Assembly (NCBI GenBank): GCA_902771225.1
Contig: CACXWH010000003.1
Coordinates: forward strand, 1-54,420
Length of the DNA stretch: 54,420 nucleotides
Source: an uncultured Methanobrevibacter sp.
GTDB lineage: Archaea; Methanobacteriota; Methanobacteria; Methanobacteriales; Methanobacteriaceae
Direction of reading: 5' to 3'
Under the pieces are notes generated by a model, which was not told the origin of the DNA, searched no databases, and worked only from the letters and a program-made list of their open reading frames with translations. Positions 1 to 54,420 of this stretch are shown piece by piece. Numbering within the stretch: position 1 is the first letter of the stretch; each line of letters begins with the position of its first letter. Position numbers and translations under genes: made by a program.

Positions 1-330
1 TTTGAATGCTCATGGGATGTTACTTCAGATTCTATTGCAGCATATGTTGCACATATTTTTAATGCGAACCTTTTTATAGTAACAAATGTAAATGGTATAT
101 ATACCCAAGAACCGAAAGAGCCTGGTTCAACATTCATAAGTAAAATCGATGCAACAAAATTACTAACTTTTCAAGAGTCATCGATTGATGTAATGTTACC
201 TTCTCTTTTATTGAAGTTTGGGACTAATTGTTATGTTGTGAATGGAAAGTTCCCTGATAGGGTTTTATCTCTTATAGATGATAATATAAATGATTATAAC
301 TTTGATTACACACAAATAACAGGTGATTGA
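1..330 (+). CDS. mfnE: MfnE-like amino-acid-kinase family protein, C-terminal part
   Basis: The reading frame is open from the window edge to a TGA stop and gives the last 109 residues; the start lies outside. The segment TNVNGIYTQEP matches the nucleotide-binding region of amino-acid-kinase-fold enzymes. In methanogens a member of this family, MfnE, phosphorylates aminomethylfuran-methyl phosphate in methanofuran synthesis, and in Methanocaldococcus it lies next to the EF-1beta gene (MJ0458/MJ0459). The same order is seen here: a zinc peptide starts 2 bp after the stop, then EF-1beta. The family call rests on the fold motif and this context; the exact substrate is inferred. Confidence 0.7.
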   Translation, partial: FECSWDVTSDSIAAYVAHIFNANLFIVTNVNGIYTQEPKEPGSTFISKIDATKLLTFQESSIDVMLPSLLLKFGTNCYVVNGKFPDRVLSLIDDNINDYNFDYTQITGD

Positions 331-332
331 AA

Positions 333-494
333 ATGAAAACTGTTGAATGTATTTCATGTAAACAAGAAATTCCATTAACTGGTCCATTTGTTGAATTCGA
401 ATGTCCGGAATGTGGAGCAAAAATTGCAAGATGTGAAAAATGTCGTACCTTTGGTCACGCTTACAAATGTGAATGCGGATTTGAAGGTCCTTAG
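333..494 (+). CDS. Small zinc-ribbon protein (HVO_2753-like), 53 aa
   Basis: A 53-residue protein with four cysteine pairs: C6/C9, C24/C27, C34/C37 and C46/C48, the spacing of a double zinc finger. It starts 2 bp after mfnE and is followed 18 bp later by EF-1beta, so the three are probably one transcript. Small proteins of this type next to EF-1beta are widespread in archaea and are often listed as translation-associated RNA-binding zinc proteins, but their role is unsettled. It is clearly a gene: the frame is tight against both neighbours and the cysteines are conserved in pattern. Confidence 0.85.
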   Translation: MKTVECISCKQEIPLTGPFVEFECPECGAKIARCEKCRTFGHAYKCECGFEGP

Positions 495-512
495 ATTAAT
501 GGAGGAATTATA

Positions 513-782
513 ATGGCTGAAGTATTAGCAACTATGAAAATCATGCCTGAAAGTCCTGAAGTGGACTTAGAAGCATTAAAAGTAGCTATTGAGGAAGGAA
601 TGCCTGAAGATGCAGAATTCCAAAATATATCTGAAGAACCAATTGCATTTGGTTTAGTAGCTTTAATTTTAAACTTCACTATTGAAGATGGTGAAGGTGG
701 AACTGAATCTACCGAAGAATTCATCTCCGGTTTAGATGATGTGGCCAGTATTGAAATTACTGGTGTTGGAAGATTAATGTAA
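513..782 (+). CDS. ef1b: Elongation factor 1-beta
   Basis: An 89-residue acidic protein of the usual archaeal aEF-1beta length (about 88-91). It begins MAEVLATMKIMPESPEVDLE and contains EEPIAFGLVALILNF, both typical of the family. aEF-1beta is the guanine-nucleotide exchange factor that recharges EF-1alpha (aEF1A) with GTP during elongation. GGAGG, 8 bp before the ATG, is the ribosome binding site. It is the last gene of the mfnE-zinc peptide-ef1b group and is followed by a strong hairpin terminator. Confidence 0.95.
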   Translation: MAEVLATMKIMPESPEVDLEALKVAIEEGMPEDAEFQNISEEPIAFGLVALILNFTIEDGEGGTESTEEFISGLDDVASIEITGVGRLM

Positions 783-809
783 TTAATCAAACTTTTTAAA
801 TATGTGTTT

Positions 810-848
810 GAGTTATTTCATAAAATAACTCTTATTTTTTCTATTTTT
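810..848 (+). terminator. Hairpin terminator after ef1b
   Basis: A perfect 9-bp inverted repeat, GAGTTATTT (810-818) and AAATAACTC (823-831) with a CATA loop, is followed by a T-rich tract. It lies 28 bp after the ef1b stop and fits an end-of-transcript signal. Confidence 0.7.
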
Positions 849-890
849 TAATATAAGATAATATTTACTTTAAATTCTTTTTTTGTTCAC

Positions 891-926
891 TAAAAAAATA
901 AAAAATTGGAATAAAGATTATTCCAA
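891..926 (-). terminator. Hairpin terminator over the permease stop codon
   Basis: TTGGAATAA (906-914) and TTATTCCAA (918-926) form a 9-bp stem with a 3-nt loop. On the minus strand the stem includes the stop codon of the ABC permease and is followed by a T-rich run (891-905). It would end the NRPS-ABC transcript and faces the ef1b terminator. Confidence 0.6.
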
Positions 927-3188
927 AATTTTAAGTGTGTCCACCATATCTAATTTTTTGATTTTATATGCGAAGAATAGGTTTATGCCTATAGATACCA
1001 CTAAGATTATTATGAATGTGCACGCTAGGCTTATAAAAGACAATGAGGGTATTATAAAGAATTTTTTACTCGATGACTTCCATATTATATTTAAAATATA
1101 AAAACCTAAAGGAATTCCCAACAAACCACCAATTATTATAAAAACCATGCTTTGTGTTAATAATAACTTTGTTAATGTACGAGTTTTAAAACCTAAAACC
1201 TTTAGCGTTCCAATATCGCGTTTCATTTCCAAAAAGCTTAGTAAACCTAAATTATAAAGAACAATTACTGCTAAAAAGATTGCAAAGAAAATCAATGCAT
1301 AAATTTCCATCCATATCGGTTTGTAAAGTTCCCACCAACTATCAATCATATCGTCACGATGAATCGTTGATTGAATTCCATCATACTTCTTGTCAACATG
1401 GTTTGAGCTTATAATGCTTGTTGGGGTGTAATTTAGACCCAATTCATCTAATTTATTTTTAGACATGATAAGTCCTTGGGAAGTCGGATCTCCATGGATT
1501 CTATCAATTTTTAATTCAACCCATTTGTCGGAATTCTTAATATGCCAGTTAACAGTATCTCCAACACCAACATGTAACAAATCAGCCATTTTTTGTGAAA
1601 TTGAAACTTCATTATCTTTTATTTCTATTCTATTCTGATTTATGTCCGTTGGAGTAATTAAGTCTGTTTCATTCAAAACGAGCAGCGAACCAGCTTCTTT
1701 CTCAGAATTTGCTTCTATTTCAATAGCGGATTCCATTATTTTTTCTCCATTAACACTTTCGGTCGCATTATCGATTTGCGATGAATTTGCATCAATGTCA
1801 ATTATCAATTTTGATTCATAATGATTAATTTCATTAAACTGCCAATTTTCAGCATTATTTAATCCGTCATTCAATCCAAATGCAGAAATTAAAATGACAG
1901 TACAACCTAATACTCCTAAAATTGTTATTATTGCTCTGAAGTTGTTTCTTTTAACATCCCTATAATTCCAACGCAAATTAAAGGATAAATGGTGCCAAAA
2001 TTTAAATTTTTCAATGAAAGAAGAAGTTGTAGCTTTAGGTGCCTTTGGCCTTATCATGGTTGAGGGATGTTCATTTACAATACTTCTAATTGAAAAATAT
2101 GATACTATAACTGACAGCAAAACCATTATTATTACCACATATGCAAAATTCATGGTGTTTACCGGTGTTAGGTAAGGTAATTTAAATACATTCGTCAGTG
2201 AGGCGTACGATATGTTATGTATGAATATTGGGCCTAAAATTAAACCCATCAACGACCCAGCTAATACTAATAAGAATCCATATGATATATAATGTACCAT
2301 TATAGTACGATTTTTAAATCCATTAGCTTTAAGAATACCAATTTGAGTTCTTTGATGTGAGATAATCCGTTTCATTGATGTAACGAGCATTAAAAATGAA
2401 ACAAAAATAAAGACAAATGGAAGAATTTTTGCTATCATTTCATATTGATTAATCAGGTGTTGAAATTCACTCACACTTATATGCTCGCCTCTTGGTACAA
2501 ATGAATTATAATTATCCTTTAAGTTATCCGATAATAAACTAGAATAATCTTTAGCATTTCCATCATATTTAACATTTAAAACATTATATTGGATATTGTC
2601 ACTTGGAAATGCTTTATAAGACATATAAGCATAACCATAGTCTGAATAGTTTGGTTTTATTGCATAGTATGGTAGGTTATAGACATATTCTGGGGAATAC
2701 CCAATTCCTTTGATTTCTTTTTCAAGCTCCATCCCATTAAACTTAAAAGTAATATTATCTCCTATTTTTAGATTTTTGGCATCAGCAAAACTTTTATCGA
2801 TCCATACTCCATTTGTATCATTTAGATTTAATTCTTCACCTTCTATTAAATAGAACTTGGATATTGTATTGTTTTCTATAAAATGCAGTTTAATTTCTGG
2901 ATCATTGGAGTACTTTCCCCATGAAGTAACTACTAATTGTCGTTCACTATCAGTTGTCTGACTTAAATTATTTACTTTTTCTACGAGGCTGTTATCCACA
3001 TTTGTTGAATAAATCCATCCGTCTGCTAGATTACTATCTGAATAATAATTGTTAATATTGGATTCAAGACAAAGTGCCTCTCCACTAATGCCTGTAAATA
3101 TGAATACTCCTATAAATGCCATTAATAAAACTGAAATGAATTGGATTTTATAATCAGAAATATCTCTTAACATCTTTTTATAAAGCAT
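918..3188 (-). CDS. ABC transporter permease, FtsX/MacB family
   Basis: A 756-residue membrane protein. It has an N-terminal membrane segment (about residues 15-40), a large extracytoplasmic region (about 45-250), three membrane helices around 255-370, a second FtsX-like half beginning near 405, another outside region, and three C-terminal helices (about 630-750). This duplicated layout is that of large FtsX-family permeases, which work with LolD/MacB-type ATPases in exporting or moving lipids, peptides or antibiotics rather than in uptake. It lies 31 bp downstream of its cognate ATPase gene and shares the direction of the NRPS, so it may export the NRPS product. That link is inference from position. 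The partner ATPase gene has an internal stop, so the transporter may not work as sequenced. Confidence 0.88.
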   Translation of the reverse strand: MLYKKMLRDISDYKIQFISVLLMAFIGVFIFTGISGEALCLESNINNYYSDSNLADGWIYSTNVDNSLVEKVNNLSQTTDSERQLVVTSWGKYSNDPEIKLHFIENNTISKFYLIEGEELNLNDTNGVWIDKSFADAKNLKIGDNITFKFNGMELEKEIKGIGYSPEYVYNLPYYAIKPNYSDYGYAYMSYKAFPSDNIQYNVLNVKYDGNAKDYSSLLSDNLKDNYNSFVPRGEHISVSEFQHLINQYEMIAKILPFVFIFVSFLMLVTSMKRIISHQRTQIGILKANGFKNRTIMVHYISYGFLLVLAGSLMGLILGPIFIHNISYASLTNVFKLPYLTPVNTMNFAYVVIIMVLLSVIVSYFSIRSIVNEHPSTMIRPKAPKATTSSFIEKFKFWHHLSFNLRWNYRDVKRNNFRAIITILGVLGCTVILISAFGLNDGLNNAENWQFNEINHYESKLIIDIDANSSQIDNATESVNGEKIMESAIEIEANSEKEAGSLLVLNETDLITPTDINQNRIEIKDNEVSISQKMADLLHVGVGDTVNWHIKNSDKWVELKIDRIHGDPTSQGLIMSKNKLDELGLNYTPTSIISSNHVDKKYDGIQSTIHRDDMIDSWWELYKPIWMEIYALIFFAIFLAVIVLYNLGLLSFLEMKRDIGTLKVLGFKTRTLTKLLLTQSMVFIIIGGLLGIPLGFYILNIIWKSSSKKFFIIPSLSFISLACTFIIILVVSIGINLFFAYKIKKLDMVDTLKILE

Positions 3189-3219
3189 TAAATCACCATT
3201 TCAATAATAACCATAAAAA

Positions 3220-3924
3220 TTACCATTCTAAATCCGTAATTTTCATTGGAAATTCATTTATTACTATACTTTCCACCTGGCCATTTTTAATTCTAATAAC
3301 TTTATCTGCTGCGTTTGCCAACAATGCATTGTGAGTTACAATAATGATTGTAGTATTTTGATTATTACTTAAATCTTGGAGAAGATTTAATATTAAAACA
3401 CCAGTATTCGAGTCAAGAGCTCATGTCGGTTCATCACATAAAAGCATTGTGGGTTGTTTAGAAATTGCTCTTGCAATGGATACTCTTTGTTGTTCTCCGC
3501 CGGATAGCTGAGCCGGAAAATTATTTGCATGTTCTTTAAGACCAACAGAGTCTAATATATCTAAACCATCAATTTTTACATTAACAACATCTTCCATGAG
3601 GTTAATATTTTCTTCAGCTGTTAAATTAGGGATTAAATTATAAAACTGAAAAATAAAACCGACGTTTTTGGCTCTGTATTCAGTAAGTTGATTATCATTA
3701 AAAGACTCTATATGTTTGCCATCAACAATAATTTCACCGGAACTTACGGAATCAAGACCTCCCAAAAGATTTAAAAGTGTTGATTTACCCGCACCTGATG
3801 GACCAAGTATAACAACAAATTCTCCGCGATTAATAGAAAAATTTACATTATCTAAAGCTTTTAATACATGTTCTCCAGATTTATAAATTTTTTCAACGTT
3901 TTTAAATTCAATTATAGTGCTCAT
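3220..3924 (-). pseudogene. LolD/MacB-like ABC ATPase with an in-frame TGA
   Basis: The frame would encode 234 residues, the normal length for a LolD-type ATPase. It shows Walker A GPSGAGKST, signature [14 protein letters not shown] and Walker B LLCDEPT. A TGA (3421-3423 on the plus strand as tca) then stops it after residue 167. Reading on in the same frame gives ALDSNTG, the D-loop, and IIIVTHN, the H-loop, ending in ITDLEW. Family members have Gly at the stop position (DEPTGALD), so a single change of GGA to TGA explains it. The truncated product would lack the D-loop and switch histidine needed for ATP hydrolysis. No frameshift or other decay is visible, which suggests a very recent mutation or a base-call error. 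It sits between the NRPS and the permease. Confidence 0.85.
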
Positions 3925-3997
3925 ATAAATTACCTTTTTTTTAAACTTTAAATTATTTTATTCAGTTTTTTTAAATCATTCCAGTAATGTTTTTAGA

Positions 3998-6900
3998 TTA
4001 TAAGTTTTCCTCCTTAAAAATACTGTTTAAATTGGATGTCATGTCTGAGTGAATAATATTTAATAAAATTGATGTTAAAATGTCATTAAAATCTTTAATC
4101 ATTTTATCAGAATATTTATTTGAATTTACAAACATTATGCTATATTTATCATCTTTTTGAAAGATTTGTACAACAAGATTGGCCATTAAATCATCTATAT
4201 TGCCTACCAAATCATTAACAATATCGTCAACAATCTCTGAAGATAAAATTTCACTATTTTTTTCTTTAATACCATCATAATTAACCCAATTAGGTACATA
4301 TTGGAATATAATTGCTGTATCAAGAGGATATTTCTGATAAAGTAATAAAAGAGGATAAAAACTGTATTTTATTGCTCCATAAATAAGATTAGATGAATGT
4401 TCCATAAATGAGTCTATACTCTGATTCTCACAATTAATTAATAATGGTACGACATTTGCATATAATCCTATGGACTTATAGTCATTAAATCTGCCCCGTC
4501 CACTTTCGACCATTGAAAATAGAACTTTATCTCCCTTAACAAATTTAGATAATGTATAAGCAAAAACACTTGTGAAAAATACATTTTCACTAATTCCTGA
4601 ATCATCTAAAAATGATTTTAACTCCTCAGGATTAATTTCTAAATCATATGTATTCATGCTGTACCCTTCGGACTGATTATCTCCAATAAGCTCTCCGACA
4701 TCTTCAATATCACTAAGCATAGAATCAAAGAAATTGCCTGCTTCAATAAACTTATCCGTATTTTTAACTTGTTGATTAAAAGCAGACATTCTTAAAAAGG
4801 AATCATCAATATCAACTACACCCCCATCAAGAAGAATCTGAAAATCGTGTTTAAAGACATTTGAAGATAATGCATCAAAAATAAGATGATGGAATTTGCC
4901 TATCAGTAAATAAGAATCATCTAATTCCCAAATTTTGAACATTGATAAATAATTATATAAATCCAAACTTTCAGCGATAAACTCTTTAACACTGTCATTA
5001 TTAAATTCTAATTCAACAGTAATAGGGGGTGCCGATTCTTTTATTAGATATGGATATTCTCCCTTAAACAACCTTAAGATAATGCGAATCATATCGTAAA
5101 GACTTTTAATATTCCATCCTTTATCTCGAAGCAAATCCACAATTGATGTATCTTCAAAATTGTTGCCCGAACCTAACTCTTTTAATAAATTCACATTTTC
5201 ATTAATTCTAGCAAATAGGTTTTTATTATCTGAAGTGTCGTAATGATGGCTTAAATGCATGTTTAAAATGGGATGTGCTTTTAGTATTTCATCCAATGCT
5301 GCAAGTATCTTTTCGAGACCATAACGTTTAGGAATACTTAAATAAGCTGGAATTTGATAAAAATTAAAGTTATCATTAACTATAATGTCTGCAAATAGAC
5401 TAACTTGTGCCTCATTCAAAGGACAACCGCCATCCACAGAATAAATATCCAAGTCCAAAGAAGCATCATCAATATTGTTTGCAATGGCTAATGGGGTGCG
5501 CAAACTTAAAATGTCGGAGGTTGTAATGTCATATTTTTCAAGATGGGACAGTAATTTAATAGCAATTAAAGAATCTCCTCCTAAACGGACAAAATCATCA
5601 TAAATGCTAACTTTTTCCACATTAAATATTTTTTCAAAGGCTTCCACAATAGCACTTTCTTTTTCATTCCTTGGAGCAACATATTTCACATGCAAAATAC
5701 TTCTGTCAACTTCGGGTAAATTGGATTTATCGATTTTACCATTAACTGTTAAATGAATATGGTCCAATTTGATTACAAATGAGGGCACCATATAATCAGG
5801 TTTATATTTAGCCACATAATTGCATATGAGTTCTCTAAGGTCATTATTATCGATATCTTGAGAAAGTGTAACATAAGCTACTATTTCGTTGTTTCCTTTA
5901 TTATCAATGGTCTGGACAGTAACGTTTTCCACATAATCAATGTTTCTTATTATTGATTCAATCTCTGTGAGTTCAACACGATTTCCCCGGATTTTAACCT
6001 GACTATCACGACGTCCAATAATGCCAAATGATCCATCAGGCAATATCCTTACAAAATCTCCTGTAGGATACATTATACTATAATTTTCCTCGTTATCGAA
6101 TGGATTTTTCACAAAGGATAAATCTGTTTCTTTTTGGCGGTTTAAATAACCGTCAGCTACTTGATTACCTGCAATACATAATTCACCTACAGCACCAATT
6201 GGCACACGTCTTTTCTCATCATCTAAAACATACGCCTTAATGTTGTTGAATAAATAACCGATGGATGACGAATCAATTTTATTATTTACTTCTATAGCAC
6301 AAACTGCAACGCAGCATTCTGTTGGTCCATAAGAATCGTAGAAAGAATAACCAGTAGGAGAAGTAACTTCACCCAATTTTTCTCCACCGGTAATTAAAAC
6401 TTTTAGAGATGTTTTATCTACTTTATTAATAAACATCCTTGCAATTTGTGTAGGAAGTGTTGTATGTGTAATGTCATTATTGATGAAATGCTCATTTAAT
6501 TTATCCATATTTAATTTAATATCCTCTGGAACAATATCTAAACAGGCACCACAATATAACGGCGAGCAAATAGCTCTAATAGCCCCCACGTCAAAACCAA
6601 TTGAAGAAAAAAGTCCGAATGTCGATTCATTATTCATATCATATTCATTAACATAAAAATCAATGTAAGAGGTAATTCCTTTTCGGGTAATTTTAACTCC
6701 TTTAGGAAGTCCAGTAGTACCGCTTGTATATAAAATACAAGCTAAATCACCATAAGTAACGGGTAAATGAGATAATGTTTCAATATCTCCTTTAACAATA
6801 TCTGAAATATTCAAAAGAATTATTTCATCATCAAACAGATTTTGGGCACGTTCATAAGTCCCATCACTAATAATAACAACTCGAGCCTCAATATCATTCA

Positions 6901-9900
6901 ACATAAATTTAATGCGTTCATCAGGTAAATTATCATCCAACGGCACATAAACGCAACCTGCAGATAAAATACCCAATGCACAAAACATATACAGCTCTGA
7001 ACGTTCAACCAAGAAAGGAATATATTCCTGTGAATTAACACTTAGATTAACTAATCTCTTAGCCAGTATGTCTGCAATAAATGCGCATTCCTCATAAGAA
7101 TAAGAAAAACCATTATATGATACAAGTTTATTATTTGGATATTCTGATAGATTATTATTGAACGCATCTAAAATATCATTATATTCTATATCATTTCCTG
7201 TCTGGTTATAACTATCTAAAATATTTAAATCTGAGGATAAAGTATAAGTTATATCTGATAAAAATTCTGAATCCATTATTTCTTTTAAAATTAATTTATA
7301 TGACTCCGTAAACTGTTCAATGAATTCTTTAGAGAATTTTTCAGAATATAAAATTCGAATCCCGAACCTGTCTGCGCCAATATTAAAAATAGAAAATGAT
7401 AAATCTCCCATTATTTCTTGTTTTAAATCATCAATTTCATAATCCAATTCTTCATTATTCATTAAATTAGAGAAAAGATTATGGGAGTACTGGAATAAAA
7501 TATTTGAATTTAAATCATATTGATTTGCTAAAATTCGGAAAGGATACAAATCATATTTCATGGCCGAGTTAATTAAGGCACTGGTATAATCTAAAAATGA
7601 AGAAATATCCTGATTTTTACAATCTATTAGCAGGGGCAATGTGCGAACAAACATTCCTACAGATTCGGATAAATCAATATGTCCTCTGCCGTCATCAATA
7701 AGATTAAATAAAATTTTAGAAGAACCGGCAAATCTTGATAAATTATAAGCAAAAATACTACAGAAAAACTGATTTGGAGAGATGGAATGACTAGCTAAAA
7801 AAGAGCTTAACTTATCATTGTCGATATTGAATGTATCATTATATTCAAAGTCACTATTGTCCTCAGTTTTTACAGAAGCAAATAATTCATATGCTTCATC
7901 TCTATCAGATAACATTAAATCAAAAAATTCATAAGCATTTTCCATATACTCGGAAGTTATATTTTCTTCAAATGAAATTTGCCTTAAAACACCATTATCA
8001 ATAAAATCAACATTTTTACCGTCTAAAATTGAAGTCAATTCATTTAATATAATGTTTGCAGAGCTTCCATCAAAAATTAAATGATGAAAATCAACACATA
8101 AACAATTTGATTCATCATTCACTATTAAAAATTTAGATAATGTTTTATCCAATTCAAAAGGTTGAACAAAAGATCCAATATCCTCTTTTAATCCATCAAT
8201 GATTTGTGGTTTAGCATCAAAACTGAAAGATAATGTTTCATTGTCATTTATTACACGAGCTGATAAAATTGGATAAACGTCCATTAATTTGTTAATTGCA
8301 TTTTTGATTTCCTCTGCTGAATAATTTTTTTTGAATTTTATCAAGAATGGGTTATTATATGCGGTGCCGATGTTTTTAATCGATTCATCCAAATAAACAT
8401 TCAGTTGAGATTCAGATAACGGACAAAAATCATCAAATGTATAATTAATATTTATTGGAGAGTGAACTTCTAAATTAAATTTAATTTGGTTGGCAATGTT
8501 GACTGGTGTTTTAAGTTCCATAATTTCGAGGGAATTTAAAGCAACTCCCAATTTTTCATTCAATGCCATTTGAAGTTTCATTGCAGATAATGAGGTTCCG
8601 CCCAATTCCACAAAATCATCATCTATGAAAATAAAATCTGAATTTAAAACTTCTTTAAAGGCATCCACCACAACACCTAAAATTTCATCATCAATTTCAA
8701 TGTTTTGATTATTGCCTTTAACAATATGGTTCAATGAATATTTATCGAGTTTTCCATTTGCGTTTAAAGGTATCTCATTCAATTCAATAAAAATTGAAGG
8801 AACCATATAATATGGTAATTCAAGTTTTAAAACTTCTTTTACATCACTAATATTTAAATTATCATTTGTTGTGTAATATGCTATCAGATTATCGTAGTCA
8901 ACATCCAAATAAATATTATTAATCTCTTTGAAACTTTTCATTATGTTTAAAATTTCAGCAGATTCTATACGAAATCCTCTTACTGATAATTGTTCATCTT
9001 CACGACCAATAATTTCAATTTCACCATCAAAATTATAAAATCCTATGTCTCCTGTGCGATACATTCGTTCATTGTCTTTACAAATGGAGTTGGGATTATC
9101 TACAAATACTTCATTAGTTAAATCAATATTATTATAATAACCTGGACTTAAATAGTCACTTGAGATGCATATCTCTCCGGGAACACCAATTGGAAGGGGA
9201 CTACCATTTTCATCAAGAATATATGCCCATGTATTGGCAACAGGCTTACCAATTGGAACATGTTCCTTTTCATTATTTAAATCATAAATATTGACTATGG
9301 CCATTATCAATTCGGTAGTACCATAGAAATTAACTAATTTTGTGTTGCTTTCTTTATTAGTTAATTCATTTAATTTTGCACCGGCTAAAATTAAATATTT
9401 TAATTTTAAATCTTCGTTTTCAAAAATGGGAATGCCTAAGGAAGGAGGTAAAATCAGATCATTCATCTCCTGTTCTTTAAGAGCTTTAATCAATAATAAA
9501 CTGTCTTTTTGTTCAATTTCATTGAATATTCTAACACATTCTCCAAATATAAATGAAACAAACATCCTGATGGATGCAATAAAACTGAAGCTGGCAAAAT
9601 AACCGTTTACATCGCCAACTGATGTTTTGAAAAGGTCTTTAAAAGCTGCGGCCATACCTTTAATCTGTTTATTAGAAACCATCACGCCTTTGGGAAGACC
9701 GGTTGTTCCTGATGTAAACATTATGGCAAATAAATCATCGCTGCTGCCTAAACATTCGACGCTTCCTTCATAATCCATATTTAAATCTTCAATATATATG
9801 GCCTTAACATTTAAATCTGTATTTTGGTCATATTCCTTAGTTGTTATAATATAACCGGATTCACTAATATTTAACATATGTTCAATACGTTTTAGAGGAT

Positions 9901-11269
9901 AATTTGGGTCAATCGGTGTAAACAGAGCACCAATTTTATTCAATGCCAAAACAAGCTCTCCGAAATGATAAGTTCTTGGAAGCATCAAAGCTGCACAGTC
10001 CCCTATGCCGATACCATAGGTATTATTTAATTCATATGCAATGGAATTTGTTGAATGCTCTAATTCAGCATAAGTTATTTTATTAACTCCGTCATCCATA
10101 GCTATCGAATCAGGATATTTAACGGCATTTTCACGAAAAGCCATGGCTAATGTTTTATCTTTATCCACATCAACTGTTTTTCCTTGACAAAAATTGGAAA
10201 TTATATCTTTTTCCCTACCGGATAATATATCAATGCTCATGCATTTCTGATTAGGATTGTTTAAAACATTGTCTATAAGTGAAGTAATATTTTCTACCAT
10301 ATGATCGATATAAACGTCAGAAAATAAATCGCAATTATAAGCTAATTCTAAAAAATCTCCATATACATTTAATGTCAAAGCAGAGCCGTTACCATTAAGA
10401 ATAGATACGTTTTTTAAGTTAGTAAAGTCATAAATTGCATAAGAGGATAACTCTTCATTAATATAATTATCAATATTTACTTTCGCATGTTTTGATGCAA
10501 GTCTGTAAACCTCTTTAACTTCTTTTAAATGATTAATAAATGAATAATTTTTTATATATTCAATTTTAAGCAACGATTTTGAATCAGAATTCTTTTTATA
10601 AATCATGGTTTTAAAAAGACAACCTTCTGTTCCATCGATTCGGGACAGGTATAAAGAAAATATCGCAGTTATGAAATCAAATTTTGAAGCATCATATTTG
10701 TTTAAGAATTTTGAAAGTGCTTTATTGTTGAAAGGTATTTTTACATTTTTGTTATTGTTTGATTTAATATTATAAAATTTAACATGATTTCCAACATCTG
10801 AGAGATGTTTTTTCCAATATTTGGAATCATTTTCAAAATCAGAAGATTTTAAATAATTCTGTAGCTGTTGATAATGAGATATGTTATTTTCACAAACAAA
10901 ATTTTCCAAATTATTAAATAAATCATATAATGAACTTAAGGGGATATAATCAAAATATAATTCATGAATATTTACAAGAACTGTTAATTTATCATTATTT
11001 TTTAAAAATAAAAATTTACATAATGGTACGTTAAAAATTTCACTGAAATTAAAATTAAAAAAAGAATTTATATTGTTATTTATCTCTTCTGGATTTAAAT
11101 TAGAAACATCTTTAAAATCATAAATTTTTTCATTATTAACACTGTAAGGCTTTAAATTCTCATCAAATTGCAGATTAAAGCATGCATTTATTTTTTCATA
11201 AATACTCTCAAGATGAGTATTATCTTTGAATTCACTTTCAAATTTAAATTTAAATTCATGAACATTCAT
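3998..11269 (-). CDS. Two-module nonribosomal peptide synthetase, C-A-T-C-A-T-C
   Basis: A 2423-residue peptide synthetase. Approximate order: condensation C1 (1-370), adenylation A1 (375-860), carrier T1 (870-935, LGGTSL), C2 (960-1385, HHLIFDG), A2 (1400-1850), T2 (1865-1930, LGGDSL) and terminal C3 (1955-2423, HHLIFDA). Both A domains have the TSGTTGLPKG loop, a YRTGD/YPTGD-type motif and the final NGK lysine. C1 has HELYFDY in place of HHxxxDG, losing the catalytic His. A1 reads FASFSFIASI where GrsA has FASISFDASV, so the substrate aspartate (D235 in GrsA) is Ile. By-eye specificity codes are IARSIAFMAK for A1 and DVIQIGSVAK for A2; I assign no substrate. No thioesterase, reductase or phosphopantetheinyl transferase is seen, so C3 probably releases the product. 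NRPS genes are known from Methanobrevibacter ruminantium but are rare in archaea. Confidence 0.92.
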   Translation of the reverse strand: MNVHEFKFKFESEFKDNTHLESIYEKINACFNLQFDENLKPYSVNNEKIYDFKDVSNLNPEEINNNINSFFNFNFSEIFNVPLCKFLFLKNNDKLTVLVNIHELYFDYIPLSSLYDLFNNLENFVCENNISHYQQLQNYLKSSDFENDSKYWKKHLSDVGNHVKFYNIKSNNNKNVKIPFNNKALSKFLNKYDASKFDFITAIFSLYLSRIDGTEGCLFKTMIYKKNSDSKSLLKIEYIKNYSFINHLKEVKEVYRLASKHAKVNIDNYINEELSSYAIYDFTNLKNVSILNGNGSALTLNVYGDFLELAYNCDLFSDVYIDHMVENITSLIDNVLNNPNQKCMSIDILSGREKDIISNFCQGKTVDVDKDKTLAMAFRENAVKYPDSIAMDDGVNKITYAELEHSTNSIAYELNNTYGIGIGDCAALMLPRTYHFGELVLALNKIGALFTPIDPNYPLKRIEHMLNISESGYIITTKEYDQNTDLNVKAIYIEDLNMDYEGSVECLGSSDDLFAIMFTSGTTGLPKGVMVSNKQIKGMAAAFKDLFKTSVGDVNGYFASFSFIASIRMFVSFIFGECVRIFNEIEQKDSLLLIKALKEQEMNDLILPPSLGIPIFENEDLKLKYLILAGAKLNELTNKESNTKLVNFYGTTELIMAIVNIYDLNNEKEHVPIGKPVANTWAYILDENGSPLPIGVPGEICISSDYLSPGYYNNIDLTNEVFVDNPNSICKDNERMYRTGDIGFYNFDGEIEIIGREDEQLSVRGFRIESAEILNIMKSFKEINNIYLDVDYDNLIAYYTTNDNLNISDVKEVLKLELPYYMVPSIFIELNEIPLNANGKLDKYSLNHIVKGNNQNIEIDDEILGVVVDAFKEVLNSDFIFIDDDFVELGGTSLSAMKLQMALNEKLGVALNSLEIMELKTPVNIANQIKFNLEVHSPININYTFDDFCPLSESQLNVYLDESIKNIGTAYNNPFLIKFKKNYSAEEIKNAINKLMDVYPILSARVINDNETLSFSFDAKPQIIDGLKEDIGSFVQPFELDKTLSKFLIVNDESNCLCVDFHHLIFDGSSANIILNELTSILDGKNVDFIDNGVLRQISFEENITSEYMENAYEFFDLMLSDRDEAYELFASVKTEDNSDFEYNDTFNIDNDKLSSFLASHSISPNQFFCSIFAYNLSRFAGSSKILFNLIDDGRGHIDLSESVGMFVRTLPLLIDCKNQDISSFLDYTSALINSAMKYDLYPFRILANQYDLNSNILFQYSHNLFSNLMNNEELDYEIDDLKQEIMGDLSFSIFNIGADRFGIRILYSEKFSKEFIEQFTESYKLILKEIMDSEFLSDITYTLSSDLNILDSYNQTGNDIEYNDILDAFNNNLSEYPNNKLVSYNGFSYSYEECAFIADILAKRLVNLSVNSQEYIPFLVERSELYMFCALGILSAGCVYVPLDDNLPDERIKFMLNDIEARVVIISDGTYERAQNLFDDEIILLNISDIVKGDIETLSHLPVTYGDLACILYTSGTTGLPKGVKITRKGITSYIDFYVNEYDMNNESTFGLFSSIGFDVGAIRAICSPLYCGACLDIVPEDIKLNMDKLNEHFINNDITHTTLPTQIARMFINKVDKTSLKVLITGGEKLGEVTSPTGYSFYDSYGPTECCVAVCAIEVNNKIDSSSIGYLFNNIKAYVLDDEKRRVPIGAVGELCIAGNQVADGYLNRQKETDLSFVKNPFDNEENYSIMYPTGDFVRILPDGSFGIIGRRDSQVKIRGNRVELTEIESIIRNIDYVENVTVQTIDNKGNNEIVAYVTLSQDIDNNDLRELICNYVAKYKPDYMVPSFVIKLDHIHLTVNGKIDKSNLPEVDRSILHVKYVAPRNEKESAIVEAFEKIFNVEKVSIYDDFVRLGGDSLIAIKLLSHLEKYDITTSDILSLRTPLAIANNIDDASLDLDIYSVDGGCPLNEAQVSLFADIIVNDNFNFYQIPAYLSIPKRYGLEKILAALDEILKAHPILNMHLSHHYDTSDNKNLFARINENVNLLKELGSGNNFEDTSIVDLLRDKGWNIKSLYDMIRIILRLFKGEYPYLIKESAPPITVELEFNNDSVKEFIAESLDLYNYLSMFKIWELDDSYLLIGKFHHLIFDALSSNVFKHDFQILLDGGVVDIDDSFLRMSAFNQQVKNTDKFIEAGNFFDSMLSDIEDVGELIGDNQSEGYSMNTYDLEINPEELKSFLDDSGISENVFFTSVFAYTLSKFVKGDKVLFSMVESGRGRFNDYKSIGLYANVVPLLINCENQSIDSFMEHSSNLIYGAIKYSFYPLLLLYQKYPLDTAIIFQYVPNWVNYDGIKEKNSEILSSEIVDDIVNDLVGNIDDLMANLVVQIFQKDDKYSIMFVNSNKYSDKMIKDFNDILTSILLNIIHSDMTSNLNSIFKEENL

Positions 11270-11311
11270 TAAAATAACGGCCTTAATTATTTTAAATTAA
11301 ATATATATGAA

Positions 11312-11322
11312 AATATATAAAC
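11312..11322 (-). promoter_or_regulatory. Likely TATA box of the NRPS gene
   Basis: The minus strand reads TTTATATATTT here, about 43-53 bp before the NRPS start codon, which would place transcription start about 20 bp before the ATG. No strong ribosome binding site is visible before the NRPS ATG. Confidence 0.5.
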
Positions 11323-11375
11323 TGATGTTAATATTTTTTTGGAAAAATTTTCAACAGTATTCATTATTTTGAATT

Positions 11376-11400
11376 TGTTGCATAAAACAACATTTATATA
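11376..11400 (+). promoter_or_regulatory. Operator palindrome and TATA box of the MarR-family gene
   Basis: TGTTG (11376-11380) and CAACA (11388-11392) form an inverted repeat with a 7-bp spacer, a 17-bp site of the size bound by MarR dimers. TTTATATA (11393-11400) follows directly and is a good TATA box, placing transcription start at about the ATG (11425), so the mRNA may be leaderless. The site lies in the 155-bp divergent region shared with the NRPS gene, so the MarR protein may control itself and the NRPS. The operator assignment is inference. Confidence 0.55.
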
Positions 11401-11424
11401 GTAGTTAATATTATATTATAATCT

Positions 11425-11886
11425 ATGATGGACTACGAAGATATTATTAAATTTTCTCCTTTTGTTTTAAATCATTTAATTACACTAAAAGAAACTCATG
11501 ATTACTATTTAAAGAAATTTATTGATAATGAAACTGAAATATCATATTCACAGTATTATATGTTCATGTTGCTTTATTTTGAACCTGGTGTTAACCAATC
11601 AGACATTGCAAAAGCGTGTTTTATGAACCGTAGTGGCGTATCAAGAGCATTCACGGATTTTGAAAATAAGGGTTTGATTGAGAGAAAAATCAATCCGAAT
11701 AATAAAAGGGAATATATTACAACTTTAACTGAAAAGGGTCTTAAAACAGCGAAATTTTTGGAAAAAAAAGAAATTGAATGGGATGAAATGATCTGTAGGC
11801 AGTTAGATTTATCTCGGGATGATTTATTGGAGATATTGTCAAAACTGTCAATGAAATCTTTGAATTTTAATAGAGAAAAATTCTAA
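11425..11886 (+). CDS. MarR-family transcriptional regulator
   Basis: A 153-residue protein with a winged helix-turn-helix at about residues 45-110. The segment NQSDIAKACFMNRSGVSRAF is the recognition helix region, followed by FENKGLIERK and the wing motif REYITTLTEKG typical of MarR. MarR proteins are dimeric regulators, often released from DNA by small phenolic or toxic compounds. It is divergent from the NRPS gene with a short palindrome between them, so control of the NRPS-ABC operon is the simplest idea. Two adjacent ATG codons (11425, 11428) are both possible starts; the promoter position favours a leaderless message. Confidence 0.88.
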   Translation: MMDYEDIIKFSPFVLNHLITLKETHDYYLKKFIDNETEISYSQYYMFMLLYFEPGVNQSDIAKACFMNRSGVSRAFTDFENKGLIERKINPNNKREYITTLTEKGLKTAKFLEKKEIEWDEMICRQLDLSRDDLLEILSKLSMKSLNFNREKF

Positions 11887-11897
11887 TAATAGATAAA

Positions 11898-12014
11898 TCA
11901 GTCATCATCATATAAGTATATTAATTCTGATTCATCAATCAGGTCAGATCCACATTCTTCACAAACCATATTTGACGGGTCATTTAAACAGCCACAAACA
12001 GAACATGTAATCAC
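11898..12014 (-). CDS. 38-residue zinc-ribbon peptide
   Basis: A short gene from a GTG start to TGA. The product begins MITCSVCGC and has a second CEEC pair, giving a CxxC...CxxC zinc ribbon, followed by an acidic tail ending YLYDDD. A strong ribosome binding site, AGAGGTGAT, lies 3 bp before the GTG and supports translation. It converges on marR with 11 bp between the stops. Stand-alone zinc ribbons of this size are common in Methanobacteriales and usually have no known role; some bind RNA or form parts of larger complexes. I do not recognise a specific family. Confidence 0.7.
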   Translation of the reverse strand: MITCSVCGCLNDPSNMVCEECGSDLIDESELIYLYDDD

Positions 12015-12131
12015 ACTATCACCTCTTGTATATATTTTGTGTATATTTATATATAAATCTTATTAACTCACGACATTTTTCATCATTGGCTTCAACAAGC
12101 TTTAAAAAGTTTTTTGTCCAACTGAATACTC

Positions 12132-13382
12132 ATGTTTGAATTGGTAATCGCATGTTTTATAGGAATATTGATAGGTACAACAACAGGCATGATTCCGGGA
12201 ATTCATGTAAATACTGCAGGAGCAATTATTTTTGCTTCATCAACTTTTTTACTGTCTTTTTTAAGTCCAGAATTTCTCTGTGTAATGATGGTTGCAATGT
12301 CAATCGCCCATGCCCTTATAGAATTTGTTCCTTCAATGCTTTTAGGCGTTCCTGAAGAAGGTACGGCCACATCAATACTGCCTGGTCATAGAATGGTTTT
12401 ACAGGGTCGTGCTAAGGAAGTAATAAGAATTGTGTGTGTCGGCGGTTTTGGAGCTATTTTAGTTACGATATTGATGCTTCCAATATTTTCAATACTTTTG
12501 CCGATGTTGCATGATATATCCAAACCATTTACGTGGATGATTTTGCTTTTCGCTTCAATTTATTTAACTTATTCCCTTACAAGTAATCACCGTGATTTTT
12601 TGTGGTCTTTACTGTTATTTGCTCTTTCAGGAATTTTGGGATGGACGATTTTTCAAACCCCAATATCTTCAGGAGTTACATTAATGTGTATCTTTTCAGG
12701 GCTTTTTGGTATCAGCACTATTTTATTTAGTTTAAATGACAATTCCACGCTCCCTCATCAGAATTCATTTTATGATTTGAATATTGATTTTGATAAGTTT
12801 AAAAGCATTTTTGCAGGGGGAATAACTGGAGCTATTTTAGGATTTTTACCCGGTTTCGGGCCTGCTCAGGGAACAGTTATAGCTCAAGCAGCAAGCGGTA
12901 CTAGTGACAGTGATGATGATACTGTTAATTTTTTACTTGCAACTTCGGGATTAAATATTTCCGATTGTTTGTTTTCTTTAATGGCAATTTATATTATCGG
13001 CAATCCCCGAAGCGGTATTGCAGTTTACATGTCTTATTTAATTAGTAAAATGAGTTTAAATCATTTAATTATTTATATTTTCGCTTCTCTTTTGGCAGTG
13101 TCTGTTTCATTGGTTTTAGCCCTAAGATTGGGAGATTCCTTTTCTAAATTAATGGGTGGTGTAGATTATAAAAAACTTTCAATTTCAGTTATTTTACTTC
13201 AGATTGTTATATTATTTATTTTTATATTTTATTACGGTGCACCTGTTGGGTATATGATATTGGCTTTAATCACTTCAACTGCAATGGGAATGCTGCCTCA
13301 TTATTTGGGTATAGGAAAGTCTCATTTGATGGGTGTTTTAATTGTCCCGGCTATTGTTATTTATATGCAGATGTTTATTTGA
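12132..13382 (+). CDS. TctA-like permease of the tripartite tricarboxylate transporter family
   Basis: A 416-residue, very hydrophobic protein with roughly ten membrane helices. It starts close to a GTTTGMIPGIHVN segment, and a second FLPGFGPAQGT segment near residue 240 repeats the theme; both match the internally repeated glycine/proline-rich loops of TctA (PF01970). TctA is the large membrane subunit of carboxylate uptake systems that usually include a small TctB and a periplasmic TctC. No TctB or TctC gene is nearby, as is common for archaeal members, so the substrate is unknown. It appears to be a single-gene transcript between divergent neighbours. No clear ribosome binding site precedes the ATG. 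Confidence 0.8.
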   Translation: MFELVIACFIGILIGTTTGMIPGIHVNTAGAIIFASSTFLLSFLSPEFLCVMMVAMSIAHALIEFVPSMLLGVPEEGTATSILPGHRMVLQGRAKEVIRIVCVGGFGAILVTILMLPIFSILLPMLHDISKPFTWMILLFASIYLTYSLTSNHRDFLWSLLLFALSGILGWTIFQTPISSGVTLMCIFSGLFGISTILFSLNDNSTLPHQNSFYDLNIDFDKFKSIFAGGITGAILGFLPGFGPAQGTVIAQAASGTSDSDDDTVNFLLATSGLNISDCLFSLMAIYIIGNPRSGIAVYMSYLISKMSLNHLIIYIFASLLAVSVSLVLALRLGDSFSKLMGGVDYKKLSISVILLQIVILFIFIFYYGAPVGYMILALITSTAMGMLPHYLGIGKSHLMGVLIVPAIVIYMQMFI

Positions 13383-13389
13383 AAATAGT

Positions 13390-14328
13390 TCAGATAACTA
13401 ATACAGTATCTGCTATTTTTTCTGCTTTTTTTATTATTTCTGAAGTGTCATCTTTTGGAAATGCATCAATAACACATAAATCTGCATGTTCAATTTCCAA
13501 ATCTTCAAAAGCTTCATTATATATTTCATAACCTTCGTTTATTCCGTTCACTTCAAGAGTTTCCTTTAAATTTTCTATGGCTTCCGGATATATGTCATTG
13601 AATATTACTTTTTCAAAGCCATATTTTAACAGGTAGGTTCCTATTGCACCGCTGCCGCACATTGCATCCACAGCAATTCCCTTTTTAATATTATTATTGT
13701 TTAGGTAATTATGTAGCTTGATTAGTTTTGATTCGGTTGTTGTGGCCACTTCAATATGGTGTTTACTCTGTTGTTTATTAATTATTATTTTTTCATTAAT
13801 TAAGGTTCTCATAACATTTGTTTGAATGTCGCACCCTTCAAGAAGTTCAAAATGATTAATTGGACTGTTTTTATTTAATTGTCCAACAGTTTCTTGAGGA
13901 CTTCCTTTTAACACTCCTTTGACTTCAGGAACTTCATCAATTAATTTTAAAGCAACTTCTTTTGTAAGATCGGGATGCAGTAAAATTAATGAGTTTTCAT
14001 TTATGAATTGTGGATTAAAACTGCTGTAGTAGAATTCGCTTAATGGTACGGGGCTGTTTCTTCTAAGTGTGGCTTTTTCAGGGACAATTTCTTCTTCTAT
14101 CATTACTTTTAAGATGTGGCTCATTACAATGTCAAGGGGTCTTTTACTGCATTCACATCTTTTATAATCGCAAGTCAATTCATTAAAATATATTAAATCT
14201 TTTAATGGAGTGAATTTTTTGATTTGAATATCTTTACAATTTTCACATTCATGCATATTTTCAATTTTTTCACTTAAATTTTCAAATGTTGTATAACAAT
14301 CTTTTTCACAACTGCATTTTCTAATCAT
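13390..14328 (-). CDS. SAM-dependent methyltransferase with N-terminal cysteine cluster
   Basis: A 312-residue protein. The C-terminal half is a class I methyltransferase: VDAMCGSGAIGTYLL (near residue 220) is the SAM-binding motif, FNDIYPEA is the acidic motif II, and CVIDAFPKDD lies at the usual catalytic strand. The N-terminal part has cysteines in CSCEKDC, CENC and CDYKRCEC arrangements that could bind zinc or an iron-sulfur cluster. The motif order resembles tRNA guanine methyltransferases of the Trm1/Trm5 type, but I cannot name the target. It converges with the TctA gene, leaving 7 bp between the two stops. Confidence 0.75.
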   Translation of the reverse strand: MIRKCSCEKDCYTTFENLSEKIENMHECENCKDIQIKKFTPLKDLIYFNELTCDYKRCECSKRPLDIVMSHILKVMIEEEIVPEKATLRRNSPVPLSEFYYSSFNPQFINENSLILLHPDLTKEVALKLIDEVPEVKGVLKGSPQETVGQLNKNSPINHFELLEGCDIQTNVMRTLINEKIIINKQQSKHHIEVATTTESKLIKLHNYLNNNNIKKGIAVDAMCGSGAIGTYLLKYGFEKVIFNDIYPEAIENLKETLEVNGINEGYEIYNEAFEDLEIEHADLCVIDAFPKDDTSEIIKKAEKIADTVLVI

Positions 14329-14437
14329 ATTTTAATATTGTTTTTACTTTATAATTATAATTTCACTCGTAATAAAAATTTATTAATAAGTATTACTAAT
14401 CTATTTTTACACAAAAAATTTAAAAACGGTGATTTCA

Positions 14438-15871
14438 ATGAATAGCATAAAAGACACTGATAGCTTAATACCCAATTATGAAGTATTCAAACAAAAATAT
14501 ACTCCGGAAGAAAAAGTTCTTTTAGAAGAACTTAGGGGAAATCTTGTTGATTTAGCAATATCTGCAGGTGAAAATTTTCAATTGAATGAAAATAAATTAT
14601 TGGATGATATTAAAAATTTTTTATTTTCCCGGCTGTCTTTTGAATCCGGAAACATATCTAATGAATACGTTGACTCCCTATCCCATAAATTTCTTCAAAA
14701 TATTATCGGTTATGGTCAAATCGATCCGCTAATTCATGATGATAACTTGGAGGAGATAATGATAATCGGTATAAATAAGCCAGTTTTTGTATATCACAGA
14801 GAATATGGGATGATGAAAACTAATATTGTTTTTAAGGATGAAGAAGAACTGACAGACTTAATTGATGTGATGGCAAGACAAATTAACAGAAGAATAGACC
14901 AGGAATCTCCTATATTGGATGGCCGACTGTTTGACGGATCAAGAATCAATGCCACACTTCCGCCGGTATCTGCAGATGGTCCTTCATTAACTATTCGTAA
15001 ATTTAAAAAAGATCCATTAACAATCGTTGATTTAATCAATTATGGAACTGTATCAGTCGAACTTGCTGCATTTTTCTGGTTATGTTTTGACGGTTTGGGT
15101 GTAAAATCAGCTAATGCAATCATATCTGGAGGAACAAGTTCCGGTAAAACGACAACACTTAATGCATTGGCTGCATTGATTAATCCAAAAGAGCGAATTA
15201 TAACAATTGAAGATACATTGGAGCTTCAAATTCCTCATTTGCATGTCATAAGGATGGAAACAAGACCTTCCAATAGTGAAAATCGTGGTGAATTAACGAT
15301 GAATGATCTGGTTAAAAACTCTTTAAGGCAAAGGCCCGACCGTATTATTGTGGGCGAAGTCCGTGCTGATGAAGCCATAACACTATTCACGGCCTTAAAT
15401 ACTGGACATTCAGGTTTTGGAACTCTCCATTCTAATGATGCAAGAGAAACAATAACAAGACTAACCAATGAACCAATGTCAGTTCCAGAAATAATGATTA
15501 CAGCTATTGACTTTATTATTATGCAAAATAGAATTTACAGGCCTGACGGTGTATCATACAGACGAATAAGTGAAGTTGCAGAAGTTGTAGGTATAGAGGA
15601 AGGTACGGTTCAATTAAATAAGATTTTTGAATGGAATCCAGAAACAGATAAAATTGAAAATGTGAGTGTCGCTTCAAAAACATTATCCGAAATTGCAAAA
15701 TTGAGCGGCAATTCTTTAAATAATTTATATAAAGAAATTGGTAATCGACAATTGGTTTTAGAGCATATGATTAACCATAATATTAATTCTGTTGAAGGTG
15801 TTCAGGCATTACTGGAATTATACTATAAAAATCCTCAAAAAATATTAAATCAGATTATTCTAAACAGGTAG
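14438..15871 (+). CDS. Type II/IV secretion ATPase, GspE/TadA family
   Basis: A 477-residue ATPase of the archaeal secretion and pilus family. Walker A is GGTSSGKTT near residue 231, with [11 protein letters not shown] as the Asp box, [12 protein letters not shown] as Walker B and a His box in [11 protein letters not shown]. Such enzymes form cytoplasmic hexamers that power assembly of type IV pili or related filaments. The ATG at 14438 is chosen because GGTGAT (14428-14433) is a fitting ribosome binding site 4 bp before it; an upstream GTG at 14429 overlaps that site. The next gene, a GspF/TadC-like membrane protein, starts 7 bp after the stop. No pilin or prepilin peptidase gene is seen nearby. 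Confidence 0.9.
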
Positions 15872-15878
15872 TGGGGTT

Positions 15879-16760
15879 ATGTTTGAAAAACTATTTATGT
15901 GTGTGGGAAATTGTGTTTTTATTATTTATAACTTTATTATAAACTTCAAATTTCCATCTTTTAAAGCTTCAAAGGAAAAGGAAGTGAAAACTTATGACAT
16001 TACTCAAATTAAAACGGAAGAACACGATGTTTTTAATAATTTTAGAAGCATTATCCTCAACAATATTTTATCCACGAAAGTTTTATTGTTATTAACATTA
16101 ATTGATTTGATTTTGTTGATTTCTATTGGATTTGAGATTTCTTTAATGTTTATTGTTTTAATTATTATGTTATATATTTTCATGAAGTTTTATCCGCAAA
16201 TAAAACAAAAAAGAAGTTACAATGATTTGAATCAGGAATTGCCTTATGCATTACGTCATATGGGCATTGAATTAAAGTCCGGTAAAGGTCTGCATGATAC
16301 ATTAATCACGGTTTCAAATGCTAATTACGGATCATTTTCTCATGAATTGAACAGGGTTTTGGAACAGGTTCGTTATGGAGAGTCAACAGAAAATGCACTT
16401 TTGGAAATGTCAAATCGTGTAGGTTCAGACGGTCTTTCCAGATCTGTTCAGCAGATTGTTGGAACATTGCGTGTAGGAGGTAATTTAGCCCATAGTTTAG
16501 AAGTTATTGCTGATGATATTTCTTTTGATATGCATGTTAAACTTAAAGATTATTCCCAAAGGTTAAATTCATTCATATTGATTTACACTTTTGTAGCTAT
16601 TTTAGCTCCTGTAATACTGCTAATAATGTTGATGGTTGCTTCTACAGTGATGGGAGATATTATTTCATCAAATATGGTATTGATAGTCTATGCGGCATTG
16701 TTTCCGATGATTGTGGCGTTCATGGGATTATTTATTAAAAAATTAGAACCTAGTATTTAA
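15879..16760 (+). CDS. Type II secretion membrane platform protein, GspF/TadC family
   Basis: A 293-residue membrane protein. Two helices lie near residues 60-105, followed by a cytoplasmic T2SSF domain (about 115-220) with LRHMGIELKSGKGLHDTL and VGGNLAHSLEVIA, and two or three C-terminal helices (about 228-290). It forms the inner-membrane platform on which the upstream GspE-like ATPase acts. Family members in archaea serve pili, archaella or adhesive filaments; nothing here says which. It follows the ATPase by 7 bp, so they are one operon, and a hairpin terminator overlaps its stop codon. Confidence 0.85.
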   Translation: MFEKLFMCVGNCVFIIYNFIINFKFPSFKASKEKEVKTYDITQIKTEEHDVFNNFRSIILNNILSTKVLLLLTLIDLILLISIGFEISLMFIVLIIMLYIFMKFYPQIKQKRSYNDLNQELPYALRHMGIELKSGKGLHDTLITVSNANYGSFSHELNRVLEQVRYGESTENALLEMSNRVGSDGLSRSVQQIVGTLRVGGNLAHSLEVIADDISFDMHVKLKDYSQRLNSFILIYTFVAILAPVILLIMLMVASTVMGDIISSNMVLIVYAALFPMIVAFMGLFIKKLEPSI

Positions 16761-16792
16761 TAGATGAAAATCTATTAAATTAGGTTTTTTTT
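16755..16792 (+). terminator. Hairpin terminator after the GspF-like gene
   Basis: ATTTAATAGAT (16755-16765) pairs perfectly with ATCTATTAAAT (16770-16780) around a GAAA loop, followed by TAGG and eight T. The stem contains the stop codon of the GspF-like gene. Confidence 0.75.
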
Positions 16793-17141
16793 AGTGCAAT
16801 ATATTTTCATTATTTTTGGTTGTTAATAATCCGGCAAATGATTCCTGAAGTCATTATGATATTTCTTTTGGAGTATTTTTTTAAAGCAACATTTGCCGTG
16901 GAGGATTTTTTCGTGATTTTTTTGGATCTGCTACAGTATATACAGCATATGATTGGTGTTTTCAGTATTATGATTAATAGTGAATATTAAAATTAGTAAT
17001 ATTTCTAATGACAATTACATCCAAAGAAAAATGTCCAAATTTTTTTTAAAATTCTTTTTACAGTATTGGTTTCTTTATCTGCTGCTTGACAACATTTTGA
17101 TTTTGTTTTTGACATTTAATCACTTTAATATATAAATAGGT
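16793..17141. other. Non-coding stretch before the feo region
   Basis: About 350 bp between the GspF terminator and the inverted-repeat cluster. It holds one candidate minus-strand peptide gene (17005-17115, listed apart) and a possible 25-codon plus-strand frame I do not accept. Otherwise it is AT-rich with no recognised gene. In the minus-strand frame of the candidate peptide, after three stops, a hydrophobic then cysteine-containing stretch continues without a start codon, which might be a decayed small membrane gene. Confidence 0.4.
17005..17115 (-). CDS. Candidate 36-residue cysteine-containing basic peptide
   Basis: An ATG frame of 36 codons on the minus strand. The peptide starts MSKTKSKCCQAADKE, has a basic amphipathic middle (VKRILKKIWTFFF) and ends GCNCH. 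A GTGAT ribosome-binding-like sequence lies 3 bp before the ATG. The paired cysteines at both ends and the position upstream of the feo genes could mean metal binding, but I know no matching family. The frame is short and the local sequence very AT-rich, so it may be chance. Confidence 0.35.
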   Translation of the reverse strand: MSKTKSKCCQAADKETNTVKRILKKIWTFFFGCNCH

Positions 17142-17306
17142 GAAATTAAATATGATAAACATATTTAATTTCGTGAGAGTAGTTATATGTTTTATTAAAT
17201 TAGAAAAGAGAGATAAACTAATTTAATAATAATCGGAGTGTAGTATTTGTTTTTACAAACAACACAAAAGTAATATGAAATTAGATATTTTGGCATAACT
17301 AATTTC
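17142..17306. repeat. Cluster of four inverted repeats upstream of feoB1
   Basis: Four hairpin-forming inverted repeats lie in 165 bp. They are GAAATTAAATATG/CATATTTAATTTC (13-bp arms, 17142-17172), TTATTAAATTAG/CTAATTTAATAA (12-bp arms, 17192-17229), TTGTTT/AAACAA (17247-17262), and GAAATTAG/CTAATTTC (17277-17306). All arms are perfect, and three repeats share an AAATTA core. They may be operators, or hairpins of an untranslated RNA or small RNA made upstream of feoB1. A TATA-like TTTAATATATAAAT lies at about 17123-17136. Confidence 0.6.
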
Positions 17307-17358
17307 TATCACTTATTTATTATTGTTATTAGTTATCATATATTAATCTTTTTATTTT

Positions 17359-17452
17359 TTTTAGGAATGCCTAAAATTATTAAAAGTTTGGTATGCCTAA
17401 ACATTTATATACAATTAAAAATAAACTTTTTAGTAGGTTTAGGTTAACCTAA
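17359..17452 (+). promoter_or_regulatory. feoB1 promoter with putative iron-regulator boxes
   Basis: Three related sites surround a TATA box. TTTTAGG-AATG-CCTAAAA (17359-17376) is an inverted repeat with 7-bp arms. TTTGGTATGCCTAAA (17387-17401) ends 2 bp before the TATA box TTTATATA (17404-17411). TTAGGTTAACCTAA (17439-17452) is a perfect 14-bp palindrome near the expected transcription start. TTAGG/CCTAA half-sites are like those bound by DtxR/IdeR-type iron repressors, so binding of an iron-responsive repressor over this promoter is a natural reading; the regulator itself is not in the window. Confidence 0.65.
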
Positions 17453-17575
17453 TTATTTTTTTTTTTAAGTGGTTGAACATAAACTAAAATGATTTTTTTA
17501 AGAGGGGGATGTTATTAAGATTAAATTCTTAATATATTTTTCTCTATAAATACAATTATATGGGAGAAATGGTTA

Positions 17576-19594
17576 ATGGGAGAATTAATTGTAGGATTAG
17601 CAGGAAACCCGAATGTGGGTAAAACTACAGTTTTCAATCAATTAACTGGTATGCGTCAACATGTAGGAAACTGGCCTGGAAAAACTGTTGAAAGAGCAGA
17701 AGGTAGTTTCAAACATGGAAGCTATGACTATGATATAGTCGATTTACCAGGAAATTATGCATTAAGTGCTCACTCCATGGAAGAAATCGTATCGAGGGAT
17801 TTCATTGTAGATGATGACTCTGATGTAATTATAAATGTGGTTGATGCTGCTAATCTGGAACGTAATTTGTACTTAACAGTTCAGATGATGGAACTGGGAG
17901 CAAATCTTGTCATGGCACTTAACATGAATGATTTTGCTAAGAAAAAAGATTACATTATTGATATTAAATTAATGAGTGAACTATTAGGTTTTCCAGTAGT
18001 TGAAGTTAATGCAAAAACCAAAGATGGCTTTGATAAATTATTGTCAATTGTCGAAAAACAATCCAAAAAACATATAGACACTAGTAAAAAATTGTCTTAT
18101 GGTAATGACATTAAAGGTCACTTAATGGATTTGCAAGAATTGATTGAACAGGATAATAATTTAATGGATGTTCCTTCAGTTTGGACTGCAATCAAATTAT
18201 TGGAAAAAGATTCAATAGTTATTGAAAAAGTTCAAGGATCTTCTAAAAGTTCTCAAATTTTTGCTGAAGTAGATAAGGTAAGTAAGCATTTATATGATGT
18301 GTATAATGAAAGTCCAGAAGAAGTTATTGCAAATGCAAGGTATGCATTTATCGATGGTTTAATAGCTGAATCTGTAAAAAAACCGGCGGTTGAAAAAGAA
18401 ACTACGACTGATAAAATTGATAAAATTGTTACAAATAGAATTTTAGCTCCGTTTATATTTATTATAATTATGTGGGCAATGTTTCAGTTGACATTCACTA
18501 TTGGTGCTCCTTTCCAAGATATGGTTGGAGGATTTTTTGACGCACTCAAAGAAATTGTAGGAGGATATATCTCTAATGAGCTTTTATCCTCATTTATCTG
18601 TGATGGTATCATTGGAGGTGTAGGAGGCGTTCTTGAGTTTCTACCAATTATTATTCTAATGTTCTTATTTTTGAGCATACTGGAAGATTCAGGATATTTA
18701 GCAAGAGCGGCATTTACTTTAGATATAATCATGCACAAAGTCGTAGGACTTCACGGTAAAGCATTTATTCCTATGATTTTAGGATTTGGTTGTGGCGTAC
18801 CTGCAATCATGGCAACTAGGACAATGGAAAATGAAGGTGACCGTATGCTTGCAATGATGCTTGTTCCATTCATGTCTTGTACTGCCAGGTTACCAATTTA
18901 CGGTATTTTTATAGCAGCATTTTTCGCTGAAAACCAAGGTAATATGTTGCTTGTTATTTACTTGCTAGGTATTGTTGTAGCACTTATTGTTGCAGCTATT
19001 CTTAAAAGAACTCTCTTTAAAGGATTATCCACTCCATTTGTTATGGAATTGCCAACCTATAAAATACCTTCTATAAAAGGTGTGTTATTACACACTTGGG
19101 AAAAAGTAAAAGGATTTTTAAGAAAAGCAGGTACTATAATTCTTGCCTGTTCAATCGCATTATGGATTTTACAAAATATTTACCCATGGGGAGGAACAGA
19201 TCCTCAAATGAGTCTTTTAGGTATTATTGGTAGTGTAATTTCTCCAATCTTTGCCCCATTAGGATTTGGAACATGGCAAGCTGCTGTTGCTATTATTGCA
19301 GGATTAGCTGCTAAGGAAGTTGTAGTTGCAACATTTGGTACATTAGCAGGTATGGAAGAAGATGATGAGGAAGGAATAACTAATTTAATACATGATACAT
19401 TTAATCCTTTGTCTGCGTTTTCATTCATGGCATTTACTTTATTGTACACTCCATGTTTTGCAGCTATCGGTGCAATCAAGCAAGAAACTAATAGTTATAA
19501 ATGGCCGTTAACTATGTGTGCTATTACATTAGTCACTGCTTATATTGTTTCATTTTTAATCTTCCAAATTGGAGGATTGGCAGGATTCGGTTAA
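17576..19594 (+). CDS. feoB: Ferrous iron transporter FeoB, copy 1
   Basis: A 672-residue FeoB. The N-terminal GTPase domain has G1 GNPNVGKT (residues 10-17), a T-containing G2 region, G3 DLPG and G4 NMND. It is followed by a helical regulatory domain (about 175-270) and a membrane domain from about 285 with the two Gate motifs, [10 protein letters not shown] and a second set near the C-terminus. FeoB moves Fe2+ across the cytoplasmic membrane. It is followed by feoA and a cysteine-rich small protein, and the whole cassette is repeated downstream. Its first 470 bases are about 96 percent identical to copy 2, while flanking parts differ much more. The 5' leader from the likely start is long (about 140 bp). 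Confidence 0.96.
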   Translation: MGELIVGLAGNPNVGKTTVFNQLTGMRQHVGNWPGKTVERAEGSFKHGSYDYDIVDLPGNYALSAHSMEEIVSRDFIVDDDSDVIINVVDAANLERNLYLTVQMMELGANLVMALNMNDFAKKKDYIIDIKLMSELLGFPVVEVNAKTKDGFDKLLSIVEKQSKKHIDTSKKLSYGNDIKGHLMDLQELIEQDNNLMDVPSVWTAIKLLEKDSIVIEKVQGSSKSSQIFAEVDKVSKHLYDVYNESPEEVIANARYAFIDGLIAESVKKPAVEKETTTDKIDKIVTNRILAPFIFIIIMWAMFQLTFTIGAPFQDMVGGFFDALKEIVGGYISNELLSSFICDGIIGGVGGVLEFLPIIILMFLFLSILEDSGYLARAAFTLDIIMHKVVGLHGKAFIPMILGFGCGVPAIMATRTMENEGDRMLAMMLVPFMSCTARLPIYGIFIAAFFAENQGNMLLVIYLLGIVVALIVAAILKRTLFKGLSTPFVMELPTYKIPSIKGVLLHTWEKVKGFLRKAGTIILACSIALWILQNIYPWGGTDPQMSLLGIIGSVISPIFAPLGFGTWQAAVAIIAGLAAKEVVVATFGTLAGMEEDDEEGITNLIHDTFNPLSAFSFMAFTLLYTPCFAAIGAIKQETNSYKWPLTMCAITLVTAYIVSFLIFQIGGLAGFG

Positions 19595-19628
19595 GTGAAA
19601 TTAGAAATATCTAATTTTCACTTTTTTA
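19593..19628 (+). terminator. Hairpin after feoB1
   Basis: AAGTGAAATTAGA (19593-19605) pairs with TCTAATTTTCACTT (19610-19623) with one bulged base, followed by T residues. It begins on the feoB1 stop codon and may partly end transcription before feoA1, lowering feoA1 relative to feoB1 or isolating it. Confidence 0.6.
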
Positions 19629-19719
19629 TAATTTTTAGTCATGATTAAATATTTGTTGGAGTACATAAAATAAATCAATGAAATTTTATGCCTAAATTTA
19701 TGGAATTGATGGTGATATT

Positions 19720-19947
19720 ATGAAAACCTTAAAAGATACAAAACCTGGTGAAACTGTTACTTTAGTTAAATATCATAACGCTGGGGATGTTGATTTAAGA
19801 AGACATTTGTTGGGTATGGGTTTTGTTAAAGGAGCTAAAATTACTGTTAAAAAAGTAGCTACTTTCGGTGATCCTATTGAAATGTCTGTAAAAGGATATG
19901 ACATTTGTCTTCGTAAAGAAGAAGCTGAAAACATTGAAGTGGAATAA
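19720..19947 (+). CDS. feoA: FeoA-like SH3-domain protein, copy 1
   Basis: A 75-residue protein of the FeoA family. It starts MKTLKDTKPGETVTLVKYH and has RRHLLGMGFVKGAKI and the final strand YDICLRKEEAENIEV, which is the small SH3-like fold. FeoA is thought to bind FeoB on the cytoplasmic side and to stimulate transport. GGTGAT lies 4 bp before the ATG. It sits 125 bp after feoB1 and 55 bp before the cysteine-rich peptide. A TATGCCTAAA half-box (about 19687-19696) precedes it, like those of the other feo promoters, but no convincing TATA box follows. Confidence 0.93.
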   Translation: MKTLKDTKPGETVTLVKYHNAGDVDLRRHLLGMGFVKGAKITVKKVATFGDPIEMSVKGYDICLRKEEAENIEVE

Positions 19948-20002
19948 CTTCAATCTTTTTCATTTATTTTTTTTAGACTAATTTTATTAACGGTGTTATA
20001 TA

Positions 20003-20191
20003 ATGAAATGCAAAATGTGTGGTTTTGAATTTGATGAAAATAAATTGGAAAATAGGGGATGTTCTAGTTGCGGTAAACATGGATGCAACAGTATTCATTG
20101 CCCTAACTGTGGTTTTGGAAATTCTCCTGATTTAGAGCAGGAATTTGAATTTATTTTAAAATTAAAGGATAAATTAAAAAATAGAAAATAA
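20003..20191 (+). CDS. Feo-associated cysteine-rich small protein, copy 1
   Basis: A 62-residue protein with CKMC, a CSSCGKHGC cluster and CPNCGFG, enough cysteines for two zinc or iron-sulfur sites, then a charged helical C-terminus (EFEFILKLKDKLKNRK). It is the third gene of the feoB-feoA cassette and its homologue occupies the same position in the second cassette. FeoC in bacteria is a small, sometimes cysteine-rich winged-helix protein, but this one looks like a double zinc ribbon and I would not call it FeoC. A role as iron chaperone, sensor or FeoB partner is inferred from synteny only. Confidence 0.8.
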   Translation: MKCKMCGFEFDENKLENRGCSSCGKHGCNSIHCPNCGFGNSPDLEQEFEFILKLKDKLKNRK

Positions 20192-20519
20192 TCTTCAAAT
20201 TAATTTTTTCATGCTTTTAATAATTTTTTAAAAATTGAGTAATATTCATATTATTCAAGTGCTTTGCCCACATACCCATTATAATGGCTTTGCTCATTAT
20301 ATCAACCTTAATTGTTCATTTATAAGTATTATATTTTTTACTTATAAGCAAATTCCAAATTTTTTTGGTATACCTAAATACTTATATAATATTAAAACTA
20401 ATTTAATTATAGGTTTGGTTTTTCATGATTTTTGATAGGCTTAAACTGAATAATTTTTTTAGTATGGGTTTATATTTTTTTAGAGTATTATTATCTGAAA
20501 TGAAAATGAGGTATGTTTG
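20192..20519. other. Intercassette region before feoB2
   Basis: These 328 bp separate the two feo cassettes. They hold the feoB2 box and TATA box (20364-20389, listed apart) and an AT-rich leader of about 110 bp. Open frames across it lack ribosome binding sites and known motifs. I see nothing else here. Confidence 0.6.
20364..20389 (+). promoter_or_regulatory. feoB2 promoter: iron-type box and TATA box
   Basis: TTTGGTATACCTAAA (20364-20378) matches the feoB1 box TTTGGTATGCCTAAA at 14 of 15 bases. TTATATAA (20382-20389) follows after 3 bp, the same arrangement as at feoB1, where the gap is 2 bp. Conserved box-TATA spacing in otherwise unlike sequence supports a real regulator site covering the transcription factor B/TATA region. 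Confidence 0.7.
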
Positions 20520-22538
20520 ATGAAAAAATTGATTGTAGGATTAGCAGGAAACCCGAATGTGGGTAAAACTACAGTTTTCAATCAATTAACTGGTATGCAT
20601 CAACATGTAGGAAACTGGCCTGGAAAAACTGTTGAAAGAGCAGAAGGTAGTTTCAAACATGGAAACTATGGCTATGATATAGTCGATTTGCCAGGAAATT
20701 ATGCATTAAGTGCTCACTCCATAGAAGAAATCGTATCTAGGGATTTCATTGTAGATGATGACTCTGATGTAATTATAAATGTAGTTGATGCAGCTAATCT
20801 GGAACGTAATCTGTACTTAACCGTGCAAATGATGGAACTGGGAGCAAATCTTGTCATGGCACTTAACATGAATGATTTTGCTAAGAAAAAAGATCACATC
20901 ATTGATATTAAATTAATGAGTGAACTATTAGGTTTCCCAGTAATTGAAGTTAATGCAAAAACCAAAGACGGTTTTGATGAATTATTAACTACTGTTGAAA
21001 AAGCTTCTAAAAATCCAATAGATTCAAGTGCTAAATTATCCTATGGTGATGAATTAAAAGAACATTTATCTGATCTTCAAGCATTAATTGAACAAGATAA
21101 GAATTTACTGGATGTACCATCTATTTGGACTGCGATTAAGTTATTAGAGAAAGATTCAATTGTTATACAAAAAGTTCAACAATCCGCTATTAGTTCTAAA
21201 ATCATGATGGAAGTTGACAAAGTAAGTAAACACCTTATTGATATATATAATGAAGGTGCAGAAGAGGTTATTGCAAATGCAAGATATGCATTTATCAGTG
21301 GTTTAATGGCCGAATCAGTTAAAAAACCGCAAGTAGAAAAAGAAACAACTACTGATAAAATTGATAAAATCATTACAAATAGACTTTTAGCTCCTTTTAT
21401 TTTCCTTGGTATAATGTTTTTGATGTTTCATTTAACATATACAATAAGTGCTCCTTTTCAGGGCATGATTGATAATGGATTTATCATGTTGGCTGATTTT
21501 GTAGCAGGATATATTTCCAATGAATATTTACGTTCATTCGTCTGTAATGGTATTATTGGTGGTGTAGGTGGTGTTCTTGTATTCCTGCCAATTATTATTC
21601 TGATGTTTTTATTCTTAAGTATTTTAGAGGATTGCGGTTATCTTGCAAGAGCAGCATTTACACTTGATATTATTATGCATAAATTAGTAGGACTTCACGG
21701 TAAAGCATTTATTCCTATGATTTTAGGATTTGGTTGTGGCGTACCTGCAATCATGGCAACCAGAACAATGGAAAATGAATCTGACCGTTTATTAGCAATG
21801 ATGCTTGTTCCTTTTATGTCTTGTACGGCTAGAGCACCAATTTATGCAATTTTTGTTGCAGCATTTTTCGCCCAATACCAAAGTATCATGGTAACCTTGA
21901 TGTATGTTATTGGTATTGTTGTAGCACTATTGGTTGCAGCTATTCTTAAAAGAACTTTATTTAAGGGAATGTCTGCACCATTTGTTATGGAACTTCCAAC
22001 ATACAAAATTCCTTCTTTAAAAGGCGTATTGCTTCACACATGGGAGAAAGTGAAAGGATTCTTAAGAAAAGCAGGTACTATTATCCTTGTCTGTTCTATT
22101 GTTTTATGGATTTTAAGTAGTTACCCATGGGGTGTGAAATATGGATCTGAACAAAGTGTTTTGGGTATGATTGGTAATGTTGTTGCTCCAATTTTTGCTC
22201 CTTTAGGATTTGGAACCTGGCAAGCGACTGTAGCTATTATTTCAGGTTTAGCTGCTAAAGAAGTTGTTGTTTCAACATTCGGTACATTAGCAGGTATGCA
22301 AGGAGATGATGGAGATGGAATTACTTCATTGGTGCATGATACATTCACACCATTGTCAGCATTCTCATTCATGGTATTTGCATTGCTTTATATTCCGTGT
22401 GTTGCATCTATTGGTGCAATCAAACAGGAAACTAACAGTTTTAAATGGCCATTAATAATGTGTGGTATTACTTTAGTAACTGCATATATTGTATCCTTCT
22501 TAGTTTTCCAAATTGGAGGATTAGCAGGATTTGGATAA
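20520..22538 (+). CDS. feoB: Ferrous iron transporter FeoB, copy 2
   Basis: A 672-residue FeoB with the same domain plan as copy 1: GTPase G1 [16 protein letters not shown], helical linker, and a membrane domain with [10 protein letters not shown]. It starts at ATG 20520 with GAGGT about 9 bp upstream; a TTG one codon earlier is less likely. The membrane domain differs from copy 1 at many places (for example [17 protein letters not shown] against IIMWAMFQLTFTIGAPF) and the linker is clearly divergent, so the two may differ in affinity or regulation. Near-identity is limited to the first 470 bases and a 75-base patch at 21687-21761. It is followed by a second feoA and cysteine-rich peptide. 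Confidence 0.96.
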
Positions 22539-22589
22539 GTGAACAGTTGAAATGAGGATTAGTTTTCCTAATTTTCTTTTTTTTTAATT

Positions 22590-22668
22590 TTTAGTTTAAA
22601 CTAAATATTTATATAATACTTTTCATAAAGTTAAGTATACCTAAAAATAAATTTTTATTTGCCTAAAA
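22590..22668 (+). promoter_or_regulatory. feoA2 promoter region with palindrome, TATA box and CCTAAA half-boxes
   Basis: TTTAGTTTAAACTAAA (22590-22605) is a perfect 16-bp palindrome ending 2 bp before the TATA box TTTATATAATA (22608-22618). Two half-boxes follow, TATACCTAAA (22636-22645) and TTGCCTAAAA (about 22659-22668). The order operator-TATA is that of both feoB promoters, so feoA2 and the following peptide probably have their own iron-responsive promoter. Confidence 0.55.
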
Positions 22669-22698
22669 ATTTATTTTATTATTTTGAAATGTGATAAA

Positions 22699-22926
22699 AT
22701 GAAAACCTTAAAAGATACAAAGCCCGGTGAAACTGTAACTATTGTCAAGTATCACAAAACGGGAGATATTGATTTGAGAAGACACTTATTAGGTATGGGT
22801 TTTGTTAAAGGAGCTGAGATTACAGTTAAAAAAGTAGCTACTTTTGGCGATCCGATTGAAATGAGTGTCAAAGGATATTCCGTATGTCTTCGTAAAGATG
22901 AAGCTAAAAATATTGAAGTTAAATAA
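22699..22926 (+). CDS. feoA: FeoA-like SH3-domain protein, copy 2
   Basis: A 75-residue FeoA, differing from copy 1 at only a handful of positions (for example VTIVKYHKTGDIDLRRH). The ATG at 22699 is chosen because it gives the same length as copy 1 and is preceded by GTGAT 3 bp upstream; a TTG at 22684 would add five residues. It follows feoB2 by 160 bp, a space that contains its own likely promoter, and precedes the second cysteine-rich peptide gene. Confidence 0.93.
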   Translation: MKTLKDTKPGETVTIVKYHKTGDIDLRRHLLGMGFVKGAEITVKKVATFGDPIEMSVKGYSVCLRKDEAKNIEVK

Positions 22927-22971
22927 CTTCATTTTTTTATTTTTTTTCTATTTTTTTAGGTGGTGTTATCT

Positions 22972-23172
22972 ATGAAATGTAGGATGTGTGGTTTTGAATT
23001 TGATGAAAATGAATTGGAAAACCGCGGATGTTCCAATTGTGGAAAACATGATAACTGCAGACAGGTGCACTGTCCGAACTGTGGCTTTGGTAATCATCCG
23101 GAATTTGAAGAGGAATTCGAGTTTATAGTTAAACTTAAGGAAAGATTTAAAAAGCGAAAATCAACAAATTAA
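22972..23172 (+). CDS. Feo-associated cysteine-rich small protein, copy 2
   Basis: A 66-residue homologue of the peptide at 20003-20191, with CRMC, CSNCGKHDNC and CPNCGFG and a charged tail (FEFIVKLKERFKKRK). The ATG at 22972 is favoured over an upstream GTG at 22960 because GGTGGTG lies just before it. Its TAA stop overlaps the TAA stop of the convergent cbiO gene in a shared TTAA. The repetition of this third gene in both cassettes argues that it belongs to the iron system. Confidence 0.8.
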   Translation: MKCRMCGFEFDENELENRGCSNCGKHDNCRQVHCPNCGFGNHPEFEEEFEFIVKLKERFKKRKSTN

Positions 23173-24008
23173 CTTTTTTTTATTTTCATTATTTCATCAA
23201 TTACTTCATCTAGATTAATTTTTGTCGTATCAACATTAAATCCTTTTTCTTTTAGTTTATATAAAATTTCTGTTGTTATTGGAGCTTTTAAATGTGCTTT
23301 TTTTAATAATTCTTTATTGGAGAATATTTCATGTTTATCTCCTCTTGCAAGAAGTTCTCCTTCATATAAGACAAAAATTTTTTCGGCAAAACCGTTTACC
23401 ATTTCTATATCATGTGATGATATCACAATGCTCATTCCATCTTTGTTTAAATTATTTAAAATAGTTAATACTTGGTCTACACCTTGTGGATCCAGTCCTG
23501 CTGTTGGCTCATCGAGTATCATTATTTCAGGTCGCATAGCTATTATTCCGGCAATAGCTACTCTTTTTTGTTGGCCTCCACTTAAATGGTGGGGTGTTTT
23601 ATCTTTAAACTTTTTCATTCCAACTAATTCCAATGCTTCATTCACCCGTTTTTCTACTTCTTCATAATCTAATCCTAAATTCATCGGGCCAAATGCAACA
23701 TCTTCTTTTACTGTTGGTGCAAATAATTGGTCATTTGGGTCTTGAAACACGATTCCAACTTTTTGTCTAATTTCTAAAAGTGTTTTTTTATCATATTCCA
23801 TTTTTTTTCCATCTAGTTCTAGATATCCTGATGTAGGTTCTGTTAATCCATTGAAATGGGAAAACAATGTTGATTTTCCAGCACCGTTTGGTCCCATTAT
23901 TGCAACTTTCTCTCCTTTAAAAATTTCCATATTAACATTTTTCAATGCACGGGTTCCATCAGGGTATGTGTAACTTAAGTTTTTTACGGATAGATGTGAT
24001 TCATTCAT
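23169..24008 (-). CDS. cbiO: Cobalt/nickel ECF transporter ATPase CbiO
   Basis: A 279-residue ATP-binding protein with Walker A GPNGAGKST, Q-loop VFQDPNDQLF, signature LSGGQQKRVAIAG, Walker B MILDEPTAGLD and switch SSHD. The FQDPNDQ motif is typical of ECF-type energising subunits. It powers uptake with CbiQ, CbiM and CbiN, encoded upstream in the order M-N-Q-O, with 13 bp between cbiQ and cbiO. Its stop codon overlaps that of the convergent Feo-associated peptide gene. Whether the ion is cobalt or nickel cannot be read from this subunit. Confidence 0.93.
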   Translation of the reverse strand: MNESHLSVKNLSYTYPDGTRALKNVNMEIFKGEKVAIMGPNGAGKSTLFSHFNGLTEPTSGYLELDGKKMEYDKKTLLEIRQKVGIVFQDPNDQLFAPTVKEDVAFGPMNLGLDYEEVEKRVNEALELVGMKKFKDKTPHHLSGGQQKRVAIAGIIAMRPEIMILDEPTAGLDPQGVDQVLTILNNLNKDGMSIVISSHDIEMVNGFAEKIFVLYEGELLARGDKHEIFSNKELLKKAHLKAPITTEILYKLKEKGFNVDTTKINLDEVIDEIMKIKKS

Positions 24009-24021
24009 AATCTCAGCCCCA

Positions 24022-24852
24022 TTAATTTATAGATAAGTTCTCTCCAAAGTATCCTAACTGATTTGAATATTTAATTATAATGATTTGTAATATAATGACT
24101 AATATTATTATGGTGGAAATATATATGTAGTCTGATTTTTCAAGGGATGTCTTTTCATTAAATAAATCAGATTTATCAGAAAATCCGCGGCTAATCATGC
24201 TTTTATAAACTCTTTCACCTTGTTCATATGATTTAACAAACATCATGGCAATTGAATATCCTACTTGTTTTATTCTCCATTTGTAAGGTGTTAATTTGGA
24301 GTGAATATGAAAGTTTCTTGATTTTTGTGATTTTCTAATTGCTGCAAGTTCATCAATAAATACAAATAAAAACCTTACCATAATACTTAAAATCATTGCC
24401 AAATCTTTTGGCATTTTTAATCTTCTAAATGAAGCAACAATTTGTTGCATTGGACTTGTAGAAGATAAAATCACAATTGATGTTAATGAAACAATCATCC
24501 TAGTAATTAACAATATTGCCCAATTTAATCCAGTATCCGTTATTTTAATCCATGAATATGACCATAAAATATTTCCTGGATGAATAAATGGTTGAAAAAT
24601 AATTATTGCTCCTCCAAAAGGAAGTAATAATGCAATTCTTTTAAATGAGTCGATGTATGATAATTTAGCTATTTTAATAATTATTAACAGGAAAATTTCT
24701 AGAATAATTGGTATAAAAATGTTATTTGAAAAAGCAGCAATAACTATGATAAATACTGTAGAAATTAATTTAATTCTTCCATCTAATCTATGAATTGGAC
24801 TGTCCTTTGATGCTAGTTCATCTAGGTTAAGAGCTTTTGTAATATCAGCCAT
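24022..24852 (-). CDS. cbiQ: Cobalt/nickel ECF transporter transmembrane protein CbiQ
   Basis: A 276-residue membrane protein with about five helices. It contains FRRLKMPKDLAMILSIMVRF and, further on, MMFVKSYEQGERVYKSMISRG; the second is the conserved coupling helix of ECF T-subunits that contacts the ATPase. The N-terminus (SPIHRLDGRIKLI) also fits the family. It follows cbiN by 75 bp, a gap with a small hairpin over the cbiN stop, and precedes cbiO by 13 bp. Confidence 0.92.
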   Translation of the reverse strand: MADITKALNLDELASKDSPIHRLDGRIKLISTVFIIVIAAFSNNIFIPIILEIFLLIIIKIAKLSYIDSFKRIALLLPFGGAIIIFQPFIHPGNILWSYSWIKITDTGLNWAILLITRMIVSLTSIVILSSTSPMQQIVASFRRLKMPKDLAMILSIMVRFLFVFIDELAAIRKSQKSRNFHIHSKLTPYKWRIKQVGYSIAMMFVKSYEQGERVYKSMISRGFSDKSDLFNEKTSLEKSDYIYISTIIILVIILQIIIIKYSNQLGYFGENLSIN

Positions 24853-24916
24853 ATTATTTCTCTGTAAATTTTTATTATATATTATAATTGGTATGTAAAA
24901 AGGAGTATAAAAAGAT

Positions 24917-24935
24917 GAAGTTAGAATTTAACTTC
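24917..24935 (-). terminator. Hairpin over the cbiN stop codon
   Basis: GAAGTTA (24917-24923) and TAACTTC (24929-24935) form a 7-bp stem with a 5-nt loop that includes the cbiN stop. On the minus strand it is followed by a short T-rich stretch. It may partially end transcription between cbiN and cbiQ or protect the cbiMN message. Confidence 0.4.
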
Positions 24936-25215
24936 TTCTTTTTACGATTTCTGCAATTCCCCATCCGCATACAAGTGTCAGTACAACACCTAAAATAAGA
25001 ACACCTACTTCACCAATAGACTCAAAAGGTTCAAAGGTGTAGTCTGGGAATGGTGGGGTGATAACTACTGTTGCTTTATCTTCACTAACATTAGCATCTT
25101 CTGCAGATTTTTCTAATCCATCAGGATCTCCTGATGCTATAAAAGGAGCAAGACAGCAGATTATAACGGAAATTATAATTGCAATAATTATTAATGTTTT
25201 ATCACGTTTATCCAT
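24928..25215 (-). CDS. cbiN: Cobalt/nickel ECF transporter small subunit CbiN
   Basis: A 95-residue protein with two membrane helices (about residues 7-27 and 68-90) and an outside loop containing the family motif PDGLEKSAED. CbiN is the small accessory component that, with CbiM, forms the metal-selective core of the transporter. Its start is 1 bp after the cbiM stop, so translation is coupled. Confidence 0.92.
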   Translation of the reverse strand: MDKRDKTLIIIAIIISVIICCLAPFIASGDPDGLEKSAEDANVSEDKATVVITPPFPDYTFEPFESIGEVGVLILGVVLTLVCGWGIAEIVKRRS

Positions 25216-25216
25216 T

Positions 25217-25861
25217 TTATTCTCCTCCTTCTATTCTATTTTTATTCCATATCAAAAGGTCCGGTCTAAACTTATCTAATGCCATTAATACAATTACAGT
25301 TAATACTGCTTCGATTATTCCGATAAATATGTGGTATGTTACCATTGAAGCAATTCCTACTGTTAATGGGAATGTTCCAGCAATTGCCATTTCAATTGCA
25401 CATGCTAATGCTGCAACAACAGTTGCTAACCATGCACCAATACCGGCTGATGCATAGATTCCAAGTTTTCCTTTTAATGCTTTGAATGTGTATAGTCCAG
25501 TACATCCTCCAATTATTGCCATGTTCAATACATTTGCACCAAGTGCAGTAATTCCTCCGTCTCCAAAGACTAAGGCTTGGATAAGCAATACTACGGTAAA
25601 TACGAGAATTGCTGCTTCGGGTGCACAAAATATTATTGCTACTAATGCTCCACCTACCATGTGTCCACTTGTTCCAAATGGAATTGGCATGTTCATGGAC
25701 ATTATAGCAAAAATACCTGCTGCAAGTACTGCAAGAAGAGGAATACGTTTTTCATCGAGATTTTCTCTTGCCCATTTGCTAGCAAAATACAATCCAATGA
25801 TTAATATGATATAGTAGATTGCACATTGCCAGAATGGTATAAATCCATCAGGTATATGCAT
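25217..25861 (-). CDS. cbiM: Cobalt/nickel ECF transporter substrate-binding membrane protein CbiM
   Basis: A 214-residue membrane protein beginning MHIPDGF. This N-terminus loops back into the membrane and its His2 and amino group bind the metal in CbiM/NikM proteins, so the start is certain; GGAGG lies 7 bp before it. About six helices follow, with MNMPIPFGTSGHMVGG as a second conserved metal-site region. It heads the cbiMNQO operon. No cobalamin riboswitch is seen; instead the promoter carries GTATTAC boxes that also occur at the [Fe]-hydrogenase genes. That would fit a nickel or cobalt responsive regulator, and the substrate could be nickel. Confidence 0.93.
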   Translation of the reverse strand: MHIPDGFIPFWQCAIYYIILIIGLYFASKWARENLDEKRIPLLAVLAAGIFAIMSMNMPIPFGTSGHMVGGALVAIIFCAPEAAILVFTVVLLIQALVFGDGGITALGANVLNMAIIGGCTGLYTFKALKGKLGIYASAGIGAWLATVVAALACAIEMAIAGTFPLTVGIASMVTYHIFIGIIEAVLTVIVLMALDKFRPDLLIWNKNRIEGGE

Positions 25862-26017
25862 TTATTTTTCCTCCATTTAGTTGAAGTAATACTTTTTTAA
25901 TGTTTAAAAGCATTATTTCTTTTTAATTTTATCAAGTTTTAAAGATTTAAATTCAGTTTTACTAATGAATTTTCCTAAATTTTTCTTGATAATAAAGAAT
26001 TTTTCTTTTTTTTATAT

Positions 26018-26083
26018 ATAAAGATTATTAAAGTATTACTTTATACCTTATTTTTTTAAAAAAAGTATTACTTTTTTAATACT
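26018..26083 (-). promoter_or_regulatory. cbiM promoter with GTATTAC boxes
   Basis: A TATA box for the minus strand (TTTATATATAAA) lies at 26018-26030. Directly upstream is GTATTAC (26033-26039), and 32 bp further GTATTAC again (26065-26071), the latter part of the inverted repeat AGTATTA/TAATACT (26064-26083). The same seven bases occur four times in the hmd-hcgG intergenic region with near-equal spacing. A repressor bound here would cover the TATA/BRE. A further reverse copy lies at 25886-25892. Confidence 0.55.
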
Positions 26084-26113
26084 ATATGAATATTTTTTTT
26101 AATTTTTGTAATA

Positions 26114-27397
26114 CTAATTTGATAATGATTTAAAAATTATTATCATGTAAATAAAAATAGCTGTTGCAAAGTATAATAAAACTTGAATGTCTAATATTCC
26201 GGTTTCAACACCGAGGATGGAATAAGTTAATATTAGGCTATAAAGTCCAATGTAAAAATAATTTTTTGTTTTTCTCATTATTTTAAATCCAATACCTAAA
26301 ATAAATCCTAAAATACCCATTTCAATAGCCACACCTACTTTTCCGAAATCAGCTACCATCTGGCCGATTAATGTTGGTGTAATAGTTACTTCTGTTCTCC
26401 ATGCAATCAATTTGCCTATCATCATTCTAGGTCCAAGTTCACTTCCAGGTATTGCACTTGCAAGTAACTTGCCATGGGTTACACCGAAGTTTCCTCCTAT
26501 TATGTCAAGTAAACTCAAAACATGCAATGTGAAGTCTGCTCTACTTTTAAGTGTGTAAAATGGATCTATTGCATTACTTATTGTTAACTCATGGATTGAC
26601 CTGAAATATCCGATTCCGATAATTGCACCTATACCAATCAATGCACCTAAAACAACTTCCCATACAGCTATAATATTTCCATAGTATGCTATGATAATTA
26701 GTGAGAGTAATGCTGCAAGTAGTGGTGTCCTATAGCCTAGAGTTAATAAAAGTGAAACATCCATGGTGAGGAGAATTAGAAATCTGAATCTAACCTGTGA
26801 ACGGGTGATTTTTTTATCTTGAAAATCTTTTAGATAAACGCTCGCTAGAATACATGTTCCGGGAATTATTAAAAATACTGGCATGGTAAACATAGGTTTT
26901 AATAAATATCTAATGGATGGTTTTAATATAGGAACTCCGCCAACAGAAGCAATACTGATAAAGAAAAATCCGATACTTATTAATACCAAACAAAATCCAA
27001 TTGAATAAATGTCTCTTCTTTTAAAAATCAAAACATTATCCAGATTATTATTTAAAAAAAATCTGGGTAAAATTGCAGCACCAATAAAAAAGAACAAAAA
27101 TGCAATAATCAATGTTTCAAATAAACTCCAGGAGATAGGGGTCAATGAAAGCGATAGAAAGCTTGCAAATACAACTAAAACAATCAATGGATTAAATAAG
27201 TGATTTTTTAAAATATAACTCTTTTTCAAAAAGCTTAAAAAATTTTCACCAGGATACAATCCTTTAAAAAAGCTATTGACCCATTCATTTTCTATAAATC
27301 TGATGATTGAAAAAATGCTAGTAAATAAAAAGGATTTATGAAATTCATCATTTATTAAATTTAATAATGAGGTTAATTTAGAATAAATGAGGCTCAT
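26114..27397 (-). CDS. Oligosaccharide repeat-unit polymerase-like membrane protein
   Basis: A 427-residue polytopic membrane protein with about ten to twelve helices and a central loop carrying LTLGYRTPLLAALLS and, later, RADFTLHVLSLLDIIGGNFGVTHGKLLASA. Arginine-rich short motifs in loops between helices and this overall layout are like Wzy-type polymerases that join lipid-linked sugar repeat units outside the cell. In Methanobacteriales such proteins may serve surface polysaccharide or pseudomurein-associated glycans. It is followed after a 12-bp gap by nothing on its own strand and is preceded by the anchored protein gene (27410), with which it probably forms an operon. The family call is moderate. 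Confidence 0.6.
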   Translation of the reverse strand: MSLIYSKLTSLLNLINDEFHKSFLFTSIFSIIRFIENEWVNSFFKGLYPGENFLSFLKKSYILKNHLFNPLIVLVVFASFLSLSLTPISWSLFETLIIAFLFFFIGAAILPRFFLNNNLDNVLIFKRRDIYSIGFCLVLISIGFFFISIASVGGVPILKPSIRYLLKPMFTMPVFLIIPGTCILASVYLKDFQDKKITRSQVRFRFLILLTMDVSLLLTLGYRTPLLAALLSLIIIAYYGNIIAVWEVVLGALIGIGAIIGIGYFRSIHELTISNAIDPFYTLKSRADFTLHVLSLLDIIGGNFGVTHGKLLASAIPGSELGPRMMIGKLIAWRTEVTITPTLIGQMVADFGKVGVAIEMGILGFILGIGFKIMRKTKNYFYIGLYSLILTYSILGVETGILDIQVLLYFATAIFIYMIIIFKSLSN

Positions 27398-27409
27398 AAA
27401 TCACACAAC

Positions 27410-28186
27410 TTAAAATTTTTGGATATTTGTGACATTATAGTTATTTTTAATATTATCAATGTCATTATCACTACAGTTATATATTCTAATTGTTATTTCG
27501 TTTGTAATTCCATTAAAATTACCTAAAATTGGCGTTACTTGTGTTATTTCATCATTTGTTGCTCTAACAATATTTATTTGATTTGTTAATCCAGAATTAG
27601 AACCTTTAAATGAAATTCTTTCATCGTTTTTGAATAATATATTAATGATTTCTTGGAGTTTATTGGTTTCAAGTGAATGCATACTTACTGTTGTTGTAAT
27701 TTCATAAGTGGTATTATTGGAAATGCCTGAAACCAAATCATTAACTGATGTAATGTTTTTTGGAGTTGTTTTAATTTCAGTTAAATTAGAATACTTGTCT
27801 CCGTTTACCTCTAATGTCATACTTTTAATGTAGATGTCCGCATTAGGAACCTGATTGTAAAGTCCCACAATATAATCTTTCCCATTTGAGTTAACAAGAG
27901 CCTTTACATTACTTCCTTTTTCATCATCTAACCATTTGATATTTCCGGATAATGTAACTTCTTTCCCGTCAGTTGAATTATATCCGTATAAGGTCGTATT
28001 AACAATATAACCCTGCCTATAATAAGCCAAATATTTCTCAGTAATTTTATTTAATGTTGATGAATCATAAGAAGTTTTTTCATTAACTCCTTCATCTTTT
28101 GAGGAAATATGAATAAATGCAAAGACTATTGCACATATTACCAATATTATAATTACATAATCCACTATTGTAAATCTCTTCTTCAT
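27410..28186 (-). CDS. Membrane-anchored extracellular protein, DUF4330-like
   Basis: A 258-residue protein with one N-terminal membrane segment (VDYVIIILVICAIVFAFIHI, about residues 8-27) and a hydrophilic remainder rich in Asn, Thr and Ser that would lie outside the cell. The N-terminal pattern of Lys/Arg followed by a single helix and a beta-rich domain is like DUF4330 proteins. It has the same direction as the polymerase-like gene 12 bp downstream, so the pair may act together at the cell surface. Function unknown. Confidence 0.6.
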   Translation of the reverse strand: MKKRFTIVDYVIIILVICAIVFAFIHISSKDEGVNEKTSYDSSTLNKITEKYLAYYRQGYIVNTTLYGYNSTDGKEVTLSGNIKWLDDEKGSNVKALVNSNGKDYIVGLYNQVPNADIYIKSMTLEVNGDKYSNLTEIKTTPKNITSVNDLVSGISNNTTYEITTTVSMHSLETNKLQEIINILFKNDERISFKGSNSGLTNQINIVRATNDEITQVTPILGNFNGITNEITIRIYNCSDNDIDNIKNNYNVTNIQKF

Positions 28187-28195
28187 ATCTGATCA

Positions 28196-28363
28196 TTATT
28201 CTTCGTAAATCGCTCCAACAGGACAAACATCAACACATTCTCCACATGAATCACATTTGTCCGGGTCAATAATTACTTTATATGCTTTTTTTGTAATTGC
28301 TTCTTCCATACATACATCAATGCAATCTTCGCATATTCCACATTCTTCCATGTCTATAATCAT
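28196..28363 (-). CDS. Two-cluster 4Fe-4S ferredoxin, 55 aa
   Basis: A 55-residue protein with CGICEDCIDVC and CDSCGECVDVCP, the cysteine patterns of two [4Fe-4S] clusters; the first lacks the usual Pro after its fourth Cys (CM instead of CP). Small ferredoxins of this kind carry electrons for hydrogenases, pyruvate oxidoreductase and CO2 reduction. It lies 9 bp upstream of the anchored-protein gene on the same strand, which may be accidental. The start at 28363 gives the normal length; an internal ATG four codons later is also possible. Confidence 0.85.
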   Translation of the reverse strand: MIIDMEECGICEDCIDVCMEEAITKKAYKVIIDPDKCDSCGECVDVCPVGAIYEE

Positions 28364-28540
28364 CAATGTGCTACACCACGATTAAATTATCTGTTTAAGT
28401 ACTTTTAATATAACTATTTTTATATTTAATTTTCATAATATTTATAAATAGTATTTTTTGCTTAATTATCATTAATTTTGGCCGTATCTCATGGTTAATA
28501 CAAACATTTATATATTATAAAATCTAATATTTATAGTGTA

Positions 28541-28626
<86 letters not shown>

Positions 28627-28664
28627 ATCTTTTTAAATAATTTTTAATCTTTATTCTCGATTAT

Positions 28665-28737
28665 GCCTTAGTGGCTCAGGTGGTAGAGCGCTACCTTGGT
28701 AAGGTAGAAGTCGGGGGTTCGAATCCCCCCTAAGGCT
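28665..28737 (+). tRNA. tRNA-Thr (anticodon GGT)
   Basis: GCCTTAG pairs with CTAAGGC, followed by T as discriminator. The D arm reads TGGCTCAGGTGGTAGAGC, the anticodon stem-loop is CTACC-TTGGTAA-GGTAG with anticodon GGT, and the T arm has GGGGGTTCGAATCCCCC. CCA is not encoded. It lies 40 bp after tRNA-Leu and is probably transcribed with it; hcgF ends 8 bp further on, on the opposite strand. Confidence 0.97.
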
Positions 28738-28745
28738 TATAAAAT

Positions 28746-29306
28746 CTATTTTTCAATTATTTCAGTATTTTTTAAATTTTTTATTTCGTCAATTTTATCG
28801 TTTAAAAAAAGTAGTATTATATTGATGGCTTTTTTTATTCCACTATTTTGTCTTTGAAATAATTCTTCACTTTTATTTTCCCGTAAATCACTATAAACGT
28901 CACTTGTTGTTGTTATTTCATAGTTTGGGGTGATGATGGTAACGGCTCCATGGCCTATTCCTGCAGTTGTTCCAATTGCAATATCGCAGTCAGTAAGTTC
29001 CATAACTGCTTTTGCCATAACTTTGCTGGTTTTTTTATCTCCCACCTCATCATAAACCTTAATTCCTTTTATAAGATAATCTGGTTCTGGGGGGTTTTTT
29101 ACATTTAAAATATCATTCATGGCATCTATTGTCGGTATAAATAAACTGCAGATGACGGATAATTCATTATAATCAAAATTTCCATATCCACTAATGTTTT
29201 CAATGTATCTACTCCCAAAGTTTCCTTCGTAATTTTGAGCAAGCGCATGCAGTTCTAAACCAATTTTTCCATGAGTAAAACACTCTGCAGTAGCTATTTT
29301 AATCAT
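28746..29306 (-). CDS. hcgF: FeGP cofactor biosynthesis protein HcgF (UPF0254)
   Basis: A 186-residue protein beginning MIKIATAECFTHGKIG. Cys9 in this segment is the residue that forms a thioester with guanylylpyridinol in characterised HcgF proteins, and it is present. Further conserved stretches are ECFTHGKIGLE and IGTTAGIGHGAV. HcgF works with HcgE in activating the carboxyl group that becomes the acyl ligand to iron in the [Fe]-hydrogenase cofactor. It is the last gene of the hmd-hcgABCDEF run, overlapping hcgE by 8 bp. Confidence 0.9.
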   Translation of the reverse strand: MIKIATAECFTHGKIGLELHALAQNYEGNFGSRYIENISGYGNFDYNELSVICSLFIPTIDAMNDILNVKNPPEPDYLIKGIKVYDEVGDKKTSKVMAKAVMELTDCDIAIGTTAGIGHGAVTIITPNYEITTTSDVYSDLRENKSEELFQRQNSGIKKAINIILLFLNDKIDEIKNLKNTEIIEK

Positions 29307-29952
29307 ATTTATCTCTTAAAAGTTTTAATGCATTTATTGTTATGATTTTTGCAACTTCATCTAAAACATATGGGGTTATAGGTTCGTTGTCTTTGATTAA
29401 TTTGTGTGTTGTTAATATTAAATGATTTTCTGTAATTCCTTGAGCCCTTAACTCTTCAATAGCAGGATTGTTGTTGTCGTATTCAGATATGTCTTTAATT
29501 TCAATGTCTTCATTACCAAAACCAAATATTCCTGCAGTTCCAATGGTTTTAGCACCTATTTTCTGAGCATGTTTTATAATTTCTGCTGCTGTTGATATTG
29601 TATTTCCTCCAGCTATAACTATTATTACAACATCACCATCTATTAATTCAATATTTTCTTTAGTAATGTATTCGGTATGGCTTTTAATTATTCTAAAGTC
29701 TTCATCATGAGTGCATATTCTTTTTAAGAAATCTGGCTTTGCCTCTCCAATTTCTGCTCCATTAAGAGTAAATATTACATCTCCTCCGGAGATTTTCTGT
29801 CCGTCAAATGCGGAAATCATTTTCGGTCCGCCTCTATGGACTTGCATTAAATTAATGCATATTCTCAAACCTAATCTTCCACACCCAACAAGATCAATTT
29901 TTCCTTTAGGTACTAATTTGTCTTCTATTTTCTGTATTTCATCAACACTCAT
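29299..29952 (-). CDS. hcgE: FeGP cofactor biosynthesis protein HcgE (ThiF/E1-like)
   Basis: A 217-residue protein of the E1/ThiF fold with nucleotide-binding LVGCGRLGLRICINL near the N-terminus and a GGNTISTAAEI loop. HcgE adenylylates the carboxyl group of guanylylpyridinol with ATP and passes it to HcgF. The ATG at 29952 is preferred, since GGAGTG lies 8 bp upstream; a GTG at 29961 would add three residues. It overlaps hcgD by 11 bp and hcgF by 8 bp, the tight coupling typical of this cluster. Confidence 0.9.
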   Translation of the reverse strand: MSVDEIQKIEDKLVPKGKIDLVGCGRLGLRICINLMQVHRGGPKMISAFDGQKISGGDVIFTLNGAEIGEAKPDFLKRICTHDEDFRIIKSHTEYITKENIELIDGDVVIIVIAGGNTISTAAEIIKHAQKIGAKTIGTAGIFGFGNEDIEIKDISEYDNNNPAIEELRAQGITENHLILTTHKLIKDNEPITPYVLDEVAKIITINALKLLRDKYD

Positions 29953-30649
29953 TTTTTTCACACTCCATTGGGGGTTTATTAATTATTTCACAGTCAATAT
30001 TTAATTCATCGACGATTTTTTTTAAATAATCAAGGCCTGGAAGCTCACTGTTGTGATGACCTAAATCAATCAATATCAAATTTAAATTTATTGCTAAAAT
30101 TGCCGTTTTTTGAGTCAAATCTCCGGAAATTAGCATATCAATATCTTTGTCTTTAGCTAATTTAATGTGTTCTGGGTTTTTTAAACCAAATCCTGAAATA
30201 ACTGCTATTCTTTGAATTATTTCATTTTCATCCGGTTTATTTACAATATTAAATGAATTGAAATTAGTCAAAATTTGTTCTTTTAATTCTTTATAGGTTA
30301 AATTAGATTCACATATTCTTCCAATATTTGTATTTTTATCAAAAGATTCTATAATATTTAAATTCAGGCTGTTTGCAAGTGCTTCATTAGCACCACCATC
30401 GATAATATCCCAATTTGAATGTATTGTGAAAGTTGGTGTCTTCGGATTGAATAATGGGGGGTGGTGTGTAATAAGTAATGTATCTTTAGAATAATTGTCA
30501 TCTTGTGGGTGCAAGTCCATAAATATTTTTATGGAAGTTATTTCTTGTGTTAAATCATATTTTCCCATCAAACCAACTTTATCATTGCTTAAAGCCAAAT
30601 CTTGCGGTATTTTATTATTTAAAAATTCTATAATTTCATTAAGTTTCAT
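29942..30649 (-). CDS. hcgD: FeGP cofactor biosynthesis protein HcgD (Nif3-like)
   Basis: A 235-residue Nif3-family protein. LLITHHPPLF is the first metal-binding motif and LIDLGHHNSELPG the second, which together form the dinuclear iron site of this fold. HcgD is thought to deliver iron for the FeGP cofactor. It starts directly after the hcgC stop (30650) and overlaps hcgE by 11 bp. The C-terminus is cysteine-bearing (PPMECEKNEC). Confidence 0.9.
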   Translation of the reverse strand: MKLNEIIEFLNNKIPQDLALSNDKVGLMGKYDLTQEITSIKIFMDLHPQDDNYSKDTLLITHHPPLFNPKTPTFTIHSNWDIIDGGANEALANSLNLNIIESFDKNTNIGRICESNLTYKELKEQILTNFNSFNIVNKPDENEIIQRIAVISGFGLKNPEHIKLAKDKDIDMLISGDLTQKTAILAINLNLILIDLGHHNSELPGLDYLKKIVDELNIDCEIINKPPMECEKNEC

Positions 30650-31435
30650 TTAAATCATTTTTGATTTGATTTTATCTAATTCATTCTGCATTATTTCGTC
30701 AGGGCTGATTTGATTAATGGTCGATATTTTAACTGCTTGTTTGTCTGTTAATTCAATAAACTTATCAATATTTTTTTCTTTAAATATGATTTCTTCAAAA
30801 AATCCCATTTCACAAGCACTATAAAGAACACCGTCCTTTTTAGATATTTCATTTAGTGTGTTTGTTAAAACACCTATTGTTAGTGTCATGGTTCCTGAAG
30901 TTTTAGTATTGATACCTTTTGTTTTTAAGATTGCTTTATTTGATGATTTAGCAGCATTCAACCGATTTTGGATATTGTTTTTTTTCTTTAATAGTTCATC
31001 ATTATCTTCAGCTACAGGGTCTTCTATTAGGAATGCTTTAACATTAAATTTTGAGGATTGTTCAATATTGATGCCTCCAAAACCTGTTGTATCAATAACA
31101 ACATTTCCACTATATATTAAATCTAAATCAGATGAAAATTTTACTTTATTTTTAAGTTCTCCACCAATAGAGGTATACAGTAGTTCTTCTAAATGCGGAT
31201 AAATGTCAATTAATGTAATGTTTGTGTATTTTTCACTTAATTTTTTAATAATTCCCACACCAGTAAAATAAGTGCCTATGACGATGATTTTTTCATCTAA
31301 ACTGAGATTTAGATTTTCAATATAGTCAAAGCATGCTTGTGACTTTTTATTAATGATATTATTAAAAATATCAATCAATTTGATTTCAGATTTTATTGTT
31401 AATACTTCTTCAGTAATGCCTGTGTCAATATCCAT
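30650..31435 (-). CDS. hcgC: FeGP cofactor biosynthesis methyltransferase HcgC
   Basis: About 261 residues in a Rossmann-like arrangement: IIVIGTYFTGVGIIKKL forms the nucleotide/SAM loop and VVIDTTGFGGI lies at the end of a later strand, matching HcgC (DUF1188). HcgC methylates the pyridinol ring of the cofactor precursor. The ATG at 31435 is chosen because AAGTGAT, overlapping the hcgB stop, is a proper ribosome binding site 4 bp before it; an upstream in-frame start at 31474 would lie inside hcgB. Confidence 0.88.
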   Translation of the reverse strand: MDIDTGITEEVLTIKSEIKLIDIFNNIINKKSQACFDYIENLNLSLDEKIIVIGTYFTGVGIIKKLSEKYTNITLIDIYPHLEELLYTSIGGELKNKVKFSSDLDLIYSGNVVIDTTGFGGINIEQSSKFNVKAFLIEDPVAEDNDELLKKKNNIQNRLNAAKSSNKAILKTKGINTKTSGTMTLTIGVLTNTLNEISKKDGVLYSACEMGFFEEIIFKEKNIDKFIELTDKQAVKISTINQISPDEIMQNELDKIKSKMI

Positions 31436-31439
31436 TTTA

Positions 31440-31913
31440 TCACTTTTCAAATCCGATTTTTTCAAGTGCTTCACATGCTTCGTTGTATACTGCTTCTTCT
31501 ATTGGTTTTTGGTGTATTGCATGTGAAGGGGAAGTTCCACAGGTCAATATTCTTCCTTTATTGTCAATAAAAATTAAAAGTGAACCTGAACCTGGAATTC
31601 CAAGCCGTCCTCTTGCGATAATTAAATCAGCATCACTTTGATCAAGAGCCATATATGCTTTTGCAAGGGCAGGGATTCTGCTTGTGTCTGCAATATTGGT
31701 GTTGATATGAAGTATTTCTGCAGTATGCAAATTATATTCACTTAAAACTTGATTTAAAACTTTCACTTTAATTCCGTTTTTGTTTGGAATATAAATTTTT
31801 TGTGCATTTTTGATATAATCTTGAATTTCTTTGATTTCTTCAAGAGTATCCCCAAATCTGCAATTATTTTCAGATTCTTCAAATGCATTTTTAATCATTT
31901 TTTCAAATGCCAT
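31440..31913 (-). CDS. hcgB: Guanylyltransferase HcgB of FeGP cofactor synthesis
   Basis: A 157-residue protein of the DUF3236/HcgB family, whose members are about 155-160 residues. Recognisable parts are ADLIIARGRLGIPGSGSLL and LTCGTSPSHAIH. HcgB joins GMP from GTP to the pyridinol, forming guanylylpyridinol. It lies 24 bp downstream of hcgA and 4 bp before hcgC. Confidence 0.9.
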   Translation of the reverse strand: MAFEKMIKNAFEESENNCRFGDTLEEIKEIQDYIKNAQKIYIPNKNGIKVKVLNQVLSEYNLHTAEILHINTNIADTSRIPALAKAYMALDQSDADLIIARGRLGIPGSGSLLIFIDNKGRILTCGTSPSHAIHQKPIEEAVYNEACEALEKIGFEK

Positions 31914-31937
31914 AATATCATATTTTAAAAAAAGAGA

Positions 31938-32936
31938 TTAAATAATTTGAGGTATTAAATCTAATTTTTCAATAACATCAACTACTTTGTTATAATTGCC
32001 GTAATTAGGAGAACCTACTCCTTTAACTTCATGAGGGTAATTATCTGCAATAACAGTAGCTAAATTATTTGCACCGGCTTTAAGTGAAAACTCTACATTT
32101 TCAGGACCTACTGTTGGTGTTGGCATGGTAATTGTAATTTCCGGATACATTATGCGTGTAATTGCCACCATTTTTAATTGTTCTTTTAGTGGAAATGCCG
32201 GATAATTTGCCATTGGTGTATCTGGATATGGGTTAAATCCCATTATGGGTATTTCTTCTAATGTTTTAAAGTTTGATAAATAACGTAAATGTTTGATTCT
32301 GTCTTCTTTACTTTCACCGAGTCCCAATAATAATCCTGAAGATAATCCAATTCCTGCATCACTTACTCTTTTACAGGTTAATATTCTTTGATTAAGAGAG
32401 TCTCCGGGTTTTCTTTGATAGAATACATCTTCATTTATTGTTTCTAAATTACAACAAATAGTATCCACTCCCAGATTAGATAACTCCTCAACTGCTTTTT
32501 CTGTTAAATCTCCACCAACATTAACAAGAATTTCCAGATTTGAGTTTTCTTTCACGATTTTGCATGCATTGACTGCTTGTTTTCCTTTATAGCCATATCC
32601 TCCAGAACAGCTTACGCGAGGAATATGTGCTTCTTGGATGGATTTGACTGCACTTAATATTTCACCATTGGATTTATAAAATGCATTATAGTATCCTGTT
32701 GAAGATGTTTCTTCTGCAAATCCACAATATTCGCACCTAGGTTGAATTTGACATTTATTGGTGAGATGAACTGTTGATGTTAATTTAATTACTTTTGATT
32801 GATTATCTCTTATTTCACAAGCTGTTTTGAATAATTTTTCTAATTCTTTTTCATCATCATTATTTAACAATTCTAAAAATTCATTATCAGTTAATTCTTT
32901 CCCTTGTTTTGCTTTATTTAAAATTTCATCAATCAT
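31938..32936 (-). CDS. hcgA: Radical SAM enzyme HcgA of FeGP cofactor synthesis
   Basis: A 332-residue radical SAM protein related to BioB. Its cluster motif is NKCQIQPRCEYC, a CX5CX2C spacing that marks HcgA and differs from the standard CX3CX2C. VSCSGGYGYKG is the SAM-binding GGE-like region and later parts (GLLLGLGESKEDRI) match BioB/HydE-like barrels. It is thought to build the pyridinol ring. It is separated from hmd by 115 bp carrying two strong hairpins, and is the first of the six hcg genes on this strand. Confidence 0.92.
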   Translation of the reverse strand: MIDEILNKAKQGKELTDNEFLELLNNDDEKELEKLFKTACEIRDNQSKVIKLTSTVHLTNKCQIQPRCEYCGFAEETSSTGYYNAFYKSNGEILSAVKSIQEAHIPRVSCSGGYGYKGKQAVNACKIVKENSNLEILVNVGGDLTEKAVEELSNLGVDTICCNLETINEDVFYQRKPGDSLNQRILTCKRVSDAGIGLSSGLLLGLGESKEDRIKHLRYLSNFKTLEEIPIMGFNPYPDTPMANYPAFPLKEQLKMVAITRIMYPEITITMPTPTVGPENVEFSLKAGANNLATVIADNYPHEVKGVGSPNYGNYNKVVDVIEKLDLIPQII

Positions 32937-32962
32937 TTACATCCGACCTAAATAAAAATTAG

Positions 32963-33039
32963 TAACTTATTTTTTAATAGCTAAGTTGCTTCAACGATTA
33001 AAAAATAAGTTAAATAATTGTTGGATAAACCAACAATTA
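32963..33039 (-). terminator. Tandem hairpins between hmd and hcgA
   Basis: Reading away from hmd, the first hairpin has 10-bp arms TAATTGTTGG (33015-33024) and CCAACAATTA (33030-33039) with a 5-nt loop. The second has perfect 16-bp arms, TAACTTATTTTTTAAT (32963-32978) and ATTAAAAAATAAGTTA (32997-33012), with an inner GTTG/CAAC. Each is followed by T-rich sequence. They could end most transcripts after hmd while letting some reach hcgA, or stabilise the hmd message after cleavage. Confidence 0.65.
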
Positions 33040-33051
33040 AAACTTATATGT

Positions 33052-34065
33052 TTATTTGTCTTTTCCTAAATAATCTAATACGGTAGGTACGATTTCAGCT
33101 AAAGAACCGAAGTTCATTGAGTCAGCAGTACCTAATAATGCAGCAGGGTTTAAAGCATCGTCCATTTTGTCGATACCTTCATCTTGCATTAATGCAGTTA
33201 CATTGGATAATGCTTCATAAGCCATACTTTGTGCAAATCCAGCAGGTGCACCTAAGATTTGGGTAACTGTGTCTCTGTAAGCTAAGATACCTGCATAGGT
33301 AATTGCAGTTACTGCGGAACACATATCACATACAGGACCAACCATGTTAGCAGGTAATGTGAATGCGGATCCTCTTGCTTTTTGACCTAAGTCCATTAAT
33401 GTGTCGATAGATGCTTGGTCTGCAAAACCTTCTGCAATGTAAACTTGTCCTTTCATTTCAGGTACAGCACCAGGGTGGTAGGAAGCTACGTTTACATTTT
33501 TACCTAAGTCTTCAAAGATTTTATTTAATCCAGGAGTTGGGATAGTACATGCGTGGGTTACGATTGCACCGTCTTTGATATCTTCAGCGAAGTTTTTGAT
33601 GATGTCAGGTTGCATTCCTCCTTCTGGTAACCAGGTCATAACCCAGTCAGCGTCAGCAACAGCTTCGGAATCATCGTTTAAACATTTCATTCCTAAGTCT
33701 TCTGGGTGGGTAAAGTGAATAGCACCTTTGGATGGTTTAGGTACGGTTTCAGCTAATTTACCTACTTTTTCTCTGATTGCAGGCATTACTTCTTCAGGGT
33801 TACCTGCTTTGTGAGCTGCAATAACTTCTGCGTAATCGAAGTCATCTACTACAGTAAAGTCGCCGTCAAATATCGGGTCGGATACAACTACTTCGTCAAC
33901 ACCAGCTAATTCTAATAATTCTGCACCCATTTCGATGGTTGAATGAGTCATTGAGATGTTTTCTTTTCCGGTTGCTTCTGCAACTTCACAAGCTCTTGAG
34001 AAGTTGGTAATTCCACTTGCAGCATGGGTTCTGTAACATCCTGCACCTAAAATTGCTACTTTCAT
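33052..34065 (-). CDS. hmd: [Fe]-hydrogenase Hmd (H2-forming methylene-H4MPT dehydrogenase)
   Basis: Hmd catalyses the reversible reduction of methenyl-H4MPT with H2 in CO2-reducing methanogenesis, using an iron-guanylylpyridinol cofactor and no nickel. From the MKVAILGAGC start the protein has 337 residues. His14 (YRTHAASG) is the catalytic-site histidine, and HACTIP at Cys173 supplies the iron ligand (Cys176 in M. jannaschii). The Rossmann domain comes first, then a helical dimer domain with GPVCDMCSA. AAAGGAGAT lies 6 bp before this ATG. A second in-frame ATG at 34125, with AAGGAG before it, would add a 20-residue lysine-rich leader; a third, at 34167, is weaker. It is probably a highly expressed gene with a long leader. 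Confidence 0.97.
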   Translation of the reverse strand: MKVAILGAGCYRTHAASGITNFSRACEVAEATGKENISMTHSTIEMGAELLELAGVDEVVVSDPIFDGDFTVVDDFDYAEVIAAHKAGNPEEVMPAIREKVGKLAETVPKPSKGAIHFTHPEDLGMKCLNDDSEAVADADWVMTWLPEGGMQPDIIKNFAEDIKDGAIVTHACTIPTPGLNKIFEDLGKNVNVASYHPGAVPEMKGQVYIAEGFADQASIDTLMDLGQKARGSAFTLPANMVGPVCDMCSAVTAITYAGILAYRDTVTQILGAPAGFAQSMAYEALSNVTALMQDEGIDKMDDALNPAALLGTADSMNFGSLAEIVPTVLDYLGKDK

Positions 34066-34306
34066 TTTTTTATCTCCTTTATCTTTTTTACCTTCTAATT
34101 TTTCTTTTAATTTAGAAAGAACCATTTTCAAGTCTCCTTTATATTGGTTTTCTTTCTTTTTTTTCATTTCGAAAGGTTGTTACTACAATGTTAAACAAAG
34201 GTTTGATTTTATTGTTAGACATATTTGTTAGGTAGTTAAAACATGTAGTAATATTTTTTATTAAATTTTTCATACTATATAAATCTTTACATATGGCTTT
34301 AAATTT

Positions 34307-34386
34307 GTATTACTAGTTTTTATGTTCTTTATTTATATAGTATTACTAGTATTACTTTTTTATCTATATAATTAAAAAAGTATTAC
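34307..34386. promoter_or_regulatory. Four GTATTAC boxes between hmd and hcgG
   Basis: GTATTAC occurs at 34307-34313, 34340-34346, 34349-34355 and 34380-34386, all in the same orientation and with an A or T run after most. Spacings are 33, 9 and 31 bp; the larger ones equal about three helical turns, as at the cbiM promoter (32 bp). A metal-dependent regulator is plausible, with nickel the likeliest signal because Hmd replaces nickel-dependent steps. The regulator is not in the window. Confidence 0.5.
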
Positions 34387-34420
34387 TTTATTATTTTAAT
34401 TAATCAAATTATAACTTATT

Positions 34421-34435
34421 TTTGGTGCGCCTAAA
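34421..34435 (+). promoter_or_regulatory. Iron-type box upstream of hcgG
   Basis: TTTGGTGCGCCTAAA matches the feoB1 box TTTGGTATGCCTAAA at 13 of 15 bases and the feoB2 box at 12 of 15. It lies about 8 bp before a likely TATA element of hcgG and 71 bp before the hcgG start. It is embedded in AT-rich sequence, so its GC-containing core stands out. Confidence 0.55.
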
Positions 34436-34506
34436 AACGAAAGTTTTTTATTTAACATTGCACTGAAATATAATTTGACTGACAAGGTTAGTAGGAGTTT
34501 ATTTCA

Positions 34507-36006
34507 ATGTATGAATTAATAAAAAAAGCAGTTGATGATGATAATGCAGCTATTGAAATATCAAAAATGGAAAATAAAGATGTGGTGGCTGTTGTCGATT
34601 CAATTTCTCAATTGTCTCTTGAAGAAACAATGAAATTGGGGATGCAATTTAAAAGATTTCCATTAGGTTGTGATTTAACAGAAGTGGTTGCGGGAACTTG
34701 TGCTTCTGATTTGGAATTAATGGATTTGTTGGGAAATTGCAGATTGGCAGATATGATTGGAGCTCCGATTCATATTTGTGCTTATGCATTCTCAGATATT
34801 GGTGAAAAATTTGGAATGAGTGGACTTGATGTAATGAAAAAGGTTCACGAAGTCGTGGATGTCCCACTGGATTTGGATCATTTTGGTGAAAATGGTGCAA
34901 TGAGGCTTCCTAAAAATATTAGTGGATGTGGGGGTGAATGTTATAATAAAGGTCCTGCATTCACAGAATGTCCTCGCGGAAGAATTCATGAAAGATTAAT
35001 GGATAAGGAACTAGAACAAAAAGATGATAAGGAGGATTGGGTTAAATTATCATCTTCCGTTGCAGTAAATGTGACTTCAGAACAAACTGGTGATGGCCAT
35101 GCTGCTCCTTTAAAAGAAGCTATAGATATTGCTAATTTAGCTAAAAAATATGATAAAGGTCTTGAATCCATAATGTTTGTTGGTGATGGTTATGATGAAG
35201 TGATTACTGGTTTTGAGAAATCCATTGAGATTGGTGCTGATGTTGTTGTAGTTGAAGGGGGGCCATTCAATAGGTGTGAAAATACAACTGAAGCTTTTGC
35301 TAAAACTATTGCTGCTGCCAGAATTTTATCTCCCGGAAAAGTTGTTGCAACCAACGGTGCTTATGAGCATGAGGTTCGCGCAGGTTTAAGAAGCGGTTTG
35401 AATATGGTAATTACAGGTTTTCCTAAAAACCATCATGGATATATGTGTGGATTTGAACCGGGAACTGCAAGACGAGGTAAATTCGGTCTTCCAAGAGTTA
35501 TTCAAATTATCAATGAAGAATTCCCTAACAGAGGTCTGCCTGTTCAAAAACATGATTTATTAGCTTTGGCTACTGCTGTTAAAATTGCAGGTTCAGATTA
35601 TATTTATCCAAGAAAAATCGGGTCTTATGCCATTGGTGACGCGCACTGGGCTACACTTGTTAATTCTACCATGTATAAAAATATTCAATTAAAACATACA
35701 TTGGATGAAATTGTTAATCTTGCAGAAGGAAATACGATTGCATTGCATGGGGGCAGATTTATCTCCTGGGTAATAGCTAATGAACTGGATAAGTATGTTG
35801 ATGAAATCATAATTGCTGACGTTGACAGGTGGGTACTGGATAATACTGTAACAAACTTGCAAGATGCTTTGGATGCCACAATTATCGGTGAAACTGATGA
35901 TAAAAAAGCTTCTAAAAATGCTGATTTTTCAATTGCTTCATCAACAATGATTCCTGTCAAAGAAAATGTACTTAAAAAAGTACCAAATGCTTTGACAATA
36001 GTATAA
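34507..36006 (+). CDS. hcgG: FeGP cofactor biosynthesis protein HcgG (DUF2193)
   Basis: A 499-residue soluble protein of the DUF2193 family, the only hcg gene read away from the rest. Recognisable parts include GDGHAAPLKEAIDIANLAKK, VVVEGGPFNRCENTTEAFA and PRKIGSYAIGDAHWATLVNS. The family co-occurs with hmd and HcgA-F and is needed for making the FeGP cofactor; it has been linked to the late steps of cofactor assembly. AGGAG lies 9 bp before the ATG. The gene has its own promoter region with an iron-type box, so its control may differ from that of hmd. A terminator hairpin follows. Confidence 0.88.
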   Translation: MYELIKKAVDDDNAAIEISKMENKDVVAVVDSISQLSLEETMKLGMQFKRFPLGCDLTEVVAGTCASDLELMDLLGNCRLADMIGAPIHICAYAFSDIGEKFGMSGLDVMKKVHEVVDVPLDLDHFGENGAMRLPKNISGCGGECYNKGPAFTECPRGRIHERLMDKELEQKDDKEDWVKLSSSVAVNVTSEQTGDGHAAPLKEAIDIANLAKKYDKGLESIMFVGDGYDEVITGFEKSIEIGADVVVVEGGPFNRCENTTEAFAKTIAAARILSPGKVVATNGAYEHEVRAGLRSGLNMVITGFPKNHHGYMCGFEPGTARRGKFGLPRVIQIINEEFPNRGLPVQKHDLLALATAVKIAGSDYIYPRKIGSYAIGDAHWATLVNSTMYKNIQLKHTLDEIVNLAEGNTIALHGGRFISWVIANELDKYVDEIIIADVDRWVLDNTVTNLQDALDATIIGETDDKKASKNADFSIASSTMIPVKENVLKKVPNALTIV

Positions 36007-36010
36007 TTTC

Positions 36011-36038
36011 TCCTTTTTATTTTAAAAGGAATTTTTTT
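36011..36038 (+). terminator. Hairpin terminator after hcgG
   Basis: TCCTTTT (36011-36017) and AAAAGGA (36024-36030) form a 7-bp stem, followed by ATTTTTTT. It starts 5 bp after the hcgG stop. Confidence 0.7.
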
Positions 36039-36160
36039 ACTTTTTATTTTATGATTTTTAAAAACACATTTTTCCATAATCAAAAAATATAAATTATAGT
36101 TTTTTCTTAAAGTTTAAATTGTTTGAAAATTATACTATAAAATTAATAGAAGGTAATAAT

Positions 36161-37021
36161 ATGAATCATAAAAAACTCATTTTTGTTGGAGTCATTTCAG
36201 GTTTAGTTACTGCATTAACTATTGTTTTGGGTGTTGCAGGTACTGTTGTGGGTTCAATTTTGTTTTCTGTTGTTTATAATGTGTTAGCGGAAGGATTTGA
36301 GGATTCCGTTTCAAATAAAAGTTTTAATCCAGATTTTGAATGGGATATTGTATATGTAGTTCCATTAATTGTTATTGCCTTAATTCAATTATTATTAATA
36401 TTTGCTTTACTTGCAGAAATGGGAATTTTACCACATATTTTTGTTAATTTCTTTTTATCTCTTCAGCATTTAACGGATAATAATCTATATAGACTTTTAG
36501 GTTTAGGATTATTATTTATTAGTGCATATCCGTTAGTGCTAAAACCAGGATTTGTTAAACAGCGCCATGCTTTAATTTTAGTATTTGTTGGAGTGATATT
36601 TTTAGCTAGAGGTTTTGCGGATTTGGGAAATGCTATAACGAATATGTATGATGCTGTCTTTGTTTATTTTGATTTGCCTATTGCAATTATAGCATTTTTA
36701 TTAATTTCATATGTTATTGTGCAAGTTTTATCTTCCTCAAATAAAAATAATAATTCAAATAATTCAAATAAATCATTTAAACCAATTCCGGTTAAAAATA
36801 GAGCTCATGTTAATCATGAAAAAATGAATGTTTCAAAACAGGTTTATAGAAGAGATGATCCTTCTAGGAAAAATTATAAAAAAATACACAATGTTGAATT
36901 TAAAGGTAATGTTAGGCATCATCTCAATATAAACAAAAAAAGACCTCATAAAGGTTTCAACAAATCCTCAAGTGAAATTCATTTTGAATCTAATGATTTA
37001 TTGGATGATTATAAAAAATAG
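36161..37021 (+). CDS. Integral membrane protein of unknown function
   Basis: A 286-residue protein from the ATG at 36161, which has AGAAGGT a few bases upstream; an ATG at 36119 would add 14 residues without a ribosome binding site. About five membrane helices fill the first 200 residues (starting FVGVISGLVTALTIVLGVAG), and the last 80 residues are polar, basic and probably disordered, with an Asn/Ser-rich stretch and many Lys and His. The basic tail would lie in the cytoplasm and could bind nucleic acid or lipid. It precedes the PhoU-like gene by 5 bp, so they share a transcript. I do not recognise the family. Confidence 0.75.
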   Translation: MNHKKLIFVGVISGLVTALTIVLGVAGTVVGSILFSVVYNVLAEGFEDSVSNKSFNPDFEWDIVYVVPLIVIALIQLLLIFALLAEMGILPHIFVNFFLSLQHLTDNNLYRLLGLGLLFISAYPLVLKPGFVKQRHALILVFVGVIFLARGFADLGNAITNMYDAVFVYFDLPIAIIAFLLISYVIVQVLSSSNKNNNSNNSNKSFKPIPVKNRAHVNHEKMNVSKQVYRRDDPSRKNYKKIHNVEFKGNVRHHLNINKKRPHKGFNKSSSEIHFESNDLLDDYKK

Positions 37022-37026
37022 ATATT

Positions 37027-37917
37027 ATGGCCAAGAAAAACAAAACTTTAAAAGATATTTTGGATTTAATATTGTATGAAAATCCATCAACTCAAGATGA
37101 AATTGCAAGTCGTTTAGGCATTTCACGCAGATATGTAACTCAGTTAATTCAACCTTTAATTAAAGATGGTACGATTAAAAGGGCATATGTCATTGATATG
37201 AAAAGTTATGAGGAAGTTGCTGAATCATTAGGTGAATATGTGGGTCCGAAAGATGATTCTGGAAATGTTTTGATTAATGATATGTTATATAATATGTCGA
37301 AACATGTTCATTCCCAACTTGAAATGTCTTTTGATGCGATATTGGAGTCTGATGATGATAAAGCAAATAAGGCTTTGGAAATGGATTACACAACAAATAA
37401 CATGGTTGAAAAAATCAGAACATCTGTTGAAACTATTGCCAGTATTAATTACCATTCAGAATTTTCTAAATCCTTATTATATAATGAAGTAGCTTATGAT
37501 TTGGAGCGTATTGGTGATTATTGTGCTCATATTGCAAAGTTTGCAATAAATGATATTTATGAAGTTAATGAGTCAATTCTTAAAAAATTAAAGAAAATGT
37601 ATAAAACGGCTCAAAAAATGCTTCGTTTATCTATGCGTGCTTTTTTGGATGCTCGTACAGAGTTAAAAGATGATATTATGGAATTGGAAGAATCAATACA
37701 TATACTTCAATCTAAAGCAATTAATTTAATTGCAACTCAGATGGCTGAAAGTTCATTTGATGAAAAAGAGCGTTCAAATTATTTTATTTATCTTTTTAGG
37801 GTAATTAAAGCATTTGAACGTATAGGTGATATTTCTGTTGAAATTATGGATGTGGCTATTGAGTTTCATGATAATATTCCAAGACCAACTACTCCACGTA
37901 CTTTCAGATTAAACTAA
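37027..37917 (+). CDS. PhoU-domain regulator with N-terminal helix-turn-helix
   Basis: A 296-residue protein. Residues 10-60 form a winged helix (NPSTQDEIASRLGISRRYVT), followed by two PhoU-type three-helix bundles (about 85-185 and 190-285) with LERIGDYCAHIAKFA and FERIGDISVEIMDVA, the repeated E-R-I-G-D metal-binding motifs. PhoU proteins damp phosphate uptake through Pst transporters; fusion to a DNA-binding domain is common in archaea and suggests direct gene control. No pst genes are in the window. It is the second gene after the membrane protein at 36161. Confidence 0.88.
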   Translation: MAKKNKTLKDILDLILYENPSTQDEIASRLGISRRYVTQLIQPLIKDGTIKRAYVIDMKSYEEVAESLGEYVGPKDDSGNVLINDMLYNMSKHVHSQLEMSFDAILESDDDKANKALEMDYTTNNMVEKIRTSVETIASINYHSEFSKSLLYNEVAYDLERIGDYCAHIAKFAINDIYEVNESILKKLKKMYKTAQKMLRLSMRAFLDARTELKDDIMELEESIHILQSKAINLIATQMAESSFDEKERSNYFIYLFRVIKAFERIGDISVEIMDVAIEFHDNIPRPTTPRTFRLN

Positions 37918-38117
37918 TTTTTCCATATTATTTTGGATACATAATTCTTCATTTTAAACATGTTTAAATGAATGGTAATTGATTAATCATTTAATTTAAT
38001 CAAGAGGTATTTTAAAAATTACTGATGGTTAACCAAATAATTAATTGTTTATGTGATGTTATCTATATGTTGTTTTAAAATATGGTTAGTTTATAAAAAA
38101 AGTAAATAAAAAAGAAT

Positions 38118-38960
38118 CTAATTGTCGTAGATTCTTCCAGTTGCATGTCTATTTGCCCAACATTGTATACAAACGCCAATCGGCAGTCCTGCAGTATGGG
38201 TATGTGCTTTTAATATTTTTACATCTAATGTAGTTGTCTTTCCACCAAGTCCCATAGGTCCAATTCCAGATGCATTAATTTCGGCTAAAATTTCTTCTTC
38301 TAATTTTGCAATTTCGGAATCGGGATTTCTCTGACCTACTTTTCCAAGTAACGCTTTTTTACCTAATTTTAAACATAAATCAGAGGTTCCTCCAATACCT
38401 ACGCCTACAACTGTTGGTGGACAGGGTTTTCCTTTTGCTTTTAGGACGGATTCGACTACAAATTCTTTTATTCCATTAATGCCCTCCGCAGGTAGTGCCA
38501 TTTTCATGGCATTATTATTTTCTGAACCGAATCCTTTTGGTAAAATTGTTATTTCAAGATAATCCTCGTCAATTAATTCAATATCAATTGGAGGTATGTA
38601 GTCTCCAACATTAATGTTGGTATTTTTACGTGATAGCGGATCTACGATATTAGGTCTTATTGGAATTTCTTCAGTTGCTTTTTTAATACCTTCTTCAATT
38701 CCTTGACGTAAATTTTCAACTTCAACATTACCAAGTTTAACAAAAACAACAGGTAGTCCTGTATCCTGACACATTGGAATGCCTTTTTGTTCTGCAAGTT
38801 CAATATTTTTTAAAATAGCTTCTATATTTAATTTTGCTAAATCATGTTCTTCTATTTGTAATGCGTATTCAAGTGATTTTTTCACATCATCACTAAGAAC
38901 AATAACAGCTTCTTTGTAAAGTTCATAAACTTTATCTCTAATAATGTCTTTTGAAATCAA
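38118..38960 (-). CDS. fumA: Fumarate hydratase alpha subunit (class I)
   Basis: A 280-residue protein of the class I fumarase N-terminal domain family. [14 protein letters not shown] holds the first Fe-S cysteine, [15 protein letters not shown] the second and [13 protein letters not shown] the third. It interconverts malate and fumarate in the partial reductive citrate cycle used for biosynthesis. The start is TTG (38958-38960) with AAGG 10 bp upstream. The beta subunit, a separate gene in methanogens, is not adjacent. It lies 61 bp after porF on the same strand and may be read with the por operon, linking pyruvate and dicarboxylate synthesis. Confidence 0.9.
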
Positions 38961-39021
38961 AATAAAAACCTTGTAAAATTTAATTATTAATACTTTTGGC
39001 TTTTAAAATATTTAAAACTAG

Positions 39022-39267
39022 TTAAATTTGGATAGCTCCAATAGGACAAACATCAATACAGTGTTTGCATTTATCGCATTTTTCTTCATTAATGGTAATA
39101 GCTCCGCCCAATACTTCAATAGCATTATTCGGACATATTTTTATGCATGGTGCTTCGGATGGTTGGCAGTTCATACAAAATAAGGAAGGTGTGTCAACTT
39201 CTTTAAGTTGACAATCACTTTCACAAGTTTTACAATTTAAACAATTCATAGAAATTTTCCTATTCAT
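39022..39267 (-). CDS. porF: Iron-sulfur protein PorF of the pyruvate:ferredoxin oxidoreductase operon
   Basis: An 81-residue ferredoxin-like protein with CLNCKTCESDC, CMNCQPSEAPCIKICP and CDKCKHCIDVCP, enough for two to three [4Fe-4S] clusters. In Methanobacteriales and Methanococcales, PorE and PorF are accessory electron carriers for the pyruvate oxidoreductase. The first ATG overlaps the porE stop by 8 bp; an internal ATG at 39249, just before the first cysteines and with AGGA upstream, could be the true start. Confidence 0.85.
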   Translation of the reverse strand: MNRKISMNCLNCKTCESDCQLKEVDTPSLFCMNCQPSEAPCIKICPNNAIEVLGGAITINEEKCDKCKHCIDVCPIGAIQI

Positions 39268-39760
39268 CTAGGACTAGTCTAGCTCTAGCTTGACTTGTAA
39301 TCACGTGGACAAATCCACCTTTTTTGGAATCTGGTTCGTAAAGTCCTGCAAGCTTTGATATGAATTTTTCCTGATTTTTAGCTTTAACTTTAGCAGGATC
39401 CACAATTGAGATAGCTCTTTTCGTACATGCTTTAACACATGCAGGACCTTCTTCCCTATCAGCACATAAGTCACATTTCTCAGCAATGCTTGCTGTATAA
39501 GTCATTGCGCCAAATGGACAAACCATTACACATAATCCACAACCAATACATTTAGTTGTATCAACTTTTTCATCTGAAATAGCATCGGTCGGACATATTT
39601 TAATACAAGGTGCACTTTCACAATGTTGACATACAATACCATAGAAGGAGGATTCATGTTCTATGATTTTTATTCTTGCTGCAGTATGTACGGATGCACA
39701 CATGTTTTCACAGTTGAGACATCCATCACATAAATTGCTGTTTACGGAAATTTTTTCCAT
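39260..39760 (-). CDS. porE: Iron-sulfur protein PorE of the pyruvate:ferredoxin oxidoreductase operon
   Basis: A 166-residue polyferredoxin with four cysteine groups: CDGCLNCENMC, CQHCESAPCIKICP, CIGCGLCVMVCP and CDLCADREEGPACVKAC, a pattern like HycB/DMSO reductase B-type electron transfer subunits. It probably connects the pyruvate oxidoreductase to other electron acceptors. GGAGG lies 8 bp before its ATG, and it follows porB by 10 bp. Confidence 0.87.
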   Translation of the reverse strand: MEKISVNSNLCDGCLNCENMCASVHTAARIKIIEHESSFYGIVCQHCESAPCIKICPTDAISDEKVDTTKCIGCGLCVMVCPFGAMTYTASIAEKCDLCADREEGPACVKACTKRAISIVDPAKVKAKNQEKFISKLAGLYEPDSKKGGFVHVITSQARARLVLDE

Positions 39761-39770
39761 AGTTTTCCTC

Positions 39771-40640
39771 CTATAATCCTAATTCACTACATTGTGCGTC
39801 TACGTATTTTTGTATTTTTTCGATTTGCTCTTCTTCTAGATGTTTGAATCTTTTTTGTTGTGATAAATACTCTTTTACAGGTTTTCTTTCTTCAGGTGTA
39901 AAAGTAATATTAAATTCACCGTTTTCAATTTCATATAATATCCAAGATCCAGTTTCTACAGCTAATCTACCCATTTCAATTGTTTTTTCAGAAGGATATC
40001 CCCAACCGGTTGTACATGGTTGCTGTAAGTGGATGTAAGCAGGTCCTTTTATTGAAGCTGCTTTTTTAACTTTGTTGACAAAGTCTTCTGGGTATGCAAT
40101 TGATGCAGTAGCTACATATGGAATTCCATGGGCTGCCATAATCATTGGCATATCTTTTTTAGGTTTATCTTCTCCGAAACTTCCAATACCGTTTGGTGAA
40201 GTTGTAGTTGATGCACCAAATGGGGTTGCTCCACTTCTTTGAATACCAGTATTCATATATGCTTCATTATCGTAACAAATGTAGAGCATGTTGTGTCCTC
40301 TTTCCATAGCTCCGGAAAGGGATTGTAAACCAATATCCACAGTTCCTCCGTCACCACCGAAAGCAACAACGTTTACATCATCTTTTCCTTGTATTCTTAA
40401 TGCAGATTCAACACCGGATGCAACAGCACCTGAGTTTTCAAATGCTACATGAATAAATGGAACTTCCCATGCGGATTCCGGGTATGGTGTAGTCATAACT
40501 TCAAGACAACCTGTAGCAGAAATAGCTACAGTATTCTCGCCTAAAGCATTAAGAGCTAATTTTACACCAATAGATGCTCCACAACCAGCACATCCTCTGT
40601 GTCCTGGTGCTAATAAATCTTTATCAGGTATATCTACCAT
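39771..40640 (-). CDS. porB: Pyruvate:ferredoxin oxidoreductase beta subunit
   Basis: A 289-residue thiamine-pyrophosphate-binding subunit. [18 protein letters not shown] carries two of the cysteines of the proximal cluster, [20 protein letters not shown] is the TPP/Mg2+ motif (GDG followed about 30 residues later by [10 protein letters not shown]), and TGCLEVM is also typical. With PorA it forms the active site that makes pyruvate from acetyl-CoA and CO2 in autotrophs. GGAGG precedes the ATG and the porA stop is 2 bp upstream. Confidence 0.94.
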
Positions 40641-40642
40641 AT

Positions 40643-41788
40643 CTATTCCTCCTTAAGTCCAATCCAAGTGACATCTTTTTCTGGCACTTTGGTTTTTTCA
40701 TATGCTTCTAATATGGATTCTGGGGTTATATCTCTTCCACCTAAACCTGCGATGAATCCATATATTTCTTTATCGATTTTAACTTTCATATCAGCATAAA
40801 GTGCTCCACCAATTCCAAATGTGAAGTTTTTATCAATAACAGCTATTTTTTCACAGTTTTTCACTGCTTCGGTTATTGCTTCAACAGGGAATGGTCTGTA
40901 AGCTCTAATTTTAAGCAAACCAACTTTTTCGCCTTTTTCTCTTAATTGATTAACAATTCCTCTTATGGTACTACAAATTGATCCCATTGCAACAATTATT
41001 ATTTCTGCATCTTCGGTTTTATATGGTTCAACAAGTCCATATTGTCTTCCAAAGATTTCTGCAAATTCATCACAAGTTTTTTGGATAACTTCAATTGAAT
41101 TATCCATTGCAACTTCCATAGCATATCTTGCTTCAGTATAATAAGTTGGGTCAGCAAAGTTACCAATAGACATTGGGTCTTTTGGATCAAGGTATGCATG
41201 TTCTGGAACGTATGGAGGTAAAAAGTTATCTACACTTTCTTGATCTGGAATTTCTACTGGTTCAACAGTGTGTGTTAAAATAAATCCATCTAAACATACC
41301 ATTGATGGAAGTAATACATTAGGATTTTCTGAAATTTTATATGCCATTAGAGTACTGTCTAATGCTTCTTGAGCATTTTCAACATATATTTGTAACCAGC
41401 CTGAATCCCTTTGAGCAATGGAATCTTGTTGATCATTCCAGATATTTAATGGAGCAGAAATTGCTCTGTTTGCATCAGCTAAAACGAATGGTGTTCTCAT
41501 ACCTGCTGCTGCAAATAATATTTCGTGCATTAACATTAATCCTTGTGAAGATGTTGCTGTAAATACTCTTACTCCAGCACCACTAGCTCCAACAGCAGCA
41601 CTTATAGCACTGTGTTCAGATTCTACTTTTACATATTTAGCATCAATTTTTTCATCAGCAACATATTGTGCTAAATATTCTGAGATAGTAGTTTGCGGAG
41701 TAATTGGATAAACAGGAATAACTTGTGGTTTAGCTAATCTTACAGCCTCTGCAACTGCTTTATTTGAGGTCATTACTTCTTTTACCAT
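40643..41788 (-). CDS. porA: Pyruvate:ferredoxin oxidoreductase alpha subunit
   Basis: A 381-residue alpha subunit. [18 protein letters not shown] binds substrate and the pyrimidine part of TPP, and [20 protein letters not shown] and [19 protein letters not shown] follow in the family order. It starts after GAGTGAT. It lies between porD and porB, in the order C-D-A-B-E-F usual for these methanogens. Confidence 0.94.
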
Positions 41789-41801
41789 TTAATCACTCTC
41801 T

Positions 41802-42044
41802 TTATTCTTTTATCATTTCGATTGCATCTGAAGGACATTCGTAGGCACAAATTCCACATCCTTTACAGAAGTCATAATCAATATCATGTTGTTTGTTTAC
41901 ACTAGAATCTGGACAAAAGATAATACAATTTTCACAATCAATACATTTTTCTTTGTCTAAAACTGGTTTGAAAGTTCTCCAACTTCCAGTTTTATTATTT
42001 CTAGTATTACCGGGGTTTTTAATTACACATCCTATACTTACCAT
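41802..42044 (-). CDS. porD: Pyruvate:ferredoxin oxidoreductase delta subunit (ferredoxin)
   Basis: An 80-residue ferredoxin subunit with [16 protein letters not shown] and [16 protein letters not shown], two [4Fe-4S] clusters. The ATG at 42044 is chosen because GGTGAT lies 4 bp before it; a longer form from 42059 overlaps the porC stop. It passes electrons from the TPP site to external ferredoxin. Confidence 0.92.
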
Positions 42045-42055
42045 ATTAATCACCC

Positions 42056-42577
42056 TCATCCCATTTCATAAGCTTTTCTAGTAGCTTCTACGTTTAATTC
42101 TCCAACTTTTCCTGGAAATGTTTCTGCAATCACTTCAAGAAGTGATTCAATACTTACTGCTTGGGTTTTCTTAGCAAAAAATCCTAAAATAATAGTATTT
42201 ACAATGTTACGACCTAACATGTCTAATGCAATTCCGGTTGCATCAATACTGTGGACTTCATGTTCTCCACTACCTTTAAAGGTTTCAGTATTGATAATTA
42301 CTTCAGTATTGTCTTTAATTCCTGAAAAAACATCCACTACATTCAATAATCCATCATCTAAAACTAATACATAGTCTGGATTATAGACTTGGTATCTTAA
42401 ATCGATTGGCTTATCATCAATTCTTGTGAAAGCCATAACTGGAGCCCCTCTACGTTCTACTCCAAAAAATGGAAAAGCTTGTGAATATTTACCGTCTTTA
42501 AATGCTGCTTTAGCCAAAATTTCTGCAGCAGTTACGGCACCTTGTCCACCTCTTCCATGGAAACGAATTTCAATCAT
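42056..42577 (-). CDS. porC: Pyruvate:ferredoxin oxidoreductase gamma subunit
   Basis: About 173 residues, beginning [20 protein letters not shown], the standard start of gamma subunits. GGAGG lies 9 bp before this ATG, whereas the upstream in-frame ATG at 42613 has no such site. It is the first gene of the por operon. TTTATATA on the minus strand (about 42628-42635) is a likely TATA box. Confidence 0.93.
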
Positions 42578-42844
42578 TAATTTTTCCTCCATATATTTAT
42601 CATGTATAATCATTATAAATTACAAAATATATAAATCTTATGTTATATTTTTATTTTACAATATTTTTGTTTAAATTTTTATTAATAATGCTTTTTTTTA
42701 TTGTATTTTTTTTAAAATTTATATTTTAGTCCCTCCAAATGAATATTAAAAAGATTTAGTATTATTAGTTTGTTTTAAAAAAGTTTGACTTTTTCAAAGA
42801 TTTAATATAATATAATTGGTATATTATAATCATTGAGGGTTATT

Positions 42845-44446
42845 ATGAAGGTTTTAATTATCACTGGAAATTTAGCATATCCATTAATAAAAAGTGTTGT
42901 AGCAGATTCATCTCAGAATGTTATGGTACATATTGCAGATACTCAGGTTGCAGCTTTTTTAACTCCTAAAATGATTATTAAAGAAGTTAAAACTTATTTT
43001 GAAGATCAACTGGACGATATTGATTTAATTTTAGTTCCGGGTTTAATAAAAAAAGGAACTCGGGAAATAACAAAAGAACTTGGAATTCCAACATTTAAAG
43101 GCTCTACTGATGGAGCAGATTTGGCAATGGTTTTAAATTTGTTGGATAACATAGAACTATCGGAAGATAAACCTGCAGATAAATTAATCGAAGAAGAAAA
43201 AAGAAAAGAAGCATTCAAAATAATTGAAGACTTTGAAAATGATGCTGAAAATATTGAAAAGCTTCTTAAAAAACCGAATAATATCATGATTGGTAAATTG
43301 CCTGTGGGTGAAGATTTCCCTATGAGGGTTTTAGCCGAAATAGCTAATGCGCCTTTTTTATCAAAAGAAGCATTAATTAACAAATGCCAATATTTTATTG
43401 ATTGTGGAGCAGACATGATAGATATTGGTATGGCTGCAGGGGAAGATTTTTCAGATAAAATACCTGAGTTAATTAATACATTAAGACCCATTGTGGGAGA
43501 CAGGCCTTTGAGTATTGATACATTAAATGCAAATGAAATTAAGGTTGCTGCTGAAAATGGAATTGATTTTGTTTTAAGTGTGGATTTGGGTAATCAATCT
43601 AAAGTAGTTCCATTATTAAAAGAAAAAGGAATTCCTGCAGTTTTGCTTCCAACCAATTATAGTGAAGGAATCACACCAAAAACTCCTGAAGAACGTGTTG
43701 AGTTTATGAATCAATTAATTAAAGATACTGATGGTTTAAAATATGTTGCCGATTTAATTTTAGACCCAGTTAACAGTGCAAGTATTGTGGAGTCAATTAT
43801 TGCATGTAAAGATTTTCATAATATTAATAAAGCACCAATATTTTTTGGTGTAGGTAATGTAACTGAGTTAATGGATGCTGATTCTGGTGGAGTAAACGTA
43901 TTGCTTGCGGGAATAGGTATGGAACTTGGTGTAAGCATATTATTCACTCCAGAAGAAAGTGGAAAAACAAGAGGCAGTGTTTATGAGCTTTCAACCGCAT
44001 CAAAAATGATGTTTCTTGCAAAACATAGAAAATCCATACCTAAAGATTTGGGAATTAACCTTGTTGCATTTAAGGATAAGCATAAAAGAAATGATATTAT
44101 TGTAAATGAATTGGATGGAATTCCTCAAGCAAAACTTTCTAAACCTTTAAGATTTGTTCGTGATAAAGCAGGTAGTTTTAAAATTAATGTGGATTATGGA
44201 ACTACTGTAAGTGAAAGCAGAATTATTGCTACTCATTTTAAGAAAAATAATGCGGATTTAGTCATTGTTGGAAAGAATGCAAAAGAAATCTATGAAGAAA
44301 TAATAAAAAAAGAACTCGTTACTCGCATGGAACATGCAGCTTATCTTGGAAGCGAACTTCAAAAAGCCGAAATTGCAATGATAACGGGTAAAGAATATGT
44401 TCAGGATTTTGAATTATTTAAAAATCCTGACCAATTTAAAAATTAA
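42845..44446 (+). CDS. Dihydropteroate-synthase-related protein
   Basis: A 533-residue protein of the methanogen family annotated as dihydropteroate synthase-like (TIGR00284). The N-terminal 120 residues form a separate Rossmann-like domain; the middle part is a TIM barrel with [19 protein letters not shown] and [13 protein letters not shown], like folate DHPS, and the C-terminal 130 residues form an additional domain. It has been proposed to act in tetrahydromethanopterin synthesis, but the reaction is unproven. The ATG at 42845 follows GAGGGT by 4 bp. It is divergent from porC, leaving a 267-bp region that contains promoters for both. Confidence 0.8.
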
Positions 44447-44457
44447 TTTTTTTTTAG

Positions 44458-44868
44458 TCATGTAGGATCAACTATATCTCCACCTGGAGTTGAGCCTCCT
44501 CCACTGTCAGAGCCTCCTCCACTATCGGAACCTCCTCCACTGTCAGAGCCTCCTCCACTGTCAGAGCCTCCTCCACTATCGGAACCTCCGCCGCCGGATG
44601 AACTTCCGCCGCCGGATGAACTTCCGCCACTAGATGAAGAACCGCTTGAACTTGGAGTGCTACTTGAACTATGACTTGAACTGGTATCTGAACTATTGCC
44701 AGTTAAAAATGAAAGCAAACTATTATTATTGGTTTTATTGGTGTGGTTTACATCAGTTATATTATTACTTGTATTATTATTTAAACTGGTTGTGTAAACA
44801 ACAGCCCCCATAGTTAATATAATTATTGCAACTATTACTGCCAAAATAACCATATTATCAAATTTCAT
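44458..44868 (-). CDS. Membrane-anchored Ser/Gly-rich repeat protein
   Basis: A 136-residue protein. It has one N-terminal membrane helix (MVILAVIVAIIILTMGAVVY), an Asn/Thr-rich region, a Ser-rich region and then six-residue repeats of the form SGGGSD, ending in PGGDIVDPT. The tail would lie outside the cell as a flexible, acidic linker. Nothing suggests an enzyme. The repeated part is encoded by near-identical 18-bp units, so its length probably changes among strains. It converges with the pterin gene, with 11 bp between. Confidence 0.75.
   Translation of the reverse strand: MKFDNMVILAVIVAIIILTMGAVVYTTSLNNNTSNNITDVNHTNKTNNNSLLSFLTGNSSDTSSSHSSSSTPSSSGSSSSGGSSSGGGSSSGGGGSDSGGGSDSGGGSDSGGGSDSGGGSDSGGGSTPGGDIVDPT
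44492..44581. repeat. Five tandem 18-bp repeats in the Ser/Gly-rich gene
   Basis: Five head-to-tail units of GAGCCTCCTCCACTGTCA-type sequence (plus strand), differing only at two or three positions, with more degenerate units continuing to about 44640. Each encodes SGGGSD or a close variant on the minus strand. The repeat keeps frame, so unit gain or loss would only change tail length. Confidence 0.9.
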
Positions 44869-44998
44869 TTAAACCCTCCAATATTAAATTAGATTAGTAT
44901 TATATTTTATCCATTTATATATATAACTTTTTTCATAAACTTTAATTAATATATTATATACATAAATTAATTAAGTAAAAATATTTTGGTGTTTAAAT

Positions 44999-45853
44999 TT
45001 GCAAAGTGAAGAATTAAGTATTAAAGATATTGATAAAGCTCTTCTAAAAGAGCAATATGTTTCTAATAAGGAAATATCAACTACATTGTTTTTATCTTTT
45101 TTATTGGCTAAGCCAATGTTAATTGAAGGTCCGCCAGGTGTTGGTAAAACAGAACTTGCGAAAGTTGTAGCAAAAACTTTTGATAGGGATTTCTTTAGAA
45201 TTCAATGTTATGAAGGAATTACTTTTGAACAGATTGTTGGTGAATGGAATTATCAAAAACAATTATTGCATTTAGAAGCTGCAAAAAATACGCAGGATAA
45301 AGAGGATACTATTTTTGAAGATGAATATTTTATTAGAAGATCACTTTTAAATGCTTTTTTAAATGATAATGATTCAGTTTTACTTATTGATGAAATTGAC
45401 AAAGCCGATGAGGAAGTTGAAAGTTTTCTCCTCCAAGCATTAGGGGAACAGGAAATAACTATTAATGATTTGGGTACTTTTCAACTGCAAAATGATTTAA
45501 TTGTTATTTTAACTTCTAACTCACAAAGATCACTTTTGGATGAAACTAAAGACAGATGTTTGTTCTTATATATTCCATATCCTAGTGTTGAGAGGGAAAT
45601 TGAAATTGTCAAATCTAAACTTCCGGAAGCTGATGATGATACAGTCTCAAAAGTTGTCAAAATTGTTCATGAAATTAGAAATCTTAATCTGCTTAAAAAA
45701 CCTTCAGTTAGAGGAACTGTTGATTGGGTTAAATCTATTTCAAATTTAAAAACTAAAAATACCTCTGAAGCTATGAAAGAAAGTATTGGTGTAGCTATTA
45801 AAACTGAAAGTGATAAAAAACGTGTTATTAAGGATGTCCTAGATAGGAAATAG
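44999..45853 (+). CDS. MoxR-type AAA+ ATPase
   Basis: A 284-residue AAA+ ATPase with Walker [12 protein letters not shown], Walker [12 protein letters not shown] and sensor 1 [11 protein letters not shown]. MoxR proteins act as chaperones that insert metals or activate partner enzymes, together with a VWA-domain protein. The start is TTG at 44999, supported by GGTGT 7 bp upstream. It is followed 4 bp later by a CoxE-like VWA protein, the usual MoxR partner. Confidence 0.88.
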
Positions 45854-45857
45854 TAAT

Positions 45858-47015
45858 ATGGTTGAAAAAATAGTTAACTTATCCAATCAATTGCGGGAAG
45901 CAGGTTTACCGGTTAGTGTTAGAAGCACTTTTTCAGCTAATGAAGTTTATCTTGAACTTGGTGAAATGGATAGGGATTTGCTTCGTACTGCTTTAAGAGC
46001 AATTTATGTTAAAGACAAATATGATATTCCTAAATTCAACAAAATTTTTGAAGAGATTTTCAAAAAAGAAAAGGAAAAATCCGAAGCAGAGGAAATGCTT
46101 GAAAAAGGTAAGGCGTATAGGGGAACAGGCCCCAAATCAAATAAATATATTATTAAAAAACAAAATAATGCCTATAGAAAAGTTCAAAAGGAAAAAATCA
46201 ATAATGAAAAGTTAAAAATGCTGTCTGGCCAACCATTATTGGAAGAAGTTAAAGAACTTGAACGTGACGGAGAATTAATGAACAAAGATTTAACTAAACT
46301 TAATAGATTTGATCCTAGGATGCTTGAAATTTGCCAAAGATTAGGTAGAAGAATAGCTAATAAACGTTCAAGACGTAAAATACGCTCATCTTCTCATAAA
46401 ATAGACATGAGAAAAACTATAAGAGCAAATTTAAAATATGGTGGAGTACCAATTGAACTGGTCATGGCCAAACCAAGACCCCATAAAAATGAACATTTAT
46501 TCTTAAATGATATCAGCGGGTCCTGTGAATGGATTAGCAGCTGGTTTTTCATGTTAATGTTTTCTGCACAAACTGCATTCAAACATTCAAGAACATTTGA
46601 ATTTGATAATAAGGTAATAGAAACAACCGATGCCTTAAAAGAAGAATACTTAATAGATTCATTTGTCAAAGTAAAAGATTTGCGAGTAAAAAATATGATG
46701 GTTCATGGAACCTCAGACATGTACTCTGCATTCAAACAATTCCAGGAAAAAGCAAATTTAAATAATAAATCCTATGTAATAATACTATCTGATTGCAGAG
46801 ATTGGGCAGGTCCAAAACAAAATGGAATACCTGCAAGCGTACATTTAATAGAAGAGATGGTTCGTGACTCTAAAAAAGTTGTAATTCTAAATCCTGAAGA
46901 TAGGAATAAATGGGATATAGTTGACAGTTGTGTTTCACTTTATGAAGATGCTGGAGCACATGTATTTGAAGTTAATACGCTTAATCAATTAGCTCAATTT
47001 GTAGAGCAAATGTAG
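45858..47015 (+). CDS. CoxE-like VWA-domain protein
   Basis: A 385-residue protein whose C-terminal half is a von Willebrand A domain. Its MIDAS motif is [10 protein letters not shown] (DxSxS, near residue 220) with later T and D ligands. The N-terminal half is charged and helical and contains [15 protein letters not shown]. CoxE-type proteins bind MoxR ATPases and target them to client enzymes. It follows the MoxR gene by 4 bp and precedes the tRNA thiolation gene by 8 bp. The client is unknown. Confidence 0.85.
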
Positions 47016-47023
47016 GTGAAAAT

Positions 47024-47944
47024 ATGGATTGTACCAAATGCGGTAATCCTAATGTCATTATTAAAAAAGAACAATCCGGTCAATATTTATGTAAAGATTG
47101 TTTTATAGAATCAATTGAAAAAAAGGTTATTAAAACTGTTAGAAAAGAAAAATTACTGGATAAGGGAGATAAAGTTTTAGTTGCCCTTTCTGGTGGAAAA
47201 GATAGTGTAACAACACTTGAAATATTAAATTCTTTTCGTGAAATGAATATTATTGATATCTGTGCCGTAACAGTAGATGAAGGAATCGATAATTATCGCC
47301 AGGATGGTGTTGATATAGCTATTCGCCATGCTGAACGATTGGGCATAGAGCACAAAGTAGTTTCACTGAAAGATACTTATGGCATTACATTAGATGAAAT
47401 AATGCAAAAACCTAATCATAAGGGTTCATGTTCATACTGTGGTGTTTTTAGAAGAACAATAATTAATAAGGCCGCCCGTGAAATGGGAGCAACAAAAATT
47501 GCCACAGGCCATAACTTAGATGATGAAGTTCAGGCAATAATGATGAATTATCTGGAAGGTAATACTGATAATTTAACTAAATTAGGTGCTAAAACAGAAT
47601 CGAAAGCAGAAGAGTTCACTGTTAAAATCAAACCATTGCGTGAAATTCCAGAACGTGAAATTGGTTTGTATGTTGTTGCAAAAGAATTGGAAGTTCACTT
47701 TGCAAGTTGTCCATATGCGCAACAGTCATTTAGAGGTGAAGTCTCAGAAGTAATAAATAAATTAAGTGAAGCACATCCAACTATTAAATATTCAACATTA
47801 CGAGGATATGATAAAATTAAAAATGCACTTAATGATGATTTTAGAAAAGATTATGCTCATGGAAGATGTGTAAAATGCGGTGAACCTGCAGCTAATAAAT
47901 TATGCAAAGCATGTTCATTTATAGAAGAATTAAAAGGTGATTAA
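47024..47944 (+). CDS. ttuA: tRNA 2-thiolation enzyme, TtuA/NcsA family
   Basis: A 306-residue enzyme. MDCTKCGNP...YLCKDC and a C-terminal [16 protein letters not shown] form two zinc fingers; VALSGGKDS near residue 55 is the PP-loop for [14 protein letters not shown] and ASCPYAQ hold the catalytic and cluster cysteines. The family puts sulfur into tRNA, either at U54 in TtuA or at wobble U34 in NcsA. It starts 8 bp after the CoxE-like gene and its stop adjoins the start of a ubiquitin-like sulfur carrier gene, which supports the thiolation role. Which tRNA position is modified cannot be read from the sequence. Confidence 0.88.
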
Positions 47945-48148
47945 ATGTCTTTTACTTTAAAATATACAAATGTTTCAGAATCAAGAGAAATACCTAATGA
48001 AAATTACACAATTAAAGATCTGATTATGGAATTGGGTTTATCAAGTCAAACTGTTGTATCAAAACAAAATGATGAACTGGTTATAGAAGATACTGTAATA
48101 AATGACGGCGATGAAATAAAATTAATCCAGATAATATATGGAGGCTAA
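47945..48148 (+). CDS. Ubiquitin-like sulfur carrier protein (TtuB/MoaD/ThiS fold)
   Basis: A 67-residue beta-grasp protein ending in IIYGG. The C-terminal diglycine is where sulfur is carried as a thiocarboxylate in TtuB, ThiS and SAMP proteins. It starts immediately after the TtuA-like gene (overlap-free, 0 bp), so it is probably the sulfur donor for that enzyme. It may also serve as a protein modifier, as SAMPs do. Confidence 0.88.
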   Translation: MSFTLKYTNVSESREIPNENYTIKDLIMELGLSSQTVVSKQNDELVIEDTVINDGDEIKLIQIIYGG

Positions 48149-48150
48149 CT

Positions 48151-49011
48151 TTGAAAATTAGTTATGAATGCGGGGCATGTTTTTTAAGGCAAGCTCGTGA
48201 AGCTATGGATTTAGCAACAGATGATGAGGATTTAAAAATAGAAATTAATAATGAAATTTTTAAATTTCTGGCCACTACATTTAAAAAAGGAACTAATTCT
48301 AATAAAACCGGTTCTTATATTCATAATCTTGTAAAAAATAGAACTAATTGTCCGGACCCATATATAAATGAAAAAAAATTGGGTAATGAAATTGCATTAA
48401 AGTATCTTCCTTTAGCAAAAAATATTTTAAAAGAAAATGATACTTTAGAAAATCGAGTTAAAATAGCTATTGTCGGTAACATATTGGATTTCGGTGCCTT
48501 TGAATTGGGTGATGACATTGAAAAATTTATTAAAGATGCTTTGGGAAAAGATTTGGCTGTTAAAGATATCAAACCTTTTGAAAATTCCCTTCAAAAATAT
48601 GATAAATTATTATATTTGGTTGATAATACAGGAGAAATCGTATTTGATAAATTATTATTGTCTAAAATTAAAGAATATGATATTGACATTACAATCGCCG
48701 TTAAATCCAAACCAATTTTAAATGATGCCTGTATGGAAGATGCGATAAATACTGGCCTTGACAAATTTGGCGAAATTGTTGAGATTGGTGCTGGAACTGT
48801 TGGTTATGTTGATAGTGAAATTTCTGAGGAGTTTAGAGAAATTTTTAATCAGCATAAATTCATAATATCTAAAGGAATGGGTAATTATGAAGGATTAACG
48901 GAAATTGATTTATCCAATAAAGATGTTTATTTTTTACTTTGTGCTAAATGCACTACTATAGCAAAGGACATAGGAGTTAACTTACACGACATGCTACTTT
49001 TTAAAAAATAG
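48151..49011 (+). CDS. DUF89 family damage-control phosphatase-like protein
   Basis: A 286-residue archaeal DUF89 protein. The N-terminal CGACFLRQAREA, the central LYLVDNTGEIVFDKLLL with the catalytic-site Asp and Asn, and LCAKCTTIAKDIGV near the end are family features. Members are metal-dependent phosphatases that remove harmful sugar or cofactor phosphates. The start is TTG (48151) with GGAGG 6 bp upstream, 2 bp after the sulfur carrier stop. The substrate is unknown. Confidence 0.85.
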   Translation: MKISYECGACFLRQAREAMDLATDDEDLKIEINNEIFKFLATTFKKGTNSNKTGSYIHNLVKNRTNCPDPYINEKKLGNEIALKYLPLAKNILKENDTLENRVKIAIVGNILDFGAFELGDDIEKFIKDALGKDLAVKDIKPFENSLQKYDKLLYLVDNTGEIVFDKLLLSKIKEYDIDITIAVKSKPILNDACMEDAINTGLDKFGEIVEIGAGTVGYVDSEISEEFREIFNQHKFIISKGMGNYEGLTEIDLSNKDVYFLLCAKCTTIAKDIGVNLHDMLLFKK

Positions 49012-49018
49012 TGATAAT

Positions 49019-49756
49019 ATGAATATTGCTTTTATAGGATTTGGAAAAGTTGCCTATACCCTTTCAAGGTTAATCAAATCTCCAGATATTAATTTTCTAA
49101 CGTCAACTGAAAAAAGGTCTAATGACACCATTGATTTAATAAATAAATCAAATATTGAAGTTTATGATTCATTTAGAGAGGCTTTGGAAAATTCGGAAAT
49201 TATCATTTCTGCAGTAACTCCATCAAAAGCCGTTGAAGTTGCTGATATGTATGGACCATATTGCAATGGAATTTATTTGGATTTAAATAATATATCTCCA
49301 GATACATCAGAAAAGATTAGCAATGTTGTTGATAATTTTGTTGATGGTGCGATTATTGGAAAAATCGATTCAAAAAATCCTACCTTGTTTTTGTCAGGTG
49401 AGAACGCACATAAATTATTATTTTTAAATGATTTTTTAAATGTCAATATTATTTCGGACAATATTGGTGATGCATCTAAATTGAAATTGCTTAGAAGCAC
49501 ATACACCAAGTCACTATCTGTTTTATTGATAGAAACATATGATTTGGCTAAAAAACTAGATTTGGAAGATGAATTTTTTGACACTTTGTCAATAACTGAT
49601 GGGGATGATTTTAAAGACAAATCCCTTTCCAGAATAAATAATACTTTAAAATCTTCAAAAAGAAAAGCAGAAGAACTTGAAGAAATTTTAAATTATTTTA
49701 ATAGTGATGAGTTAGATATGGTTAATGCCGCCCTAAATAAACTTAAGCAATTTTAA
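49019..49756 (+). CDS. NAD(P)-binding dehydrogenase-like protein with DUF1932 domain
   Basis: A 245-residue protein. The N-terminus MNIAFIGFGKVAYTLSRLI is a Rossmann dinucleotide-binding motif of the 6-phosphogluconate/3-hydroxyisobutyrate dehydrogenase type, and the second half (LKLLRSTYTKSLSVLLIETY) matches the helical DUF1932 domain. The substrate is unknown. It is the last gene in the run starting at moxR and overlaps the convergent gene at 49743 by 14 bp. Confidence 0.8.
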   Translation: MNIAFIGFGKVAYTLSRLIKSPDINFLTSTEKRSNDTIDLINKSNIEVYDSFREALENSEIIISAVTPSKAVEVADMYGPYCNGIYLDLNNISPDTSEKISNVVDNFVDGAIIGKIDSKNPTLFLSGENAHKLLFLNDFLNVNIISDNIGDASKLKLLRSTYTKSLSVLLIETYDLAKKLDLEDEFFDTLSITDGDDFKDKSLSRINNTLKSSKRKAEELEEILNYFNSDELDMVNAALNKLKQF

Positions 49757-51014
49757 CGTTGATTTTATATCCTTTTTTATCTTTTTTACTTTTTGCAGTA
49801 ACAGGAATAAAATGAGAGTCCATAATATATCTTAAATAAGTTACTTCTTTTGCAGGTAATCTTAAATTAGTTTTAATCTTTTTACCTTCACTTTTAATTT
49901 GAACTGAAATTTTATTGTTTTTATCAACATATAAATCCCCATTCAAGTTTTCCTTCATTATTTTTGTTTCAAATCGTGTAAGATTTAAACCGGCATTAAG
50001 TTCTAATGGAACATCATTAACTTCAATATTTCCCTGTCTGAAGTTATTATTCGCTTCTTTTGCACTCATTCCCTCCGTAGTTTTTGATGCAACATACCAT
50101 GCCCTTTCAATTACTTTAGAAACTTTTTGCATTTCCGGAATAACTCCTTTAGATTCATATCTTTTCATTAAATCCATCACTTCTTTTTTCGTGACGTCTT
50201 CTTCAATGGAACTTATTGCGAGACGAGTCATAACAGGACCATAATCTGACCTTCTAAATGATGCCCAAACAGATTCGGGATTGGAATAAACTCTTTTTTT
50301 AATAATTTGATTTATTGTCTCACCATTTAAATAAGCTATTTTTGTAAGGTTTCCTCTTGAATAGGTATTCATCCTTTTATAAATGCTGTTCCAGTCACGG
50401 TCAAAATTAATATTGTTTTTTTCAATTTCTCTTTCAAGAATTTCCACACTTGATTTGGGAAGTAATTTTTTAATTTCACCGGTTATAACATAATCGTTAT
50501 CAATAATGGACTGCCGAATTAAACGACCGGAATATTTTTCTTTTTTAAGCTCTTTTACAATATGAAATTTTAGTTTGGAGCCTAAAAATTCATTTAATGC
50601 ATACCATCTTATTTCATTTCTATTTGTGTAATTTTTTGGCATTCCAACGAAATTGCCTTCATCAATAAATTTTTGGGCTTTGGAAGCAATTTCGTTTAGT
50701 GAAATACTTGCTGATGTAATATAGTCTGTTGCACCGTCATCAATCATTTTTTGAAGTCTGATGGGAACACTGTATGAGAGAACCAGTCTGTGATGAAGAC
50801 CTTCAAATGATTTGATTTCATCTGCACCTAAAGCCAGTGCCATTTCGCTTCTGGCTTCGAAACTTGTAAAAAATGGAGCGTGATTGGCACTAAAACCTTT
50901 ATTTAAATATACTACTAACTTTTTAGATTCATTATCAGCAATTTTTCGAGCTTCTTTAATTAATTTTTCATGTCCTTTATGCACAGGATCAAAATCTGCA
51001 CTTATACAAATCAA
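49743..51014 (-). CDS. HIGH-motif nucleotidyltransferase (TmcAL-like family)
   Basis: A 423-residue protein beginning MICISADFDPVHKGHEKLI, where HKGH is the nucleotide-binding HxGH motif, followed by SASISLNEIASKAQ and YSGRLIRQSI. This resembles TmcAL, the bacterial enzyme that puts acetate on the wobble cytidine of tRNA-Met, but the archaeal members have an extra C-terminal region (about residues 330-423) and may do something else. The TTG at 51014 is chosen since GGTG lies 6 bp upstream and it matches the family start; a TTG at 51026 is also in frame. Confidence 0.7.
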   Translation of the reverse strand: MICISADFDPVHKGHEKLIKEARKIADNESKKLVVYLNKGFSANHAPFFTSFEARSEMALALGADEIKSFEGLHHRLVLSYSVPIRLQKMIDDGATDYITSASISLNEIASKAQKFIDEGNFVGMPKNYTNRNEIRWYALNEFLGSKLKFHIVKELKKEKYSGRLIRQSIIDNDYVITGEIKKLLPKSSVEILEREIEKNNINFDRDWNSIYKRMNTYSRGNLTKIAYLNGETINQIIKKRVYSNPESVWASFRRSDYGPVMTRLAISSIEEDVTKKEVMDLMKRYESKGVIPEMQKVSKVIERAWYVASKTTEGMSAKEANNNFRQGNIEVNDVPLELNAGLNLTRFETKIMKENLNGDLYVDKNNKISVQIKSEGKKIKTNLRLPAKEVTYLRYIMDSHFIPVTAKSKKDKKGYKINVKIA

Positions 51015-51044
51015 AATAAACACCAAAAAAAGAATTTTAAGAGA

Positions 51045-51524
51045 TTAATCTATTAATCTCATTATACCACATATTATTAACCATATTCCAATCAATGTGC
51101 CCAAAATAATTGGATCGGCAACATAAGAACCAATTATAATATAACATACACCTAATATGATTCCGATTATTCCAATGTAAAATCCATATTTGGAGTTACG
51201 ATTGTTAATTAATGAAACGACACCTGCAATAATCAATATAATTCCTGCTAAGTAAAGACTTATTCCAGCTAAAAATGCAAATATTGCTGGATTAAATATT
51301 AATCCGATACTTATTAAAAGAAGCACCACTCCCAAAGATAAATCAGCAATGGCACCATATTTGTTATAGTCAACTATTGAAATTCCCATCATTAATGAAT
51401 AAATGGATATGAATAAAACAGATAATCCAATTATTGCACTGGGAGTTATCACTCCAAGCAATGGAAATGAAATAATCATTATTCCAAAGATAATGGCAAG
51501 TAAACTAACGATTTTATTTTTCAT
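51045..51524 (-). CDS. DUF308 (HdeD-like) membrane protein
   Basis: A 159-residue protein with six membrane helices in about three pairs, small loops and repeated G-rich helices such as GIISF, LYLAGIILIIAGVVSL and GIILGVCYIIIG. This is the DUF308/HdeD layout. HdeD is linked to acid stress in enterobacteria, but no role is known for archaeal members. It lies 42 bp downstream of the radical SAM gene on the same strand. Confidence 0.8.
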   Translation of the reverse strand: MKNKIVSLLAIIFGIMIISFPLLGVITPSAIIGLSVLFISIYSLMMGISIVDYNKYGAIADLSLGVVLLLISIGLIFNPAIFAFLAGISLYLAGIILIIAGVVSLINNRNSKYGFYIGIIGIILGVCYIIIGSYVADPIILGTLIGIWLIICGIMRLID

Positions 51525-51566
51525 CTATAAATCCTCCAATACAATAATATTAATATTTTATATTAT

Positions 51567-52649
51567 TTAATATAATGTGATATGTTTTATTTTAACTGTG
51601 GATTGGTTCATATCAGAATTTTTCACTTCAGCCAACCATTCATCTTTACACTCACAGTCATATTCAATAATACTTTGAGTTAAATTACAATCAATAATCA
51701 TATGTTTTAAATCTTTATTGCATTTTTTACAATTATAAGGACCTCTTCTTGAACCAAATCCTGACGTATCAAGAAGTGAGGGAATATCAACTTCACGTCT
51801 AACTGTATTGATAATTTCTATACAGCTCCAAATCCATGGGGGTTGATAAGCACCTTTCCTCCATAATCTTTCGATTAGTGTTCCGCTATGGATTGTAGCA
51901 GGACAGAAGGATAATCTATCCACACCAATGGCTTTGCAGTCTTTTGCAGTTTGTATTGCTTCAGCTATTGCCTGTGATTCACTTAAAAGAATAGGCTTTA
52001 CAAAAATATATGCTTTGGATTTAAGGTTATATCCTTTTTTGTCTCTTAAATCCTGCATCAATTCAACAGCATCTTTGAAATCATTAAAAGTAAATCCTTT
52101 ATTTATTTTATTTAATCTGGTATAATCATTGGATGTTTCAAGACCGATACTTACTTCAAATAATCTATCTCCAATAATATTAAAAATATCATCCAAATAT
52201 TCTTCTTTTACATATTCCGGTCTTGATTCAACAATAATTTCCGAAACGTTTTTCATATCCGCTAGTGTGGTTAATATTTCATCACGTGCAGCTATTGGAA
52301 GTTCATAAGGATTTAAAAAACTGCCTGATGCGAATAATTTTACAGCTATTTTCTCTTCATTTTCAATGTCAAATCGTGATAGGTGATCGTTGAATATGTC
52401 AAGAATGGTTTTGCTGTCAATCGGTTCTAATGTACAATCAGATACATAACTGCACATTGTACATCCGCCACTATCTCCTAATGCCCAAGAGCATCCGGGT
52501 GTTGGAAGAATTATAAATAGTGTTTTTGAAATGCCGTCATAGGTTAAATCATCATTATACCAACTTGCACCAACTTGTTCTGGTGTCTTAGGCTCTTTTC
52601 GCTCAAAAGCCCTACTTCGAATTTCTTTACATAAGTTTTCAATTTCCAT
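51567..52649 (-). CDS. raSEA: Archaeosine biosynthesis radical SAM protein RaSEA
   Basis: A 360-residue radical SAM enzyme. The cluster region is PGCSWALGDSGGCTMCSYVSDC, with the cluster cysteines in the part after GGC, and KLFASGSFLNPYELP follows as in the Elp3/TIGR01210 group. Near the C-terminus, CKKC and CEC cysteines probably bind zinc. RaSEA converts the ArcS-made lysine adduct of preQ0-tRNA to archaeosine at position 15. No arcS gene is in the window. GGAATTATAATATT-type AT-rich sequence precedes the start and no strong ribosome binding site is seen. Confidence 0.85.
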   Translation of the reverse strand: MEIENLCKEIRSRAFERKEPKTPEQVGASWYNDDLTYDGISKTLFIILPTPGCSWALGDSGGCTMCSYVSDCTLEPIDSKTILDIFNDHLSRFDIENEEKIAVKLFASGSFLNPYELPIAARDEILTTLADMKNVSEIIVESRPEYVKEEYLDDIFNIIGDRLFEVSIGLETSNDYTRLNKINKGFTFNDFKDAVELMQDLRDKKGYNLKSKAYIFVKPILLSESQAIAEAIQTAKDCKAIGVDRLSFCPATIHSGTLIERLWRKGAYQPPWIWSCIEIINTVRREVDIPSLLDTSGFGSRRGPYNCKKCNKDLKHMIIDCNLTQSIIEYDCECKDEWLAEVKNSDMNQSTVKIKHITLY

Positions 52650-52729
52650 TATAATATTATTGGAATTATGTTATAATTAAAATTGTTGTTAAAAAAAGTA
52701 TTGTTATTAAGTTGTGTATATGTGTTTTA

Positions 52730-53723
<994 letters not shown>

Positions 53724-53762
53724 TTATCACCAATTAAATTATATGTATTGGTATATATAAAG

Positions 53763-54370
53763 TAATTTTTATTTAATTTAATTAGAAAGTTTTAAATAGG
53801 TATTATTTTTTTGGGGTTATTTATTTATAAATAATTTAATAATATCTGATAAGTATTACAAATTTATTTTTTTTTATTACTTTTAATTTTGTTATCGGTG
53901 ATTGCAACAGTTTGAAAATTTTTAATTTAAAAATAAATATAAATTATTATTTTTTTAATATAAGTAATAATATTAATTATATTTTTTATTAATCTATTTT
54001 AAATTATTTATTATTATTTATATTTAGTTTTGCAATTTATTTTAATTAATTTTGTTAGTATAATATCTCCATCTATTAGATGTGCTATATGTTTTATGGC
54101 GATGACCTAAGTCTTATTGTATTTGACAATTATGACTATGATGGTTGCTTTTCCGCATGTAGCTATAATTTATCATATTTATTGATTATATTTTTATTCA
54201 TTGAATATGCTTTCATGAGTACCTGAGTTTTTTCGGGTATGATGTTGGTTTTGTAGATGTGGTGAAATTTGGTTATAGAACTTTTTATGACACAAATTTT
54301 AGTGTAATTACTCGTCTATATTTTTTTAGCGTACTTCATAATTTATTTTTATTATGTCTGTTATGTGTTC
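53763..54370. other. Long AT-rich non-coding stretch before the 16S rRNA gene
   Basis: About 600 bp without a credible gene, ending at the 16S rRNA. The left part is AT-rich and low in complexity. The right 300 bp are more complex and have small hairpins, such as CATCT-ATT-AGATG (54070-54082) and TACCTGA/TCGGGTA with a G-U pair (54220-54239), as expected for the leader of an rRNA transcript. I cannot pick the rRNA promoter or the processing stem with confidence. One GTATTAC copy occurs at 53853-53859. Confidence 0.5.
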
Positions 54371-54420
54371 AATTCTGTTTGATCCTGGCAGATGCTACTG
54401 CTATTGGGATTCGATTAAGC
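54371..54420 (+). rRNA. 16S rRNA, 5' end (partial)
   Basis: The last 50 bases contain TTTGATCCTGGCAGA followed by GCTACTGCTATTGGGATTCG and ATTAAGC, the conserved start of archaeal, Methanobrevibacter-type 16S rRNA. The exact 5' end is set by processing and is estimated. The gene runs off the window. A T at 54393 (GAT where most have GAG) is unusual but a single base. Confidence 0.88.

Follow-up and report, generated by a model that had tools for sequence, protein, structure and literature searches.

Paired nickel-type boxes and a candidate iron-type box in the divergent hmd/hcgG region of Methanobrevibacter

The hmd/hcgG region and its nickel-type boxes

Hmd, the [Fe]-hydrogenase, contains one iron and no Fe-S cluster. 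In an uncultured Methanobrevibacter sp. (2.36 Mb searched, in 122 contigs), hmd lies divergent from hcgG, and the stretch between them carries boxes of two kinds, nickel-type and iron-type. This raises the question of whether the region responds to one metal or to two, and at which gene each would act. An initial annotation had proposed a two-metal hub that would let the cell choose between nickel- and iron-based hydrogen use. The FeGP cofactor is completed by HcgG (PMC10100467; this and the other papers cited are represented here by parts of their text), and Hmd has been described as a nickel-limitation enzyme missing from many mesophilic clades (PMC13135261). The features of the locus, in a window of 54,420 nucleotides (the whole stretch of DNA that was analysed), are:

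28746-32936, minus strand: hcgA-hcgF cofactor cluster, downstream of hmd
33052-34125, minus strand: hmd, [Fe]-hydrogenase (TIGR01723, E 9.6e-172; start codons and GGAG read by eye)
34307-34346: predicted nickel-type operator O1, boxes 34307-34313 and 34340-34346, step 33
34349-34386: predicted nickel-type operator O2, boxes 34349-34355 and 34380-34386, step 31
34421-34434: iron-type (DtxR-like) box TTTGGTGCGCCTAA, a palindrome match to TTWGGNNNNCCWAA
34507-36006, plus strand: hcgG (HmdC), divergent from hmd (TIGR03958, E 1.2e-214)

Within the cofactor cluster, HmdB/HcgA matched TIGR03957, HcgB PF11576, HcgC PF06690 and HcgF PF06787; the reading frame in the HcgD position matched DUF34_NIF3, and the one in the HcgE position (29299-29961) had no Pfam match. 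The hmd reading frame opens at 34167, and the likelier starts, each preceded by GGAG by eye, are 34125 and 34065, so that the true intergenic stretch is probably longer than 339 bp. These nested in-frame starts (34065-34167, minus strand) would give Hmd an optional Lys-rich N-terminal extension; some relatives have one too. Related hmd loci came mostly from Methanobrevibacter MAGs, many of them of rumen or gut origin.

Exact GTATTAC occurs four times between hmd and hcgG (34307, 34340, 34349 and 34380). Dinucleotide-preserving shuffles of 34168-34506 held 0.13 copies on average and never reached four in 20,000 trials, while the TTWGGNNNNCCWAA palindrome appeared in 7 of 20,000, so the co-occurrence of four GTATTAC boxes and one iron-type box described in the initial annotation is borne out. 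In the whole window, 15 exact copies were found against 6.1 expected. Across 37 distinct aligned loci, the nickel box columns had 80-85% identity to the window, compared with 55% elsewhere. GTATTAC and GTAATAC, which are reverse complements, interchange among species at the same positions, indicating that the motif is GTAWTAC, a pseudo-palindrome symmetric about its middle base; GTATTAC, previously taken as the box itself, is, thus, present four times but is one reading of this motif. The same free exchange rules out box orientation as a signal.

Two or more GTAWTAC were present in 37 of 42 hmd/hcgG loci from the genus, and fewer in G008, G054, G013, G021 and G011. The 42 loci come from 41 genomes, one with two copies, and include two locus pairs identical over the last 300 nt; the incomplete hcgG matches in G037 and G038 were left out of the count. 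An exact pair with a step of 29-34 was found in only 24 of the 42, as individual boxes frequently deviate by one change. Six M. olleyae-like hmd/hcgG loci, which are not part of the genome sample described below, had three to five GTAWTAC each. In 15 hcgG loci from beyond the genus, the stretch examined never contained two exact GTAWTAC.

A genus-wide box pair and its candidate regulator

Genome-wide, GTAWTAC-N1-31-GTAWTAC was found 13 times, against six for the reversed control, and 11 of the 13 pairs had a start-to-start step of 31-34, with steps of 8-38 allowed. The stricter GTAWTACT-N20-27-AGTAWTAC was retrieved at 323 sites, covering all 52 same-genus genomes (control, 3 sites), and in none of 33 genomes outside the genus, a sample with 12 members of the same order and no other genera of the same family. 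Among the matches listed, 73 distinct pairs had steps of 29 (2), 31 (6), 32 (38), 33 (26) and 34 (1), placing 70 of them at 31-33 under a pattern that permitted 28-35. The spacing of the pair is three helical turns.

Within the window, the pair has one further companion:

23169-25861, minus strand: cbiMNQO-type nickel/cobalt ECF transporter
25886-26114: four GTAWTAC upstream of cbiM, starting at 25886, 26033, 26065 and 26108

The boxes at 26033 and 26065 form a pair with a 32-bp step, and for three of the cbiM boxes none of 20,000 shuffles reached that number. On other contigs, one pair immediately precedes the gene for a family-5 solute-binding protein (contig C1, 20507), another separates the genes for an ABC ATPase and an acetyltransferase (C1, 18945), and others lie upstream of the genes for CobN (C43, 30563) and for a DUF3344 surface-type protein (C43, 33635). 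Three more stand beside a P-type ATPase gene (C88), each spanning a TATA-like sequence. At hmd/hcgG, unlike at the ATPase gene, the TATA boxes that are predicted and conserved lie outside the pairs; O1 spans one TTTATATA, which, among 25 aligned near loci, is present only in the window, L002 and L009. One pair on contig C5, within a reading frame and with a step of 18, was taken as chance. We infer that cbiMNQO, the family-5 ABC genes and cobN serve nickel rather than cobalt or peptide.

Two further observations concern these boxes. Near cobN, two large DUF3344/Big_1 surface-type proteins are encoded (L060:6629-14972, minus strand), one gene preceded by a nickel-type pair and the other by a single GTAWTAC, which suggests that these surface proteins may be nickel-regulated. 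At the end of contig C4 (L059:6181-6680, plus strand), a nickel-type pair is followed by a TATA-like box, with no long reading frame close downstream. This stretch contains a GTTTGAAGT...ACTTCAAAC hairpin, identified by eye, with TTCCCTC between the arms; BLASTN found similar sequences in L262-L266, making it a candidate nickel-responsive RNA.

The genome encodes one NikR (PF08753, E 1.1e-30). A single NikR was also found in 48 of the 52 same-genus genomes, the four without it being 77-89% complete. The protein aligns over its full length with solved NikRs, retaining the His/His/Cys pattern of the nickel ligands and R-S-S in the first strand. The paired-box genes probably form a nickel regulon of this single NikR, which would bind the GTAWTAC pairs. 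Such a regulon resembles the delta-proteobacterial one, where the half-sites GTGTTAC/GTAACAC are close to GTATTAC/GTAATAC, nickel transporter genes are among the targets, and nickel was predicted, in 2004, to repress through NikR a nickel-independent hydrogenase, hydAB2 of D. desulfuricans (PMC545781). It differs in that the hydrogenase here is Hmd, not the iron-only HydAB, and that a second, iron-type box is present.

The operator geometry also differs. Delta-proteobacterial half-sites lie N13/14 apart, for 27-28 bp overall (PMC545781), whereas the sites described here span 38-41 bp and so exceed those by roughly one helical turn, and their boxes lack the N13/14 inverted arrangement that defines that regulon. 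This three-turn spacing means that the regulator may be other than NikR, namely an undescribed protein responding to nickel and/or cobalt. The strict pair being confined to the genus in our sample, although 24 of the 33 genomes outside the genus encode NikR, points the same way, as do the possibility that cbiM and cobN are cobalt genes and the presence upstream of nikR of only a GTATTAT variant, with no exact box in the surrounding 9 kb. Against this stand the half-site likeness (PMC545781) and the nature of the target, hmd/hcgG being consistent with nickel. We regard a different regulator as somewhat unlikely and retain NikR as the probable one.

Nickel control of hmd is itself established physiology in Methanothermobacter (PMC12350162, PMC3087415). 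Under nickel limitation, M. marburgensis raises Hmd, HcgG, a CobN homologue, a NikR homologue and transporters (PMC12350162); of these, Hmd, HcgG, CobN and the transporters match the paired-box gene set found here. In contrast to the present analysis, the text of that study lacks the word 'promoter', and the portion covered gives no operator. Upregulation of hmd transcription under nickel limitation has also been reported together with several NikR genes, with no operator given in the part covered (PMC3087415). Likewise, the parts of PMC2739858 and PMC2667541 considered name no nickel operator or iron box at hmd/hcgG, and none appeared in titles and abstract openings of the open-access literature searched, which included few subscription papers. 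The joint iron arm has no counterpart in the literature surveyed, as far as the parts covered go. The present analysis contributes an explicit operator, the regulon that goes with it in one genus of gut methanogens and, at the completion of the FeGP cofactor, a candidate input for iron.

The iron-type box and the sign of its effect

The iron-box consensus of DtxR/IdeR proteins is a TTAGG-N4-CCTAA palindrome, and these proteins are generally repressors. Genome-wide, TTWGGNNNNCCWAA was found 24 times, compared with 13 for the reversed-pattern control; a single match is, thus, weak evidence and some matches are chance. Of the 24 matches, five belong to the window and a further 15 were viewed in 13 stretches, a set without the four on C8, C10, C33 (16836) and C56; the matches at C4:36938, C9:53214 and C34:20470 lie within reading frames. 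The iron boxes at the feoB genes, and the predicted core promoters of hcgG and hmd, are:

17361-17452: three iron boxes (17361, 17387 and 17439), upstream of feoB1 (17576-19594)
20364-20377: iron box upstream of feoB2 (20517-22538)
34245-34253, minus strand: conserved GTAGTAATA element close to the predicted start site of hmd (95% identity, 37 loci)
34276-34290, minus strand: predicted hmd TATA and BRE (85% identity, 37 loci)
34438-34452, plus strand: predicted hcgG BRE (CGAAA) and TATA-like box (TTTTTATT from 34445), by consensus reading (85% identity to the window, 37 loci)
34462-34468, plus strand: predicted hcgG start region ACTGAAA (92% identity, 37 loci)

An iron box was also located just upstream of the dtxR gene, and another at a gene pair whose second member is cysteine desulfurase-like by eye. 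The genome encodes one DtxR-family protein (a single PF02742 match), whose relatives in the PDB include IdeR, DtxR, ScaR and MntR and which has Cys where ScaR has Glu. Boxes of the TTAGG-N4-CCTAA type at feoB and upstream of a dtxR-type gene are shared with known DtxR/IdeR systems; here, by contrast, one is also found at a hydrogenase-cofactor gene, beside the BRE and not over it. As described in the initial annotation, the two adjoining uptake systems carry one box type each, cbiMNQO having GTAWTAC without an iron box and both feoB genes iron boxes without a GTAWTAC pair.

At hcgG, the exact iron box was present in 21 of the 42 same-genus loci. Relative to the hcgG ATG, its position was confined to -81 to -86, directly next to the predicted hcgG promoter in every case. 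Each of these 21 loci also has two or more GTAWTAC, so both site types coexist, at fixed positions, in half of the loci. Among exact boxes, the GG/CC core is constant while the N and W positions vary freely; averaged over the 37 aligned loci, the box columns have 55% identity, the same as their surroundings, with 57-70% in the GG/CC core. The iron box is about 130 bp from the predicted hmd core promoter, which assigns the iron arm to hcgG, and hmd probably responds to nickel alone. The two-metal hub proposed for hmd and hcgG together is, thus, retained as a pairing of sites and narrowed to hcgG on the iron side.

The other 21 loci have no exact box. On an HcgG tree built quickly from 30 loci, a set overlapping but different from the 42 in which 16 carry the exact box, the distribution of the box required eight parsimony changes, at least three of them forced (on starred branches), and shuffled labels needed as few changes in 70 of 500 cases. 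Gain and loss on this scale, with half of the loci lacking the exact box, indicate that the iron arm is labile and no constant element of the region. These data also count for the possibility that the hub responds to nickel only and that the iron box is lineage-restricted or decaying, with little effect. The exact box was likewise absent from the six M. olleyae-like loci, the 15 hcgG loci outside the genus and, at hcgG, the 12 same-order genomes examined. The constant placement relative to the hcgG ATG and the core kept while N positions vary argue the other way, and the predicted box is credible through its position; we consider a nickel-only hub rather unlikely and continue with an iron input at hcgG.

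Searched in 120 relatives, the joint pattern GTAWTAC-N25-45-TTWGGNNNNCCWAA matched 51 times, against 12 in the control; the matches fell in 37 genomes (36 of the 67 same-genus ones), and the 30 loci inspected included hmd/hcgG, a mobB-like locus and reading frames. The mobB-like locus was set aside as a second two-metal hub, its box being followed by an A-rich run and lacking the T/A flank that nickel-type pairs have. GTATTAC precedes TTAGGTTWACCTAA-like palindromes by 26-27 nt at L094-L097, L099, L105, L106, L109, L113, L115, L119 and L121. These lie, by eye, upstream of a MobB-like gene, except L097 and L115, where only a divergent HTH gene is shared; in several, a MoaA-like radical SAM gene follows the MobB-like gene.

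The sign of the iron effect was approached through box placement. At hcgG, 10 nt separate the iron box from the TATA-like box, and CGAAA is intact. Among the matches listed from 61 relatives, gaps between a box and the next TTTATATA were mostly 1-4 nt or 12-14 nt, two classes read by eye with a few matches outside both. In the first, exemplified by feoB1, the box covers the BRE; in the second, the BRE is intact and, by eye, the box precedes small-RNA-like genes.

Archaeal activators frequently bind just upstream of the BRE, so the hcgG arrangement counts for a reading in which iron-loaded DtxR activates hcgG while NikR-nickel represses. In such a two-metal gate, NikR-nickel would silence the divergent region, DtxR would recruit the transcription machinery from upstream of the BRE, and the cofactor would be finished only at low nickel and adequate iron. 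The intact BRE, unlike the 1-4 nt class of feoB1, fits this reading, as does CGAAA beginning 2-3 nt after the box where it is present in the aligned loci inspected. Conversely, DtxR proteins are usually repressors, and the intact-BRE class precedes small-RNA-like genes that are presumably iron-repressed, by analogy with bacterial iron-sparing RNAs; their similar placement means that box position was rejected as proof of activation. We hold iron activation, and with it the gate just described, to be distinctly unlikely. Repression is the default sign, and activation the bolder reading. Were iron to activate, the hub would be the AND gate of the initial annotation, a logic that is a guess.

A metal-sparing model and candidate iron-box RNAs

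The composite model, to which we would give roughly even prospects, combines NikR operators O1 and O2 with a DtxR box at hcgG in a metal-sparing switch. It builds on observed features, namely the boxes with their conservation and spacing, the genes that accompany them, and the one NikR and one DtxR encoded; the promoters, the protein bound at each box and the sign of either effect we infer from sequence. Boxes 1 and 2, and 3 and 4, would form two operators of the genus-wide nickel regulon. With ample nickel, the single NikR would most likely bind O1 and O2, holding down hmd-hcgA-F and hcgG, and with scarce nickel both operators would be released. Separately, a DtxR-type regulator would bind the box abutting the hcgG BRE and adjust hcgG, whose product completes the iron-guanylylpyridinol cofactor. 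Iron-loaded DtxR would be expected to repress hcgG, as is presumed at feoB, and low iron would, thus, also favour Hmd over the Fe-S-rich [NiFe]-hydrogenases.

If both metals repress, the most metal-frugal hydrogenase would be on when either or both run low, depending on how the sites combine, and Hmd may serve metal sparing generally, beyond the replacement of nickel alone. Iron limitation of M. marburgensis left methanogenic enzymes not significantly changed, except MtrCDE, in the portion of the study covered (PMC12350162), which counts against the iron arm. The nickel-to-iron hydrogenase switch is now directly testable in organisms relevant to ruminant methane.

RyhB and PrrF are bacterial iron-sparing RNAs, and small-RNA-like genes behind iron boxes were also observed in the present dataset. 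In the window, one such gene (17138-17318, minus strand, limits by eye) is divergent from feoB1, with its iron box at 17361-17374. It has a TATA-like box, a CTACACTCCGATT core and an end hairpin, and resembles, by eye, the candidates in L240, L245 and L250. It appears to belong to a candidate family of RNA genes of about 200 nt (L082:2925-3132, plus strand; L081:2263-2453, minus strand; L240-L253). The gap from iron box to TATA is 11-15 nt in these candidates, and in 25 of 27 stretches the longest reading frame starting within 295 nt encodes at most 50 aa. A search for the core pattern retrieved it from 38 of 52 same-genus genomes, from none of 33 others and not in the control. Six loci (L081, L082, L087, L240, L244 and L245) had no Rfam match at E up to 1, and no comparable archaeal iron-sparing RNA was found in the literature surveyed, by title or abstract start. 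By analogy, the candidates are possibly archaeal counterparts of RyhB/PrrF-type RNAs. Their CTCC-rich stretches could pair with ribosome-binding sites. RNAalifold paired only one hairpin across 23 of the candidates, with weak energy, and several stretches, chosen for this feature, hold two to four copies about 300 bp apart.
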